64,000 bases of DNA, from assembly GCA_000961595.1 (NCBI GenBank), contig LADO01000066.1:1-64000 (forward strand), written 5' to 3'. A program made the translations under genes and the position numbers. Source of the DNA: Peptococcaceae bacterium BRH_c4b (GTDB lineage: Bacteria > Bacillota > Desulfotomaculia > Desulfotomaculales > Desulfocucumaceae). Numbering within the stretch: the stretch's first letter is position 1; every line of letters begins with the position of its first letter. Of the stretch, positions 1-64,000 are shown in pieces. The notes beneath the pieces are model-generated. The model did not search any database and had not been told where the DNA came from. It saw nothing but the letters and a program-made list of their open reading frames with translations.

Positions 1-1673
1 GGAAGTTTTCCCTGATCGTAGCTGAATACGGTGGTTCTATCGCCGGGCAGGGTGAAGGAAAGCATCCGGCCCACCGCGTCATATACATAGGTGGTTTTTT
101 GGTCCAGGGGGTTGGTAATTTCTTTTATGTTGCCGTACTGGTCATATTGAATACTGGTTTTTTTCCCGGCAGGGTCGGTGATACGGGTCATGTTCCCCAT
201 GTTGTCATAACTGTATGAGGTGGTCTGGTTCAGCCCGTTGCGAACGGAGGTTAGGTTGCCGTTGCTGTCATAATTGCACTCGGTTGCAGTCCCGCTGGGA
301 TATATGGCCTTGGTTAACTGGCTGTAGGCGGAACTGTACTCGAAACGGGTTTCGGAACCGTCAAAGGCAGTTATTTTAACCAGGTTGTTTTTGCTGTCGT
401 AACTGTATTCCGTTTTGTTCCCGTCGGGCAGTGTTACGCTGGTGCGGTTGCCGGCGCTGTCCCAGGTGCAGCTGGTAACGTTGTGCAGGGCATCCTCCAT
501 ACGGGTGATGTTTTGCTTATCATCGTATTCGTAGGTTGTGGCATTTCCGTCCGGGTCTTCAACCACGGTTTTCTGCTCACCGGGATATGAGTACGTGCGT
601 TCGGCAATCCCGCCGGACTGTACGGATTGGGTAACTTTCCCCTCGCTGTTGTAGCTGTAGGCAATGGTATTGCCCAGGGCATCGGTTATGCCGGTGAGAC
701 GGTGGCTGCCGTCATAGGTGTAGGTCTGTGTGGCCCCGTCCGGGCCTGTTACCTGCACCAGGTCTTTATTGCCGTCATAGGTGTAGCTGACGGTTCGGCC
801 CACGGGGTCGGTAACGGAAGTCAGTAAACCGTTCTGATATGTAAAGGTCAGTTTCCGGCCGTAGGGGTCCTGTACGTTTTTCAGGTTGCCGCTGCTGTCA
901 TAGGCTAAGGAAAGACGGTTGCCCTTGCGATCCTCAATGGCGGTCAGTTTACCGGCGTCAGCGCTCTGGCTGCGCCATGCGGCCTTGTAACCCTCATAAA
1001 AGTAGGTTACGCCTTCCTCGGTTTTAACGGTATAGTTACTGCCGCTATGGCGGGTAAGGGTTCCGGTGTTGCCCGGGGCGGCAGGGGTATAGTAGCCGTC
1101 ATCCAGATCATAGTATATGAGCGGGTCCCCGTCGCAGGAGTCCACCTGGCCCTCGGGGTCGTTTTTGGTGTAGTTGTAGAGCTGGTTGTTGCCGTTTCCC
1201 CGGTACTCTACAATTTTAAAATCTTCAAACATCTGCAGGTACTGATGGTAGCTGAATGTCCAGTTGTAACCCATGGGGCCTGACTGGTCGCTGCCGGTGT
1301 TGTATACCCTGGTCATGGGCAGGGGCAACTGCCGGCCGGGCACGGTCAGGTCGGTAACTTGCAGGTTCACGGAGCCGCTGGCGGCAGAGACGTGATCCTG
1401 GTTGTCCCCGAGACCGTTCAAGGATTTAACATCCAACGGTACGCTTTGGGGCGCCAGGGAGCCGGCCAGGCCGGCCATATTGTCCGCAGGCGGTCGCATT
1501 TGCCCCCAGCCGCCTGGGTCCAAGGGACCAAAGGGGTCGATAAACCCGGGTGCGGCATAGGTTTGCCGGGATGATTCAATGCCCGCAAAAACCGGGGTCA
1601 CCATGCTGCTGAAAGTAAATATCAGCAGGGTAATAACACTGGCAATTTTACAGGATAATTTCCTACTTCTCAT
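1..1673 (-). CDS. RHS/YD-repeat secreted protein, 5' part (runs off left edge)
   Basis: The minus strand is open from about 1676 to the left edge. The N-terminus is a signal peptide with a hydrophobic core (IASVITLLIFTFSSMV), then a Pro/Gly-rich linker, then a DUF6531-like entry segment (LPLPMTRVYNTGSDQ). From about residue 250 come many YD repeats, for example FTYQNGLLTSVTDPVGR and YDSNGNLTSVRNGLNQ. RHS-family proteins form beta-barrel shells and often carry a C-terminal toxin or adhesive tip; that end is outside the window. Two adjacent ATGs (1676, 1673) follow AGGAGG. The second has the better spacing (5 nt), so 1673 is chosen. Expression is probably set by the upstream c-di-GMP riboswitch and terminator. 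Whether it is polymorphic toxin or adhesin cannot be told from this part. Confidence 0.9.
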   Translation of the reverse strand, partial: MRSRKLSCKIASVITLLIFTFSSMVTPVFAGIESSRQTYAAPGFIDPFGPLDPGGWGQMRPPADNMAGLAGSLAPQSVPLDVKSLNGLGDNQDHVSAASGSVNLQVTDLTVPGRQLPLPMTRVYNTGSDQSGPMGYNWTFSYHQYLQMFEDFKIVEYRGNGNNQLYNYTKNDPEGQVDSCDGDPLIYYDLDDGYYTPAAPGNTGTLTRHSGSNYTVKTEEGVTYFYEGYKAAWRSQSADAGKLTAIEDRKGNRLSLAYDSSGNLKNVQDPYGRKLTFTYQNGLLTSVTDPVGRTVSYTYDGNKDLVQVTGPDGATQTYTYDGSHRLTGITDALGNTIAYSYNSEGKVTQSVQSGGIAERTYSYPGEQKTVVEDPDGNATTYEYDDKQNITRMEDALHNVTSCTWDSAGNRTSVTLPDGNKTEYSYDSKNNLVKITAFDGSETRFEYSSAYSQLTKAIYPSGTATECNYDSNGNLTSVRNGLNQTTSYSYDNMGNMTRITDPAGKKTSIQYDQYGNIKEITNPLDQKTTYVYDAVGRMLSFTLPGDRTTVFSYDQGKL

Positions 1674-1721
1674 CATGACCTCCTTGAAAATGGCGTCGCG
1701 CGAAATTCTAAAGGCCGTCTG

Positions 1722-1766
1722 AAAAACAAATAGACACCTTCCCGTTGCTTAAGCGGGAGGTGTCTA
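1722..1766 (-). terminator. Intrinsic terminator between riboswitch and RHS gene
   Basis: On the minus strand TAGACACCT-CCCG pairs with CGGG-A-AGGTGTCTA (13 pairs, one bulged A, about 8-nt loop). TTTGTTTTT follows immediately. It sits between the c-di-GMP aptamer and the RHS start, which is where the expression platform of a transcriptional riboswitch is expected. Confidence 0.85.
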
Positions 1767-1787
1767 TAAAACGAATGCAAATATTGT

Positions 1788-1882
1788 TTCCCACGGCAAC
1801 CCGGCTGTCATAGCAGGTTTTCCCCCTGCATTAGACCCGCAGTTTTGCGTCCCCGCCTTTCGGTGGGTTTGCCTTTTCGCTG
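1788..1882 (-). promoter_or_regulatory. Cyclic di-GMP-I riboswitch (GEMM-I) aptamer
   Basis: Read on the minus strand, the segment carries the hallmark elements in order: GGCAAACC, a GAAA tetraloop on P2, GGGACGCAAA, GGGTCTAA, a variable P3 stem with a GGAAAACC loop region, ATGACAGCCGGGTTGCC. These match the GEMM-I consensus, including the GNRA tetraloop and the tetraloop receptor (CCTAA/ATG-type) strands. It lies about 20 nt upstream of an intrinsic terminator and about 115 nt upstream of the RHS start. Known GEMM-I switches often govern surface, motility and adhesion genes. The sign of regulation (ON or OFF) is not determined here. Confidence 0.93.
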
Positions 1883-1902
1883 GTATGCGACATTTTTACC
1901 AT

Positions 1903-1931
1903 ATTTTAGACAAATTTACCATCCTTTGCAA
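1903..1931 (-). promoter_or_regulatory. SigA-type promoter for riboswitch/RHS transcript
   Basis: Minus strand TTGCAA (1931-1926), 17-nt spacer, TAAAAT (1908-1903). It would start RNA about 10-15 nt before the c-di-GMP aptamer. Confidence 0.65.
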
Positions 1932-1950
1932 TAAGAATATTTTCTTATAT

Positions 1951-2116
1951 TTATTGGGTATTCTGATTCATATTGGATCCTCCTGTAACTTTGATGTATC
2001 ACCCATCATAGAGAATAGCCAAACTCTAGTGCCTTTACGGATTATCGGTAAACTTTGGGGGCCAAAGTTAGTAGTGACAGCAAGAGTACTACCGTCAACC
2101 TCACGGTAACGTCAAA
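1951..2116 (-). other. MerR-type promoter remnant with Shine-Dalgarno and 6-codon ORF
   Basis: Within the gene-free stretch 1677-2130. The minus strand has TTGACG (2115-2110), a 19-nt spacer containing a partial dyad (GTTACCGTGAGGTTGAC) and AGTACT (2090-2085). The long spacer is typical of MerR-family promoters. About 105 nt downstream is AGGAGG (1984-1979) and an ATG at 1971, but the frame stops after six codons, just before the riboswitch promoter. This reads as the control region and start of a gene whose body has been lost. The rest of the stretch shows nothing I recognise. Confidence 0.35.
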
Positions 2117-2130
2117 GTCACAAAATATGA

Positions 2131-3920
2131 TTAAACACCAATCAACTCCAATGCGCTTTCAACATTCCAGCTGAGTTTGCGCAAACCGGAAGCAATACAT
2201 TTTACACCTTTTAAGCGTAGCAAGCTTATGGCAAGATTACGCATAGTTGCAAAAACACGTGGAGCAGAGCCAGTCCGGATCTGAGAACGGACGGTCTTCG
2301 TCGAATGTTACATCACGTACGTACCCAATGAAGAGAACACTCAATGGACCAGTGGCCACGAATCGATTCCAACAAGTATTTCTCATCTGCTTTTTCCTGA
2401 GATAAGCTGGTTACCAATTCCTCAGTATCTTGACGGAGATTATTGCCCTTAAGGTCTGTGGTGGAGCGGGCCACTTTGATAAACTGAGTCGCATAAGGAA
2501 AATTTGTTTGCCCCGTTTTTACGGGTGCAACTTGTATTTCACGTTTTTCAATACGGCCATGCCCTTTATCTAGCGTTTTATATGGAGGGGGAAAAATCAT
2601 CCTCATCGATATTGCGTATGGTTTCGAAGAGGTTCCCTTGATTTTGTTTTACCGGAAAAATATAGTCAGCGCCTTTGTCATCAACGATAAAACGGGCATT
2701 TTCTACCTGAGTTTGCATGGCATCAGCCGTCACAATCTTACCCTTTAAATCCAGCGGCTCAAGCAGTGGCTTGAAAGCTTTGATTTCATTGCTTTTCCGG
2801 TCGACCTGTGCTGGCCGATAACTATTCGGTCATGATGCAGCAGGGCCGAAACAAGGTGTACAGGCTTGGTGCTGGCTGATTTTGAGCCGCGTAAAACCTT
2901 CCCGTCTACAGCGATAATATCGTCAGTACTCTGGAAGGCAAGCCACTCACCTACTGTCAGGTCAACCTCATCAGCATTTACCGACTGGATGGTTCGGCGT
3001 AAAGTGGGTTCACTTGGTGGAACATATTTTCTAAGTGTATCACTATACCGGCAGCCGAGCCGCTTTAGTAACTCTTGAGATAAATCAGCAGCCCATTCGC
3101 CAAGGCCAACAAAGCTTTTAGCCCCGGACAAAAGAGCACAAATGGCCACAGCTAGGATAGATATCTGGGCATGCCGGATGCCACGCGGTTTTCGAGGATC
3201 GCTGATGCTTGCCAAATGCTCTAAAAGGCCTCCTTTGGTGTAAATCGGGACTGAATTTAAATCAATCAATGCCTTTTCCCCTCCCTCATATTCAGAAGGG
3301 AAAAATTGAGCAGATAATATTTGTTGGGCGTCTTTATGAAGCGTTTTTATAAAAATGGTCTTGGTCTCCCCGTGGTAGTAATAGACACCAGATTTGCGCC
3401 CATACCCACTGGTTTTACCAAGTGGAACCCATCCGGACGCACGGTAGCATATACCGCTAAAACGGCTGTGGTCAACAAATGTTTCCACTAGCAGAACCGG
3501 GTGGCCATGCACTGCCAGCCAGTCTGCCGGTAATCGTCTCATATTAAGTGCTAAAACCTTCGATGCCAAGTTCTTTATTTGTATGCCTGGTAGAATCAAA
3601 AAGCGCTGGTTGTTGGCGACAAACTTTAGCCGCTGTGCTTTTTGTTCTTGTGACCAACCAACAAATTTTTCGCGGTGCCTGCTTTTTAAGGCAGCAGAGC
3701 CCCACCCAATAAGAGCGACCCATTGCCCCTCCAATGTGGCAACATATTTAAGGGTCTCGCCGGTAAGGTTCTGAAAACCCAGGTAATGGTGTTCTTGCAT
3801 CAGGTTGTTCCAGGTCTTTTCTTCCTCTGGTGTAATTGGGCGGACTACCATTGAATTGAGGCTGATCTGTATTTTGTTGTCGTTTTTAATATGATTTATA
3901 TTTGTTCTATTTTTGTCCAT
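2131..3920 (-). pseudogene. ISAs1-type transposase with DruA-like (DUF4338) N-terminal domain, frameshifted
   Basis: Frame 1 (3920 to about 2745) opens with a DUF4338/DruA-like domain (residues about 25-215; VETFVDHSRFSG, GWVPLGKTSGYGRK). It then enters the ISAs1 transposase-associated region (HLASISDPRKPRGIRH) and the first DDE Asp (IAVDGKVLRGS). Frame is lost near 2808 and resumes as KSNEIKAFKPLLEPLDLKG and TADAMQTQVEN (second Asp). It shifts again near 2595 at a T5C5 run, then gives PPYKTLDKGHGRIEKREIQ and the Glu motif IRGHWSIECSLHW. Two 4-bp tandem duplications (near 2315 and 2287) break the C-terminus, which ends at TAA 2131. Full family length is retained but no active product is possible. 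It probably truncated the peptidase gene to its right. Confidence 0.85.
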
Positions 3921-4009
3921 AAGAACATCTTAGAGCATCTTGCAGAAAACCGCCAGCCAATATATGTAAACTGGACGGCTTTTAGATAACTTTTTACTTT
4001 GACGAGACC

Positions 4010-4600
4010 GTGGGTGTAAACCGTAATCGAACACGAGCTAGTCAACGATTTGCAGCAGTTCATGAGTTAGCGCATCCATACCTGGGTCATCATGGAGATA
4101 TAAGTTTTGTTGAGGAAGAGGAGGACCCGGTTCTCCACACTGAAGCTGATAATTTTGCCACTGAAATGCTTACGCCGAAAGACCGAATAATATCTTTAGC
4201 TTATAAACATAGAGATCCAATACCTCTTTTATATCAGATTATGCGTGTGCACGACGTGAGTCTTGAAATGGCCTGCAGACGAATGATAGAGCTTGAGATA
4301 TACCGTGGAGCATTTGTTTGCTTTAGTGAATTACAACCGTTTTTTGCTTACAATTCAAAGGGTTTTTCACTTGAGGCAGAAATTATCTATGACTTGCCTA
4401 AAATAGAACGTGGTTGTTTGATAGCCAAACATGAAACAATAAAAGGTGTAGCAGTAACTTGCTATATTCAAAGATTTAGGCAAAGTGGTAAATTTTTAGC
4501 AGCATGGGTTGAGGATAGTACAGCCAATCCAGAATCCCTATATGAAAAGCTTTTAGATAAATGGTTCGGCAATAAAAAACCCGGAATTACTCCGGGATAA
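4010..4600 (+). pseudogene. ImmA/IrrE-type metallopeptidase (M78/DUF955), 5'-truncated
   Basis: The readable frame begins DETVGVNRNRTRASQRF, then the zinc motif HELAHPYLGHH (HExxH) and the downstream helix EADNFATEML that supplies the third ligand. This is the typical ImmA/IrrE order. Such peptidases cleave phage or ICE repressors. The N-terminal part upstream of the HExxH domain is missing: an in-frame TAG lies at about 3980, right where the transposase remnant begins. The GTG at 4010 has no convincing Shine-Dalgarno and may simply be the first usable codon. The C-terminal 120 residues have no motif I recognise. The 3' end converges on the STAS/HATPase operon. A short product cannot be excluded. 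Confidence 0.6.
4572..4596 (-). terminator. Intrinsic terminator of the STAS/HATPase operon
   Basis: Minus strand CCCGGA-GTAAT-TCCGGG followed by TTTTTTAT, starting 8 nt after the stop of the STAS-like gene. The hairpin lies inside the 3' end of the convergent peptidase remnant. Confidence 0.75.
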
Positions 4601-4603
4601 ATT

Positions 4604-4900
4604 CTAGCAATTAGCAACACGTTTTTTTGATGCACTTCTTTCTTTTAGCACAAATAATATAATCGATTTGAATTCTTCGGAACAATTATTTAACTTTATT
4701 TTTTTCTTGAAATTATCAACACCGAGTTCCGAAACCAAACCACCAAACACTTCGTCAATAAAGGAATGTGATACCGCTTGGACTCCTCCAAAGTCAATTC
4801 TAATTGTATTATGGATATCAAGCAGCATTCTTAATTCATTAATTATCTTACGACCTAGAAAACGGCCTGTTAAATGCCTACCATATAATGATAATCTCAT
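4604..4900 (-). CDS. STAS-like domain protein (DUF4325 family)
   Basis: 98 residues, one small alpha/beta domain. The segment VQAVSHSFIDEVFGGLV matches the DUF4325 STAS-like signature: a (V/A)SxSFxDE turn followed by a helix, where anti-anti-sigma STAS proteins carry their regulatory Ser/Thr. Start ATG 4900 is preceded by GGGGTGA at good spacing. It lies 21 nt downstream of the HATPase gene on the same strand and ends at its own terminator, so the two form an operon. DUF4325 proteins are often encoded beside HATPases, suggesting a partner-switch pair. The target is unknown; no sigma factor is adjacent. Confidence 0.7.
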   Translation of the reverse strand: MRLSLYGRHLTGRFLGRKIINELRMLLDIHNTIRIDFGGVQAVSHSFIDEVFGGLVSELGVDNFKKKIKLNNCSEEFKSIILFVLKERSASKKRVANC

Positions 4901-4921
4901 TACTATTCACCCCTAACTTTA

Positions 4922-5848
4922 TCAATCAAAAACTTCATCAAAATCATCGTGAACAGCGTCCTCGGGAAACTCGGAATCAAAAATATCTTTTATGTTCACG
5001 GGTACATCTAAGTTAAATACCATATTAACAATAGTACCTTGCCAATATGGATATTTTATTATATCATCTTCAATGTTTGATATTTTATACATAGAAGAAC
5101 CTGAAATAATATTCATTTTACCTTGATTTTGGGTAATAATTCTTTTCGCTACAAAAAGACCTTCTCCAGCATTAGTAAATGGCTTACTAGTAATCTTTTT
5201 TCCAACACATAGCTTAAGTGCTTCGGCATCATTTACAATATAATTATAGTTCGGAGTATTTTTTAGTGATTCATACACACCAATACCGCAATCAGCTATT
5301 GCAATTTCAACCTCTATTGCATGCCTATACGTCTGAGCACAAACTATACCATTAATCGGAGAATTGCTGTGATGAAAAATATTGTCAATTATTTCTCCCA
5401 GTGTATGCGTTATTGCATTAAGCGTTCCGTCACTAATATTAATTTGACTTTTTATTACATCTGAAAGCTGACTTACCACTATATAAGCTGTATTAGCATC
5501 TATAACTTCTTTTAATTCACACAACCCAGAATTTTCTTGCCTATTTATAGTATCTTTAATGATTTTGAATTGACTATAAAAATCCATTCTTTCCATATAT
5601 GAACAAACATTTTTATTAATAGCCTCTTTTAAATAATACTCGGCATAACAATTTCGATTTTTAACATACTTCATTAAAGCAGCGACAACAGCTAAACCAG
5701 AAGGCCTAATAAAGTTAACATCTGAAAAATCAAAAGTTATACTATCACAATAATAATGATTATTATTAAATAAAAAGATCCATTCCTGATTAATATTCCT
5801 TATGGTATCAACATTAACTTCAACAGGCAATTTGTAAATATGATTCAT
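4922..5848 (-). CDS. STAS-like/GHKL ATPase fusion protein
   Basis: About 308 residues. The N-terminal ~120 residues look STAS-like (SITFDFSDVNFIRPSGLAVV). The C-terminal half carries the GHKL ATPase boxes: N-box LGEIIDNIFHHS (near 155), G1 IADCGIGVYESL (near 195), G2 NAGEGLFVAKRI (near 235). There is no histidine-phosphotransfer domain or membrane segment, so it resembles SpoIIAB/RsbW-type kinases or signalling ATPases rather than a sensor kinase. ATG 5848 is chosen because AAAGGTG precedes it at about 8 nt; an upstream in-frame ATG (5869) has no Shine-Dalgarno. Its DNA is AT-rich compared with the housekeeping genes, fitting horizontal acquisition. Confidence 0.7.
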   Translation of the reverse strand: MNHIYKLPVEVNVDTIRNINQEWIFLFNNNHYYCDSITFDFSDVNFIRPSGLAVVAALMKYVKNRNCYAEYYLKEAINKNVCSYMERMDFYSQFKIIKDTINRQENSGLCELKEVIDANTAYIVVSQLSDVIKSQINISDGTLNAITHTLGEIIDNIFHHSNSPINGIVCAQTYRHAIEVEIAIADCGIGVYESLKNTPNYNYIVNDAEALKLCVGKKITSKPFTNAGEGLFVAKRIITQNQGKMNIISGSSMYKISNIEDDIIKYPYWQGTIVNMVFNLDVPVNIKDIFDSEFPEDAVHDDFDEVFD

Positions 5849-6032
5849 AAATGCATCACCTTTAAACAACTCTTTCCGGATAGAAGAGAAAAATAAATTT
5901 AATACTAACCATATTTTAACAGAAACATGTGTTTGCTGTCAACGATAAAAATATATTCAAATGTCGCTTGCTGATTATATAATATTCCACAGCAAAACAT
6001 TTTACAAGTATACAACGAAGGCTACCAATATA

Positions 6033-6068
6033 GGTACCAGCCGCATTTATATCCCTGCAGGCGGTACC
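6033..6068. other. Imperfect palindrome upstream of serine recombinase
   Basis: GGTACC-A-GCC pairs with GGC-GGTACC around an 18-nt loop, about 50 bp before the recombinase start. No T tract follows. It could be an operator or part of a recombination site; this is only a structural observation. Confidence 0.3.
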
Positions 6069-6119
6069 CCACCCCTGAATCCAATGAAAATATACTCTAT
6101 CACCCAAAGAGTTGACTAT

Positions 6120-7904
6120 ATGAATAACATAATTAATTTTCGCACTGATTTTAAAGAAAAATCTCAAGAATTACGCTATGCTGTGGCTCTTGGACGCGTC
6201 TCCGACACTAGACAAAGACAGAAAAACGTTAGTATACCAGCTCAAAAGTCTCGTATTGAAGAATGGGCACAAAATAACAACGTTATCATTTTAAAATGGG
6301 ATAAATTTGACCACTCTGCATTCCGGGATCTAGACGCCGAGACAAGATTTACCGAATTAATAAACCATTCAATAAGAGACCGGCGAGTCTCTTTATTTTT
6401 AGTCGATGAGAAAAGCCGTTTTGCGCGTGATAGATATACACGTGTTGTTTACGAGGAAAAGCTACGCAGAGCTGGTGTAAAACTTATTGGTGTTAATGAA
6501 CCGGACTATGACCGTAAGTCAATTCACGGCGTTTGGATGGAAGGTATCAGTATCAAACGAAGCAATGTCAGTTGAAATTGCCTATCATGTTATGAAGGGC
6601 ATGACCGAAAATGCCGGACAACGTGATCCAGTGTCCGGCTGGTGTTATAAAAATGGCGGCTTCCCGCCTGATGGCTATATAAACACCAGAGTCGTACGCG
6701 GTAAAGACGCACGTGGCAAGGATATCGTAAAGTTAATCTGGGAGATAAATGAGGATAGAGCAAAAATCGTTCGCTTTATTGTCCTTGATTTATGGATGAA
6801 CCGAGGCATGTCCTGGAAGGCATCCCGTGACCACCTGAATTCTGACAATCTTATGTTTGTGACGGTATAAAGGGTCCTATGTATTCAGTTAAAGGTAATG
6901 TTTGGGGTGGGTCATCTATAAGAGAAATCTGTATCCGCGCTCTTGAAGGAGTGTACAGCGGCCTTTATTATTGGAACCGCACCGGCAGGGATCTGCGTGG
7001 AACAGGTACCAAATGGAAAGATACAACCGAGTGGACTGTAATTGAAAATGCACATCCGCCAATTATTTCACTTGAGGAGTGGGAACAATTGAAATCTGTA
7101 CGCGGCCCTGAGATAGAAGCACGTAAAGGCAAAGGAACGGCCAACCCCAAGACAGTTAATAGCCGTTGGCTTTTATCCGGCAAGAATGCCCTGGGAGAAG
7201 ATTTTTTTATTTGCTTAAACGGTACAGAGGAAGCTCCCCACCATCTTGTGAGCGCTCAAATGGGTAAAGATGAGTGGTATTTATGCGGCACCTATCGAAA
7301 CAAAGGTTTAGCCGGTTGCGATAAACCTTTTTATGTGGATAAATCCTTTGAAAACACTGTTTTCAGGGCAATATTAAATAGATTCTCCCCTGATAACATT
7401 AGTCAGTTAGTAAAAGAGGTTAACCAATTACTCCAAGCCGATATAAAAGATATACAAAGTTCAAAAAAACACATACAAAAACTTATTTCCGAAAACGACA
7501 AAAAGGCTCGGGAACTGGTTTCTGCTCTTAGTGAGGCTGGTGCTGGGGCTAAAAAATTCATTTTAGCCCAGTTGGAAGAACTGTCCAAAGAAAAGGATAC
7601 TCTTGAAAACCAATCAATCGACCTCGAAAAAGAAAAGCCCGAACTAAACCTTCTTGATGAAGCTACCATTTTAAATTATATAAAACGTGCCCCTTTACTA
7701 TGGGAAAACGGTACAAATGCTGAAAAGAGAGAATTTCTTAGAAGATTTATATATAATCTTGAGCTCGACCCAAATAAGGGTATTGTGTATATCAACTTTT
7801 TTGCCGACCCCTTACGTAGCAAGCCAATAACAATAAAAACAGTTAATGATCCAAAAAATGGTTCATTAACTGGCATATCTAATGGTGCCGGAGACCGGAC
7901 TTGA
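6120..7904 (+). pseudogene. Large serine recombinase (site-specific integrase), two frameshifts
   Basis: Starts at ATG 6120 (MNNIINFRTD). The catalytic domain shows AVALGRVSDTRQRQ with the nucleophilic Ser, VSIPAQKSRI, and VDEKSRFARDR. Near 6550 the frame shifts (+1 in a GTATCAGTATCA stretch) and resumes as NEAMSVEIAYHVMKGMTENA. Near 6868 it stops and resumes downstream as the recombinase domain (WGGSSIREICIRALEGVYSG). This is followed by a zinc-ribbon-like segment (YLCGTYRNKGLAGC) and a long coiled coil (about 7400-7650). Total length (about 590 codons) suits the family. The last codons (GAGDRT, stop) are read from the 3' end of the convergent tRNA-Leu gene, consistent with integration there. 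It is probably inactive. Confidence 0.85.
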
Positions 7905-7970
7905 ACCGGTACGTTCTATAAGAACGAGGGATTTTAAGTCCCTTGCGTCTGCCTATTCCGCCACTCCGGC
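7883..7970 (-). tRNA. tRNA-Leu (UAA), CCA encoded
   Basis: The minus strand folds as a class II tRNA: acceptor GCCGGAG/CTCCGGC with discriminator A and encoded CCA (7885-7883), anticodon arm AGGGA-CTTAAAA-TCCCT giving anticodon UAA, long variable arm CGTTC...GAACG, T-arm ACCGG-TTCAAGT-CCGGT. The serine recombinase remnant overlaps its last 22 nt on the opposite strand. Confidence 0.97.
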
Positions 7971-8234
7971 ATGTAACAATTTAAAAAACAGCCTGTAAAA
8001 GTGATTATACTATTAGCCGTTTTGAAAAGCAAGTGGCAGGTTATAGCTTATCTGGATGGCACAATGTTTTCCCGTGGTGAATAAGGTCAATAATTGTAGG
8101 AGAAACCATATGCCGGTTTGCCGCCTGCAGGCACCGGAGGACGGCACCGAATTCATATTTGTTTTTGGAAAACCGGATATATATGGTATTATAAAGGTTA
8201 TGAATGGCGAGAGACCAAGGAGGATACTGATAAA

Positions 8235-8534
8235 ATGGACAATACCAGACTGCAAAAAACAGTTGTGGTCAGCATACAGGGATGGGAACTGGAAGTCTTC
8301 GAGGGTCCCCGCAAGGTAAACGTCGATTTGCTTGGAGATATGCTGGAATTCAAGGGCATCTGGCTCACCGAGCCGGAGCGGGGCCTGGTTACCGTGCTCA
8401 GCTATGCCGATAAAATATTTTACCTCGAAATAACGGAATCGGAAATACCCACCCAGCGTCCCGGCAGGAGAAACAAGGTAACGCCGTTGAGGAGGATAGA
8501 CAACCACACACCGCCGGAAAATAACGAAGACTGA
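8235..8534 (+). CDS. Small hypothetical protein upstream of flippase gene
   Basis: 99 residues beginning MDNTRLQKTVVV, with AAGGAGG 11 nt before ATG 8235. Predominantly beta-type in the first 75 residues (GWELEVFEGPRKVNVD, LLGDMLEFKGIWL), then a charged, Pro/Arg/Asn-rich tail likely to be disordered. No signal peptide, membrane segment or known motif. It ends 13 nt before the flippase gene, so the two are probably co-transcribed. I do not recognise the family. Other frames over this DNA lack ribosome sites. Confidence 0.6.
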   Translation: MDNTRLQKTVVVSIQGWELEVFEGPRKVNVDLLGDMLEFKGIWLTEPERGLVTVLSYADKIFYLEITESEIPTQRPGRRNKVTPLRRIDNHTPPENNED

Positions 8535-8547
8535 AACGGGTAAAGCC

Positions 8548-10182
8548 ATGCAATCAAAATCATTAACCAAACAAACTCTGGTTCAGGGCGCTCTGATACT
8601 GACCGTGGCCGCCATGGTGGTCAGGCTATTGGGCGCTGTCTACCGCATACCCCTGGGCAGGATGCTGGGTGATGAGGGCATGGGCATTTACATGTTTCCC
8701 AACCAGTTTTACTGGCTCTTCTTTACCATATCGTCCGCCGGCATACCGGTGGGGGTGGCCCGGCTGGTGGCTGCCAAGGTGTCTGTCGGGATGTACCGCG
8801 ACGCCTACCGCACCTTTAAAATATTCCTTTACACCATGATGGGGGCAGGGTTGCTATTTTCCCTGACCCTTTTTTTCGGCGCCGGGTGGTTTGTTAAAAT
8901 AGGCATAGTGCCAAACCCACACAGCCTATACGGGCTTCAGGTCATATCGCCGATAGTGTTTTTTGCCGCAGTCACGGCCGCCTATAGGGGATTATTCCAG
9001 GGATTGCAAAACATGTCGGCGGTGGCCGCCTCCCAGGTGGGCGAACAGATAATGTTAGTAATTGGAACGCTGCTGTTCAGCTACCTCTTGCTGCCCAGGG
9101 GACTGGCCATGGCCGCCGCCGGGGGCAATTTCGGGGCCGTACCCGGCGCCGTTGCGGCAACACTGATTATGGTATACATCTATTACCGGAACAGGCCGGA
9201 ACTGCAGCAATTAATCAACGAAGACCGCACAACCGGGCGGGAAGGCGCCTGGTCGCTGATGAAAAAGGTTTTCGTCATCTCGGTGCCCATATCCCTGGCC
9301 AGCATGTCCATGGCCGTAAATAACATTATTGATAGCGTGATAATTATTAACAGACTACAACTGGCGAGTTACAGTCTAGAGCGGGCTACCGCTCTATATG
9401 GTCAGCTTAGCGGTTTCGCCATGTCCTTTATTAACATCAGCATTGCCTTTTCCCTATCACTGGGGACAAGCATCGTACCCTCGGTGGCCGAGGCCTTTAC
9501 AATTAAGAATCACCGGGCTGTAGAAAACAGGATCTCCCAGGCCATCAGGCTTTCCATACTGACTTCACTGCCGGCTGCTGCGGGGCTATTTGTGCTGGCG
9601 CCACAGCTTACTTTACTGGTGTTTGCGAATAAAGATGCTGGCATCCCACTGGCCGCCATCGCCCCGGCCATAGTTTTCTGGGGCACGAACCTGGTGTTTA
9701 ATGGTGCCCTGCAGGGGCTGGGAAGAGCTGACATACCGGTAAAAAACCTGCTGGCGGGGTTGGCCTTTAAAATTAGCATCACCTATTTTCTTACCCCCAC
9801 CGCCCTGGGAATACGGGCTGCGGCCCTGGGCACGGTGGTCATGTACACTGTCGCTTCCTTATTAAACATACTGGCCATCAAGCGCCTGATCGGCTTTTCA
9901 TTTAATATTACCGACGGCCTGCTGCGGCCGGGCCTGGCCACAGCCATTATGGCCTGGGGAACCTGGGAAGTATACTCTCTGGCCTACTCGCTGACGGGTC
10001 ATAATTCCCCGGCCAGCCTTATTGCCATACTGGCAGGGATGATAATTTATGCGCTGGCCATCCTGCTCATTGGAGGCATCAGGGCGGACGACATCAACCG
10101 GCTGCCATTTATCCGACGTGCCTACCCCCTGCTGCAAGCATATGAAACTTGGAAAGAGAAAATTATCAATAAGCTGCGCTGA
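8548..10182 (+). CDS. Polysaccharide/lipid II flippase of the SpoVB-MurJ (MOP) type
   Basis: 544 residues, highly hydrophobic with about 14 predicted membrane helices. The N-terminus (QGALILTVAAMVVRLLGAVY) and early loop RIPLGRMLGDEGMGIY are typical of the YtgP/SpoVB/MurJ branch of the MOP exporter superfamily. Length fits. These proteins move lipid-linked cell-wall precursors across the membrane; the SpoVB group serves spore cortex synthesis. Without alignment I cannot assign SpoVB versus YtgP/MurJ. The ATG at 8548 follows a weak ribosome site (GGGTAAAG) and may depend on the upstream small gene. Transcription ends at the bidirectional hairpin at 10250. Confidence 0.88.
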   Translation: MQSKSLTKQTLVQGALILTVAAMVVRLLGAVYRIPLGRMLGDEGMGIYMFPNQFYWLFFTISSAGIPVGVARLVAAKVSVGMYRDAYRTFKIFLYTMMGAGLLFSLTLFFGAGWFVKIGIVPNPHSLYGLQVISPIVFFAAVTAAYRGLFQGLQNMSAVAASQVGEQIMLVIGTLLFSYLLLPRGLAMAAAGGNFGAVPGAVAATLIMVYIYYRNRPELQQLINEDRTTGREGAWSLMKKVFVISVPISLASMSMAVNNIIDSVIIINRLQLASYSLERATALYGQLSGFAMSFINISIAFSLSLGTSIVPSVAEAFTIKNHRAVENRISQAIRLSILTSLPAAAGLFVLAPQLTLLVFANKDAGIPLAAIAPAIVFWGTNLVFNGALQGLGRADIPVKNLLAGLAFKISITYFLTPTALGIRAAALGTVVMYTVASLLNILAIKRLIGFSFNITDGLLRPGLATAIMAWGTWEVYSLAYSLTGHNSPASLIAILAGMIIYALAILLIGGIRADDINRLPFIRRAYPLLQAYETWKEKIINKLR

Positions 10183-10249
10183 AAGGTCAATACGACAGGG
10201 GGACTAAATGGAGATTCAGGCTAACAAAACACAGAGAGTTCCCTGATTA

Positions 10250-10284
10250 ATAAAGCCGGTGCTGATGAACTGCACCGGCTTTAT
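10250..10284. terminator. Bidirectional terminator hairpin
   Basis: TAAAGCCGGTGC pairs perfectly with GCACCGGCTTTA around a 9-nt loop, between two convergent genes. Both strands have A-rich 5' and short T-rich 3' sides. Confidence 0.75.
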
Positions 10285-10313
10285 GCGACAACAGAGAACC
10301 GTCCCCTGTCGCA
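10285..10313. repeat. Repeat family B copy 1 (AGAACCGTCCC core hairpin)
   Basis: Arms GCGACA/TGTCGC flank the core AGAACCGTCCC. It directly abuts the stop codon of the ABC permease gene (10314). See copies at 27791, 36033 and 53205. Confidence 0.75.
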
Positions 10314-11144
10314 TTACACCCTGAATTTGGTGCCCCGTGCCCGGGAGGGGTTAAGCTTCCTGCCGCTCCAGAAGAGCAGCAGTGTTCCGACAGTCAGATA
10401 AAAGATAAGGTAAATGCTCCAATAAGGTAGCCAGATATCCCTTTCCATGCCAACAGAACTTTCGCCGAGTACCTGCAGCATTACCATGACCGGGTTTATA
10501 TCCATGAGCAGCAGCGCTATCAGCGGTGGGGGCGTGGGAAAGGGCCCTCTGGTGACCTCGATTATAAATCCGCTCAGCAAAACAGTACCCACTCCCAAAG
10601 CAAACACAAGGCCGTAGGTGGTTACCGTACTGACTCCGGTGCGCTTGAAATAAGTTGAGCAGGCCACACCCAGGGCAGCAAAGAGATAAATCGTTACCAT
10701 GTAGAAACCGAAGACACCCAGCACCTGGGAGGGGGCAATTCCGCCGTAAAGAAACACAATATTATAAAGGGGCAGAGTTGCCACCACCAGCAGCACTATA
10801 AAGGATATGGAGGAAAGCATCTTGCTGACAACAATCCCTCCGGTGGACAGTTTGGTGGTCAGCAGTACATTCAGGGTCTGCCTTTCCCTCTCCCCGCTTA
10901 TCGCCCCGGAAGTCAAGCCGGGGGTTACAAACCCGATCAACCCCAGTTGGGCCATGGAGAGCAGTATAAATATTCCCCGGCTGGAGTCCGGGCGGTAATA
11001 TCCCGGCATATGCCGCCAGAGCAGGTAGATGAACCCCAGCACCAGTGCCCCGATGACCAGCAAATAAAGGGCTATGAGTAACGGTGATTTTATGTTTCTG
11101 AATCTTTGGCGTAATTCTTTCAATAATACCGGATTAATGCTCAT
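10314..11144 (-). CDS. ABC-2 type transporter permease
   Basis: 276 residues with six predicted membrane helices and the cytoplasmic entry motif SINPVLLKELRQRFRNIKSP, typical of ABC-2 permeases that work with GldA/CcmA-like ATPases. The loop SGAISGERERQTLNVLLTTK is the conserved coupling segment (EReRgTLe-type) of this family. It overlaps the ATPase gene by 11 nt and is the last gene of the ECF-sigma operon. Substrate unknown. The stop codon is directly followed by repeat B1. Confidence 0.88.
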   Translation of the reverse strand: MSINPVLLKELRQRFRNIKSPLLIALYLLVIGALVLGFIYLLWRHMPGYYRPDSSRGIFILLSMAQLGLIGFVTPGLTSGAISGERERQTLNVLLTTKLSTGGIVVSKMLSSISFIVLLVVATLPLYNIVFLYGGIAPSQVLGVFGFYMVTIYLFAALGVACSTYFKRTGVSTVTTYGLVFALGVGTVLLSGFIIEVTRGPFPTPPPLIALLLMDINPVMVMLQVLGESSVGMERDIWLPYWSIYLIFYLTVGTLLLFWSGRKLNPSRARGTKFRV

Positions 11145-12069
11145 TTACATCCGCCTCCCCGGTTACCGCCATAAAGGCTTCCTCCAGATTTCGCTTTGTT
11201 TCGGAGAATTCTGTTACCGCCCAGCCGCCCTCTACTATCTCCCTTAGCAGTTCTCCCCGCTCACGGGGGTCGCCCCTGAAAATAAGGCGAAGCCCACTCT
11301 CATCCTGTTCGACATTGGAGACTCTGTTCCTTGATTTCACAAAATCAGCCAGTTCATTGATCCTTTCCAGCACTTCAATCCGGAGCAGTGAAGCCCCTTT
11401 ACCGGTGGCTGTTATTTCCTCCACCGGGCCGCTGGCAATAAGCCGGCCATTCTCCATGATACCCACCTGGTCGCAAACTTCCCCCAGCTCGGGCAATATG
11501 TGCGAACTGATTAAGACCGTTTTGTCCAGTTGTTTCAGGTGCTTAATAATTTCCTTCAGCTCGGCCCTGGCCCTGGGGTCCAGCCCGGAGGCCGGTTCAT
11601 CCAGAATCAGCACCTTGGGGTCGTGAATTAGACAGCGAGCCAGGGCGAGTCTCTGCTTCATACCCCTGGAAAGTAAATCCACGTAGCTGTCATATTTATC
11701 CGACAGGTTTACCAGCTCCAGCAGTTCACCTAGCAGCGGTTTCCTGGTCTTTTCAGGAATATAGTAGGCCGCTGCGAAAAAGTCAAGGTATTCATATGTT
11801 TTTAGACCGTCGTAAACCCCGAAGAAATCCGGCATGTACCCTATAACCCCGCGTACCGCCATGGGCTCCGCCACTACATCATGCCCGTCCACCAGGGCGG
11901 TCCCGCCGTCCGGCAGCAGCAGTGTGGACAGTATGGACATGGCCGTGGTCTTGCCGGCGCCGTTGGGTCCGATTAGCCCGTATATGCTGCCCTTGGGCAC
12001 AGCCATATTCAGAGCATCCAGGGCAGTGGTCTTGCCAAATTTTTTGACCAGTCCTGTAACCTGAATCAT
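11134..12069 (-). CDS. ABC transporter ATP-binding protein
   Basis: 311 residues. Walker A GPNGAGKTTAMS, signature LSRGMKQRL (residues about 137-145), Walker B VLILDEPASGLD, and switch His (LISSHIL). The C-terminal 80 residues form the extra domain seen in CcmA/GldA-like ATPases. Its ATG overlaps the stop of the upstream 780-residue gene by one base, implying translational coupling. It powers the permease encoded just downstream. Direction and substrate cannot be read from sequence. Confidence 0.93.
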   Translation of the reverse strand: MIQVTGLVKKFGKTTALDALNMAVPKGSIYGLIGPNGAGKTTAMSILSTLLLPDGGTALVDGHDVVAEPMAVRGVIGYMPDFFGVYDGLKTYEYLDFFAAAYYIPEKTRKPLLGELLELVNLSDKYDSYVDLLSRGMKQRLALARCLIHDPKVLILDEPASGLDPRARAELKEIIKHLKQLDKTVLISSHILPELGEVCDQVGIMENGRLIASGPVEEITATGKGASLLRIEVLERINELADFVKSRNRVSNVEQDESGLRLIFRGDPRERGELLREIVEGGWAVTEFSETKRNLEEAFMAVTGEADVNEH

Positions 12070-14411
12070 TATTCCACCACCCCTTCCATTTCAATTCCCC
12101 GGAAGGCGCCTGACTTGAAAGCAACTTCATCACGGTAGCGACCCGATACTCGTATTTGCAAAGAGCCAGACGGCGACAGGTATTTAGACAGTTCCGGAGC
12201 CGTTATTTCCTTTTGACCACGCTTTAGTTCCACCCAACTTTTACTGGTCCAGTCATATAGCTCGATGGTATTTACGCCGCCGCCTCGGGATGCCGGGAAG
12301 ATAATGCGGGTAACGGCGTATTTCCTGCCTTTCATCACATCCGCCAGTTCATATGTTAATACTGCCTTGCCGTCATGTATTATTACTCCGTCCGGCCTAT
12401 TCTCCAGACCGCCCTCCTCCTGGCTCACCCTGGGGGAAAGCAATCCGGCGGGCAGGGTAAATTCCCCGGCGGGATAATCAATACTAATATTCTGTCTCAA
12501 CAGCAACAGGCCATAATTCTTGCCTGCACCCCCGGCCTCGGTGACTTTGAACAGCTCCGGAGAACTGTCAGCCCAGCCCATGAATAAAATGCCGTCCATC
12601 CTGGGGTTATCCTGGTTGATTATCTGACTGAGCAGTCTTCTTTCCCTGATATTGTTGTCCTGCCCGGGATATTCCTGGCCGCCCATGACGGCCTCCGGCT
12701 CGCTCATCAACTGCCACTTGTCCAGTTCCTCGTTAATGCGTCTGGTCTGCCCGGCGGCTATATTGCCCAGCTCTATCAAATGCCCTCCGGCCAGCAGCTT
12801 GCAGTCCCTCAGGTCCATGCCGGCACGGTTGGTAACATTACCCAGAATGCTGCCTTTCCTGAAGTATACAGACCCATCCAGGTGCCCGGCCTTACGCCAG
12901 AGGCCATAGGCGGCAACCTGACGCATGGAGCCGTATTCCACTCCATTAAACCTCACGTCGGAGCCCCGGTCAGTGTTGACAACCTCCGTGCCTTTTTGCC
13001 CGCTGCTATCGCCAAAGTAATTTACCGGCTCCACCACCATATCGGTAGCCCCCTGCAGTATCAGGTTACCACCCCGGGGCATTACAATGGTAGCTGCGGA
13101 CCTCACTTCCGCCAGATCCCGGCCCAATATATCCACCGCGGTCAGGGTCTGGGCCATATAGCCCTGCAGCCGGTTAACCGGCGAAAAGAGGTAAAACCCC
13201 CCTGCGGTGGTCAGGGCCAGCGCGGGTACCAAAAGCCAGTTCAAATCCCGCCGGTCAAAGCGCTTTAACAACAGGTATAAGCCCGGACCTGCAACTGCCA
13301 GGTAAAGCACCCAAATTGCCATCATCAGGGGCACCGGCGGCAACTTAAGCTGGGGCAGATAGGAGCTGGCATCGGTCAGCACATTTCTCATCATAGATCT
13401 TTCTTTAATCTCGCGCTGGGAAAAAACCCCGGTATCTACCGGTTCGTCCATAGCCAGCCACAGCTTTTCGTTGTTGCCGGTTAGCTCTTCAATATTAACA
13501 GCACAATATACCACCTTGCCCCGATCAAGATCCCTCCTGGCCAGAACGGGCGTCCCGGCATCGGAGACCACCACTTGTCCGGTAACTAACTTCCCTGATG
13601 CAGCATTAAGGGATTTCGCACCGGAACGCAAACCTCCCAGGCCACCGCTCACCCTGGTACTCCCCTGCACCGCCACCGGGCTTAGAGCACTAAACTTGCC
13701 GCCGCTCTCCGCCCCGGCACCCCCGGAAAGAAGGAGAGTTCCTCCCAGCCCGGTCCACTCCCTGATGGCCTGAACCTGCTTATCCGTGAGTGACGCCACG
13801 GTTTCCCGGTCCACCACCAGCAGGTCCGCCAGTTGCAGCAGCAGAGCATTGTCCGGCAGCTCATGGGGATCTATATATTTGGTATTAAAGTTACCCAGTC
13901 TTTTATCCAACCAGGAAAAAAGATCGCTGCGGTACGCCTTTTCGCTGAGCACAAGACCGATCATGCCTCCGCTGACATTGGTTCCCTGGATGGGCACCCG
14001 GGCCAGAGCCACCCCGCCTGAGTCCAGCGTCACCTCCATTTGCCCGCCCAGTAAATCACCAGGTACAAGTATCGCCGTCACAGATTTGCCGGTGGAAACA
14101 TTTATTTCCCGGGAGTATATTACTCTATTATCGTCAAGCGACCGACCGGGTATCCTTTCCCTGTCCACCACCAGCCTGGCGTCAAAGGGCTGGCCACTAT
14201 TAGTTATTTCTATTTTCAACTGAACCGTCTGATCCGTTTTATACAGTCCGGCCAGCCCCGGCCAGACCTTTACAGCAGCCCCTGACGCCCAGGCCGGCTG
14301 CGCCGGCAGGGCCGCAGCCACCGCCAGGACCAGCAGCAAAGAAGCAATAAGTATATATTGCCATACGTTATTAATCGTCTTTTCCCACACCCTCAATATG
14401 TTCATAGTCAA
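12069..14411 (-). CDS. Large membrane protein with GATase-like (GldG/DUF4350-type) domain
   Basis: 780 residues. Order: signal anchor (YILIASLLLVLAVAAALP, about 18-42); Ig-like domain (about 45-145); an alpha/beta domain resembling the glutamine-amidotransferase-like fold of GldG/DUF4350 proteins (MIGLVLSEKAYRSDLFSW, LLVVDRETV, WTGLGGTLLLSGGAG; about 150-330); two membrane helices (VPLMMAIWVLYLAVAGPGLY and LLVPALALTTAGGFYLF); a long extracytoplasmic beta-rich region to the end. The context with an ABC ATPase and ABC-2 permease resembles GldA-GldF-GldG-like sets. Overlaps both neighbours (4 nt upstream, 1 nt downstream). Role inferred: extracytoplasmic subunit of the transporter. The family is not one I can name exactly. 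Confidence 0.65.
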   Translation of the reverse strand: MTMNILRVWEKTINNVWQYILIASLLLVLAVAAALPAQPAWASGAAVKVWPGLAGLYKTDQTVQLKIEITNSGQPFDARLVVDRERIPGRSLDDNRVIYSREINVSTGKSVTAILVPGDLLGGQMEVTLDSGGVALARVPIQGTNVSGGMIGLVLSEKAYRSDLFSWLDKRLGNFNTKYIDPHELPDNALLLQLADLLVVDRETVASLTDKQVQAIREWTGLGGTLLLSGGAGAESGGKFSALSPVAVQGSTRVSGGLGGLRSGAKSLNAASGKLVTGQVVVSDAGTPVLARRDLDRGKVVYCAVNIEELTGNNEKLWLAMDEPVDTGVFSQREIKERSMMRNVLTDASSYLPQLKLPPVPLMMAIWVLYLAVAGPGLYLLLKRFDRRDLNWLLVPALALTTAGGFYLFSPVNRLQGYMAQTLTAVDILGRDLAEVRSAATIVMPRGGNLILQGATDMVVEPVNYFGDSSGQKGTEVVNTDRGSDVRFNGVEYGSMRQVAAYGLWRKAGHLDGSVYFRKGSILGNVTNRAGMDLRDCKLLAGGHLIELGNIAAGQTRRINEELDKWQLMSEPEAVMGGQEYPGQDNNIRERRLLSQIINQDNPRMDGILFMGWADSSPELFKVTEAGGAGKNYGLLLLRQNISIDYPAGEFTLPAGLLSPRVSQEEGGLENRPDGVIIHDGKAVLTYELADVMKGRKYAVTRIIFPASRGGGVNTIELYDWTSKSWVELKRGQKEITAPELSKYLSPSGSLQIRVSGRYRDEVAFKSGAFRGIEMEGVVE

Positions 14412-15844
14412 TTTACCCCCTTAACCAGCCGTTCATCCACAAAAACCTGACTCATGGCCACGATGTCCCCGTCCAGCCGGCAGGTTACCACCCATTTGGC
14501 GTCCGGACCGAAACCGATATGCTCAAAGGTGCTGGCATGATCCAGGTAAAGTGTTCTGGGCTCCCGCACGCCGTTAAATTCCAGGCGCCTCATCCACTCC
14601 AATTCCGACACTCCGGGAGAACTCTCCGCAGTGGCCAGGAGGTGCCCTCCTTTCACCAGACCTTCCCCGTCACCGCTTCTGGCGACACTTTTCACCGCAG
14701 ATCCCTTTTTACCCAGATAAACTGTCCTGGCGGTACCGGTAAGCTGCTGCACGGTAAATTGCGGGGAGCCGTCGGGCAGGTAGCTTAGCACTCTCTCCCT
14801 TAACTGGAGATCCACATAGGCAAGATAGCCGTTAACCCCCCAGGAGGGGAGGCTTCCCTCGCCCAGCAGAGTTTCCTTACCGGATTTCCTGTCTACCAGC
14901 CAGAGTCTCGACATTGTTTTATACCCCGGCTGTGCCGCCGTGCCCTTGACCGGCGCGGTATTATAATCCCTCTGCACCACCAGTGCCGCAGCGTCGGGTG
15001 ACCAGGCCGGATGTCTGCCGGCGCCAAGGCTGTATTCCTTGCCCTTTTCCAGCACAAATATTTCATTGCCGCCGTCCTGATTATTTATCGTATAGGCCAG
15101 GGCGGAACCATCCGGTGACCAGGACAGGCCGTTAAAAACCTGGCCCGTTTTTCCGTTGGCGATTATTTCAGCCCTGGTTAAAGAGCTTTGGAGTATTTCG
15201 CCCAACTTCCTATCCGCATATTCCCCAGGTAGCTTTAATTGAATTATTTCTTGCTTGCCACCGGGTTTTTGCCGTACCAGCGCAATTTTGTTCCCCCTTG
15301 GGGACCAGGCCGGGTACAGGTATTGCTCACCGGCCGGCGGGTTGACCAGGCCGAATTGCCCTCCGGTTAGATCCAGCAAAAGCAGCGCTCCGCTCCTGCT
15401 TAAAACAGCAACCGTACCCCCGGGATTGAAGGCCGGTACCAGGGGCCCGGCATCAGCCCTGAAGCTGCTCAAAAACCTGCTTTCACCAGCTTCCAGTACT
15501 TTGCTCCCGGTGTTGTTCCAGATGGCCCCAACAATAAACAGTAAAATCAGCACCCCGCCTACAACACCGGGCAGCAGCCACCTTCCGCCACGGCGGGATT
15601 TGGGTAAAACGAAGGGTACCGGTGCTTCCGCCCCGATGTCCCCGCCCATCTTCCTCCGCCGGGCAAGTTCCCTGCGCAATTCCTCCCGCAGAGTATTGCT
15701 CACGGGCACGGAATCCCTTACCCTGCGCATGTGCTGCAGCAATTCGGGCAGGGAGCTTGCCCCTCCGCTTTGCTCCTTTTTCGATTGGCGCCAGCCGTCC
15801 ATATCAGTCACGTTGTCGTTATTATCGGTCACCGCTATTCTCAC
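14408..15844 (-). CDS. Membrane-anchored TolB/PD40-type beta-propeller protein, candidate anti-sigma factor
   Basis: 478 residues. N-terminal ~90 residues are cytoplasmic and helical (LREELRRELARRRKMGG). One membrane helix follows (GVVGGVLILLFIVGAIW, about 94-112), then an extracellular beta-propeller with PD40 blades (YLYPAWSPRGNKIALV, GLSWSPDGSALAYTIN, HPAWSPDAAALVVQRD, HIGFGPDAKWVVT). It overlaps the ECF sigma gene by 23 nt. The topology (small cytoplasmic head, single helix, sensor outside) and the position directly after an ECF sigma gene are those of an anti-sigma factor, but no HCC zinc motif is visible. Start is GTG 15844, with an in-frame ATG at about 15800 as the alternative. Confidence 0.65.
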   Translation of the reverse strand: MRIAVTDNNDNVTDMDGWRQSKKEQSGGASSLPELLQHMRRVRDSVPVSNTLREELRRELARRRKMGGDIGAEAPVPFVLPKSRRGGRWLLPGVVGGVLILLFIVGAIWNNTGSKVLEAGESRFLSSFRADAGPLVPAFNPGGTVAVLSRSGALLLLDLTGGQFGLVNPPAGEQYLYPAWSPRGNKIALVRQKPGGKQEIIQLKLPGEYADRKLGEILQSSLTRAEIIANGKTGQVFNGLSWSPDGSALAYTINNQDGGNEIFVLEKGKEYSLGAGRHPAWSPDAAALVVQRDYNTAPVKGTAAQPGYKTMSRLWLVDRKSGKETLLGEGSLPSWGVNGYLAYVDLQLRERVLSYLPDGSPQFTVQQLTGTARTVYLGKKGSAVKSVARSGDGEGLVKGGHLLATAESSPGVSELEWMRRLEFNGVREPRTLYLDHASTFEHIGFGPDAKWVVTCRLDGDIVAMSQVFVDERLVKGVN

Positions 15845-16364
15845 CCCCGTCCCCGGTTATAAAAATTCTTAGCATTTTCAGTGCCCGGTAATGGACCATC
15901 CTTACCGCAGCCTCTGTTTTTCCCAGCACTTGGGCTATTTGCTTAAACCTCAGATCCCCCATATAACGCAGGGAAAGCACATCCCTTTGCTCCAGGGGCA
16001 GTCGAGCCAGATATTCTTTCAACTGTACCAGTTCCTCCCGGTGCAGGTACTCATCCTCCGGCTGCCCGTACTTTCCCGGGATCATATCTGCTTCACTGTA
16101 ATCCATCACTTTACGGCGGGAGCGCATAAAATCCACGTAGGTGTTATGGCAGATGCGGAAAAGCCAGACCGCAACGGGGGCCTCGCCACGGAAACGGTGA
16201 TAATTCTCCATGGCCTTGATAAATACAGCCGCCGTCAAATCATCAGCTTCCCAGGCATCCGGCATCCGGTAGCGCAGGTAGCGGTTAACGGCGTCAAAAT
16301 GCCTGTCGTATAATTCCTCGAAGGTTAATTGAACTTGCTCTTTGTTCTGCTGTGCAGCGGGCAT
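15822..16364 (-). CDS. ECF-family RNA polymerase sigma factor
   Basis: About 180 residues. Region 2: FEELYDRHFDAVNRYLRYR, DAWEADDLTAAVFIKAMEN, WLFRICHNTYVDFMRSRRK. Region 4: LARLPLEQRDVLSLRYMGDL and the helix-turn-helix FKQIAQVLGKTEAAVRMVHY. This is the standard two-domain ECF layout. ATG 16364 is preferred because AAAGGGG lies 6 nt upstream; TTG 16370 is the alternative. First gene of a five-gene overlapping operon, so it very likely directs transcription of its own operon. Signal unknown; envelope stress or surface sensing is an inference from the membrane partners. Confidence 0.93.
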   Translation of the reverse strand: MPAAQQNKEQVQLTFEELYDRHFDAVNRYLRYRMPDAWEADDLTAAVFIKAMENYHRFRGEAPVAVWLFRICHNTYVDFMRSRRKVMDYSEADMIPGKYGQPEDEYLHREELVQLKEYLARLPLEQRDVLSLRYMGDLRFKQIAQVLGKTEAAVRMVHYRALKMLRIFITGDGGENSGDR

Positions 16365-16688
16365 AGGCAACCCCTTTCTCCCTGGTCCCTCATTGGCGCC
16401 ATTGAGGAAATATAAATTGGGGACATTCCTTCTCGAATTTGTTAAGAAGTAAGGAATTTATCCAACTTAAGAAGGTGTGTACCCATACCTTAGAGTGGAA
16501 ATATCAGTCTGTCATTATAGACGCTCGCCAGCATAAAAATGTAACCATTTTTTATATTCTCTAACATTTTTTTATTTCCCTGGTAAAACCAACAAAAAAC
16601 AGCGCCCTGATATCCCAGCCGGGAAACAGAACACTGTTATCAATTTGATCATACCTTACTTTCCCTTCCGGCACCTGCAGCGCTCGGA
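16365..16688. promoter_or_regulatory. Intergenic region: repeat A1 and possible sigma-operon promoter
   Basis: 324 bp between the sigma gene and glgP. It holds repeat A1 (16415-16484). Upstream of it is a minus-strand TATAAT (16519-16514) with GGTTACAT 19 nt before it. The overlapping string GGTTAC-N17-CGTC resembles an ECF-type promoter, which would fit autoregulation. No gene or terminator with a clear T tract is seen in the remainder. Confidence 0.35.
16415..16484. repeat. Repeat family A copy 1 (~66 bp, GGGGACATTCC...GGTGTGTCCCC)
   Basis: About 66 bp, ends GGGGACATTCCTT and AAGGTGTGTACCC (one base off the consensus end). The interior aligns almost end to end with the inverted copy at 39957, so it is a defined element, not just a shared motif. 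Confidence 0.8.
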
Positions 16689-19235
16689 TTAACCCAAACC
16701 GCAGGCCCAGGCTACCAGGGGCACCTCAAACTTGTGGGTAAAATCGGGGCTGCTGGGTCTGACCCTGACGGTATAGCCCAGAGCTCCCCGGGGCAAAATC
16801 AGCTTGCCAGTGTACAAAAAGGTATTGTCCTCCAACTTTTTCTCCATTTTCATGGGGACTGCTTTGATTCCGGTCAGGTTGTTATTATCCACCTCGCCGT
16901 AGGCAATCTCCACCACCACATCCTCCTGCCAGATACTCCCCAGATGCACCGTGGCATTGACGTTCAGGGTGTCCCCCGCGCTGAGCCCCTTGTAACTGCC
17001 AGTTTCCAACGCCGCTACGGACACCTGGTGCCAGTTATTCCTAATAAATTCCTTGAAGGCCTCCAGGCGGACGGCTACGGAGAAATCCTCCTGCCGGAAA
17101 TGAATCCCCCGGGTGATACCGGACACATAGTAGCGCTCGGCATATTCTCTGACCATGCGTTCCGTGCTGAAGTAGGGAACTACGGTTCTGATGGAGTTTT
17201 TCATGTATTTTAACCACTCACCGGGCAGGCCGGCCTGTCTCTGGTAATAAAGGGGAATAATTTGTTCTTCCAGCACCGCATAGAGGGAAAGGCTGTCCTC
17301 CAGATCCTGAACCTCCTCGTTGCAGTACTCCTTACCCTCACCAATAGCAAAGCCGTTCTTGCCGTTGAAAGCCTCCGGCCACCAGCCATCCAGCACACTA
17401 AAATTCAACACTCCATTCAGGGCGGCCTTCATGCCGCTGGTGCCGCTGGCCTCCTGAGGGCGCCGGGGGTTGTTCAGCCACACGTCAACTCCTTGCACCA
17501 GATGGCGGGCGACATTAATATCGTAGTTTTCCAGGAAAATAATCTTTCCCCTGAAGGGCTCTTCCCTTGTAAAATCGTTAATCCTCTTAATCATTTCCTG
17601 CCCGGGGTGATCCGCCGGGTGCGCTTTCCCCGCAAAAATAATCTGCACCGGCCTGCTGCTGTCATTAATCAGCCTGGTCAGCCTGGCGAGGTCCCTAAAT
17701 ATCAGCGTAGCGCGTTTGTAGGTGGCATACCGCCGGGCAAAACCTATGGTCAGCGCTTCAGGATCGAGATATTTTTCCAGCTCGGCCACCCGCTCCGCCG
17801 GCTCGTAATTTCTGATGCGCTGCATTTTCAGGCGGTGCCGGATAAAATCAACGGTTTTCTTTTTCAAGCCCAGGTGCACTGCCCAGAGAACATCGTCGGG
17901 GATGCTTTCAACCCTAGTCCAGAGATCGGAATTGCTCATATTTGTGCGCCAGTCCGGTGCCAGGTATTTGCTGAAAAGTTCCTTCATCACTTCCGCCATC
18001 ATGGTTTCCGTATGCACGCCGTTGGTGACGTGGAAAATGGGTACCTCCTCAGGAGGTACGGAACCGAAAAATTTACTGAACATGCACCTGGAAACATGCC
18101 CGTGCAATTCGCTGACACCGTTGACGAAATCGGCAAAGCGCATGGCCAGATAGGTCATGTTAAACACGCAGCGGTCATGATCCCAGCCCAGACAGATGAA
18201 TTCATCCCTGCTCAGGCCAGTTTCACCAAGATAGTGACTGAAATAGTGATCCATCATCTCTGCGGTGTATACGTCGTGCCCGGCAGGCACGGGGGTATGG
18301 GTGGTAAAGAGAGTGTTAGCCGTCACCGCCTCAGCGGCCACCTGGGGATTCACCCCTTCCTGAACTTTTCCCCTCAGCCTTTCCAGACACAGAAAAGCGG
18401 CGTGTCCTTCGTTGATATGCCACATATACGGGTTTATTTTCAGCTCCCGCAACGCCCTGACCCCGCCAATTCCCAGCACTATCTCCTGGGCCATGCGCAC
18501 GTCCTTGTTACCCCCGTACAGTTGGGCAGTAATGTCCCGGTCCTCCCTGCAGTTACGGCCGATATCGGTATCCAGCAGGTACAGGTCCACCCGGCCCACC
18601 TTCACCCGCCAGACCCTGGCGTACACCTTGCGGCCCGGCAGTTCCACCGTTATCAATATCTCCTTGCCGTCCTCCCGGGTGGCCGGGCACATGGGCATTT
18701 CGTGAAAGTTTAAATACGGGTATTCCACCTCCTGGCGCCCTTCCGCATTGATTCTCTGGGTAAAATAGCCGTGTTTATACAAAAGCCCCACCCCCACCAG
18801 GGGCAGCCCCAAGTCGCTGGCCGACTTGAGATGGTCCCCGGCCAGCAGTCCGAGGCCACCGGAGTATATGGGATGGGACTCATGCAGCCCGAATTCCGCC
18901 GAAAAATAGGCTATGTACTGGCCGGCATGACCTGGGTAGCGGGTATGGTACCATTTCTTTCCCTGCATGTACCCGTCGAAACGCTCCATAACGTTTCTAT
19001 ACAGGGTCAGATAACCCGGGTCATCTGCAGCGGCGTTAAGTTCCTCCTGTTTCACCCGCAACAGGAATTTAACGGGATTATGATATACATCATCCCACAA
19101 TTCACTGTTAATCCGGAAAAACAGCTCCCGCGCCGGGCGGTTCCAGCTAAACCAGAAATTATAGGCAATTTCGTTTAGCCTGGATATATTGGCCGGTAGC
19201 CTGGGAATGACCGAAAGGGTATGAAATGAAAACAT
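16689..19235 (-). CDS. glgP: Alpha-glucan (glycogen/maltodextrin) phosphorylase
   Basis: 848 residues. Phosphorolysis of alpha-1,4-glucans to glucose-1-phosphate with pyridoxal phosphate. Visible signatures: YFSAEFGLHESHPIYSGGLG near residue 110, YLLDTDIGRN, HINEGHAAFLCLERL, TTHTPVPAGHD, FAGKAHPADHPG, and the PLP-lysine segment EASGTSGMKAALNGVLNFSV. This set marks the short-type, Thermotoga-like GlgP family with an extra N-terminal DUF3417 domain (RLNEIAYNFWFSWNRPARELF). Start ATG 19235 follows AAAGGTGAT. It is monocistronic here and works with the debranching enzyme encoded at 49972. Confidence 0.95.
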   Translation of the reverse strand: MFSFHTLSVIPRLPANISRLNEIAYNFWFSWNRPARELFFRINSELWDDVYHNPVKFLLRVKQEELNAAADDPGYLTLYRNVMERFDGYMQGKKWYHTRYPGHAGQYIAYFSAEFGLHESHPIYSGGLGLLAGDHLKSASDLGLPLVGVGLLYKHGYFTQRINAEGRQEVEYPYLNFHEMPMCPATREDGKEILITVELPGRKVYARVWRVKVGRVDLYLLDTDIGRNCREDRDITAQLYGGNKDVRMAQEIVLGIGGVRALRELKINPYMWHINEGHAAFLCLERLRGKVQEGVNPQVAAEAVTANTLFTTHTPVPAGHDVYTAEMMDHYFSHYLGETGLSRDEFICLGWDHDRCVFNMTYLAMRFADFVNGVSELHGHVSRCMFSKFFGSVPPEEVPIFHVTNGVHTETMMAEVMKELFSKYLAPDWRTNMSNSDLWTRVESIPDDVLWAVHLGLKKKTVDFIRHRLKMQRIRNYEPAERVAELEKYLDPEALTIGFARRYATYKRATLIFRDLARLTRLINDSSRPVQIIFAGKAHPADHPGQEMIKRINDFTREEPFRGKIIFLENYDINVARHLVQGVDVWLNNPRRPQEASGTSGMKAALNGVLNFSVLDGWWPEAFNGKNGFAIGEGKEYCNEEVQDLEDSLSLYAVLEEQIIPLYYQRQAGLPGEWLKYMKNSIRTVVPYFSTERMVREYAERYYVSGITRGIHFRQEDFSVAVRLEAFKEFIRNNWHQVSVAALETGSYKGLSAGDTLNVNATVHLGSIWQEDVVVEIAYGEVDNNNLTGIKAVPMKMEKKLEDNTFLYTGKLILPRGALGYTVRVRPSSPDFTHKFEVPLVAWACGLG

Positions 19236-19454
19236 AGCATCACCTTTTTCTTGAATTCAAATAAAATTTGCCCCGATAAAGGTAATTAAATTCACCCGGT
19301 CGAAATCAACCTTATCGTTTTTGTTTCGAACGGTGAACACAGCGTGCCGGGCTTTACGGACCGGCGCCGCTTTTACAGGTTTTAATAACGCAGGACAAAG
19401 ATATTTATCACGTAAAGCAAAACGGTTTCACTGAATTTGAGAGGATGATTGAAT

Positions 19455-19940
19455 GTGATCCGGAAATGCCACAGCGGTGATTTTGATGTAATTTACTCAA
19501 TAATTAATGAATCTTCCATGGTGTATAAAGGGGTTATCCCCGTGGACCGGTGGAAGGAACCTTATATGTCATTAGAGGAACTCCAGGATGAAATGGATGG
19601 TGGAGTTGAATTCTGGGGATATGAAGAGGACGGCAAACTGGTTGGGATAATGGGCAAGCAGGATGTCAGGGACGTTACCCTGATTAGGCACGCCTATGTC
19701 AGAACGGCAGCAAAAAGAAACGGCATAGGGGGAAAATTACTCTCTTTCCTCAGCCAGCGTACGGATCGTCCCATGCTTATCGGCACCTGGGCGAACGCCA
19801 CCTGGGCCATTAACTTTTACGAAAAACACGGCTTCAAACTTGTCTCCCCGGCAGAAAAAAACAGGCTCCTGAAAGATTACTGGACGATACCAGAACGGCA
19901 AGTTGAAACCTCCGTAGTTTTGGCGGATAAACATATCTAG
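19455..19940 (+). CDS. GNAT-family N-acetyltransferase
   Basis: About 161 residues. Begins IRKCHSGDFDVIYSIINE; beta4-alpha3 with the acetyl-CoA motif HAYVRTAAKRNGIGGKLLSF (R/Q-x-x-G-x-G/A form) and the C-terminal WAINFYEKHGFKLV. GTG 19455 is chosen because GAGAGGA lies about 9 nt upstream; TTG 19449 is also possible. Free-standing, divergent from glgP. The acceptor substrate cannot be inferred. Confidence 0.85.
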   Translation: MIRKCHSGDFDVIYSIINESSMVYKGVIPVDRWKEPYMSLEELQDEMDGGVEFWGYEEDGKLVGIMGKQDVRDVTLIRHAYVRTAAKRNGIGGKLLSFLSQRTDRPMLIGTWANATWAINFYEKHGFKLVSPAEKNRLLKDYWTIPERQVETSVVLADKHI

Positions 19941-19945
19941 CTAAG

Positions 19946-19976
19946 GGTTCGGTAGGGGAATAACCCCTTCCGAACC
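19946..19976. terminator. Hairpin after GNAT gene, likely terminator
   Basis: GGTTCGG-T-AGGGG pairs with CCCCT-T-CCGAACC, loop AATAA. It begins 6 nt after the GNAT stop. The plus strand has no T run, so termination efficiency is uncertain. Confidence 0.5.
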
Positions 19977-20102
19977 AAAGGCTCACTTATATTTTGGCAT
20001 TTATAGTTGATTTACCGGAGAAATATATATAAAATAATAAGTGGGAATACTATAATTGAAAAACGGCTGTTGCGCCTCACACTGCCGAGGTATTAACTAC
20101 GG

Positions 20103-20132
20103 CCCCTTAAACTGCGCTAACAGTTTAAGGGG
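20103..20132. terminator. Perfect hairpin downstream of small hydrophobic ORF
   Basis: CCCCTTAAACT pairs with AGTTTAAGGGG (11 bp, 8-nt loop). It lies 9 nt past the stop of the minus-strand small ORF, so it probably ends or stabilises that RNA. No T tract. Confidence 0.5.
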
Positions 20133-20140
20133 TTACGCAT

Positions 20141-20230
20141 TTAACGCCTGCGGTCGGCGATTAACACGACAAGGGTGATAAGTAGGATGACAGTTGCTAC
20201 AATTTGTATCGTATCTGATGCTGTCAACAT
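20141..20230 (-). CDS. 29-residue hydrophobic peptide, putative holin-like/type I toxin
   Basis: Minus strand ATG 20230, preceded by AAAGGGGGTGGGG, encodes 29 residues. The start is MLTASDTIQI, the middle is a single hydrophobic helix (VATVILLITLVVLI) and the end is ADRRR. This plan (short polar head, one helix, Arg/Lys tail, strong ribosome site) matches the putative holin-like toxin peptides and type I toxins common in Firmicutes. A strong hairpin follows it. Known relatives are controlled by an antisense RNA; the opposite strand has a terminator-like hairpin at 20445 but I see no certain antisense promoter. A 90-codon frame on the plus strand over the same DNA lacks a ribosome site. Confidence 0.55.
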   Translation of the reverse strand: MLTASDTIQIVATVILLITLVVLIADRRR

Positions 20231-20602
20231 CCCGCCCCACCCCCTTTCAAGGATGTTACCATCCCCGGCAGGTGAGGCCCGTTCTACAATCATGTATTCC
20301 CGAAAACATTTTACCACATTTTTCTACAAGTTTGCAGCTAACATATTTCGCACTCTCCTTGCCTTTACAGTGTTCATAGCTTTTACCAAACCTCTCACGC
20401 AAATAATTTACCAGGCTGTTCCAACATTTCGCCGTACGCTAGACTAAAAACCTGGCGGCCATAGGCCCCAGGTTTTTATATACACTTTGCAGATCTCATT
20501 AGGTAAAGACAATCCCGGCACAATGTGATAAAATATTTTGGAGCGCGATTCCTCAAATCTGCACAAACAAACATTTTGTTATCAGAAAGGTGACGCCCAA
20601 AA
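20231..20602. other. Intergenic region upstream of SWIM-like gene
   Basis: 372 bp. Contains the possible 5' leader of the small hydrophobic ORF (minus strand), a strong hairpin at 20445-20478 and, just before 20603, the ribosome site GAAAGGTGA. I see no other gene or RNA family. Confidence 0.4.
20445..20478. terminator. Terminator hairpin
   Basis: AAAAACCTGG / CCAGGTTTTTA with inner pairs GGCC-ATA-GGCC. The plus strand reads into TTTTTATATA and the minus strand also ends in a T run, so it may work in both directions. Confidence 0.7.
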
Positions 20603-20842
20603 ATGAGTGTTGCTGCCATAAAAAACCCCATCTTTGTCGGTGAACTGGTTGTATACATGGATACCCCGGAACAGGCAAGGGTGGTGGAAATTGACTGCCG
20701 CTACGAACTTTACACCACAGCCAATTCCTGCACATGCTGCACGTACAGATTCAGCTCCCGGCGCAACCCGGACTTTCAGTGCCGCCACATCGCTGCGGTG
20801 CGAAAGGTGATGAGCGGAGAAGTAGTAGCCGAAGCTGATTAG
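20603..20842 (+). CDS. Small SWIM-type zinc-finger protein
   Basis: 79 residues. Core SCTCCTYRF...FQCRHIAAVRKV follows the SWIM pattern CxC...CxH (Cys-Thr-Cys, then Cys-Arg-His), preceded by a small beta domain (FVGELVVYMDTPEQARVVEI). SWIM domains usually sit in larger DNA- or protein-binding proteins; a free-standing one of 79 residues is unusual. ATG 20603 has GAAAGGTGA at about 8 nt. No membrane segment. Function unknown; nucleic-acid or protein binding is the only inference. Confidence 0.65.
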   Translation: MSVAAIKNPIFVGELVVYMDTPEQARVVEIDCRYELYTTANSCTCCTYRFSSRRNPDFQCRHIAAVRKVMSGEVVAEAD

Positions 20843-20895
20843 GACACCTCCCAAATACCAGGCGAAGTTTAAGGAGCGGCCTCCCGGATCAACCG

Positions 20896-22395
20896 TTAAA
20901 TGTTCAGAAAGTCAAATACCGCCCGAGGCATTTCCTCCCTGTCCACCACACCGTCGTGCCGCACCGGCCTCCGGTCCAGGTCTTTCAGCCCGACAGGTAT
21001 CTCCAGCCCGCTTATCCGGGCCAGCTCATGCAATAATTCAAACTCATCCTTCCCCTTAACCGCCTCCTTACCCTGCAGGGCCTCCACCACACTGTCGTTA
21101 AATTTAAAAGGACTGGCGGTGGATACGATAACGGTTTTGGTACGGTCGCCGGTCTGTAAAACATATTTTTTATACACATCCAGCCCCACTGCGGTATGCG
21201 TGTCGGCCACATAACCGGTACGGTCAAAGGTTTCCCGGATGGCGTCCTTGGTTTCCCGGTCGCTGCTGAAATCCGACCAGAACAGCGCCTGCAGTTGGGC
21301 CAGCAGGCCCCCTCCCACCTGGTACATGCCCTTCTCCCTGAGCTCATTCATCCAGTCCCTGACGGTGGTGGTGTCACCCCCGCTCAGCTCGTACAGCAAC
21401 CTTTCCAGGTTGCTGGAAATCAGTATGTCCATGGAGGGGGATATGGTCCTGACAAACCGCCGGTTGCGATCATATATGCCGGTGCGGACGAAATCCGTCA
21501 GCACGTTGTTTTCATTGGCCGCACAGATTAGCCGGTTGACCGGCAGGCCGGCCTGCCGGGCGTAAAAGCCAGCCAGTATATTGCCAAAATTGCCGGTGGG
21601 CACCACAAAATTAACCGGCTCTCCCTCAGCCAGCTTGCCTTCCCTCAAAAGATCCAGGTAGGCGCTGAAATAATATACTATCTGGGGGGCCAGCCGGCCC
21701 CAGTTGATGGAATTGGCCGAGGAAAAGCGGAATCCCTTTTCACCTACCCGGCGGTTGATGTCCGCATCGGTGAATATGGCCTTGACCCCGCTCTGGGCAT
21801 CGTCAAAATTCCCCCGCACCGCCATAACACCAACATTGTCACCCTCCTGGGTCACCATTTGCAGCCTTTGCACCTGGCTGACGCCCTGATCCGGAAAAAA
21901 CACCATGATCCTGGTGCCCGGGACATCCTTGAAGCCCTCCAGGGCAGCCTTGCCGGTGTCCCCGGAGGTGGCCACCAAAATTACTATCTCACCCTTTTCA
22001 CCGGTTTTAGCTGCAGCCCGGGGGAGAAAGCGGGGCAGGATCTGCAGGGCCATATCCTTGAAGGCGCAGGTGGGACCATGCCAGAGTTCCAGCACGTACG
22101 TGCCCGGCTCCAATTCCTTCACCGGTGCGATTTCCTCCACATCGTAATTATTGGTGTTGTAAGCCCTGGCGGCACAATCTTCCAGTTCTGCAGCGGTAAA
22201 GTCCGTCAGGTAAAGGCGCAGTATTTCAGCCGCCCTTTCCCTGTATGGCATCTCCTTCATCCTCTGCATCAGCTCTGGGCTCACCCGCACCGGGGCATCC
22301 GGGACAAAGAGCCCCCCATCCGGAGAAATCCCCATTTTTATAGCTTCGGCGGAAGACACCGCCGGATGATTACCCCTGGTACTAACGTAAAACAT
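20896..22395 (-). CDS. thrC: Threonine synthase
   Basis: 499 residues. PLP enzyme converting O-phosphohomoserine to threonine. The N-terminus MFYVSTRGN and the PLP-lysine segment HGPTCAFKDMALQ are those of the long (E. coli/yeast-like) class. VATSGDTGKAALEGF is the phosphate-binding loop, and VPTGNFGNILAGFYA and ASPFKFNDSVVEAL follow in order. ATG 22395 lies 8 nt after GGGAGG; a nearer in-frame ATG (22401) is too close. It follows tex on the same strand but a terminator (22546) and a repeat lie between them, so separate transcription is likely. No T-box or other leader is visible upstream. Confidence 0.95.
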   Translation of the reverse strand: MFYVSTRGNHPAVSSAEAIKMGISPDGGLFVPDAPVRVSPELMQRMKEMPYRERAAEILRLYLTDFTAAELEDCAARAYNTNNYDVEEIAPVKELEPGTYVLELWHGPTCAFKDMALQILPRFLPRAAAKTGEKGEIVILVATSGDTGKAALEGFKDVPGTRIMVFFPDQGVSQVQRLQMVTQEGDNVGVMAVRGNFDDAQSGVKAIFTDADINRRVGEKGFRFSSANSINWGRLAPQIVYYFSAYLDLLREGKLAEGEPVNFVVPTGNFGNILAGFYARQAGLPVNRLICAANENNVLTDFVRTGIYDRNRRFVRTISPSMDILISSNLERLLYELSGGDTTTVRDWMNELREKGMYQVGGGLLAQLQALFWSDFSSDRETKDAIRETFDRTGYVADTHTAVGLDVYKKYVLQTGDRTKTVIVSTASPFKFNDSVVEALQGKEAVKGKDEFELLHELARISGLEIPVGLKDLDRRPVRHDGVVDREEMPRAVFDFLNI

Positions 22396-22422
22396 TTCCA
22401 TTGCCTCCCATAACTGTTCAGT

Positions 22423-22499
22423 CAAAAGTCTAAAGTCTAAGGTCAAAGGACTAGGTTCCTTGTTCTTAATTGACTTTTTTAACTTTTGACTTTTGACAA
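22423..22499. repeat. TTTGACTTTTGAC-type low-complexity repeat
   Basis: AAAGTCTAAAGTCTAAGGTC and, inverted, AACTTTTGACTTTTGAC, forming a loose long dyad between thrC and tex. The same type of string recurs at 38617-38678. Confidence 0.6.
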
Positions 22500-22545
22500 T
22501 AATTATTCTCTTCTTCCGCCATGAAACCCTTCATTTACTATTCCG

Positions 22546-22579
22546 GAAAAACAACAGGGGCGGACTTTAGCCACCCCTG
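22546..22579 (-). terminator. Intrinsic terminator after tex
   Basis: Minus strand CAGGGGTGG-CTAAAGT-CCGCCCCTG followed by TTGTTTTT, starting 12 nt past the tex stop. Confidence 0.85.
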
Positions 22580-22591
22580 AATCATAATTTT

Positions 22592-24754
22592 TTAAGCTGT
22601 TCCGCCGGTTCCCTTCATCGTGAGGGAAACCCGCTTCCTGGCAGCATCCACCTCCAGCACCCGGACAGTGACCACATCGCCCACCGCTACCACATCCATG
22701 GGATGACTGATATAGCGATCACTCAATTGTGAGCGGTGCACCAGCCCGTCCACCTTTACCCCTATGTCCACAAAGGCTCCAAAGTCCACCACATTGCGCA
22801 CGGTACCCCGCAGCTCCATACCCTGGCTTAGATCCTCCAGTGACAGCACATCGCTGCGCAACAGCGGCCCTGGCAAATCCTCCCGGGGGTCCCTGCCGGG
22901 CCTGCTCAGGCTTTCGATTATATCTCTCACCGTGGGCAGCCCGGCACCCAGCCGGGCTGCCACCTGAGGCGGAGCCAAACGGGCCAGCGCAGAGCGCAAC
23001 TCCGGTGTGCCTACCTGATCCGGTGTACAGTCACAAATTTTTAATATTTCCTGGGTCAGTTCATAGGATTCCGGATGGATTGAGGTTTTATCCAGCGGAT
23101 TTTTGCCGCCGGGAATGCGCAGGAATCCCACACACTGCTCAAAGGTCTTGGGCCCCAGCCGGGGTACCTTGTTCAACTGGCTCCTGGCAGTGAAGCGGCC
23201 CTTTTCCTCCCGGAACTTAACAATATTTTCCGCAACTGTGGCGTTAATGCCGGATATATAGGAAAGCAGCGGTGCGGAGGCGGTATTCAAATCGCAGCCG
23301 ACGTAATTCACCACCGATTCCACCACCGTAGCCAGACTTTCTACCAGCCGCTTGGGGGCAACGTCGTGCTGGTACTGCCCCACCCCCACCGAGCGGGGGT
23401 CTATCTTCACCAGCTCGGCCAGGGGGTCCTGCAGCCGGCGGGCGATGGAAACAGCGCTGCGCCCTGTAACATCCAGCCCGGGAAATTCTCTGGCGGCCAG
23501 TTCCGAGGCGGAATAAACACTGGCCCCGGCCTCGTTGACGATGATATACTGCAAATCCTTTTTACCGTAGCCGCTGATAAAGGATGCCACAAACTGCTCT
23601 GTTTCCCGGGAAGCAGTGCCGTTGCCGATGGCAATAACATCTATGTCATATTTATCAGCCAGCCTCTGAAATTCCGTGCCGGCTTCCTCCACCCTGTTCT
23701 GGGGCGGGGTGGGATAAACCACCCCCACCTCCAGCATTTTTCCCGTGTCATCCACCACCGACCATTTGCAGCCGGTGCGGTAGGCCGGGTCGACTCCCAG
23801 CACCACCTTCCCCTTCACCGGAGGCTGCAGCAGCAACTGGCGCAGATTTTTGGAAAAAATAAGAATTGCTTGCTCCCCGGCCTTCTCGGTCAGCCCATTA
23901 CGCACGTCCCGCTCCACTGCCGGGGCGATCAGCCTGCGATTGCTGTCCTTTACGGCCGCCATTACCAGATCCGAGGTTACTGAAGGGGCCTTTACCCATA
24001 TGCGGGCGATATGCCCGATAACCTTCTCCTCATCCACGGCGACGGAAACTTTTAAAAACTCCTCCCGCTCACCACGATTGACGGCCAGTACCCGGTGCGG
24101 CGCTATCCGGCCCACGGGCTCCCGGTAGTCGTAATACATTTCGTAAACGGAAGACACACCCTTCTCCCTGACGGAGGAGGATATCACGCCGTTTTTATAG
24201 GTATAGTCCCTTACCCAACTCCTGATGCCGGGGTCGTCGGAAATTTCTTCAGCCACGATATCCATGGCCCCCTGTAAAGCTTCACCGGCGGTGGCTACGC
24301 CTTGCTCAGGATTAATATATGCTTGGGCCTCATCCTGAGGGTCGCCCTGCCGGGGAAAAGCCAGGAGATAGCGGGCCAGAGGTTCCAATCCCCTTTCCCG
24401 GGCCACCGAGGCCCTGGTTTTTCTTTTCTGCCGGTAGGGGCGATAGAGATCCTCCACCTCGGTAGGCCGGGTGGCCTGCAGTATTTTATCCTTCAACCCG
24501 GGGGTAAGCTTACCCTGCTCGTCAATCAGGCGGAGGACCTCTTCCTTGCGGGAATTGAGGTTGCGGTAAAATTTCAGCCTTTCCTCGATAAGCCTTATTT
24601 TTACCTCGTCCAGTTCCCCGGTGACCTCCTTACGGTAACGGGCGATAAAGGGCACGGTGTTGCCGCCGTCCAGCATAGCAACGGTTTTTTCCACCTGGGA
24701 AGAGGACACGCCAGCCTCACCGGCGATTAACTGAAAAAGTTGCCGGTCATCCAT
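22592..24754 (-). CDS. tex: Tex-family S1 RNA-binding transcription accessory protein
   Basis: 720 residues. Tex N-terminal domain (FIARYRKEVTGELDEVKIR), YqgF/RNase H-like core (GKVVLGVDPAYRTGCKWSVV, AIGNGTASRETEQFV, NEAGASVYSASELA), helix-hairpin-helix repeats (LNTASAPLLSYISGINATVA, LNKVPRLGPKTFEQC), and a C-terminal S1 domain (GMELRGTVRNVVDFGAFVDI). Order and length are those of complete Tex proteins, which bind nucleic acids and affect transcription and toxin expression. Encoded between a cyclophilin (15-nt gap) and a terminator. Confidence 0.95.
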   Translation of the reverse strand: MDDRQLFQLIAGEAGVSSSQVEKTVAMLDGGNTVPFIARYRKEVTGELDEVKIRLIEERLKFYRNLNSRKEEVLRLIDEQGKLTPGLKDKILQATRPTEVEDLYRPYRQKRKTRASVARERGLEPLARYLLAFPRQGDPQDEAQAYINPEQGVATAGEALQGAMDIVAEEISDDPGIRSWVRDYTYKNGVISSSVREKGVSSVYEMYYDYREPVGRIAPHRVLAVNRGEREEFLKVSVAVDEEKVIGHIARIWVKAPSVTSDLVMAAVKDSNRRLIAPAVERDVRNGLTEKAGEQAILIFSKNLRQLLLQPPVKGKVVLGVDPAYRTGCKWSVVDDTGKMLEVGVVYPTPPQNRVEEAGTEFQRLADKYDIDVIAIGNGTASRETEQFVASFISGYGKKDLQYIIVNEAGASVYSASELAAREFPGLDVTGRSAVSIARRLQDPLAELVKIDPRSVGVGQYQHDVAPKRLVESLATVVESVVNYVGCDLNTASAPLLSYISGINATVAENIVKFREEKGRFTARSQLNKVPRLGPKTFEQCVGFLRIPGGKNPLDKTSIHPESYELTQEILKICDCTPDQVGTPELRSALARLAPPQVAARLGAGLPTVRDIIESLSRPGRDPREDLPGPLLRSDVLSLEDLSQGMELRGTVRNVVDFGAFVDIGVKVDGLVHRSQLSDRYISHPMDVVAVGDVVTVRVLEVDAARKRVSLTMKGTGGTA

Positions 24755-24769
24755 GTAAGCCCTCTCGTT

Positions 24770-25195
24770 TCATTCCTCTGTAACGGTAACCTTGTTCATT
24801 TTGTCGCCAGGCGCTATGCTGTCCACCACATCCATGCCTTCCAACACCTTGCCGAATACAGTGTGCACCCCGTCCAGATGCGGAAAATCACCCAGGCAGA
24901 TAAAAAACTGGCTGCCGCCGGTATCCTTGCCGGCATGGGCCATGGAGAGAGCCCCACGCAGGTGCTTATTGGGATTAATCTCGCACTTTATGGTGTATCC
25001 CGGGCCGCCGGTGCCGGTGCCTTTGGGGCAGCCGCCCTGAATGACGAAGCCCGGCACGACCCTGTGAAAAGTTAGGCCATCGTAATACCCCTTGTTAATC
25101 AGAGTTTCAAAATTGGCCACAGTACTGGGAGCGTCGCCGTCGAACAACTCCACCACGATGTTACCCTTTGCTGTTTCGATGTTTGCTTTCTTCAA
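24770..25195 (-). CDS. Cyclophilin-type peptidyl-prolyl cis-trans isomerase
   Basis: 141 residues, single cyclophilin domain, no signal peptide, so cytoplasmic. Signatures: [68 protein letters not shown]. Start is TTG 25195 with CAGGAGATG upstream. Fifteen nucleotides separate it from tex, so the two are likely co-transcribed. Confidence 0.95.
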
Positions 25196-25228
25196 TTATT
25201 ATCATCTCCTGAAAAATATTCCTCCAAA

Positions 25229-26482
25229 TTATACCCTGTTTGAGCAACAAATAAAATTCCCCGCCGCTAATTTTAAACGATTGTATATCTCCCTGGCTCC
25301 ATCAATATTCCGCACCAGGGCATCCACCACTTCACCATCTATATGCTTGCGCTTGACCTCATTCCATAATATTTCCTTTATTTTTGGCTCTGGCATACCG
25401 TTGCGGTAAGGACGGTCCTCCACCAAAGCGCTGTATATGTCGGCCACCGCCATAATCCTGGAGCCGTGAGATATCTGCCCGTGTTTCAAATGAAAAGGAT
25501 AGCCATTGCCGTCAAGTTTTTCATGATGAAAGGCAGCCCAGTCCCTGATCTCCTCAAAGCCCCTGATCATACCCAGAATTTTATAGGTATAATAGGTATG
25601 CTGCTTGATGAGGTTGTACTCGCTCCCGTCCAGGGTTCCGGGCTTTTCCAATATATTTTCCGGAATGGTGAGCTTGCCCAGATCATGCATCAAACCGGCC
25701 AGCAGCATCATATCGCACCTGTAGCGGCTGTACCCCATTTGACCGGCCAGCAACCCGGCCACTCCTGATACCAGCCTGGAATGCCGGTGGGTGAAGGCGC
25801 TTTTGCCGTCAATGATACTGGCAAAAACCTCTCCAAGGCTTAAGAGATCCGTCATCTCCAGGCTGATAAAATCCGTGGCAACATCTTCCTCAAGCTGATA
25901 CTGGATGAACTCTGACAATAGGTCGAACCAGAAGCACTCCTTCACCGCAACCTGCTCCAACACCTCCACCAGCAGGGGATCGAATAGCACGCCGGACTGG
26001 CTTTTTATTTTCGCCACCACGTCATCCCGCTGATCCAAAAGGCAAGCATCACGGCTGACCAGAACATCCACCCGGTCGGCAAGGTGGATGATCCTGCTTT
26101 CCAGGGGTATGGCCTCGCTGGCGAGCCCGGACTCGCTGGCCCCGTCCCAGCGGTCATGATGGTAGAGAATTATATCGGATATATTGATAATTCCGTCCAG
26201 GCTTTTAAAGAGCTGCGCCCCGCTCCGGCAGTGGTCCCACGGGTTAACCAAATCGAACGATTCCAGGTAGGATTTTTCCCGCCAGGTGCTGACTCCGGCA
26301 TCGTGCACCACCGCCGCCCTGAAAAGTTTTTGTTTCTGCTCAAGCGTCAGCCCCAGTTCTTCCCCGATGCGCAGAGAAATAAAGGCCACCCTCTGGTGGT
26401 GGCGCATCAGTCCGTGCCTGGAAAAATCCATGGCCAGCGACAGGGTCAGCAAGAGCTTGTTCAAATCTGTTTTTTGTATCAT
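25229..26482 (-). CDS. HD-GYP domain protein, probable c-di-GMP phosphodiesterase
   Basis: 417 residues with two HD regions. The first (residues 15-180) has HHQRVAFISLRIGEELGL and VVHDAGVST. The second (about 230-390) has HSRLVSGVAGLLAGQMG, LMHDLGKLTIPENIL, and HHEKLDGNGYPF, the HHExxDGxGYP signature of HD-GYP enzymes, followed by RIMAVADIYSALVEDRPYR. HD-GYP enzymes hydrolyse c-di-GMP. No membrane segment or receiver domain. Two HD units in one chain suggests the first is a degenerate sensory copy (HHD variant). ATG 26482 follows AGGGTGAT. Confidence 0.85.
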   Translation of the reverse strand: MIQKTDLNKLLLTLSLAMDFSRHGLMRHHQRVAFISLRIGEELGLTLEQKQKLFRAAVVHDAGVSTWREKSYLESFDLVNPWDHCRSGAQLFKSLDGIINISDIILYHHDRWDGASESGLASEAIPLESRIIHLADRVDVLVSRDACLLDQRDDVVAKIKSQSGVLFDPLLVEVLEQVAVKECFWFDLLSEFIQYQLEEDVATDFISLEMTDLLSLGEVFASIIDGKSAFTHRHSRLVSGVAGLLAGQMGYSRYRCDMMLLAGLMHDLGKLTIPENILEKPGTLDGSEYNLIKQHTYYTYKILGMIRGFEEIRDWAAFHHEKLDGNGYPFHLKHGQISHGSRIMAVADIYSALVEDRPYRNGMPEPKIKEILWNEVKRKHIDGEVVDALVRNIDGAREIYNRLKLAAGNFICCSNRV

Positions 26483-26659
26483 ACAAAATCACCCTGAAGT
26501 ATTATTTGTTATTGAACCTTTCTTCAAGAAAGAATAATTTTCCTCCCGGATGCTACATTATTTGAATTTTAAAAATTCAGTATTTATTCAGGTCCATCAA
26601 TCATGGTTCGAATACATTAAAGCCATGGGCTACGTTGTATATTAAATATAATTAATAAT

Positions 26660-26695
26660 TTGCCGGGCCGTTGAAATACTGATACAATATTTCAA
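26660..26695 (+). promoter_or_regulatory. SigA-type promoter overlapped by a dyad
   Basis: TTGCCG (26660-26665), 17-nt spacer, TACAAT (26683-26688), 30 nt before the DUF155 start. An 8-bp dyad TTGAAATA / TATTTCAA (26671-26678, 26688-26695) spans the -10, a plausible repressor site. Confidence 0.5.
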
Positions 26696-26718
26696 ATCAT
26701 ATTATATGGTGGTTAAAT

Positions 26719-27780
26719 ATGACCAATTCCTTCTGGCTGTACCGGATATTTGATGTGGCGGAGGAAATAAGCCTGGAGCGGGTGGAACAGATACTGGCTC
26801 AGACCGGCTCTGCCTCCAGGATGAAACTTTCCCGGGTCCGGCCTAAATCCATACAGATTAAAAACCCCCCTGTTACTATAGACCTGGGAGAAGAAACCGT
26901 TACCCTACAGGAAACCCGCCTGAAAGCAACCTTTTCGGCCAGGATATACGACCTGGGGGTCATCAGCATTGTATTAAGGATCACACTGCCACCGGAATAT
27001 GACTATGATCATATCCACAAGCTGGCCATATACATTTACAACACGGACGACCTGGAACCCCTCTTTGCAGGAAAGCTGAAACATATTCAGGACACTCTGC
27101 ACAATGCCCTGATCAAGCCAAACCTTTCGGGATTCGTGGAGGATTATATAATCTATTTTTTCCGGAACTGGAATCCTGAATGGGATCCCGCGCCGCTGCT
27201 GCTGGCGGAGACCGAAGCACTCAGCGACCAGTCCAGGCGGGACATTATGGCCAACTCCTTCTCCTACGGCAGGGAAGATCTGGCAGTGATCACCTGGGAT
27301 TCCGCGCTGGTATACGACGCCTCCGGCAGCGCTGACATACCGGACCTGCTGGAATTCGCCAATTCCCAACTCCTAAGCCTGCGCTATTACGACGACCTGC
27401 TCAGCGTGGAAATGGAAAAAATGTATCAGGCTATTGAAGATGTTGAAACCGTTCCCAAATATGGCCGGCGCAAGCAGTACCGCAGAATCATGAACAGGTT
27501 GATGGAACTGGTAGTGGATGTCAGCGAAATCACCGAGCGCATCCACAACTCGCTAAGGGTCACCGAGGACATTTTTTACGCCAGGGTATACGGCGCCGCA
27601 CTGAATATTTTCCGCACCCGGGCCTGGGCCGACAGCATAGAAAGAAAGATATCGATTATCCAGCAAAGCTATACCATGCTCAGCAATGAAATTGTCACCC
27701 AGCAGTCCACCATGATGGAACTGGCCATAGTATTGCTAATCATGCTGGAAATTGTCCTGGGGCTTAGTAAACTTTTATAA
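26719..27780 (+). CDS. RMD1/DUF155-family protein with C-terminal membrane anchor
   Basis: 353 residues. The C-terminus has ERKISIIQQSYTMLSNEIVT followed by a membrane helix (MELAIVLLIMLEIVLGL). This is the diagnostic end of the DUF155/RMD1 (Sif2/RMND1) family, seen in mitochondrial RMND1 and in some bacteria. The N-terminal domain is alpha/beta (YDLGVISIVLRITLPPEYDY). Bacterial function is unknown; the eukaryotic relative supports mitochondrial translation at the inner membrane. Expressed from the promoter at 26660. It may share function with the dynamin-like operon downstream but an intervening terminator separates them. Confidence 0.75.
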   Translation: MTNSFWLYRIFDVAEEISLERVEQILAQTGSASRMKLSRVRPKSIQIKNPPVTIDLGEETVTLQETRLKATFSARIYDLGVISIVLRITLPPEYDYDHIHKLAIYIYNTDDLEPLFAGKLKHIQDTLHNALIKPNLSGFVEDYIIYFFRNWNPEWDPAPLLLAETEALSDQSRRDIMANSFSYGREDLAVITWDSALVYDASGSADIPDLLEFANSQLLSLRYYDDLLSVEMEKMYQAIEDVETVPKYGRRKQYRRIMNRLMELVVDVSEITERIHNSLRVTEDIFYARVYGAALNIFRTRAWADSIERKISIIQQSYTMLSNEIVTQQSTMMELAIVLLIMLEIVLGLSKLL

Positions 27781-27790
27781 ATATCACTCC

Positions 27791-27846
27791 CCGAGACAGG
27801 GGGGAGACAGGAGAACCGTCCCCCTGTCTCGCGCCCCTGTCTCGCG
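27791..27846. repeat. Repeat family B copy 2
   Basis: Arms GAGACAGG/CCTGTCTC around the core AGAACCGTCCC, flanked by a further CGAGACAGGGG and CCCCTGTCTCG pair. It lies between the DUF155 gene and the HTH gene. Confidence 0.75.
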
Positions 27847-27881
27847 AACCACCAATTTCGCAATTTGAAGAGGGGGTTCAC

Positions 27882-28745
27882 ATGCAAAACACTGACCGAT
27901 TACTGACCACCGCCCAGGTTTGCGCCGCTTTGGGTATCACCCCGGCCAAAGTCCGCCTACTCACTGATGAGGGCTACCTGGAAATAAGAGGTAAACAAAA
28001 ATATAAACATGGGGATGTACATCTCTTTAGCCCAGAACAGGTATATTCCCTAACCAGCGCCATGCCCGGTATATTAAGCCGCTGGGCCACCAGGGAGAAC
28101 GCCCGCCAGGGGGCCCAGCGCTCGGGCAGGATCAGAGCGCTGGAGCCGGTGGGAGCCCGGCAGGTCAGGGAAAGCCGCGATCACTTCCTGTCCTCCCTGG
28201 AACCGGTACCCGAAAGAACCGCCGATTTACTCCGGGCCTCCTACTATCTTTATCATCTGAACCATTACGCCAAGGCGGGTCAACAATACCTGTACGACCT
28301 CAAGGAAAAGGTTTTAAAATCCCTGGCCATACATTTCAGGGAAGACCCGGAAATGGAAATATTGCTGGTGGAGGGACTGCAAAAAATTCACCTTTGTCAG
28401 GACTGCCGCCACAAAGCCAGATCCATGGGACTGAGCTACGCCGAGATGGCCAGGTCCGGCGAGGGATGCCCCCGGTGTGCCCGAAACAACAGCTACTATG
28501 ACCTTTTCGAATTCAACATTAACTGGGGAGAACACTGCTTTTCTTTCCACACACCATTTTCGGTAGGCCGGAAATGGTTTCCCAGGGAACTCCGGCTGCC
28601 CCGCCGTAACCGGGGCTACCAGCAGGAGCAGGGCCTGACCTTCGGCCGGCCTATCACCGAAAAAGAAGCCCGGGCACTGCCTATGGATGAGGTGCTGGAG
28701 CAACTGGAGATTTTTCTGGATAAATATTCCTTGCAACAAAAGTGA
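27882..28745 (+). CDS. Putative MerR-like HTH protein with CxxC zinc ribbon
   Basis: 287 residues. The N-terminus LLTTAQVCAALGITPAKVRLLTDEGYL is a winged-HTH of the MerR/excisionase type. A helical middle follows. Then two CxxC knuckles, HLCQDCRHKA and GCPRCARNN (residues about 170-203), form a likely zinc ribbon. No effector-binding domain or membrane segment. GAGGGGG precedes ATG 27882. A terminator at 28790 separates it from the dynamin-like gene. It is a candidate regulator of that operon. Family not recognised beyond the HTH. Confidence 0.6.
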   Translation: MQNTDRLLTTAQVCAALGITPAKVRLLTDEGYLEIRGKQKYKHGDVHLFSPEQVYSLTSAMPGILSRWATRENARQGAQRSGRIRALEPVGARQVRESRDHFLSSLEPVPERTADLLRASYYLYHLNHYAKAGQQYLYDLKEKVLKSLAIHFREDPEMEILLVEGLQKIHLCQDCRHKARSMGLSYAEMARSGEGCPRCARNNSYYDLFEFNINWGEHCFSFHTPFSVGRKWFPRELRLPRRNRGYQQEQGLTFGRPITEKEARALPMDEVLEQLEIFLDKYSLQQK

Positions 28746-28789
28746 ACCGGCATATATAGACCACCATGCCGCCTGCCCGACACTTTGAT

Positions 28790-28812
28790 AACGCCACAAA
28801 GGCGTTTTTTTT
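28790..28812 (+). terminator. Intrinsic terminator after HTH gene
   Basis: AACGCC-ACAAA-GGCGTT followed by a T8 run and TATTTTATTTT. Confidence 0.85.
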
Positions 28813-28896
28813 ATTTTATTTTCAATTTGCATATCATGAAAAACCTGCAATTCAAATATATTCCAAATAGGACTAACTGATACCGGAGTGGTAGCC

Positions 28897-31209
28897 ATGG
28901 ACGATGCTTACGCGCTCATAAATAGCGCCCTTGAATTGCGACGCCGGGCAGGCAGTATGCAACTACCGGAAATACTGGTGATGGGAGCCGTAAATTCAGG
29001 CAAATCCACGCTGATCAACAGCCTGCTGAAAAGTCACATATGCCCCGTTGACGCATCCCCTTCCACATTCCTCCCGGTTCACTTTACCGCCGGGGATGAT
29101 TTTGCGGCGGAAGTAATGGTAGGAGGAAAAGCAAGGGCGGTAAAAGATCAAACATACCTGTCCGATTTGATCAGGAAAAAGATTTCACTTAAAGGCTCCG
29201 ACAGGGTAGTAATCCGCCACCCCGCCAGCATACTGAACTGGTGCTCCCTGGTGGATACCCCGGGAACGGGACTGTCTTCGGAAACCGACCGGCTGCTGGA
29301 AAATCTGACCACCGGCCGCCACCCCGGTGAAATAATCTTCCTGCTTCACCAGCGGGGTATAGACGCATTCGCCCACGGCTTCCTTACCAGGTTGAAAAAG
29401 GCCGTTCCAGAGGGCGGTAAAACAATATCCTTCTGGATTAACGTCAATACAGGACACAGCGATGGCACCCCGCTGCCGGAAGCCAGGGAAGTAGTTCGCA
29501 GGCTATTCCCGGGCCAGAGCCGCGTTTACCTGATCAACACCCGTAACCCTAACAGCATGGAAATACTTTCCCTCTATATGCAAACTGAAATGGCCGGGCG
29601 GGTACTAAAAAAGATGGACAAACAACTCCGGGAAATGGATACCAGAATGCCGGGAAGGTTGAACAAAATTGTTAAAACCGGCGACGACGGGGAGTTTTTG
29701 CAGCAGTTCTGGGATCTTTATCAGGAGGCCCGTAGTCTTCTGGCAGCCCGGGAGGCAATGGATGCCCTGCCGCTGGTAAGCGGCAGAATCAATTCCATGC
29801 TGGAAGACTATACCCGGCGGCTAATCCTTCTGAGCAACCCGTCCCAGGCCGAACCGTTTAAAACAGGGGGAAAGGCTTCACCTCCCCCCAAATTGGAGGA
29901 ACTGGTGGAAAGAATGGCCGGGGACAAAGCCCTCTGTCGTATAATTCCGGCGGGGAGGCTAAAGATCCTGAAGGAAAAACTCATGGGGGAAAAATATCAA
30001 ATCGAGGTGGTGGGAACGTTTTCATCAGGTAAGACCACTTTCCTGAACGCCCTGCTGGGAGAGCCGCTGCTAACAGCGGGGGATCGGGCAACCACCGCCT
30101 GTAAACTGTTTCTGCACCACGGCCCGCTTCAAAAGGCGGTGGTAGAAACCATGCTGCAGCCTGAATTTAAACCGGTGCAAAAAAAAGAGGGGAAATATCG
30201 TCTGGTGAAGGAAGAATTGGATTCCCTGCGTGCCTTGCTAACAGATCGGGATATTTTTTCCGCCATCGGCGATGTGGAAATCACCCTGGGAAATCAGCTC
30301 CTGCGCATACACAGGGACAAACTTGAAGATGTGTTGGACGAGACACTCAGCCGGTTCAGCGCTAAGGAAAATGAGGACAGGAGTATAGTCGCCTCCCTGC
30401 TCCCCAAATTTCTGTCCAAACAGCAGCGCCTGCAGGATAACATGCCGCTTACCTCAGTGCGCCTGACTTTTAACAACATACTCCGCTTCGTTTTCGATCT
30501 GTCACACCCGGAGGAGAGAAAAAAATTCGCTGCCATCACTCTACCACCCTATGCCGCCATATCTGAAAAGGTAGAGGTGTATCACCCCTCCCTGCCGCTA
30601 AAAAACGCTGTTTTTATAGACACACCCGGTTTAGACTCTCTACCCGGGCACCAGCAATCGAAAAAACCTGACTACCGGGAGAAAGCGGACATTAGCCTCG
30701 TTTTTCTGCACGGCAAGCATCTCACCGCCGGCGGGCAAAAGCCATCTAGCGGGCAGGATGCCGGCCCTACCGGAACAGACGTATATTATGTAATCAACTT
30801 CGCCGACACCCTGGATCAACTGGAAAGGGAAAAAGCATCACTGTTTGTCAGGTTGAAAATGCCTGTTCGAAGCGGCGTCCAGCCCCTGCCATATCCCCGG
30901 GTTTTCATGATTTCAGCGCTGCAGGCACTACAGGGTGAGGATGAAGGTTTTCAGCGCCTGGTGCGCCAGTTGACAAGGGCTGCCGCAGAAAAGCAGCACA
31001 AACTGCAGGCGGAAGTGGCGGAAAGCCTGAAAAGAACGCTTCTGGATACTGCCAGCCGCCGGAGCGGGCCGGACCGGGCTATGAACGGCGGAAAGAATCG
31101 CGGTGATATTATAGAAAAATATCTGTTTGAAATTAGCCGGCTGGATAAATATAAGGCACCGGAGGGTAATAAAGCATGGAAAACGCCAGAATGCTTGATG
31201 AAAGACTGA
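28897..31209 (+). CDS. Dynamin-like protein with two GTPase domains
   Basis: 770 residues. Two P-loop GTPase domains in tandem. First: G1 MGAVNSGKSTLINSLL (about 29-44), G2 Thr in SPSTFLPVHF, G3 VDTPGTG. Second: G1 GTFSSGKTTFLNALLG (about 373-388), G2 DRATTACKLF, G3 IDTPGLDSLPG, G4-like VINFAD. Tandem GTPase dynamins (e.g. B. subtilis DynA) act in membrane fusion, repair and phage defence. This one is shorter and ends soon after the second G domain, with no membrane paddle visible. ATG 28897 has CCGGAG at 8 nt. It overlaps the next small gene by 34 nt, so the small downstream proteins are probably partners. Confidence 0.85.
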   Translation: MDDAYALINSALELRRRAGSMQLPEILVMGAVNSGKSTLINSLLKSHICPVDASPSTFLPVHFTAGDDFAAEVMVGGKARAVKDQTYLSDLIRKKISLKGSDRVVIRHPASILNWCSLVDTPGTGLSSETDRLLENLTTGRHPGEIIFLLHQRGIDAFAHGFLTRLKKAVPEGGKTISFWINVNTGHSDGTPLPEAREVVRRLFPGQSRVYLINTRNPNSMEILSLYMQTEMAGRVLKKMDKQLREMDTRMPGRLNKIVKTGDDGEFLQQFWDLYQEARSLLAAREAMDALPLVSGRINSMLEDYTRRLILLSNPSQAEPFKTGGKASPPPKLEELVERMAGDKALCRIIPAGRLKILKEKLMGEKYQIEVVGTFSSGKTTFLNALLGEPLLTAGDRATTACKLFLHHGPLQKAVVETMLQPEFKPVQKKEGKYRLVKEELDSLRALLTDRDIFSAIGDVEITLGNQLLRIHRDKLEDVLDETLSRFSAKENEDRSIVASLLPKFLSKQQRLQDNMPLTSVRLTFNNILRFVFDLSHPEERKKFAAITLPPYAAISEKVEVYHPSLPLKNAVFIDTPGLDSLPGHQQSKKPDYREKADISLVFLHGKHLTAGGQKPSSGQDAGPTGTDVYYVINFADTLDQLEREKASLFVRLKMPVRSGVQPLPYPRVFMISALQALQGEDEGFQRLVRQLTRAAAEKQHKLQAEVAESLKRTLLDTASRRSGPDRAMNGGKNRGDIIEKYLFEISRLDKYKAPEGNKAWKTPECLMKD

Positions 31210-31370
31210 GGAAAATCATCCGGGAAATTGGCAGCCGCACCGGGGAAGAAGTAAAATCACTGGTGGTAGACGATATCATCCGGGAGGTTGAAGCGGTTAT
31301 TGCCAGAAATAATGAGCGCCAGTTAATACGGCTGCTGACTATGATGAAAAAGTCTCTGGATGAAAAATAA
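31176..31370 (+). CDS. Small helical protein, dynamin-operon partner 1
   Basis: 64 residues, almost entirely helical and charged (ERLRKIIREIGSRTGEEV, VDDIIREVEAVIARNNERQL). No membrane segment. ATG 31176 lies inside the end of the dynamin-like gene with GGAGGG upstream, a sign of translational coupling. No recognised family. Confidence 0.65.
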   Translation: MENARMLDERLRKIIREIGSRTGEEVKSLVVDDIIREVEAVIARNNERQLIRLLTMMKKSLDEK

Positions 31371-31383
31371 AGGAGGTTTTGCT

Positions 31384-31668
31384 ATGGATAAAAATGTAAG
31401 CCCCTCCAGACAACAGGATGACGTATTGATTAAATTGACTCAGGATATCATGAAAGGAGCAAAAATCAGACTGGTGGAGCCCGTTGTGGCTGAAAACCGG
31501 AGGCTGGCAGAGATGCTGCAAGCCATACAAAAGCAGGAAAAGGATGAATTTGCCCACATCAAAGTCCGGCTGGACTTGCTGGAACAGTCCGTGCAACAAA
31601 TCCCAGTTCTAATCCTTGCGGCAATAAGAGACGCTATTAACCAGGCAGGGGTTGAAGTCAGACCATGA
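31384..31668 (+). CDS. Coiled-coil protein, dynamin-operon partner 2
   Basis: 94 residues with a central heptad-rich coil (ENRRLAEMLQAIQKQEKDEF, HIKVRLDLLEQSVQQI) and a weakly hydrophobic tail (PVLILAAIRDAINQAG). AAAGGAGG stands 7 nt before ATG 31384. It overlaps the next gene by 4 nt (ATGA). No recognised family. Confidence 0.7.
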   Translation: MDKNVSPSRQQDDVLIKLTQDIMKGAKIRLVEPVVAENRRLAEMLQAIQKQEKDEFAHIKVRLDLLEQSVQQIPVLILAAIRDAINQAGVEVRP

Positions 31669-31868
31669 AAAAAACAGACAGCATAAAAAAAGAAGTGGGC
31701 TCACTGGCCACCTCCATCCGGTCACGGCTGGTTACCCCCACCGAAGACCTGGAAAGCAGGGTAGCCCAAACGGAAAGAGGAATTAAACAACTGCAAAAGG
31801 CATGTATATTTCTAGCCCTGGGCACGGTTATATCCTTGGGTGGTATAATTTACATGCTGATAAGGTAA
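31665..31868 (+). CDS. Tail-anchored coiled-coil protein, dynamin-operon partner 3
   Basis: 67 residues: a charged coil (TEDLESRVAQTERGIKQLQK) then one C-terminal membrane helix (ACIFLALGTVISLGGIIYML) ending in Arg. It could anchor the dynamin-like complex to the membrane, replacing the missing paddle. ATG overlaps the previous stop. The operon ends at the hairpin at 31889. Confidence 0.65.
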   Translation: MKKTDSIKKEVGSLATSIRSRLVTPTEDLESRVAQTERGIKQLQKACIFLALGTVISLGGIIYMLIR

Positions 31869-31888
31869 ACCCTAAGCCAGCAGAACAA

Positions 31889-31919
31889 AAAACAGCCGGG
31901 CACAAGCGCCCGGCTGTTT
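31889..31919. terminator. Bidirectional terminator between dynamin operon and hppA
   Basis: AAACAGCCGGGC pairs with GCCCGGCTGTTT, short loop. It serves two convergent operons. Confidence 0.85.
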
Positions 31920-31938
31920 CGTGTTTCGAATCGTTTCT

Positions 31939-34074
31939 TTACAGTCTGGTAAGCAGGGGTCCAAGGATCAGGGAAATGGTACCTGCAACCTTGATCAGCG
32001 GGTTCATGGCAGGACCTGAAGTGTCCTTGCAGGGGTCACCCACTGTATCACCGATAACAGCAGCTTTGTGCGGCTCGCTCTTCTTGCCGCCCAGTGCGCC
32101 GCCTTCGATGTATTTCTTGGCGTTATCCCAGGCGCCGCCGGCATTGGCCAGGAACAGGGCCAGCAACACACCAACGGTGGTCAGTCCGCCCAGGAAGCCG
32201 GCCAGAGCCCTGGCTCCAAGTCCAAAACCAACCAGGATGGGGACAGATACGGCTACAATACCGGGGAAGATCATCTTGCTGATAGCGGATTTTGTGGCAA
32301 TGTCCACGCAGCGGGCATAGTCAGGTTTGCCTGTGCCTTCCATGATACCGGGGATTTCCCGGAACTGGCGGCGAACTTCCTCCACCATACCGAAGGCGGC
32401 CTCACCTACGGCACGCATAGTGCTGGCGCCAATCAGGAAAGGAATGGAACCGCCGATAAACACACCCACCAGAACAATGGGCTCGGTTAAGTTAACAACA
32501 AACTCACCGTTGGGCAATAATGCGGCAAATTTGTGTTTTACACCGTCAACATAGGCGCTGAACAGGGCCAGAGCGGTAAGGGCGGCGGAGCCGATGGCAA
32601 AGCCCTTGGCAATGGCGGCAGTGGTGTTACCCACAGCGTCCAGCTTGTCGGTTTTCTCACGCACTTCCTTGGGCAGTTCAGCCATTTCAGCAATACCACC
32701 GGCGTTGTCAGCCACAGGACCGAAGGAGTCCATGGCCACAACCATACCGGAGGTGGAAAGCATACCCATGGCAGCCATGGCGATACCGTAAATGGACCAC
32801 AGTAAAGCCTGGCCTTCCGGAGCATAATGAGAAACAGCCCAATTGGACAGGAAAATAGCGGAAGCAAAGGCCAGCATGGGGAAGAATACGGATTCCATAC
32901 CCACAGCCAGACCGTGAATAACGTTGGTGGCAGCACCGGTCTTGGAAGCTTCAGCAATTCTTAGTACCGGGGGTTTACTGCTAGCAGTGTAGTACTCGGT
33001 AAGGTAACCTACCAGAACGTTTACAATCAAACCGGCCATAACAGCCAAAAAGATACCGAAATAAACTCCGCCGAAAGCAACACCGGTGTCCTGACCGTTT
33101 AAAACAACAGTGGCTTCAGCGGGGAAAACAGCCTTGGCCACAAAGAATGTGCCGATGGCGGTCATAATGTTGGTGCTCCACAGACCCATGTTCAGAGCGG
33201 CCTGCGGGTTTCCACCTTCACTGGTGCGCACGGTAAATGTACCTATAATAGCGGAAATAATACCCACCGCGCCTACCAGCAGCGGGAAGATAACACCCGG
33301 GAAACCGAATAGAGTATTACCAATAAGCATGGCGGCAATGGTGGTGGCGCCGTAGGATTCAAACAAGTCAGCACCCATACCTGCAGTGTCGCCCACGTTG
33401 TCACCAACGTTGTCAGCAATGGTAGCTGGGTTACGGGGATCATCCTCCGGAATTCCGGCTTCAACTTTACCCACCAGGTCAGCACCCACGTCAGCAGCCT
33501 TGGTATAGATACCGCCGCCAACACGGGCGAAGAACGCGATAACCGAGGCGCCGAAGGCGAAGCTGTTGATAATCAGCGGGCTTTGGAAAATGATAAAAAG
33601 AACGGAAACACCCAGGAGAGCAAGACCGGCCACGGAAAGACCCATGACGGCGCCAGCCCGGAAGGAAACCTGCAGGGCTTTGCCCAGTCCGCTGCTACGT
33701 GCTGCTTCGGCGGTACGGGCGTTGGCTTTGGTGGTACTGTTCATGCCGATGTAACCGGCAATAGCTGAACAAATAGCGCCCACCAGGAATGAAATAGCGG
33801 AAGCCGGACCCACGGGCAGGTGGGAACCGGGTGTCTGGGTTACAAAATACTGAGCGGCCCACAATAATACGAAAATTACAATAGCGAAAGGAGCCAGTGT
33901 TTTATACTGGCGGTTCATGTAGGCCATGGCGCCCTCTTGAATAGCCTCAGAAAGCTGTTTCATTTTGGGTGTGCCCATGCTTTCCTTAAGCACCTGAGTC
34001 ATGGTGAAAAGTGCAAACAGTAGTGCCAACGCACCGGCGCCAGCAGCATAATAAGCTAAGGTCATATTTTCCAC
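31939..34074 (-). CDS. hppA: Membrane-bound ion-translocating pyrophosphatase, K+-dependent type
   Basis: 711 residues, about 16 membrane helices. Catalytic motifs: GGGIYTKAADVGADLVGKVE, EDDPRNPATIADNVGDNVGD, and the C-terminal AAVIGDTVGDPCKDTSGP. Couples PPi hydrolysis to H+ or Na+ export. The GNTTAAIAKG segment carries Ala where K+-independent enzymes have Lys, placing it in the K+-dependent group, which includes both Na+ and H+ pumps. GTG 34074 is the likely start (GAGGAGGG upstream). It lies 74 nt after secG and may share its promoter. Valuable in energy-limited anaerobes. Confidence 0.96.
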   Translation of the reverse strand: MENMTLAYYAAGAGALALLFALFTMTQVLKESMGTPKMKQLSEAIQEGAMAYMNRQYKTLAPFAIVIFVLLWAAQYFVTQTPGSHLPVGPASAISFLVGAICSAIAGYIGMNSTTKANARTAEAARSSGLGKALQVSFRAGAVMGLSVAGLALLGVSVLFIIFQSPLIINSFAFGASVIAFFARVGGGIYTKAADVGADLVGKVEAGIPEDDPRNPATIADNVGDNVGDTAGMGADLFESYGATTIAAMLIGNTLFGFPGVIFPLLVGAVGIISAIIGTFTVRTSEGGNPQAALNMGLWSTNIMTAIGTFFVAKAVFPAEATVVLNGQDTGVAFGGVYFGIFLAVMAGLIVNVLVGYLTEYYTASSKPPVLRIAEASKTGAATNVIHGLAVGMESVFFPMLAFASAIFLSNWAVSHYAPEGQALLWSIYGIAMAAMGMLSTSGMVVAMDSFGPVADNAGGIAEMAELPKEVREKTDKLDAVGNTTAAIAKGFAIGSAALTALALFSAYVDGVKHKFAALLPNGEFVVNLTEPIVLVGVFIGGSIPFLIGASTMRAVGEAAFGMVEEVRRQFREIPGIMEGTGKPDYARCVDIATKSAISKMIFPGIVAVSVPILVGFGLGARALAGFLGGLTTVGVLLALFLANAGGAWDNAKKYIEGGALGGKKSEPHKAAVIGDTVGDPCKDTSGPAMNPLIKVAGTISLILGPLLTRL

Positions 34075-34148
34075 TTTTAACTTTACCCTCCTCTTCCCCT
34101 AAAAATATTTTTCTTCAATCCAAAAAAGATTACCACAAACCCATGAAA

Positions 34149-34373
34149 CTACCACAAACCCAATAGAAGAGACGAAACCCCAAATAATAGCGCTACCACT
34201 GCAGTAACCTTGCCTAGCAACTCGTCCATTCCTTTTTTCTTGCCGAAAAAAGTCTCGGCACCTCCAGCAATAGCCCCGGACAGGCCGGCACTTTTCCCGG
34301 ATTGCAGTATAACTGAAGCAATAAGAGCTATGGACATAATTACATGAAAGGCGGTTACCAGGCCCTTTAACAC
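34149..34373 (-). CDS. secG: Preprotein translocase subunit SecG
   Basis: 74 residues, two membrane helices (AFHVIMSIALIASVILQSG and LGKVTAVVALLFGVSSLLLG) joined by the SecG loop KSAGLSGAIAGGAETFFGKK. Stimulates SecYE channel activity. GTG 34373 is preceded by AGAGGAGGTGAAG. It has its own promoter at 34408. Confidence 0.95.
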   Translation of the reverse strand: MLKGLVTAFHVIMSIALIASVILQSGKSAGLSGAIAGGAETFFGKKKGMDELLGKVTAVVALLFGVSSLLLGLW

Positions 34374-34407
34374 ACCTTCACCTCCTCTAACATCTCATAT
34401 GAAAGAT

Positions 34408-34436
34408 ATTATAGCATGGGGAACAAAAATTGACAA
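34408..34436 (-). promoter_or_regulatory. SigA promoter of secG
   Basis: Minus strand TTGTCA (34436-34431), 17-nt spacer, TATAAT (34413-34408), about 35 nt upstream of the start codon. Confidence 0.8.
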
Positions 34437-34494
34437 CGGACAAACCTTTATTTTGGTGCTTTGGCGGGATTATTTAACCGTTGGCGGAATTTTA

Positions 34495-34520
34495 GGAGAT
34501 TATCCACTTGGATAATCTCC
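34495..34520. repeat. Perfect 12-bp palindrome between eno and secG
   Basis: GGAGATTATCCA / TGGATAATCTCC with a 2-nt spacer. No T tract. It may be an operator upstream of the secG promoter or an mRNA stabiliser of eno. Confidence 0.5.
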
Positions 34521-34565
34521 ATATATAGCCATAAAGTCGCCAGATCATATGGTAGTATTATTCAA

Positions 34566-34593
34566 GGTGAAAAGGCATAATTGCCTTTTCACC
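34566..34593 (-). terminator. Hairpin after eno, likely terminator
   Basis: GGTGAAAAGGCA pairs perfectly with TGCCTTTTCACC, 4-nt loop, 38 nt after the eno stop. The T tract on the minus strand is weak. Confidence 0.6.
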
Positions 34594-34630
34594 CGGGATT
34601 AATTCAGCTTAAAGCCATTGATATGGCAGT

Positions 34631-35980
<1,350 letters not shown>

Positions 35981-36032
35981 CTATTCTGATTTACCTTTGT
36001 TTGCAGCGGTATTTCTGTCGAAGTCGCCATGC

Positions 36033-36058
36033 GCAAGTCAAGAACCGTCCCTACTTGC
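36033..36058. repeat. Repeat family B copy 3, containing gpmI stop codon
   Basis: Arms GCAAGT/ACTTGC around core AGAACCGTCCC. The gpmI stop (36053-36051) is part of its arm. Confidence 0.8.
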
Positions 36059-37601
36059 TTCCTACAATCAGACTTTCCCCCGTCATTTGGGCAGGTTTTT
36101 TGATACCCAGCAGATTCAACATGGTGGGGGCAATGTCCTCCAGACGTCCGGGCCTCAGTTTTATTCCAGTATATTCTTTCCCCACCAGTATAAACGGCAC
36201 CGGATCAGTGGTATGGGCGGTAAAAGGTTGGCCGTGCTCATCCTTCATTTGTTCGGCGTTGCCGTGGTCGGCGGTGATAATTACAACGCCTTCCTTTGAC
36301 AGCACAGCTTCCGCCACCGTTCCCAGGCAATGGTCTACGGTTTCTATGGCCTTCACCGCAGCTTCGAAGTTGCCGGTATGCCCCACCATATCCGGATTGG
36401 AGTAATTCATAATGATAACCTTATATTTATCCTGCCCCAATTGCTCCAGCAACGTTGAGGTTACCTCCAGGGCGCTCATTTCCGGCTTAAGGTCGTAGGT
36501 AGGCACCTTTGGTGAAGGCACCAGTATCCTGTCCTCACCGGGGTTGGGGGGTTCTACGCCACCGTTGAAGAAAAAGGTGACGTGGGCATACTTTTCCGTT
36601 TCCGCCAGCCTGAGCTGTTTTATATTTTTACTGGCCAGCACCTCTCCCAAAGTGTTGATAATATTGTGCGGACGGAATGCCACCGGGGTCTCAATGGTCT
36701 TGTCATACTGGGTCATGCAGACAAAAAAAACTTTTGGCCACTCCCGCGGCCTGTCAAAATCATTAAAATTATCATCAACCAGGGACCTGGTTATTTCCCT
36801 GGCCCTGTCCGGCCGGAAATTGAAAAATATTATGGAATCGCCTTCCCTGATGCTGGCCACCGGCTTGCCGGCGCCGTCCTCGATAATGGTGGGGAGTACA
36901 AACTCATCGGTTTTGTCATGGTCATATGAATCACGAACTGCCATAAGAGCCGACTTTGCCTTCAGACCATCTCCCAGCACCATAGCCCGGTAAGCCTGGC
37001 GGACCCTCTCCCAGCGCCTGTCCCTGTCCATGGCGTAATAGCGGCCTATCACCGTGGCGATGCGCCCCACGCCCAGCTCTTTTATTTTAACTTCAAGCTG
37101 CTGAATGTATTCCGCCCCGCTGTTGGGTGGGGTATCCCTGCCGTCCAGGAAGCAGTGCAAATAAACTTTTTCCAGATGCTTCTTTTTGGCCATTTCCAAC
37201 AGAGCAAAAAGGTGAGTTATATGGCTGTGCACGCCGCCATCGGAAAGAAGCCCCATGATATGCAAGGAGGAATTGTTTTTCAGGGCGTTGTTAAGTGCGG
37301 CCAGCAGCATGTCATTTGCAAAAAAATCTCCGCTTTTGATGGATTTGGTGATACGGGTCAAATCCTGATATACTACCCTGCCGGCGCCTATATTAAGGTG
37401 CCCCACTTCGGAATTGCCCATCTGGCCTTCGGGCAGGCCCACGTCTTCACCGGAGGCTATAATGGTAGTTTGGGGATAAAGTGACAAAAATTTATCCATA
37501 TTTGGCTTATGCGCCCTGGCAATGGCATTGCCCTGGTCTTTATCGGTTAAGCCCCATCCGTCCGTAATTACCAGCAGCAGTGGGCCTTTAACTTTATGCA
37601 C
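36051..37601 (-). CDS. gpmI: 2,3-bisphosphoglycerate-independent phosphoglycerate mutase
   Basis: 516 residues. Interconverts 3- and 2-phosphoglycerate with two Mn2+. Begins [16 protein letters not shown] (metal Asp). The Ser nucleophile is in [20 protein letters not shown]; then [67 protein letters not shown]. Complete. GTG 37601 is preferred (GGGAGTG 6 nt upstream); TTG 37616 is the alternative. The last codons and stop (Ser-Lys-stop) fall in repeat B3, so the original C-terminus may have differed slightly. Confidence 0.97.
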
Positions 37602-37622
37602 CGCATTCACTCCCAAGCTATT

Positions 37623-38381
37623 CTACCTTGATGCCTTGATTATACCGGCAAAACTATCCGGCTTCAGGCTGGCGCCCCCTACCAGCGCCCCGTCAATATC
37701 CGGCTTGGCCATCAAACCGGCAGCGTTTTCCGGCTTGACACTGCCGCCGTACTGTATACGCACCTTCTCCGCCGCCTCCCTGCCGGCAATTTCCGCCAGC
37801 AAACCACGGATAAAGGCATTGACCTTCTGGGCATCGTCATCGGAGGCAGTGCGGCCGGTGCCTATAGCCCAAACCGGCTCGTAGGCAACTACCAGCCCCG
37901 CCGTCTGCGCCGGGTCAAGGCCCGTCAGAGCTCCTTTGACCTGGGTGCTGATCACTTTTTCGGTAATGCCGGCCTCTCTCTCCTCCAGTGTTTCACCCAC
38001 GCAAACAATGGGTATAAGGCCGTGCTTAAGGGCAGCTTTTGCTTTTTTGTTTACTGCTTCGTCAGTTTCGCCAAAGTACTGCCTGCGTTCGGAATGGCCC
38101 AGGATCACATATTTACAACCTATTTCCCTGAGCATGAGGGGTGATATTTCCCCGGTAAAGGCTCCCTGCTCCTCCCAGTACATGTTCTGGGCAGACAGAA
38201 AGATACCGCTTCCCCGCAGGGCTTCAGCAGCGGCGCTTAACGCCGTGTAAGGCGGGCACAGCACCACTTCCACGCCATCGCCGGCGCCGGCCAGCAGCCC
38301 TTTCAATTCATCAATGAACTGTACCGTTTCCGCAACGGTTTTATACATTTTCCAATTCCCAGCTATCAAAGGTATACGCAT
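37623..38381 (-). CDS. tpiA: Triosephosphate isomerase
   Basis: 252 residues. RIPLIAGNWKMYKT (catalytic Lys), VILGHSERRQYFGE (catalytic His), VVAYEPVWAIGTGRTAS (catalytic Glu), IQYGGSVKPENAAGL (phosphate loop). Complete length. Six to twenty nucleotides separate it from gpmI, so the two are an operon. Upstream lies a 366-bp repeat-rich gap to pgk. Confidence 0.98.
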   Translation of the reverse strand: MRIPLIAGNWKMYKTVAETVQFIDELKGLLAGAGDGVEVVLCPPYTALSAAAEALRGSGIFLSAQNMYWEEQGAFTGEISPLMLREIGCKYVILGHSERRQYFGETDEAVNKKAKAALKHGLIPIVCVGETLEEREAGITEKVISTQVKGALTGLDPAQTAGLVVAYEPVWAIGTGRTASDDDAQKVNAFIRGLLAEIAGREAAEKVRIQYGGSVKPENAAGLMAKPDIDGALVGGASLKPDSFAGIIKASR

Positions 38382-38747
38382 ATCAATACAGCCCCCTTTT
38401 TATTTAATGGCTTTTCTGTGTTTACATGGGATCCATTAATAAAAGTTACTATTCAGGTATTCAGAATTCAGTAGTCAGACATCCATGCCGCGAGCGGCAC
38501 CATCAGAGTATGAAAATCCAGGACACTTTATGTCATTCTGAACGAAGTGAAGAATCCAAGATCCTTCGCTAACGCTCAGGATGACATTTCCCTAAACTTA
38601 TTTTCAGAGCAGAATCTTTAAAGTCTAAAGTGTAAAGTTTCCAGCTATCATTGACTTTTGACCTTCGACTTTTGACATTAATCTTTTAAATATTTTGAAA
38701 CGATAAACCGTTCTCTCATTCTGACTTCTGACTCCTGTGCAGTTATA
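38382..38747. repeat. Repeat-rich gap between pgk and tpiA
   Basis: 366 bp without a gene. It has a TGTCATTCTGA-type hairpin (38531-38586: TGTCATTCTGAACGAAGTGA paired with the inverted TCGCTAACGCTCAGGATGACA), a kind of palindrome found in many unrelated genomes. Low-complexity strings of the TTTGACTTTTGAC kind follow (38617-38678), then CTGACTTCTGACTCCTG. No promoter or RNA gene is evident. In many Firmicutes pgk and tpiA are nearly adjacent, so this is probably inserted DNA. Confidence 0.7.
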
Positions 38748-39932
38748 CTATTTATCTTGCAGGGCGGCCACACCTGGCAGCACCTTGCCTTCCAAAAACT
38801 CCAGGGACGCTCCCCCGCCGGTGGAAATGTGAGATATTTTGTCCGCCAGACCCGCCTTTTTCACCGCAGCAACCGAATCCCCGCCGCCCACCACGGTTAC
38901 CGCACCGCTTTCGGCCAGCGCCCGGGCCATTTCAAAGGTGCCTCTGGCAAATGGAGCCATTTCGAATACGCCCATGGGACCGTTCCAAAGTACCGTTCCG
39001 GCCTTGCGTATCGCCTTTCCAAAAATATTTGTGCTTTCGGGGCCAATGTCCAGGGCCATCCAGTCAGGAGGAATCTGGTCAGCCGGCATAACCTTTTGCT
39101 CCGAGTCGGGATCCACGGCCAGAGCCACCACCAGGTCCACCGGCAGCAGCATTTCAATACCCTTCTCCCGGGCTTTGTTCATCAACTCCCCGGCCAGTTC
39201 CACCTTATCCGGCTCCAGCAGCGACTTGCCCGTTTCATATCCCCTAGCCCGCAAGAAGGTATTGGCCATACCCCCACCGATGATCAGGGTGTCCACCTTT
39301 TCCAGTAGATTGCCGATAACCCCTATTTTATCCGAAACCTTAGCGCCGCCAAGTATGGCTACAAAGGGCCTTTCGGGATTATATACAGCCCGGCCCAGCA
39401 TCTCCAGTTCCCTTTCCATTAAAAAGCCGGCTACACCGGGAATAACCCGGGCAACCCCTTCGGTGGAGGCATGTGCCCTGTGGGCGGTGCCGAAGGCATC
39501 ATTTACATACACATCGGCCAGCTTGGCCAGACGGGAGGCAAAAGCAGGGTCGTTCTTTTCCTCTTCGGGGTAAAACCTCACGTTTTCAAGCAGCAGCACA
39601 TCCCCCGGCCGCATTTTTTCAATAGCTCTGGCGGGCTCATCGCCAACGCAGTCATCCACCTTGGTAACTTCCCTACCAAGCAAATCCTGCAGCCGCCCCG
39701 CCACCGGGTTGAGCCGGTAGCGGTCATCCACCTTGCCCTTCGGGCGCCCCAGGTGTGAAGCCAGTATCACCCTGGCCCCCTGCTCCATCAGATATTTAAT
39801 TGTGGGCAGTGCTGCCCTGATTCTGGTATCATCAGCCACTCCGCCCTCCTGGTCCAGCGGCACATTGAAGTCTACCCTGACCAGCACCCTTTTATCTTTG
39901 ACGTCAATATCCATTACGCTCTTTTTAGGCAT
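38748..39932 (-). CDS. pgk: Phosphoglycerate kinase
   Basis: 394 residues. [111 protein letters not shown]. Full-length two-domain kinase making ATP from 1,3-bisphosphoglycerate. ATG 39932 has GAGGAGTG upstream. First glycolytic gene here; gap and cggR are not upstream. Confidence 0.98.
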
Positions 39933-40416
39933 ACACAGCACTCCTCTTCTAAGGTATGGGGACACACCTTCTTAGCCGGATAATCCCCTTACTTCTAAAC
40001 AAATTTCACGAAGGAATGTCCCCAATTGATGTTTCATTTGTTACCATATATTTACTCTAGTGAAAACTAAAAAACAAACCGGCCTGTGGCAGCCGGTGGA
40101 CTTCCGGGACAGGAGCCAATTTTATTTTGCTACGAAAGTCACTATAAAATGTATATTGGTAACGGCACTGGGAAAAATTGCTCACTCGTACAATTTATTA
40201 TAGTATGCAATATGCCGGGTATGTAATTATGCTAATCAATTCGCCGCCAGGAAAACAGTTCCTTCTCAGGAAAAGTATTTTCCGGCAAAATAAAAAAGGG
40301 CCTGCCGCCCCTTAAAACTATCGATCCTTCACCCCGACTAAGATGTCAGGGGACACACCTCTCTTTGGAGCTTGGCTCTAGGGTCAGAGGAATGTCCCCA
40401 ACTACTGTCGTGGTTT
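39933..40416. repeat. Repeat-filled gap between rpoN and pgk (copies A2, E1, A3)
   Basis: 484 bp. A2 (39957-40027) is a full-length inverted copy of repeat A1. E1 (40292-40336), read on the minus strand, is GGGGCGGCAGGCCC followed by TTTTTT, a terminator-like hairpin downstream of rpoN; it matches E2 at 51999. A3 (40345-40402) is a shortened A element abutting the rpoN stop. The centre (40028-40291) has no ORF or structured RNA I recognise. It lies where gap and often cggR occur in other Firmicutes. Confidence 0.75.
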
Positions 40417-41832
40417 TTAATAACGTTTTCTTTTCCGGATGGGAGCGATGTTTAATTCGTCCCTGTATTTAGCCACCGTGCGGCGGGAAATTTTAATACC
40501 CCGCAGTTTGAATATCTCCGCAATTTTTTGATCGTTGTAGGGATTGGCAGTATCCTCAGAGGTCACAATCTCCTGCAGCATTTTTTTGATGCTTTCGGCA
40601 GAAGTCATGGTACCGGAGGAGTTACTCAACCCGGAACTGAAGAAGTATTTCATTTCCAGAACCCCCTGGGGAGTCTGAATATATTTATTGGAAGTAGCCC
40701 TGCTCACGGTAGACTCGTGCAGCCCCACCAAATCCGCCACTCTTTTCAGATTCAGAGGTTTTAAATATTTCACACCATAATCCAGAAAGTCCCTTTGCAA
40801 TTCAACCAGGCAACTGGCCACTTTATATAGGGTCATGCGGCGCTGCTCTATACTCCTGATTAGCCAGGCGGCAGCGTTCAGCTTACTTTCTACAAAACGG
40901 CGGGTCTTTGAATCGGTATCCTTATCCTTGGAGAGGACCGAGCGATAGGTGGAATTAATGGTTAAGCGGGGGACCGAAGTATCATTAACCAGAATCACAT
41001 ATTCCCCGCCTATCTTTTCCAGCACAATTTCGGGGACAATATAGCGGGTCTCGTTGGAGTTGGTAAAATTTCTGCCGGGCTTGGGGTCCAGTGTTCTGAT
41101 ATAATCTGCCACCCGCTGTATTTCTTGTACCGGCACCCCCAGGGTCTGGGCCATCCGGCTCAGCTTACCCTTGGCCAGATCCATCAGGTGGCTTTCTATG
41201 ACTCGCCTGAGTAAAGTGTCCTTTTTACCTAGTTGGTCAACCTGGATTAGCAAGCATTCCTCCAGTGTCCTGGCACACACCCCGGACGGGTCGAAGGTCT
41301 GCACCAGCTTTAACGCCTCTTCCACCTCGAAGCGGGTAGTTCCCAAATGCCGGATGGCATCCTCCAGTGATATCTGTAAATATCCGTGCTCATCAAGGTT
41401 ACCAATGAGATATTCGGCAATATTCCTGATCCTTTCCGGGCACTGGCTTAAACTAAGCTGGAATAATAGATGTTCCGCCAGGGTGGGGGCCAGGCTTAGA
41501 AAATTCTCGTAAGTATATGCACTTTTCTCGGTATTTTTTTCTATTTTATTGTATCCCAGATCACTGGTGTCATTAAAATAGTTTTCCCAGTCCATATCAT
41601 ATTCTTTTTCCGGTTTCGCTTCCTGCTCCTTTTCATGAAGCTCTACCTCTTCCCCGTCGCTTTTTTCCTGCTCTTCGCTGAGTTCCAGCAGGGGGTTTTC
41701 CTGCAACTGCTGCTCAATATAGGACTCCAACTCCAGGGAGGATAGCTGCAAAACAGTTATAGCCTGACGCAGTTCAGGGGTCATGATTAGTTTTTGCGTT
41801 TGTTCTATGTGGAGACCATAACCCATGCGCAT
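40417..41832 (-). CDS. rpoN: RNA polymerase sigma-54 factor
   Basis: 471 residues. Region I is Gln/Leu-rich (LHIEQTQKLIMTPELRQAI, LELESYIEQQLQENPLLEL). An acidic region II follows (about 60-95), then core-binding and HTH domains (VADLVGLHESTVSRATSNKY) and the RpoN box GIKISRRTVAKYRDELNI. Transcribes promoters of the -24/-12 type with AAA+ activators. ATG 41832 is chosen because AGGAG lies about 10 nt upstream. I saw no convincing sigma-54 promoter in this window. Confidence 0.97.
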   Translation of the reverse strand: MRMGYGLHIEQTQKLIMTPELRQAITVLQLSSLELESYIEQQLQENPLLELSEEQEKSDGEEVELHEKEQEAKPEKEYDMDWENYFNDTSDLGYNKIEKNTEKSAYTYENFLSLAPTLAEHLLFQLSLSQCPERIRNIAEYLIGNLDEHGYLQISLEDAIRHLGTTRFEVEEALKLVQTFDPSGVCARTLEECLLIQVDQLGKKDTLLRRVIESHLMDLAKGKLSRMAQTLGVPVQEIQRVADYIRTLDPKPGRNFTNSNETRYIVPEIVLEKIGGEYVILVNDTSVPRLTINSTYRSVLSKDKDTDSKTRRFVESKLNAAAWLIRSIEQRRMTLYKVASCLVELQRDFLDYGVKYLKPLNLKRVADLVGLHESTVSRATSNKYIQTPQGVLEMKYFFSSGLSNSSGTMTSAESIKKMLQEIVTSEDTANPYNDQKIAEIFKLRGIKISRRTVAKYRDELNIAPIRKRKRY

Positions 41833-41971
41833 CGCCTTTTCACTCCTCATAAAAATCGCTTATGCCGACCGTCAGCATAACAAATTCTCTGCGCCGATCA
41901 GAATCTCCTGCCTGATTCCGCCTGATAACAGCTTATTCAGAAGGTAATTGTTTCATAACTGTTACATCCTT

Positions 41972-42559
41972 TCAGCGGCGCCGGGTATTAAATACCAGCA
42001 GCAGCAAGCTTAACGTAAACGTCATGATTACAGCGGTTGCCAGAGCCAGATTGAACTGCCCCGGTAAGAAAAGATACGGATGCAGCCCAAAAGAGTAATC
42101 CACAATATCATTTAACGCCATCCAGGCAGCAATGCCTACGCCGATAACCAGGGTGACCCGAAGTCTGCGCAAAAACAGCCAGCCCTCCAGCACCATGCCC
42201 AGGTGGGACATCCAGAGCATTACCTCTGTGGGAAAAACCCCGCCCCCGGCGGCCCAAAAATCCGTAATCAGCACCACCGCCCAAAGCCCGTATTTTATGC
42301 AGGCGGTGCCCGCCAGCGCTACCAGCAGGCTGCTCCTGTACCCCAGAAGCCACAGGGCAGCCATAATAGCCAACAGGGTGGTAGCCAGAGGACTGTCCGT
42401 CACGAAAAGCCAGACGGATGAAGGAGTTTCGGCAATCTGCCCGCTGTACCAGTAATAACCGTATATTGAACCCAGGAAGTTGATCATAAAAAGAGGTATT
42501 ATAAACCGCTTTTGCCAGGGGTTTATCCACAATTCCCGCCATAGAGTGACTGGATGCAT
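41972..42559 (-). CDS. DUF1405 (YpjA-like) membrane protein
   Basis: 195 residues, about six membrane helices. INFLGSIYGYYWYSGQI, GTACIKYGLWAVVL and MALNDIVDYSFGLHPYL are the conserved DUF1405 segments of B. subtilis YpjA. Role unknown. AAGGAAT precedes ATG 42559. Confidence 0.8.
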   Translation of the reverse strand: MHPVTLWRELWINPWQKRFIIPLFMINFLGSIYGYYWYSGQIAETPSSVWLFVTDSPLATTLLAIMAALWLLGYRSSLLVALAGTACIKYGLWAVVLITDFWAAGGGVFPTEVMLWMSHLGMVLEGWLFLRRLRVTLVIGVGIAAWMALNDIVDYSFGLHPYLFLPGQFNLALATAVIMTFTLSLLLLVFNTRRR

Positions 42560-42605
42560 ATTCTATTCCTTGCTTTATTCTATGATTTGTCAATCCTTTT
42601 TGTAC

Positions 42606-42635
42606 AGGGGTCAGGCACCCAACTTATTAACTTAT
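42606..42635. repeat. Repeat family C solo copy (RAYT-associated)
   Basis: GGGGTCAGGCACCC followed by AACTTATTAACTTAT. It matches the two copies flanking the RAYT gene 14 kb away (56186, 57088). It lies in the gap upstream of the DUF1405 gene. Confidence 0.8.
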
Positions 42636-42727
42636 ATCCGCCCTGGCAATGGCGCGCCTGCCTGTAATAACTTGTCCAATACTATACTTTAGATTGCCCT
42701 GTTTCGCGGCATTGTTTACCCAATTAT

Positions 42728-43231
42728 TTAGAAGCTATTATAGTTTTCTCTTATAACTCTGGCAGGTACCCCCGCCACCAGCGCCCCCGGAGGTATATCA
42801 CGGTTTACCAGGGAGCCGGCTCCCACCACCGCCCCGTCACCTATGATAACCCCGGGTAAAACTGTGCTATTGGCGCCCAGCATTACTTCCCTGCCGATTA
42901 CCACCGTACCGATACGGTATTCCCTGATTAAAAACTCGTGGCAAAGTATGGTGCAGTTATAGCCCAGCAAGGAATTTTCGCCGATGGAGATAAGCTGGGG
43001 GAAAAAGATATCCATCATAGCCATCAGTCCCACGGATACGTTTTTACCCACCTTCATGCCCAGGCAGTTGTAAAGCCACCTTTTAACATACAGTGAAGGT
43101 ATATAACGGCACATTATAATTATTACAAAGTTCCAGCAAACCCGTAAGGGATTAACCGCCCTGCACCACAGGTGCAGTGAATTTCTACCCGGCGGGGAGG
43201 GAACACTTTTTAGCCGCCTTGAGTTGGTCAT
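42728..43231 (-). CDS. Hexapeptide-repeat (LbH) acyltransferase
   Basis: 167 residues. A basic, weakly hydrophobic N-terminus, then left-handed beta-helix repeats (ISIGENSLLGYNCTILCHE, VVIGREVMLGANSTVLPGVI, IGDGAVVGAGSLVNRDIPPG) ending GALVAGVPARVIR. This is the layout of maltose/galactoside O-acetyltransferase-like enzymes, which modify sugars or cell-surface glycans. Substrate unknown. Confidence 0.85.
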   Translation of the reverse strand: MTNSRRLKSVPSPPGRNSLHLWCRAVNPLRVCWNFVIIIMCRYIPSLYVKRWLYNCLGMKVGKNVSVGLMAMMDIFFPQLISIGENSLLGYNCTILCHEFLIREYRIGTVVIGREVMLGANSTVLPGVIIGDGAVVGAGSLVNRDIPPGALVAGVPARVIRENYNSF

Positions 43232-43254
43232 ATATTGCCACCCTGTCTTGAACC

Positions 43255-44223
43255 TCAGGATTTGTTTTGCACGGGATTACCCCTATGTTTTCGCAGCTTT
43301 TCAGCTATCTCTTCAATTCTTCTCATTCTGTGGTTAATACCCGATTTTCCCAGCTGGGGGTTCATCATATCCCCCAATTCCCGCAGGCTAATGTCGGGGT
43401 GGGCCAGCCTGGCCTCCGCCACCTGCCTTAAAGACGCAGGCAATCTCTCCAGCCCCAGGTGCCGGGCCACAAATTTAATACTTTCCAGCTGCCTCAGCGC
43501 AGCGTCCACCATTTTGTTCAGATTTGCCGTTTCGCAGTTAACCAGGCGGTTTACCTGGTTACGCATGTCCTTATATATGCGGGCGTTCTCAAACTCCAGC
43601 AAGGCGGTGTGAGCCCCGATAATACTTAAAAAATTTACAATCTGCTCGCTTTCCTTTAAATAAACCACGTTCCAGTTCTTACGTCTGCTTATTTTTGCCG
43701 CCAGGCCGAATCTTCTGATCAGTACTGCAATATCCCCGGCATGGACCTCGTTGGTGGTAATAATCTCCAGATGATAGGCGGCTTCCGGGCTGCTAACGGA
43801 GCCCCCCCCAAGGAAAGCCCCTCTCAGGTAAGAGCGGCGGCAGCAGTCCCGTCGGATGAATTCGCTTTTTATGCCCTGCCCGAAATTACCCCTTTTATTC
43901 AATAGCCCCAAAGTAGTAAGTATTTCCATGGTTTTGGGCTGGAAGGACACCTGTACCATGTAGACATTGTTTTTGCGCAGCTTTATTTTTTTCTCTGCCT
44001 GAACCTCTGTCTGAACGTCAAACAGATCTCTTAACAGGGTGAAAACTTTTCTGGCCACCGCGGCATTTTCATTTACGATTTTCAGAGAAACCTGGCGGTC
44101 GCTAATCTGTATACTGCCGTCCAGCTTAGCCAGCGCCGACAACTCGGCCAGTTTACAACACCCTTGCTCGCAGGTTACCCGGGCCAGTTCATTTTTGGTC
44201 ACCGCGGAGAAGGACAAGGCCAT
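43255..44223 (-). CDS. whiA: DNA-binding protein WhiA
   Basis: 322 residues. N-terminal LAGLIDADG-like domain ([39 protein letters not shown]) and C-terminal HTH ([39 protein letters not shown]). Conserved in Firmicutes and Actinobacteria, linked to cell division and sporulation. ATG 44223 has AGAGGGGG upstream. It lies in the usual rapZ-yvcK-whiA order, but with a deacetylase gene and a nested repeat between yvcK and whiA. Confidence 0.96.
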
Positions 44224-44342
44224 CCCCCTCTTTCTCTCGCAAATATTATACCACAAGGCAAAAAAATATCCCAGGAAAATAGCGGTTCACCTGGCTTTGA
44301 CGGGGTCTGTTGTAAAACAAGTTTATCTAAGACTCAAGAGTT

Positions 44343-44579
44343 AGAGGCCGTTCAAAAACAAGCATGGCGCGAAAGGCGAAGCCGTACAGCGCGAAGCGTA
44401 CGGGTAGTCAGAGGTCAGGGGACACACCTCCTTCGGAGGAATGTCCCCAATTAATACTGGACGGCGAGCATTCGTTGGGGACATTCCTTCGAGGAATTTA
44501 TTAAAAGGCAAGAATTAAGGCAACACAGAAGGTGTGTCCCCTGACCTTAAACGCCAGGCGCAGTTTTTCAACGGCCTCC
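44343..44579. repeat. Repeat family D copy 1 with nested A4 and A5 elements
   Basis: Outer ends AGAGGCCGTTCAAAAAC and, inverted, GTTTTTCAACGGCCTCC; shares about 60 bp at the left and 30 bp at the right with copy D2 (52101). Inside it are A4 (44414-44452), a perfect-type GGGGACACACC/GGAATGTCCCC hairpin, and a full A element A5 (44475-44546) in opposite order. The right end contains the deacetylase stop codon. Confidence 0.85.
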
Positions 44580-45428
44580 TGCCGGTTCCCGATAATACCT
44601 GGTTAGTTCATGCAGGAAAGTTGCCTGGGTATAGTCTCCCCTGATCCGGATTCTCCTCAGTGTAAACAGACCGTCCTCTTTGCGTCCCAGCCCCTGCTCA
44701 ATGGTCACTGCCGCTACATATCCGCTCTCCTGGACCAGTTGGGCCGTAAGAAAATTATAACTCCCGTAAGGATAACAGAAAAATTCTACCTTTCCGCCCA
44801 GTCCCTGTTCCAGTTTCTTTTTGCTATCCGCTATTTCCTGCCGGGCAATGTCCGGGCTGACCTCCGCCAGGTGCGGGTGTGTCAGGGTGTGGGAGCCAAT
44901 GGTAATCCCGGCCCGGGCCATTTCCCTCAGCTCTCCCCAACCCGCCATGTGGTTCAACGGCTGGCGGCGGTTGTTATAGTCAAAGCTGTTAATCCCGCCG
45001 ACGGTGTCCGCTACCACAAAAATGATGGCGGTCATGCCGTATTTTTTGAGAATGGGAAAGGCATAAGTATAATTATCCAGGTAGCCGTCGTCGAAGGTTA
45101 TCACCACCGGCCTCGCCGGAAGGGGTGTACCACGGTTGAAATGGTCCGCCAGGTCTAAGAGGGAAACGGTATGAAAGCCGTTTGTTTTCAGGTAGCGCAT
45201 ATCTCTTTCAAATACCCGGGGAGTAACCCTCAGTCCGTAGCCCCCGGCGGTGGGATCGGGATTAACTTTATGATACATCAGTATTGGAATACCCCGGGAC
45301 ACATCCAGAGGCATGCTGTGGGCTACCGTGTAGCCCGACAACCTGTCCCGGGCGCTCTGTACAACAACAGGAAATACCAGTAGCATTAACAGAATAGCGA
45401 ACAACAATGCATATATTTTTTTTGTCAT
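44568..45428 (-). CDS. Polysaccharide deacetylase (NodB-type)
   Basis: 286 residues. An N-terminal signal anchor (YALLFAILLMLLVFPVVV), then the NodB domain: VVITFDDGYLDNYTYAFP (Asp-Asp), GSHTLTHPHLAEVS (metal His-x3-His), FCYPYGSYN. Likely extracellular deacetylase of peptidoglycan or glycan. ATG 45428. The last two residues and stop (GGC-CGT-TGA) come from repeat D1, so the natural C-terminus may have been replaced. Confidence 0.9.
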   Translation of the reverse strand: MTKKIYALLFAILLMLLVFPVVVQSARDRLSGYTVAHSMPLDVSRGIPILMYHKVNPDPTAGGYGLRVTPRVFERDMRYLKTNGFHTVSLLDLADHFNRGTPLPARPVVITFDDGYLDNYTYAFPILKKYGMTAIIFVVADTVGGINSFDYNNRRQPLNHMAGWGELREMARAGITIGSHTLTHPHLAEVSPDIARQEIADSKKKLEQGLGGKVEFFCYPYGSYNFLTAQLVQESGYVAAVTIEQGLGRKEDGLFTLRRIRIRGDYTQATFLHELTRYYREPAGGR

Positions 45429-45446
45429 ATATACTCCCGCTATGGT

Positions 45447-46772
45447 TTATTCTTTATTTCCGTTTCCCATTCCGTACAAAAGGCCGATTCTTTCCGAAGG
45501 TCTTTTATTGGTCAGGGTAAGTCTGATGATGGTTTCCGCCAGTCTCTCGGGCCAGTGGCGGGCCACGTCTCCCTGGGCCAGAAAATCCCCCGGCACCACC
45601 CTGACCCCTAGCTTTTCTATTTCCCTGGCGTCCGGCAGCACCCTTGCAGCTCCTTCCCTGCGGTAGCGGGCTTTAACCGGAGCGGGGATATCTGCGGTGT
45701 TAATTACAATGTAATCCACAACCTTACCCGCATGGGTAATTATGGATTTTAGGTGTTCACAGGCGGTATAGCCATCGGTCTCACCGGGTTGGGTCATTAT
45801 ATTGCAAACATATATTTTTATGGCGGCGGAACGGGCCAGGGCATCACCTATGCCCCGAACCATGAGGTTGGGCATGATGCTGGTATACAGGCTGCCCGGG
45901 CCCAGCACCACGGCGTCGGCTTCCTCTATGGCACTGAGCGCTTCAGGGAGGGGAAAGCAATCCTCCGGCTCCAGAAATATTCTCCTGATACGCCTGCCGT
46001 ATTTCGGTATACTTGATTCCCCCCATACCACCGCGCCGTCGGAAAATTCCGCGCCCAGCCTGACATCCTGCAAAGTGGCCGGCAGTACCCTCCCCCGGAT
46101 GGCCAGCACCCTGCTCATGCCCTGCACGGCCTGGTGGAATCCCCCCGCCACATCGTTCAGAGCGGCTAGCAGGAGGTTGCCCAGATTGTGACCGGCCAGT
46201 TCACCGGTATTGAACCTGTACTGTAACAGGGCTTCCATCATGGATTCCTTGTCCGCCAGGGCCACCAGACAGTTGCGTATATCGCCCGGGGGAAGGATGC
46301 CCAAGTCACCCCGCAGACGGCCGGAACTTCCACCGTCGTCCGCCACGGACACTATAGCGGTTATATTGCTGGTATAGTTTTTTATCCCCCGCAGCATGGT
46401 GGCCAGGCCGGTACCGCCCCCCACCACCACTATTCTGGGCCCCCGGCGCAGGTAGCGCCTGCTATAGATAATATCCACCAGCCGCTGCTCCCCTGCCGGG
46501 GCCAATACCGCCACCACAGAGCGGAAGGCCCTGTGCAGACCCACTGCCAGCGCCACCACTCCGGCCATGGGTATAAGCAAAACCCAAGGCCAGACGGCCA
46601 GGGGACCTATCGTCTCCTTAGCCCGGGCAAGAAGTTCGGTCCGGGTAACCGGCAAAAGTGAGCCTGCCAGCAGCACCGTGCCGCCCAGGGTCAATAATAA
46701 GCCAACAAAAGCCAGGAAAAGCCAGCGCTTTACATGAAGTCCGGGATAAAACCATTTTAATAATAGTTTCAT
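45447..46772 (-). CDS. yvcK: YvcK/GlmR-family protein with N-terminal membrane helices
   Basis: 441 residues. Two N-terminal membrane helices (WLFLAFVGLLLTLGGTVLL, WPWVLLIPMAGVVALAVGL), then the YvcK core: IVVVGGGTGLATMLRGIK, SVADDGGSSGRLRGDLG, PPGDIRNCLVALAD, AGHNLGNLLLAALN, VLGPGSLYTSIMPNL, TQPGETDGYTACEHL. YvcK binds UDP-sugars and steers carbon to cell-wall precursors in B. subtilis. The membrane anchor is absent in B. subtilis YvcK but found in some clostridia. ATG overlaps the rapZ stop (TAATG). Confidence 0.95.
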   Translation of the reverse strand: MKLLLKWFYPGLHVKRWLFLAFVGLLLTLGGTVLLAGSLLPVTRTELLARAKETIGPLAVWPWVLLIPMAGVVALAVGLHRAFRSVVAVLAPAGEQRLVDIIYSRRYLRRGPRIVVVGGGTGLATMLRGIKNYTSNITAIVSVADDGGSSGRLRGDLGILPPGDIRNCLVALADKESMMEALLQYRFNTGELAGHNLGNLLLAALNDVAGGFHQAVQGMSRVLAIRGRVLPATLQDVRLGAEFSDGAVVWGESSIPKYGRRIRRIFLEPEDCFPLPEALSAIEEADAVVLGPGSLYTSIMPNLMVRGIGDALARSAAIKIYVCNIMTQPGETDGYTACEHLKSIITHAGKVVDYIVINTADIPAPVKARYRREGAARVLPDAREIEKLGVRVVPGDFLAQGDVARHWPERLAETIIRLTLTNKRPSERIGLLYGMGNGNKE

Positions 46773-47653
46773 TACTCCCCGGACCCCGTGATACGGCCTG
46801 TATCCCTGTGCCTTACCTTGGCCCGGTAATTTTTACTCTTCAAATGTTCAGTCAACTTATTGGCAACGGTCACGGACCGGTGCATCCCGCCGGTACAACC
46901 GATGGCAATCATCAATGTATTTTTACCCTCCTTGACATACTGGGGAAGCAAAAATTCGGTAATGTCAAAAAGTTTATCCAGAAAACTTACCGCGTTGGGT
47001 GTGCTCAGCACAAAATTCTGCACCTCCGGGTGATTCCCGGTGAGCGGCCTCAGGGCAGGATCATAATGGGGATTGGGAAGAAACCTCACGTCGAATATCA
47101 GGTCGCTGTCCATGGGAATGCCGTATTTATAGCCAAAGGAAACCACCGTTATGCGCAGCCGGGAGGTATCCGCGCTGTCCCCGTACAGGTTGTTTATTTC
47201 CTCCTTCAACTGGGTGGGGCTCATGTCTGAGGTATCAATAATTTTATGGGCACTGCCCCGCAGTTCCTCAAGGATGGTTCTTTCCTCCCTGACCCACTGA
47301 AGCACCTCACCGTCGTGGCTCAGGGGGTGGCTGCGCCGGGACTCTTTAAAACGCCTGATCAGGGTCTCTTCAGAGGCCTCCAGGAACAATATATGATACC
47401 TGGTACCCATCCGGTCCAGTTCGGACAGAACTTCGGACAGGGAATCAAAAAATTCCCCTCCCCTTATATCCACCACCAAAGCAACCTTATTTATATCCGA
47501 CTTGGACTGATAACATAGTTCGGCAAATTTGGGTATAAGAGCCGGCGGTATGTTGTCCACGCAAAAATAGCCCATATCTTCAAGTGAGCGCACTGCCTGG
47601 GTCTTGCCGGCTCCGGACAGGCCGGTGACAATTATAAAACTCTGAACGGCCAA
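46772..47653 (-). CDS. rapZ: RNase adapter/nucleotide-binding protein RapZ (YvcJ)
   Basis: 293 residues. Walker [52 protein letters not shown]-terminal [20 protein letters not shown] and [15 protein letters not shown]. Complete. TTG 47653 start after AAGGGGGG. In Firmicutes this protein (YvcJ) is a GTPase linked to competence; the RNase-adapter role is from E. coli. Confidence 0.96.
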
Positions 47654-47703
47654 GATATGTCCCCCCTTATGTCTAAAATTCTATACTCTTGTCCACGAAA
47701 AAT

Positions 47704-48465
47704 CTATACCCGGCGAAATTTCCCTACCGGGAAATCACCCCGGGTATTTATCACCTGATTGGGGGGGACGTTCATCCTCTGCAACAGTGCCCCGCCTGTG
47801 GAAAGGGCACCCACTCCCGAGGGTGTATGGGCGTCGCTGTTCACCGAGATCAGTGCCCCATGGCGTATAGCCGCCCTGGCAACATCATCCTTATTATAAT
47901 GGTGTCCGGTATTTATTTCCATGGCAGTATCGTAACGGGAGCATACCCGGGCAAGTTCGTCCAGATCTACGGCCAACATTAAATTAGGATGGCTCACTAT
48001 ATCCACCGGGTATTTACGCACTGCCTCTGCCATGGCCTTGGTATTGCCGGCGCGCAGCCGTTCCCGGACAAAACTGCTGACCCTGGCCACCTGATTGGGA
48101 ACCAGCCAGCTAAGCGCCTCGGCCCCGTGGTCCGGCCGGACAAAGGGGTGCAGTCCCGCCACCAGCAAATCCAATCCGTCAACAACCTCAGCAGGAATGT
48201 CCAGGCTGCCGTCGGTGCCGGTAACGTTGGCCTCCGCCCCCACCAGCACCCTGACCGGTAATTCCTCCTCCAGCCGTGCGGCTTCCAGTCCGCTCTCCCG
48301 GTAGACGGATAGATTTTTAACGCCTATACCAACCCCCCGTGGGCCGTGATCCGTTATGGCCACCGCCTTAAGCCCGGCTTGCACCGCCGCCTCCACGTTT
48401 TCCCTGATGGTCCCCCTGCCGTCACTGTTAACCGTGTGGGTATGCAGATCCGCCCAAAGTTGCAT
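47704..48465 (-). CDS. PHP-domain phosphoesterase (YcdX-like)
   Basis: 253 residues. WADLHTHTVNSDGRGTIREN, VAITDHGPRGVG, GAEANVTGTDGSLDIP, DIVSHPNLMLAVDLDELARV, ISVNSDAHTPSGVGAL: the metal-binding His/Asp/Glu set of PHP proteins in order. ATG 48465 (WADLH start) is preferred over GTG 48477 because AGGAGT overlaps the latter too closely. Substrate unknown. Precedes rapZ as in many clostridia. Confidence 0.9.
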   Translation of the reverse strand: MQLWADLHTHTVNSDGRGTIRENVEAAVQAGLKAVAITDHGPRGVGIGVKNLSVYRESGLEAARLEEELPVRVLVGAEANVTGTDGSLDIPAEVVDGLDLLVAGLHPFVRPDHGAEALSWLVPNQVARVSSFVRERLRAGNTKAMAEAVRKYPVDIVSHPNLMLAVDLDELARVCSRYDTAMEINTGHHYNKDDVARAAIRHGALISVNSDAHTPSGVGALSTGGALLQRMNVPPNQVINTRGDFPVGKFRRV

Positions 48466-48515
48466 AATGACTGTCACGACTCCTATTCTGAACAGACAAT
48501 TTTAATTAAGCGTTG

Positions 48516-49919
48516 TTATCGCAAGGGCACACCATATATTCTCCGCTCATTATTATACTGCTCCACCTGCCGTTCGTATTCAGACCGCCTGCCGGCGTAA
48601 TCCTCCCTGCCCATGAGGGCATAGGTGATATTTTTGCCCTCCTCCACCCCCGGCTGGTTATAAGGATTGATCCGCCACAGTCCGGCGGTGTATACCACCA
48701 GTGACTCGTAGAAATAAAACAGCGCGCCCAGCGTCTCGGGCGAAATGTCCCTGACGGTAACGCGGTAGCAGGGGGTGCCGGTACTCACCAGGCTCATCTC
48801 TGTTGCGAGTTGCTCTATGCCAAGCTGTTCGGCCATGGTGTGGCCGGCAAAATAGGCATATTCCTTTTCTGCTGGAAACTCCCCGGTAAGGGTTTTATCC
48901 TCGGGGAACCGTTCAACCCCGACGAAACCAATTACCTTGTCGGGCGGACCTTCCTTAAAGAGTTGTAGTATGGAGTGCTGGTCGGTGGCCCCCAGACAGG
49001 TCAGGGGAGTAGTGCCGGCATTGATTATTTCACCATCCGTGGTTAATTTTTTCCCCAGACTCTCCGCCCACAACTGCACGAACCACAGCCCGAATTCAAA
49101 CAGGAAGTTGCTGTAATTAAACAGCACGTGAATGGACCTGCCCCTTAACGCTAATTCGTAGAGGCATGTGCCAAGGGCAAACAAAGCGTTTTCTCCCAGG
49201 GGGCTTTCCAGGGCAGCGCGGTGCACCGCCCGGGCTCCTGCCAGCAGCTGTACGCTGTCAATGCCAATAATTTCCGACGGGAGAAAGCCCACCGAAGACA
49301 ACACGGAATACCTGCCCGGCAAGCCCGCGGGGATATGCAGCAGGCGGCAGCCCAGTTGCCCGGCAATACGATTGATGCCGTTGTCGGCAGCGTCACAGAT
49401 GATCACAATATCCCTGACATTACCGCCGGCCTCTTTATATTTTTTGTAAAAATATATAAACTGGGCCGCTGTCTCCGGGGTTGAGCCGGATTTGCTGGTA
49501 TAAATCAAGGCAGTTTTCTTTAAATCAATAATCTGCTCCAGCTTCGCCACCAGTAGCGGGTCAATGTTGTCCAGCACAAACAGCCGGGGTCCTCCGTGAT
49601 TTTCCAGATTATAAAAAGGCCCTTTTAGAAACTGCATTACGGCTCTGGCCCCCAGCGCCGAACCACCGATGCCGAGAATCAAAATATTTTCATACTTCTC
49701 CTTTAATTCTGCAGCCAGTGCTTTTATTTGGGGTATGGTTTTTTCCTCCGCCAGGGACAGGTTGAGGGGTGATTTGCCGTCTGTCAGCGTGGACTGAAAT
49801 TTTTTAAATGTATCACCGTATTTATTGGCATAACCGTCAAATTCCCCGGCAGGGATAAAACCGGAAGCAGCGGCGACACTCATCAGATGACCGACGTCAA
49901 CATTAATTAAATCATTCAT
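48516..49919 (-). CDS. pgi: Glucose-6-phosphate isomerase
   Basis: 467 residues. NILILGIGGSALGARAVMQF, LVFLDNIDP-like FVLDNIDPLLVAKL, TSKSGSTPETAAQFIYF (phosphate site), GRYSVLSSVGFLPSEIIG, NAGTTPLTCLGATDQHSIL, and the C-terminal YTAGLWRINPYNQPGVEEGK with catalytic Lys. ATG 49919 has GGGGAGTG upstream. Lies 52 nt after the debranching-enzyme gene. Confidence 0.96.
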   Translation of the reverse strand: MNDLINVDVGHLMSVAAASGFIPAGEFDGYANKYGDTFKKFQSTLTDGKSPLNLSLAEEKTIPQIKALAAELKEKYENILILGIGGSALGARAVMQFLKGPFYNLENHGGPRLFVLDNIDPLLVAKLEQIIDLKKTALIYTSKSGSTPETAAQFIYFYKKYKEAGGNVRDIVIICDAADNGINRIAGQLGCRLLHIPAGLPGRYSVLSSVGFLPSEIIGIDSVQLLAGARAVHRAALESPLGENALFALGTCLYELALRGRSIHVLFNYSNFLFEFGLWFVQLWAESLGKKLTTDGEIINAGTTPLTCLGATDQHSILQLFKEGPPDKVIGFVGVERFPEDKTLTGEFPAEKEYAYFAGHTMAEQLGIEQLATEMSLVSTGTPCYRVTVRDISPETLGALFYFYESLVVYTAGLWRINPYNQPGVEEGKNITYALMGREDYAGRRSEYERQVEQYNNERRIYGVPLR

Positions 49920-49971
49920 TAAATCCACTCCCCGTATCATATATTTTGGTTCTCCCTAACATAAGTGAGCC

Positions 49972-51975
49972 TTAAATACCAAACTTCCAGTTTCTAATTT
50001 CCAGCACGTCCTCCACGTAAGCCCGGAGTATTTCCGCCACCCCCCAGGCCTGGGCAAAGCAGCCCCTGGGTATTACCGGCTCGTTGCCGTCAAATATTTC
50101 CGATATGTAGCCCACCCCGTGATCCCGCAGATGGTCCAGAAGCGGATTAATAAATCTTTCCGCCTGCAGCCTGTCGGCCGGGGTATAACCGTAGGCCTTG
50201 CGGTAGGCAGTAATAAAGGGACCCATCAACCAGCTCCAGACGGTACCCTGGTGATAGGCGCCATCCCTTTGCACCCTGTCCCCCAGGTATGTGCCCCTAT
50301 ATTCCGGGTCGTAGCAGGAAAGGCTGCGCAGCCCGTAGGTAGCGTAAAGTTCCCTCCAGGCGCGGCTGAGCACTGCCCGGGCCCGCTCAGAAGGTACCGG
50401 GGAAAAGGGCAGGGCCATGGCCAGTATCTGGTTGGGACGGAAACGGGCATCTTTACCCTCATCCCCTACCACATCGTAGTAATAGCCCCCCTCCTGATAC
50501 CAGAATTCCCTTTCAAAATTCTGACCTACCCTGTCCGCCAGCCCTTCCTGGGCAAATTTCTCGCCGGCCAGGACCGCCAGCCTTTCCATGACCCGCAGGG
50601 CATTGTACCAAAGGGCGGATATTTCCACCGGCTTGCCATGCCTGGGTGTTACCACCCAGTGTTCAACCTTGGCATCCATCCAGGTGAGCTGATTCTCCGG
50701 GCCCCCAGCCCGGAGCAACCCGTCATCGTCCATTTTTATGTCAAAGTGAGTGCCTTTGATATGCCACGATATTATATCCTTCAGCACAGGGTAGATATTT
50801 TTCAGTATAAAATCCTTGTCGCCGGTGTACTGCAAGTATTTATACACCGCATGGAAGTACCACAGGGAGGCGTCCACCGTGTTATAGAGGGGCTCGTCCC
50901 CGGCCCTGTCGGGAAACATGTTGGGCAAGAGGCCCTCCTTGCAGTAGCGGGCAAAGGTAAGCAATATCCCGGCCGCATCCTGATGGCGACCGGTAACCAG
51001 GGTAAGCCCCGGCAGGGCAATCATGGTATCCCGGCCCCAGTCGTTAAACCAGGGATACCCCGCTATGACGCTTTTGGTCCCGGTAGATTTGCGCCGCACC
51101 ACGAAAGCATCTGCAGCCCGGGTCAGGCGCAGCGCCAGGCTTTCTTCATAATCCAGGTTCTCCATCAGCTTCGAAAGCCTCGACTCCTCTGCCTGGAGTA
51201 GTTGCTCACCATCTTTAGCAACGGGTAAAATCCCTGCATTCTCAATGGTGGCCAGCACCGTGACAACCTTTTCCTCCCCCGGGGACAGGTTGATGGAAAA
51301 ATAACCGGGAACAAAATGATCCTCCACGGCATTTTCTCCCCGCTCCGCCTCGGCAGGATAAAACATACCCGTAAACCAGCCCTCCTGCTGCAGGAAAGCA
51401 CCTCCGGCACAGACAATTTTAAGGGGCGGTACCCTGGGGGTGACCTTTACTTCCATCCCCCCGAAAATATTTTTAATTTCAAAGGTTATTTGCCCCCTGC
51501 GGGTGGTCCAGTGAAAATCCCGGCAGTTTACCAGCGGCGCCAGACGCATTACGGCAGGCAGGGCTCCGTTTTTCACCCGGTAAAGTATAACCGTGGTGTT
51601 TTGGCCGTACACCATAAAAACCCGCTTCTCTATAAAAACATCGGCAAAGCTGTAGGTAAAACAGGGAACAGGTTCAGCAGTCATAATCTGCTGGTGAATA
51701 AAGCCAAATTCCGCTACCCCCTGCTCAGTCCTGTTGGAGGCCAGGTTATAAACCCTCCCCCCGGCCTCGAAGCGCTCATCAATTTTGGCCAGCAGCATCG
51801 TCCTCTCCACCGGCGGATTCAGCGAAGCCACCAGCAGGCCGTGATACTTACGGGTGTTGGCGTTAATAATGGTGGAGGAGGCATAGCCCCCCAGACCGTT
51901 GGTGACCAGCCACTCCCTCTGAATGCCTTGATCAAAATCCCGCCAGTCTCCCTTGCCGTACCTAAGTTCAGCCAG
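49972..51975 (-). CDS. Glycogen debranching enzyme / amylo-alpha-1,6-glucosidase
   Basis: About 667 residues. N-terminal GDE domain (IQREWLVTNGLGGYASSTII, NTRKYHGLLVASLNPPVERT) and a catalytic (alpha/alpha)6 barrel (IAGYPWFNDWGRDTMIALPG, YNTVDASLWYFHAVYKYL, GGPENQLTWMDAKV, HQGTVWSWLMGPFITAY). Removes alpha-1,6-branches. The frame is open to 52347, but the first ~124 codons read through repeats D2 and E2. The family's usual start falls at LRYGKGDW, where the only candidate is CTG 51975, 6 nt after GGAGGGG. No ATG, GTG or TTG is nearby. Confidence 0.9.
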   Translation of the reverse strand: MAELRYGKGDWRDFDQGIQREWLVTNGLGGYASSTIINANTRKYHGLLVASLNPPVERTMLLAKIDERFEAGGRVYNLASNRTEQGVAEFGFIHQQIMTAEPVPCFTYSFADVFIEKRVFMVYGQNTTVILYRVKNGALPAVMRLAPLVNCRDFHWTTRRGQITFEIKNIFGGMEVKVTPRVPPLKIVCAGGAFLQQEGWFTGMFYPAEAERGENAVEDHFVPGYFSINLSPGEEKVVTVLATIENAGILPVAKDGEQLLQAEESRLSKLMENLDYEESLALRLTRAADAFVVRRKSTGTKSVIAGYPWFNDWGRDTMIALPGLTLVTGRHQDAAGILLTFARYCKEGLLPNMFPDRAGDEPLYNTVDASLWYFHAVYKYLQYTGDKDFILKNIYPVLKDIISWHIKGTHFDIKMDDDGLLRAGGPENQLTWMDAKVEHWVVTPRHGKPVEISALWYNALRVMERLAVLAGEKFAQEGLADRVGQNFEREFWYQEGGYYYDVVGDEGKDARFRPNQILAMALPFSPVPSERARAVLSRAWRELYATYGLRSLSCYDPEYRGTYLGDRVQRDGAYHQGTVWSWLMGPFITAYRKAYGYTPADRLQAERFINPLLDHLRDHGVGYISEIFDGNEPVIPRGCFAQAWGVAEILRAYVEDVLEIRNWKFGI

Positions 51976-51998
51976 ATAAAACCCCTCCCTTAACCCTA

Positions 51999-52045
51999 AA
52001 AAGGGGCTGCCGCCCCTCAGGACTATCGGTCCATCACCCCCGGCA
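51999..52045. repeat. Repeat family E copy 2 (terminator-like)
   Basis: Minus strand GGACCGATAGTCCTGAGGGG, then GGCAGCCCC and TTTTT. It aligns with E1 (40292-40336) over about 45 bp. It may end transcription from the ROK gene, 170 bp upstream on the same strand. Confidence 0.7.
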
Positions 52046-52100
52046 ACCGGCCAGGAGACTATTGCAAAAGTACATACTAAGCTTATACAAACAGCCATCC

Positions 52101-52223
52101 AGAGGCCGTTCAAAAACAAGCATGGCGCGAAAGGCGAAGCAGGACAGCGCGGAGCGTACTGGAAGTACGTGAGCACTGAACTGCGAGCCTGACAAAGCCA
52201 GGCGCAGTTTTTCAACGGCCTCT
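52101..52223. repeat. Repeat family D copy 2 (123 bp, MITE-like)
   Basis: Terminal inverted repeats AGAGGCCGTTCAAAAAC and AGAGGCCGTTGAAAAAC (one mismatch). No ORF. Contains the ROK stop codon at its edge (52214-52212). Copy D1 lies at 44343. Confidence 0.85.
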
Positions 52224-53177
52224 GAGGGCCAGGGCCACCGCGCCCATCAGCCCGGAGCGCTTGCCCAGGGCGGCCGGTACCACCCGGAGATTTTCCAGGG
52301 CGGCGGCCAGTGCCCGCACCTTCAGCTCCTGCTCCATAGTCTCCCACAGGAGTCTGCCGGCATTCATGGCCCCGCCCCCCAGCACCACCAGGGCTGGGTT
52401 AAGCAGATTCACCAAATTGGCCAGCCCCATACCCAGGGCCTTACCGGCATCCTTTAGTATATCTATGGCCTCCCCGTCTCCCCCGGCAGCAGCGGCAGCC
52501 ACGGTCAGAGCATCTATATTTTCTGCCCGCCCGCCGGCTTTATGTAAAATAGCCTGGCCACAGCCCGCAGCTACCAGTTCCCTGGCCCGGTTGGCCATGG
52601 CCGTGCCCGAGGCCAGCGCCTCCAGACAGCCCCTTCTGCCGCAGCTACACAGCGGTCCCAGGGGATCAATCACCATGTGCCCCAACTCGCCGGCTGCCCC
52701 GGAAACACCGTGATATATTTTGCCATCCAGAATAAGACCCCCGCCGATACCGGTGCTTACGGTTACATATACCATATTCCGCACGCCCGCCCCGGCACCG
52801 AAACGGTGCTCCCCCAGGGCCGCCAGATTGGCGTCATTATCCGCCAGCACGGGCACCCCCAAAGTTTGCTGCAATATCTCCTTAACCGGCACATTCCTCC
52901 AGCCCAGATTGGGAGCCTGATCAACCAGCCCGGTGGCGGGGTTAATGGGTCCTGGAACCCCGATGCCCAATGCACTTATATCAACACCGGAGCCCCCGGA
53001 GGCACACACTTCAGCCACCGTAGCAGCTATACGCCGGACAACCGCTTCCCCACCGTCCCCTGCCCCAGTGGCCACTATGGTCTCGGCCAGCAGCCTGCCG
53101 CTATCATCCGCCAGCGCGGTATATATTTTTGTTCCCCCCAGGTCGACACCCGCCACGTATTTTCCCAACGTCCTCAC
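52212..53177 (-). CDS. ROK-family sugar kinase, probable glucokinase
   Basis: 321 residues. ATP site VAGVDLGGTKIYTALADDSG, catalytic region VLADNDANLAALGEHRFGAG, TVSTGIGGGLILDGKIYHG, and the ROK zinc motif CSCGRRGCLEALASG. Likely makes glucose-6-phosphate from glucose freed by the debranching enzyme. It sits upstream of that gene and pgi on the same strand. The last codons (Arg-Gly-Arg-stop) are supplied by repeat D2. Confidence 0.93.
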   Translation of the reverse strand: MRTLGKYVAGVDLGGTKIYTALADDSGRLLAETIVATGAGDGGEAVVRRIAATVAEVCASGGSGVDISALGIGVPGPINPATGLVDQAPNLGWRNVPVKEILQQTLGVPVLADNDANLAALGEHRFGAGAGVRNMVYVTVSTGIGGGLILDGKIYHGVSGAAGELGHMVIDPLGPLCSCGRRGCLEALASGTAMANRARELVAAGCGQAILHKAGGRAENIDALTVAAAAAGGDGEAIDILKDAGKALGMGLANLVNLLNPALVVLGGGAMNAGRLLWETMEQELKVRALAAALENLRVVPAALGKRSGLMGAVALALRGR

Positions 53178-53204
53178 CCTCGCTGCCAGAGTTCACGGTA
53201 TGTA

Positions 53205-53283
53205 GCAAGTGGGGACGGTTCTTGTCTTGCCCCCAGAGAAAAAATACGACCCCGAGAACCGTCCCCGTTGCAATCCCGTTGCA
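53205..53283. repeat. Repeat family B copy 4 (double)
   Basis: First unit: GCAAGTGGGGACGGTTCTTG with arms GCAAGT/TCTTGC (53205-53230). Second unit: core AGAACCGTCCCC in opposite orientation (53254-53269) with GTTGCAATCCCGTTGC. It lies between the ROK and HAD genes. Confidence 0.8.
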
Positions 53284-53342
53284 ATCCGGAATCTTATAAA
53301 TCCAATTACATGCGACACTAGAAATCGTCTCCAACTGTCGCA

Positions 53343-54158
53343 CTACTCCTCCCCGGTTATAAAGCGCCGGATCACCCGGGCCACGCCGCCATCGGTATTG
53401 GCGCTGGTGACGAAATCCGCCTTTGCTTTAATCTCATCCCTGGCGTTGTCCACCACCGCGCTCAGACCGGCATAATCCAGCATCTCCAAATCATTGTAAC
53501 TGTCTCCTACAGCTATGACCTCTTCCCGGGCTATGCCGTAATATCCGGCCACCTCGGCCAGGGCATGCCCCTTGGTAGCCTGGGGATGAGAAAATTCCAG
53601 AAAATGCGGCTTTGATTTGGTAATATGAAGATTTTCCCCGAACAGCGATTTTAAACCCGGGGCAATTTCATCCAATTGCTCCTCCCGGGCCACCACCAGT
53701 ACTTTGGTGGGATCAAACTGTTTTTCCAGCAGGAATTCCTCAAGATCTCCCACTGCGGTTGCCTCCACCCCGGATATGGACTTATATAATTGGCTCTCCG
53801 CGGATTGTCTGGCTATGAAAAGATTATCGTCCATGTACAGATTGATATGGTAGCCATAAGGCTTCAGCTCCCTGACAATTGTTAAAGCGCTGGCCATGGG
53901 CACCGGGCGGTGCAGCAGGACCTGCCCGGTATCCGGTTTTTTCACCAGTGCTCCCTGGTAGGATATGGCCGGGGTATCCAGCCCCAGTTCAGTAGCGTAA
54001 GGCAGGGTGGCCCGGTACATCCTACCGGTGGCCAGCACCACCTTTACGCCGGATTCTTTGGCAAGCTCAATGGCAGACCGGTTCGTCTCACTAATGCACA
54101 GTTGCTTATCCAGCAGGGTATCGTCCAGATCCATGGCAATCATTTTGTAAGCTGTCAA
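53343..54158 (-). CDS. Cof-type HAD hydrolase
   Basis: 271 residues. Motif I MIAMDLDDTLLDK, motif II VVLATGRMY, motif III Lys in FSHPQATKGHALAEV, motif IV VIAVGDSYNDLEMLDYAGL. C2B cap of Cof/YbiV-type sugar-phosphate phosphatases. TTG 54158 is a plausible start, with CGGAGTG 6 nt before; GTG 54167 is the alternative. Substrate unknown. Confidence 0.92.
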   Translation of the reverse strand: MTAYKMIAMDLDDTLLDKQLCISETNRSAIELAKESGVKVVLATGRMYRATLPYATELGLDTPAISYQGALVKKPDTGQVLLHRPVPMASALTIVRELKPYGYHINLYMDDNLFIARQSAESQLYKSISGVEATAVGDLEEFLLEKQFDPTKVLVVAREEQLDEIAPGLKSLFGENLHITKSKPHFLEFSHPQATKGHALAEVAGYYGIAREEVIAVGDSYNDLEMLDYAGLSAVVDNARDEIKAKADFVTSANTDGGVARVIRRFITGEE

Positions 54159-54286
54159 ATATATCACTCCGTCTTTTCGTTGAAAAATAAAAGCCCCGCG
54201 CGCTGTAGTAAGTTCACGAAGCTTTCTCCCGTCTGTATATATAATACCAGCTTTAGGGGATTAAAGGGAATATTCTGTTGCTTACG

Positions 54287-56164
54287 TCAAATACCTGCAT
54301 CCTCTTTTTCCTTAGCCCCGGCAAAAAAACCTGCCACCGCTTCCGCCGCCTTTCTGTTCATCCCCGGAACCCCGGCCAGTTCTTCAATGGTTGCCCTGCC
54401 TATGGCTTCGATGGAGGGGAAAGCCTTGAGCAGCTCCCGGCGGCGAACATCCCCAATGCCCTCTATTTCATCCAGCAGCGATTTCAAATTCCTTTTGGTC
54501 CGTAATTGGCGGTGGAAAGAAACGGCAAAGCGGTGCGCCTCGTCCCGCAGCCGCTGGAGCAAATACAATGCTCTGGAGTCCCTGGGCAGGCGTATGGACT
54601 CCGGCCGGCCCGGGGCAAACAATAACTCCTCTTCCTTGGCCAGGCCGAAAACGGGTATATGCCCGTAACCAAGCTTCTCCATGGCCTCCAGGGCGACGGA
54701 GAGCTGGCCCTTGCCCCCGTCTATAATCACAGCATCAGGCAGGCGATTAAATTTGGCCTGCATGGTGGAAAGCCGGCCGGTATTGATTAATTCCCTTTCC
54801 TCTCCGGCCCGTTTAAATCTGCGATAGATCACCTCGTGCATGGAGGCAAAATCATCCGGGCCCTGCACGGTTTTTATTTTAAACCGCCTGTACTGATCGG
54901 AGGCCGGCTTGCCCTCCTCAAAAACAGCCATGGAAGCTACCGTCTCGGTGCCCTGGGTGTTGGAAATATCGAAGCATTCCATACGGAAGGGTGGTTTGGG
55001 CAGTCCCAATGCACTGGCCAGCAAGGCCAGGTCTTCCGCCCCGTCCCTCCTGGCGGCCCGCTCCAACTGGACCTCTTCCAGAGCCAGCAAGGCGTTTTTG
55101 GACACCATTTCAATCAGTTTTTTCTTTTCTCCCCGCACCGGCACCCTCAGTTGCACCCTGGAACCCTTTTTACCTGCCAGCCAGGAGGCGATAACCTCCG
55201 CTTCCCCGGGCTCCACATCGGAAACCAGTATCTCGGATGGTATGAAGTCAGCCCGGTGGTAATACTGCTTTAAAAATGCCGTGAGCACTTCCGCCCGGCT
55301 CTCACCCTCCGTACCGGCAAGAATAAATCTTTCCCGGCCCAACAGTTTGCCGCCACGTATAAAGAAAACCATCACGCAGCAGTCGTCCACCCCCCGGGCC
55401 ATGGCCACGGCGTCCTGATCCTCCGTGCCTGCAGAAATTATTTTTTGTTTCTCAAGCACATCCTTGACAGCTTTTAGCTGGTCCCGCAGTTCTGCAGCCC
55501 GCTCAAATTCCAGCTTTGCGGAGGCTTCCTCCATGCGGCGGGTAAGTCTTTTGACCAGTTCCTCCTGCTTTCCCTCCAAAAAAAGGCAAACCTCCCGCAC
55601 CATGGCCAGATAATTCTCCTTATCCACCAGACCGCAGCAGGGTCCCAAACACTTCTTTATATGGTGATTCAGGCAGGGCCTGCTCTTTAAAGCAAAATCC
55701 CTCTGCTTGCAAGTGCGCAGTGGAAAAATCCGCCGCAGCAGGACAAGTGTGTCATGCACCGCCCCCACCCTGGTATAAGGACCGTAATAACGCCCCCCGT
55801 CTTTCACCACCCGCCTGGTTATATGCACCCTGGGATATTCCTCGTTGAGGGTTACCTTTATATAGGGATAACTCTTGTCGTCTTTAAGGAAAACATTGTA
55901 GCGGGGCCGGTGCTCCTTAATCAGATTGGCTTCCAGAATCAGCGCCTCGACCTCGCTATCTGTTACTATATATTCAAAATCAGCTGCCCTGTCCATCAAA
56001 GAGCGTACCTTGACGGACTGGCCGGCCCCGGACTGAAAATAGGAGCGGACGCGGTTCTTCAGGGAAAGCGCCTTGCCCACATAGATAATATTCCCCCCGG
56101 CATCACGGAAAAGATAAACCCCGGGCTTCGCAGGCAAATGTTTAAGCTTCTCTTCCGGGGTCAC
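54287..56164 (-). CDS. uvrC: UvrABC system protein C
   Basis: 625 residues. GIY-YIG nuclease domain (KPGVYLFRDAGGNIIYVG), UVR motif (AAELRDQLKAVKDVLEKQ), RNase H-like C-terminal nuclease (MECFDISNTQGTETVASMAV, IDGGKGQLSVALEAMEKLG) and tandem HhH (IEGIGDVRRRELLKAFPS, LAGVPGMNRKAAEAVAG). Makes both incisions in nucleotide excision repair. GTG 56164 follows AAGGAGGTGG; the open frame upstream is repeat C1. Separated from uvrA by the RAYT insertion. Confidence 0.97.
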   Translation of the reverse strand: MTPEEKLKHLPAKPGVYLFRDAGGNIIYVGKALSLKNRVRSYFQSGAGQSVKVRSLMDRAADFEYIVTDSEVEALILEANLIKEHRPRYNVFLKDDKSYPYIKVTLNEEYPRVHITRRVVKDGGRYYGPYTRVGAVHDTLVLLRRIFPLRTCKQRDFALKSRPCLNHHIKKCLGPCCGLVDKENYLAMVREVCLFLEGKQEELVKRLTRRMEEASAKLEFERAAELRDQLKAVKDVLEKQKIISAGTEDQDAVAMARGVDDCCVMVFFIRGGKLLGRERFILAGTEGESRAEVLTAFLKQYYHRADFIPSEILVSDVEPGEAEVIASWLAGKKGSRVQLRVPVRGEKKKLIEMVSKNALLALEEVQLERAARRDGAEDLALLASALGLPKPPFRMECFDISNTQGTETVASMAVFEEGKPASDQYRRFKIKTVQGPDDFASMHEVIYRRFKRAGEERELINTGRLSTMQAKFNRLPDAVIIDGGKGQLSVALEAMEKLGYGHIPVFGLAKEEELLFAPGRPESIRLPRDSRALYLLQRLRDEAHRFAVSFHRQLRTKRNLKSLLDEIEGIGDVRRRELLKAFPSIEAIGRATIEELAGVPGMNRKAAEAVAGFFAGAKEKEDAGI

Positions 56165-56185
56165 TCCTCCACCTCCTTTTCCTTT

Positions 56186-56214
56186 GGTGCCAGGCACCAA
56201 ACTTATTAACTTAT
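56186..56214. repeat. Repeat family C, right flank of RAYT
   Basis: GGTGCCAGGCACC palindrome followed by AAACTTATTAACTTAT. Inverted relative to the copy at 57088. Contains the RAYT stop codon (56213-56211). Confidence 0.9.
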
Positions 56215-57038
56215 GATTGAGCCAATTTTGCAGCGGCAGTAGCTGAAAGACTTATGTTCCCAGCAATCTCCTGAAAAGTATACTTTTGCTCCAATGCATC
56301 GACAACATAAACCTTCTTGTAAGGGGTAAGGTGTCTCCTACGCGAGCCGGTCTTGATTAACTTAAAGTCATCGAAGCTCACTCCGGTATCAATAAGGATT
56401 TCGTCCAGTCGTTTTCTTACAGGTGCAATAGTCCTTGTTCGAAGTGTCAGTGAAAAATTCTCATCTCCCAAGACTTCTAACTCGTCATAATCTGCGTTGT
56501 CCTCTTCAGCCATGAATTCTTTATACTTTTTTATCGCTTCCAAACGGTTATCCACGAATGAATCCAAAACAAAATCAATATCAACCAGCCCGCTCTGGTT
56601 CTCGCGATAATGACCGTCGCTGCTGTAACGGTAGTCAGCCGTAGCCCGGCACATCCCTCCCGCCACAGGATTCCGGTGCAAATACCTAAGCACGGCCAAT
56701 AAATAGCGCTCGTTCTGAACTATGATCGCTTTATAACGCCCCTGAAAAACATGCCCGGATCGCTGATATTTTAAATTATAATACCGGCCGAATTCGCTAT
56801 TAATCCTGTGCATAATTTGATGCAACGGCTTTACCTGTGTCTGCAATAAAAGGTGATAATGATTTCCCATCACCACATAACCAAAAAGCTTCAACCCCAG
56901 GCTTTGTTTGTACCGTTCTACTTGGTTGAGAAGATGCTGTTTATCATTATCTTTTTCAAAAACAAACTCCCTGTTGTTCCCTCTCTGGATAACATGGTAT
57001 ACCGCACCCTCGTACTCTATCCTTGGCCTCCTGCCCAT
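56211..57038 (-). mobile_element. REP-associated tyrosine transposase (RAYT, Y1 family) gene
   Basis: 275 residues. Y1-transposase fold: RIEYEGAVYHVIQRGNNREF, HUH motif MGNHYHLLLQT, INSEFGRYYNLKYQRSGHVF, RYLHRNPVAG. The C-terminal ~80 residues look like a DNA-binding extension. RAYTs are domesticated-type single-strand transposases that act on flanking REP palindromes. Here the gene is bracketed by inverted family C palindromes, a typical RAYT locus. ATG 57038 has GGGGGG upstream. It sits between uvrA and uvrC. Confidence 0.9.
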
Positions 57039-57081
57039 AATCAGCCCCCCACATCATAATAACAGGAGATTATTTCCAAGC

Positions 57082-59964
57082 TCAAGCATAAGTTAATAAG
57101 TTTGGTGCCTGGCACCTAAAACTAAAACCGAAGGTGCCTCCCTCAACGGGTGAAAAATTCAGTACTCTTTGCAAAAATTCGCCGGTGTATGACTCCGGTA
57201 CCCTGATGATTTCTTCGGGGGTGCCTGCGGCAACCACTGTGCCGCCCCTGTGCCCCCCCTCGGGACCCAGGTCAATGATATAGTCCGCCGTTTTTATAAC
57301 GTCCAGGTTGTGTTCGATCACAATTACGGTATCGCCGGCGTCCACCAGCCGGTGCAATACCTTCAGCAGCCGGTCGATATCGGCCATGTGCAGCCCGGTG
57401 GTGGGCTCGTCCAGAATGTACACCGTTTTGCCGTTGGAGCGGCGGGACAGTTCGGTAGCCAGCTTTACCCGCTGGGCCTCCCCCCCGGAAAGCTCAGGCG
57501 CAGGCTGCCCCAGCCTGATGTATCCCAAACCCACATCCTGGAGGGTCTGCAGCCTGCGGTGTATTTTGGGTATATGCTGGAAAAATTCCACCGCCTGGTC
57601 CACGGTCATGTTCAGCACATCAGCTATACTCTTACCCTTGTACTTTACCTCCAGGGTCTCCCGGTTATAACGCAGCCCCTTGCAGATCTCACAGGGCACG
57701 TACACATCCGGCAGGAAATGCATCTCAATCTTGATGATGCCGTCCCCCTGGCAGGACTCGCAGCGCCCGCCCTTGACATTAAAACTGAACCGGCCGGGCT
57801 TGTAGCCCCTTACCCTGGATTCCGGGGTCTGGGAAAAAAGGTCCCGGATATCGTTGAAAACCCCCGTGTAGGTGGCCGGATTGGAGCGGGGAGTACGTCC
57901 GATGGGTGACTGGTCCACCTCGATTACTTTATCCAGGTTTTCCAGCCCCCTAACCTCCCGGCAGGCGCCGGGCTTTTGCCTGGCACGGTTCAGCTCCGCA
58001 GCCAGCTTTTTATACAGCACCTCATTGACCAGGGTGCTCTTGCCGGAGCCGGAAACACCGGTAACGCAGATAAAAACGTTCAGGGGGAACTTAACGTCAA
58101 TTTCCTTTAGATTGTTTTCCGCTGCCCCCAACACTTCAATGGCCTTCCCGTTGGGTTGCCGGCGCAGGGCGGGCACCGGAATGAATCTCTTGCCACTGAG
58201 GTACTGGCCGGTGATGGATTCCGGAACATTCATTATTTCTTCGACGGTGCCCTGGGCCACCACCCAGCCGCCGTGCTCTCCGGCCCCCGGCCCGATGTCT
58301 AAAACATGATCAGCCAGGCGGATGGTGTCCTCATCATGTTCCACCACGATCAATGTGTTGCCCAAATCCCGCAACCGGAGCAGAGTGTTTAACAGTCTCC
58401 TGTTGTCCCGCTGGTGCAGCCCAATGCTGGGCTCATCAAGAATATACAGCACCCCCATCAGGCCGCTGCCTATCTGGGTGGCCAGCCGGATGCGCTGGGC
58501 CTCGCCGCCGGAAAGGGTGCCCGCAGCCCGGTCCAGGGTAAGATAATCCAGGCCCACGTTGTCCAGAAAACCCAGCCGCTCATGGATTTCTTTTAAAATT
58601 TGCCTGGCGATAAGCTGTTCCCTCTCGGTCAGGTCGAGATTATCAAAGAATGATAACGCTTGCACCACAGGCATGCGGGTAACCTCGGTTATATTCTGGC
58701 CGCCAACCCGTACCGCCAGGGCCTCCGGCCGCAGCCTGGCGCCCTTGCAGGCAGGGCAGGGCCTGGTGCTCATATACTGCTCAATCTCCTGCCGCATGTA
58801 GTCGGAGTTGGTTTCCCTGTAGCGCCGGGCAAGATTGTTCACTACCCCCTCAAAGGGCGTGTTGTAATCATGGGCCCTGCCGAAGCCGTCCCCGAATATT
58901 ACATGTACCCTGTCACCGCCGGTGCCGTATAATATTTTATTTAAATTTTCCGGGTCCATTTCGGAAACAGGCACGTCCAGGCTGAAGCCGTACTTTTCCG
59001 CTATAGCATCAAAAAAGGCATAGGCGTTGCTACTTTTCATCCACCCTTCAACGGCCCCGCCGGCGATAGATTTCCTCCTGTCCGGTATTAAAAGCTCAGG
59101 GTCTATTTCCTTGTTAACCCCCAGGCCCGTACAGGTGGGGCAGGCGCCAAAGGGATTGTTGAAGGAAAAAAGGCGGGGGGCAATTTCCGGCAGGCTGACG
59201 CCGCAGTCCGGACAGGCGAAATTCTCGCTGAATATTAGCTCTTCCCCACCTACCACCGAGACTACCGCCAGACCGGCGGCATGTTTCAGGGATGTTTCCA
59301 GGGAGTCGGCCAGCCGCCTTCCGGAACCGGGACGCACCACCACCCGGTCCACTACTATCTCAATGGTGTGCTTTTTCTTTTTGTCCAGCTTAATTTCCTC
59401 AGCGAGGTCCATTACCTCGCCGTCCACCCTGACCCTGCTGAAGCCGTTTTTGCGCACCTCTTCAAACATTTTAACGAACTCGCCCTTTTTCCCCCGCACC
59501 ACCGGCGCCAGTATCTGCAGCTTGGTTCCCTCCGGCAGTTCCGCCAGGCGGTCCACCATCTGCTGTACCGTTTGCCGGGCAATGGGCCGGCCGCAAGTGG
59601 GACAGCCGGGCCTGCCGGTCCGGGCGAAAAGAAGACGCAGGTAATCATATATTTCGGTAACCGTGCCCACGGTGGAGCGGGGGTTGTGGGAGGTGGTTTT
59701 CTGGTCGATGGAAATGGCCGGTGAAAGCCCTTCGATGTAGTCCAGGTCGGGTTTGTCCATTTGACCCAGAAACTGCCTGGCGTATGAGGACAGTGATTCC
59801 ACATAGCGCCGCTGCCCCTCGGCATATATGGTGTCAAAGGCCAAAGAGGATTTGCCTGAACCCGACAGGCCGGTGATAACCACCAGCCTGTCCCTGGGTA
59901 TGACCACATCAATATTTTTCAAGTTGTGGGCACGGGCGCCCTTAACCACTATTTTATCCAGCAT
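57082..59964 (-). CDS. uvrA: UvrABC system protein A
   Basis: 960 residues. First Walker [20 protein letters not shown], zinc modules [18 protein letters not shown] and [18 protein letters not shown], second Walker [22 protein letters not shown] signatures [17 protein letters not shown] and [17 protein letters not shown]. Damage-recognition ATPase. ATG 59964 lies after CCGGAGG. The C-terminal ~11 residues ([11 protein letters not shown]) and stop are read from repeat C2; normal UvrA ends soon after the FLQRVL segment. Confidence 0.97.
57088..57116. repeat. Repeat family C, left flank of RAYT, inside uvrA 3' end
   Basis: ATAAGTTAATAAGTTTGGTG then CCTGGCACC, the exact inverse of the copy at 56186. 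It is translated as the tail of UvrA. Confidence 0.9.
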
Positions 59965-60017
59965 TAAAGTGCCTCCGGGTTTGAAAATATATTGCTTCAG
60001 CAAACCCGGCAAATTCC

Positions 60018-60200
60018 TTAACGGTAGATGGGTTTGCGAAAACTCTGATGATTGGCTTTACTCACTTTTTTTAAAACAATTTGATTATCTTCCAGGTAAA
60101 TAACCAGACCTGCATCGTCGTCAAGTTTTAAAATTTCCATTAAATCCTTGGACAGTGACAATTCCCCCTCACTGGTCAGCTTTATGGTCGTATGGATCAT
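60018..60200 (-). CDS. Small AbrB/MazE-type swapped-hairpin protein
   Basis: 60 residues: [20 protein letters not shown] and [17 protein letters not shown] fit the swapped-hairpin DNA-binding domain of AbrB/MazE/SpoVT. AAAGGAG precedes ATG 60200. It lies between uvrB and uvrA, 53 nt upstream of uvrA, on the same strand. No toxin gene neighbours it, so a regulator is more likely than an antitoxin. Confidence 0.7.
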
Positions 60201-60445
60201 ATATGCTCTCCTTTCCTGACATAGGCGTCTTATCCTAATATATAAAAGGAGGGCATCACCGGCAAGGGGGTTATATTGTCTGCAGTTGTCAGGTTAGCAC
60301 TACAAAATCGACAGGTCTCGACGTCTCTGCAACCAGTTTTTTGGACTAATTATTACATAAAAGTAAATTGATTACATAATTATGACCAATTGTTCATAAA
60401 AACCAGTTTTTTATTCAAACGTAGTTCGAACTTTGTCGGAAAATT

Positions 60446-62467
60446 TTAACTCGCGTCAGTTCCCATAGGCAGCAGCCTGCTGTCCTTACCCCTGAGTTCC
60501 AGCCTCAATTCGATCAGCATGTCCCGCAGTTCCGCCGCCTTCTCAAATTCCAGCTGCCTGGCAGCCTCCCGCATGCCCTTCTCCAGCCTGGCAATGGCTG
60601 TTTTCAGTTCTTTTTTGGTCATCCTGCCCTTTTTGGCAGAGGGCAGGTAGGCGGCTTTTTCCTCGGCCACTTTAGTGGCCTCGATAACGCCCCGCACCGC
60701 CTTGCTGACCGTCCGTGGAATTATGCCGTGCCTGCTGTTAAAGTCTTGTTGCAGTTTACGCCTGCGCTCGGTCTCGCCGATGGCCCGGGACATGGAGCCG
60801 GTAATCCGGTCGGCGTACATGATCACCTTGCCCTCTACATTGCGGGCCGCCCTGCCGGTGGTCTGGATCAGGGAGCGCTCGGAGCGCAGGTAGCCCTCCT
60901 TGTCCGCATCCAGAATGGCTACCAGGCTGACCTCGGGAAGATCCAGCCCCTCCCTGAGCAGGTTGATCCCCACCAGTACGTCAAAAACCCCCAGGCGCAA
61001 ATCCCTGAGTATTTCCATGCGCTCGATGGTATTGATATCCGAGTGCAGGTAGCGAACCTTTACACCCATTTCCTTGAAATAATCGGTAAGGTCCTCCGCC
61101 ATTTTCTTGGTCAGGGTGGTGACCAGTACACGCTGCTCCTTGCCCACCCTCAATTTTATCTCCCCCAGCAGGTCGTCGATCTGGCCCCGTGTGGGGCGCA
61201 CGGATATCTCGGGGTCAATCAGGCCGGTGGGCCGGATAATCTGCTCCACCACCCTGCTGCTGTGCTCCAGCTCGTAATTACCCGGAGTGGCGGAAACAAA
61301 TATGACATTTATAAGTTTTTGCTCGAATTCGCTGAATTTGAGGGGGCGGTTATCCATAGCCGAAGGCAGCCTGAAGCCGTGCTCAATGAGCGAGGTCTTG
61401 CGGGAGCGGTCTCCCTCGTACATCCCGCCCACCTGGGGCACCGCCACGTGGGACTCATCGATAAACATAATGAAATCCTTTGGGAAAAAGTCGATTAACG
61501 TGTAAGGCGGCTCCCCGGGAGACCGTCCGGTGAGGTGCCGGGAATAGTTTTCAATGCCGTTGCAATAGCCCATTTCCCGCATCATCTCTATATCGTAATT
61601 GGTTCTCTGCTCCAGCCGCTGGGCCTCCAGCAGTTTTTCCCGCCCGCGCAGCTCCCGGAGCTGTACCTCCAACTCAGAGGTTATGGTGCCAATGGCCCGC
61701 TCCATCCTGTCGTAAGAAACGGCATAGTGGCTGGCCGGGAACACCGCTACATGGTAGCGCTCCCCCAGCACCTCCCCGGTAAGCACGTCAAACTCCTGTA
61801 TGCGCTCCACCTCATCGCCGAAAAAGTCGATGCGCAAAGCCTTCTCAGCAGCCGCCACCGGAAATATTTCCAGCACATCCCCCAGTACCCGGAAAGTTCC
61901 CCGGGTAAAATTTATATCGTTGCGGCTGTACTGTATATCCACCAGCTTGCGCAGCACCCCGTCCCGGTCATATGTGCCCCCCTTGCGCAGGGAAAGCACC
62001 AGTCTGCTGTATTCCTCGGGGTCGCCCAGGCCGTAGATGCAGGAAACGCTGGCCACGATAATCACATCCCGGCGCTCGAAAAGAGCAATGGTGGCCGAGT
62101 GGCGCAGCTTATCTATCTCCTCGTTGATGGAGGAGTCCTTCTCAATATAGGTATCGCTCTGGGGTATATAAGCCTCGGGCTGATAGTAATCGTAATAACT
62201 GACGAAATATTCCACCGCGTTGTCGGGAAAAAAATCCTTGAATTCCGAACACAACTGGGCGGCCAGGGTTTTATTGGGCGCCAGCACCAGGGTAGGCCGC
62301 TGCACCCTTTGAATGACTTGGGCCATGGTAAAGGTTTTGCCGCTGCCGGTAACCCCCAGCAGGGTTTGAAATTTCTCTCCCTTTTCCAGACCCTCCACCA
62401 GTTGGCCGATGGCTACGGGCTGGTCGCCCTGGGGCTGGAAATCCGATTTCAGCTTGAATTCCGGCAA
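60446..62467 (-). CDS. uvrB: UvrABC system protein B
   Basis: 673 residues from TTG 62467. Walker [59 protein letters not shown], helicase motifs ([57 protein letters not shown]), C-terminal UVR motif ([20 protein letters not shown]). TTG aligns with the usual family start (xEFKLxSDF) and has GGGTGAT upstream; ATG 62482 is the alternative. Controlled by the promoter/LexA-like box upstream. Confidence 0.97.
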
Positions 62468-62528
62468 TATGATCACCCGCATTTCTTGAACGAATAAACG
62501 CTTGGCATAAATTTTTATCACAATATCA

Positions 62529-62567
62529 ATTATACCAGACTTGACGACAGGGGCAAACATATATTCC
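62529..62567 (-). promoter_or_regulatory. SigA promoter of uvrB overlapped by a LexA-like (SOS) box
   Basis: Minus strand TTGCCC (62556-62551), 16-nt spacer, TATAAT (62534-62529). Overlapping the -35 is GGAATATATGTTTG (62567-62554). It matches the Firmicute LexA box CGAACRNRYGTTYG fully in the right half and at three of five positions in the left half (11 of 14 positions against CGAACATATGTTCG). Confidence 0.6.
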
Positions 62568-62858
62568 GACTTTCGTAGTTAGTAAAAGTTGCTGGCCTTT
62601 TTATCCAGTGTAGGAAAAAAATCTATTTTGTCGAATTATTTAATTATGATGTTTTCTACTTTTTTAAAGAAGGCTTAATTACAGCCGATAATTATAATAC
62701 GCTGCTATAAGGAAGTACGTTTGCCTTACGATTGAATATTCCCTACGCCAGCTGAAATATTTCTACAATATATGGTTACTCAGCTGACACTCTGCACCAG
62801 ATTTTTGTACGAAAACGGCAAGCTGCTGTAATTAATAAATCCCAAAGGAGGTATATCC
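62568..62858. other. Intergenic region before Ig-like protein gene
   Basis: 291 bp, AT-rich. A TATAAT on the plus strand (about 62693) may be a -10 without a clear -35. Just before the start codon is AAAGGAGG. No riboswitch of the type at 1788 is found here. Confidence 0.4.
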
Positions 62859-64000
62859 TTGCTAACAAGAACAAAAATTACCCTGGCTTTATCAGTGCTG
62901 CTGGTATATCTGGCCCTATTGGCAGCTCCGCAGCAGGCCCATGCGGCAGTAGTAAAAAAATTAGCGTTCAGTACTAAACAGCTTTATATGTTGACTAGTA
63001 GCAATACCAGCCTGGACAACGTCGGCATGAGGGTGGTCGCTACATGGGATAACGGCCTGGAAGAAGACGTCACAGACCAATGCACCTTAACTTCAACCAA
63101 AACCACAATCTTCACCGTGAGTGGGCAGACCATTAACGCAGTAGCCAAGGGAACAGCTTCTCTCAGCGCCACTTACGGTGGCAAAACAGCCAAAGCCTCT
63201 ATATTGGTTATAGATCCGGTACAGGGGATTACCCTGAGCGCGCCCACGAATTTAATTATGCAAAAAGGCGATAGCCTTTCCGTAAAAGCAACGCTGGTAT
63301 TCAGCGGCACCGGCATAAAGCCTATTGATGTTACCAAATACTGCACCTGGGAAAGCGAAGATGATGATATTGTCAGCGTTAACTCCGGAAAATTAAAAGC
63401 ACTGGATCTAACCAGCGGCGTTGGTGTAAAAGTGACCGCTTCCTTCAATCTGCCCGGCGCGACCATCACCCCCCCGGAGACTACGGTTACAGTTATTAAC
63501 CCCATCAAATCAATTGTGGCGGAACCATTTTCACTGCTGGGAACAGCCGGTGGTTCATCCCCGTTAGTTATTAAACCATTTTACAAGGACGGTTCCACCG
63601 GCAGTGACGTAACCTCAAATACATTGTTTTCGTCCACCAACATTAAGGTCGCCACAGTTAACGGAACGGGCCAGGTCACTTTTGTTGCAGCGGGAACCGC
63701 CTGCATAAAAGCCTCTTATGCAGGAAAAACAGTATCGGTACCGGTGAGGGTTTTAGTTGATCTGAACAACATTATACCCAGCGCAACAGATCTACAGCTG
63801 GTGGCCGGCAGCACGAGTGCGATTAAATTCAAAAAAGGCACCAGCTATGTCACGTCCTACGTGAGCCTGTCCAGTGACGACACCACAGTTGCCAAGACAT
63901 CACCGGGTAAAATAATTGCCGTGGACCCGGGCGATGCAAACATTACCTACAAGTATGGAGGCACAGAATACGGCCCTATTACTGTGCATGTAATTAAAAA
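62859..64000 (+). CDS. Secreted Ig-like (BIG2-type) repeat protein, 5' part (runs off right edge)
   Basis: TTG 62859 follows AAAGGAGG at 8 nt and opens a frame to the right edge (about 380 codons). N-terminal signal peptide: TRTKITLALSVLLVYLALLA, cleavage likely after QQAHA. Then bacterial Ig-like repeats, each closing with a VxxVxxGxAxIxASY-type strand: INAVAKGTASLSATYGGKTA, VTFVAAGTACIKASYAGKTV, IIAVDPGDANITYKYGGTEY. This is the BIG2 pattern of cell-surface adhesins and S-layer-linked proteins. No membrane anchor seen in the visible part. Confidence 0.88.
   Translation, partial: MLTRTKITLALSVLLVYLALLAAPQQAHAAVVKKLAFSTKQLYMLTSSNTSLDNVGMRVVATWDNGLEEDVTDQCTLTSTKTTIFTVSGQTINAVAKGTASLSATYGGKTAKASILVIDPVQGITLSAPTNLIMQKGDSLSVKATLVFSGTGIKPIDVTKYCTWESEDDDIVSVNSGKLKALDLTSGVGVKVTASFNLPGATITPPETTVTVINPIKSIVAEPFSLLGTAGGSSPLVIKPFYKDGSTGSDVTSNTLFSSTNIKVATVNGTGQVTFVAAGTACIKASYAGKTVSVPVRVLVDLNNIIPSATDLQLVAGSTSAIKFKKGTSYVTSYVSLSSDDTTVAKTSPGKIIAVDPGDANITYKYGGTEYGPITVHVIK

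What the first reader, a model, noticed from the sequence alone, without database searches (positions are those of the whole stretch)
1..1931. c-di-GMP-I riboswitch with terminator controls an RHS-repeat surface protein
The minus strand shows promoter, GEMM-I aptamer, intrinsic terminator, strong ribosome site and an RHS/YD-repeat gene with a signal peptide. GEMM-I switches are established on flagellar, pilus and adhesion genes. An RHS shell protein under c-di-GMP control would tie a possible toxin-delivery or matrix protein to the surface-attachment switch.
Basis: partly seen in the sequence, partly recalled or inferred. Interest (0 to 1): 0.6.

Follow-up and report, generated by a model that had tools for sequence, protein, structure and literature searches.

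The report
c-di-GMP riboswitch before RHS gene
A standard RNA sensor for the bacterial messenger c-di-GMP sits in front of a secreted RHS-repeat (toxin-shell type) gene, and the same pairing recurs in many related bacteria, which suggests that the settle-or-swim signal also controls RHS surface proteins, probably by shutting them off.

Summary
Window 1883-1792 (-) is a c-di-GMP-I (GEMM-I) aptamer (79.9 bits; cut-off 35). It is followed by a 14-bp terminator hairpin with a T tract (1767-1721), AAGGAGGT, and a secreted RHS gene (DUF6531 plus YD repeats) cut by the contig end at base 1.

The pairing is not a one-off. I scanned up to 6 kb upstream of 80 other DUF6531 RHS genes of the phylum. Sixteen carry a GEMM-I, all in the sense direction; about 0.4 are expected by chance. 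Two are 50% and 56% identical orthologues of the window gene, each with its own GEMM-I about 80 nt from its start. In other families the switch heads an operon for an S-layer-anchored protein plus an RHS protein. One GEMM-led RHS protein ends in a Tox-REase-7 nuclease domain.

The layout resembles the C. difficile Cd1 OFF switch: the aptamer's 3' strand can pair with the terminator's 5' arm (11 bp). I therefore predict that c-di-GMP switches this gene off, opposite to the 'attachment turns it on' reading. The direction is inferred, not shown. The protein's tip is missing, so toxin function is unproven. I found no earlier report of GEMM-RHS pairing in the library searched.

The parts
1903..1931 (-). 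candidate sigma-70-type promoter TTGCAA-17-TAAAAT
   Evidence: consensus scan, 9 of 12 matches; weak
1792..1883 (-). c-di-GMP-I (GEMM-I) aptamer; P1 = CCAGCG (1883-1878) with CGUGGG (1795-1790)
   Evidence: RF01051, 79.9 bits, full length; P1 read from the sequence
1789..1800 (-). switching strand GUUGC.GUGGGA: part of the closed aptamer/P1, or 5' half of the candidate antiterminator
   Evidence: predicted fold of transcripts ending +48..+52 after the aptamer
1744..1758 (-). 3' half of the candidate antiterminator: UCCCGC (1758-1753) and GCAAC (1748-1744), inside the terminator's 5' arm and loop
1721..1767 (-). intrinsic terminator hairpin (1767-1730) and T tract (1729-1721)
   Evidence: -20.8 kcal/mol hairpin, tail TTGTTTTTC
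1678..1685 (-). ribosome binding site AAGGAGGT; start codon ATG 1673 (or 1676)
   Evidence: sequence
1..1676 (-). secreted RHS/YD-repeat gene, 5' part only (558 codons), cut by the contig end: signal peptide, DUF6531, RHS repeats
   Evidence: PF20148 E 1.5e-15, PF05593 E 2.3e-61; orthologues 50-56% identical

Best explanation
A genuine class-I c-di-GMP riboswitch governs transcription of a secreted RHS-repeat gene by intrinsic termination. When c-di-GMP is high the aptamer closes (P1: CCAGCG with CGUGGG), which leaves the terminator free to form, so transcription stops before the RHS gene. When c-di-GMP is low the aptamer's 3' strand pairs with the terminator's 5' arm (GUUGC.GUGGGA with UCCCGC..GCAAC), and RNA polymerase reads through to make the RHS protein. 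Shown here: aptamer, terminator, RBS, RHS gene, and recurrence of the arrangement. Inferred: ligand binding, OFF direction, export, and that the missing tip carries a polymorphic-toxin or wall-acting domain.
For: RF01051 79.9 bits. Terminator between aptamer and start. RHS gene with DUF6531. GEMM-I upstream of 16 of 80 other DUF6531 genes, all sense, about 0.4 expected. Orthologues at G007:C36 (56%) and G322:C20 (50%) also have a GEMM-I about 80 nt before the start. Terminator-like hairpin in all 17 loci. Nested 11-bp antiterminator predicted in transcripts that end before the terminator's 3' arm. Pairing of aptamer 3' strand with terminator arm exceeds shuffles over the 17 loci (Fisher p 0.004), clearest in G002:C45 (0/100), G005:C23 (3/100), G322/L240 (3/100). 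Same strand order as Cd1 OFF (PMC9262584); C. difficile class I are OFF switches (PMC6200980; PMC11477304).
Against: For the window alone the antiterminator is only suggestive (13 of 100 shuffles reach it), and several loci show none. The antiterminator is less stable than the terminator at equilibrium, so it would have to act kinetically. One C. difficile class-I locus is raised by c-di-GMP. No ligand or termination data. Promoter weak.
Confidence: 0.65

Rival explanations
1. The same riboswitch acts as an ON switch: c-di-GMP binding prevents termination, so the RHS protein is made in the sessile state.
For: ON class-I type switches exist (pilM in PMC9262584; one C. difficile class-I locus raised by c-di-GMP). 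Several relatives show no clear antiterminator.
Against: In the pilM ON layout the aptamer's 3' strand is itself part of the terminator; here the hairpin starts 25 nt after the aptamer and does not contain that strand. The predicted A:T pairing fits OFF.
Confidence: 0.25
2. The aptamer is a decayed or uncoupled leader: the terminator works constitutively and the RHS gene is transcribed from elsewhere or not at all.
For: An IS-like element lies directly upstream, the promoter is weak, the full-length minimum-energy fold mispairs the leader, and the rest of the gene is not seen.
Against: The aptamer scores 79.9 bits with P1 able to form, the RHS frame is open throughout, and orthologues in two other genera keep the arrangement.
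Confidence: 0.06
3. The switch senses cGAMP rather than c-di-GMP.
For: Two of the 17 aptamers (G007:C36, an orthologue; G037:C1) have A at the position assigned to G20.
Against: The window aptamer and 14 others keep G there. GGDEF domains that could be read in three genomes show the canonical Asp in all but one (Asn); none shows the Ser of the Hypr type.
Confidence: 0.04

Closest known systems
c-di-GMP-I (GEMM-I) riboswitch, transcriptional OFF type: Cd1 before the C. difficile flgB operon
   Same: Same aptamer family (RF01051), terminator downstream, 3' strand able to pair with the terminator's 5' arm (PMC9262584).
   Different: Controls an RHS gene, not flagella; direction not measured.
c-di-GMP-I switches on surface and secreted proteins in Firmicutes (C. 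difficile CD2797 and ZmpI/PPEP-1; B. thuringiensis cbpA)
   Same: Class-I switch in front of a secreted or surface protein (PMC6200980, PMC11477304, PMC7423583).
   Different: The target here is an RHS/YD-repeat shell protein, a target class not found in the papers searched.
RHS/YD-repeat polymorphic toxins (WapA and Rhs families; PDB 8qja, 7q97)
   Same: YD-repeat shell by sequence; DUF6531 N-terminal domain.
   Different: Signal peptide; C-terminal core and tip of this gene not available; expression under a riboswitch.

Membership tests
c-di-GMP-I riboswitch (RF01051) | sequence and secondary structure match above the curated score | tested here: met
   79.9 bits against 35, model 1-87 complete
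c-di-GMP-I riboswitch (RF01051) | G at the G20 ligand-contact position (c-di-GMP type rather than the A20 variant) | tested here: met
   AAAAGGCAAAC in the window; position assigned from own knowledge of the Vc2 structure
c-di-GMP-I riboswitch (RF01051) | binds c-di-GMP | not testable with these tools
   needs in-line probing or ITC
Transcriptional OFF switch (Cd1 type) | separate downstream terminator whose 5' arm can pair with the aptamer's 3' strand | tested here: inconclusive
   11-bp nested pairing in the window, 13/100 shuffles reach it; collective p 0.004 over 17 loci
Transcriptional OFF switch (Cd1 type) | c-di-GMP increases termination | not testable with these tools
   needs transcription assay
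RHS/YD-repeat protein family | DUF6531 and tandem RHS repeats | tested here: met
   PF20148 and PF05593 above cut-off; TIGR01643
RHS polymorphic toxin | RHS-associated core followed by a variable toxin tip and an immunity gene | not testable with these tools
   window gene cut by the contig end, no orphan core in the genome; toxin tip seen only in GEMM-led relative G037:C1 (Tox-REase-7), whose downstream ORF matches no Pfam family

The most novel reading that the evidence does not exclude
In this phylum class-I c-di-GMP riboswitches are a standing regulator of RHS polymorphic toxins and S-layer-anchored RHS operons. They repress these proteins in the sessile, c-di-GMP-high state and release them in motile or dispersing cells, so c-di-GMP acts directly on the mRNA of contact weapons rather than through protein effectors.
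Probability: 0.35. Interest if true: 0.65.

Novelty: new member of a known kind. Interest (0 to 1): 0.5.

Why it matters
GEMM-I switches are usually described on motility, pilus and adhesion genes. Here about one fifth of the DUF6531-RHS genes examined in the phylum stand behind one, always in the right orientation, including one with a recognised nuclease tip. If the OFF direction holds, it links RHS protein production directly to the motile-sessile decision, and a one-tube transcription assay can test it.

Tried and rejected
A named-organism search with the RHS protein in genome contigs found no confirmed relative. The rest of the window's RHS gene was sought with the RHS-associated core model; only three other genes have it, so the tip is absent from the assembly. 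A simple duplex test of aptamer 3' strand against terminator arm gave mixed p values per locus and was replaced by the truncated-transcript ensemble test. A cGAMP reading for the A20 variants was considered; no Hypr-type GGDEF was seen. The IS-like element upstream was tested as a repeat and is single-copy. A shared promoter motif upstream of the aptamers was looked for by eye; nothing general was found. Literature searches for GEMM or c-di-GMP riboswitch with RHS, YD repeat or polymorphic toxin returned nothing relevant; the original GEMM paper was not held.

Full report
CHECK OF THE OBSERVATION. cmscan of the whole window gives one riboswitch: c-di-GMP-I (RF01051), 1883-1792 on the minus strand, 79.9 bits, full length, no truncation. 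Downstream come a linker, a 14-bp hairpin with one bulged A and a T tract (1767-1721; -20.8 kcal/mol), AAGGAGGT (1685-1678), and an ORF open from 1676 (better from ATG 1673) to the contig edge. The window is bases 1-64000 of contig C17, so the gene is cut by the assembly and not by a stop codon. The 558 residues hold a signal peptide, DUF6531 and RHS repeats; the best solved relatives are bacterial Rhs proteins. The promoter is only a weak consensus match.

SETTING IN THE GENOME. The genome (3.6 Mb, 66 contigs) has six GEMM-I aptamers. Only the window's is beside an RHS gene. By my reading of the translations, the others stand near a kinase/LytTR-type operon, WxL-like surface proteins, receiver and cyclic-nucleotide-binding proteins, a sigma-factor-like gene, and an HD-domain/CBS-GGDEF cluster. 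Three other RHS-type genes (contigs C7, C21, C14) have no GEMM-I on their contigs.

RECURRENCE. I listed DUF6531 genes in 113 genomes of the order (43 hits in 22 genomes), fetched up to 6 kb upstream of 40 of them and scanned with Rfam. Eight carried a GEMM-I, all in the sense direction. I repeated this for 40 DUF6531 genes elsewhere in the phylum. Eight more had GEMM-I or its GGC variant, again all sense. The expected sense-strand number is about 0.18 per batch, from 510 GEMM-I in 113 genomes (mean genome size taken as about 2.85 Mb). With the window this is 17 of 81, and 17 of 17 in the sense direction. Some loci are related copies (L234 and L238; L236, L243 and L244 are similar), so the independent number is lower, perhaps 8 to 10. 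The pairing still spans several families.

KINDS OF GEMM-LED RHS LOCI. (a) Direct orthologues of the window gene: G007:C36 (56% identity over 555 residues) and G322:C20 (50% over 558), with the aptamer about 80 nt from the start. (b) An operon of a secreted protein with three SLH domains followed by a FlgD-Ig/DUF6531/RHS protein (SLH shown in G047 and G005; the G034 copy is the same by sequence; G218 has a similar pair). (c) A subtilase-RHS fusion (G007:C22). (d) RHS proteins with other N-terminal extensions. The tip is readable in few: G037:C1 ends in Tox-REase-7, and the broken orthologue G007:C36 has a cell-wall-hydrolase match just under its cut-off after the RHS core.

MECHANISM. In the window the aptamer can close with P1 CCAGCG/CGUGGG. 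Transcripts that end 48-52 nt after the aptamer, before the terminator's 3' arm exists, fold GUUGC.GUGGGA onto UCCCGC..GCAAC, an 11-bp antiterminator that consumes the P1 3' strand. Once the 3' arm is made, the terminator wins. A published comparison describes this strand order as the OFF layout (Cd1: antiterminator from A and T strands, terminator from T and H strands), and notes that the ON switch pilM instead puts the A strand into its terminator (PMC9262584). Class-I switches in C. difficile act as OFF switches, with one exception at transcript level (PMC6200980; PMC11477304). Over the 17 loci the pairing of the aptamer's 3' strand with the terminator arm exceeds dinucleotide shuffles (Fisher p 0.004), and G002:C45 is unmistakable (0 of 100). 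For the window alone it is suggestive only (13 of 100), and several loci show none. I therefore rate OFF at roughly 0.65, ON at 0.25.

LIGAND. The window and 14 of the other 16 aptamers have G at the position I assign to G20; G007:C36 and G037:C1 have A, which elsewhere broadens recognition towards cGAMP (own knowledge). GGDEF domains of the three genomes that could be read carry the canonical Asp, one Asn, and no Ser. c-di-GMP remains the expected ligand.

NOVELTY. The RNA is a standard GEMM-I and the gene a standard RHS gene. Their pairing, and its recurrence, was not found in the papers that could be searched. That library lacks many subscription papers, including the original GEMM report, so priority is not established.

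LIMITS. No binding or termination data; missing C-terminus; genomes unnamed; loci not phylogenetically corrected; only part of the phylum's RHS genes examined.

Noticed in passing
window 2131-3920 (-): A broken gene fusing a Druantia DruA domain (PF14236) to an ISAs1-type transposase (DDE_Tnp_1_assoc), directly upstream of the riboswitch promoter; single copy in the genome. ISAs1-type transposases also accompany E. coli Rhs elements as H-repeats (own knowledge).
   Followed up: partly
window 5961-7970: A large serine recombinase split over three frames (5961-6575, 6487-6870, 6879-7904 +), its last ORF overlapping the end of a tRNA gene (7970-7886 -): remnant of an element integrated at a tRNA gene.
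   Followed up: partly
window 4604-5869 (-): A STAS-like DUF4325 protein next to an ATPase (HATPase_c-like) protein, a switch-type pair beside an IrrE-like peptidase gene (4010-4600 +).
   Followed up: no
L147 (G007:C36:115-200) and L140 (G037:C1:2001371-2001465): Two GEMM-led RHS loci, one of them an orthologue of the window gene, have A instead of G at the ligand-contact position, so orthologous RHS genes may sit behind switches of different ligand preference.
   Followed up: partly
L041 (G000:C64:3260-3369): Another GEMM-I of the same genome stands directly before an HD-domain gene and a CBS/GGDEF gene, possibly feedback on c-di-GMP turnover.
   Followed up: no
L136, L137, L139, L221: A conserved GEMM-I-led operon of an SLH-domain propeller-like protein plus FlgD-Ig/RHS protein in several families of the phylum.
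   Followed up: partly
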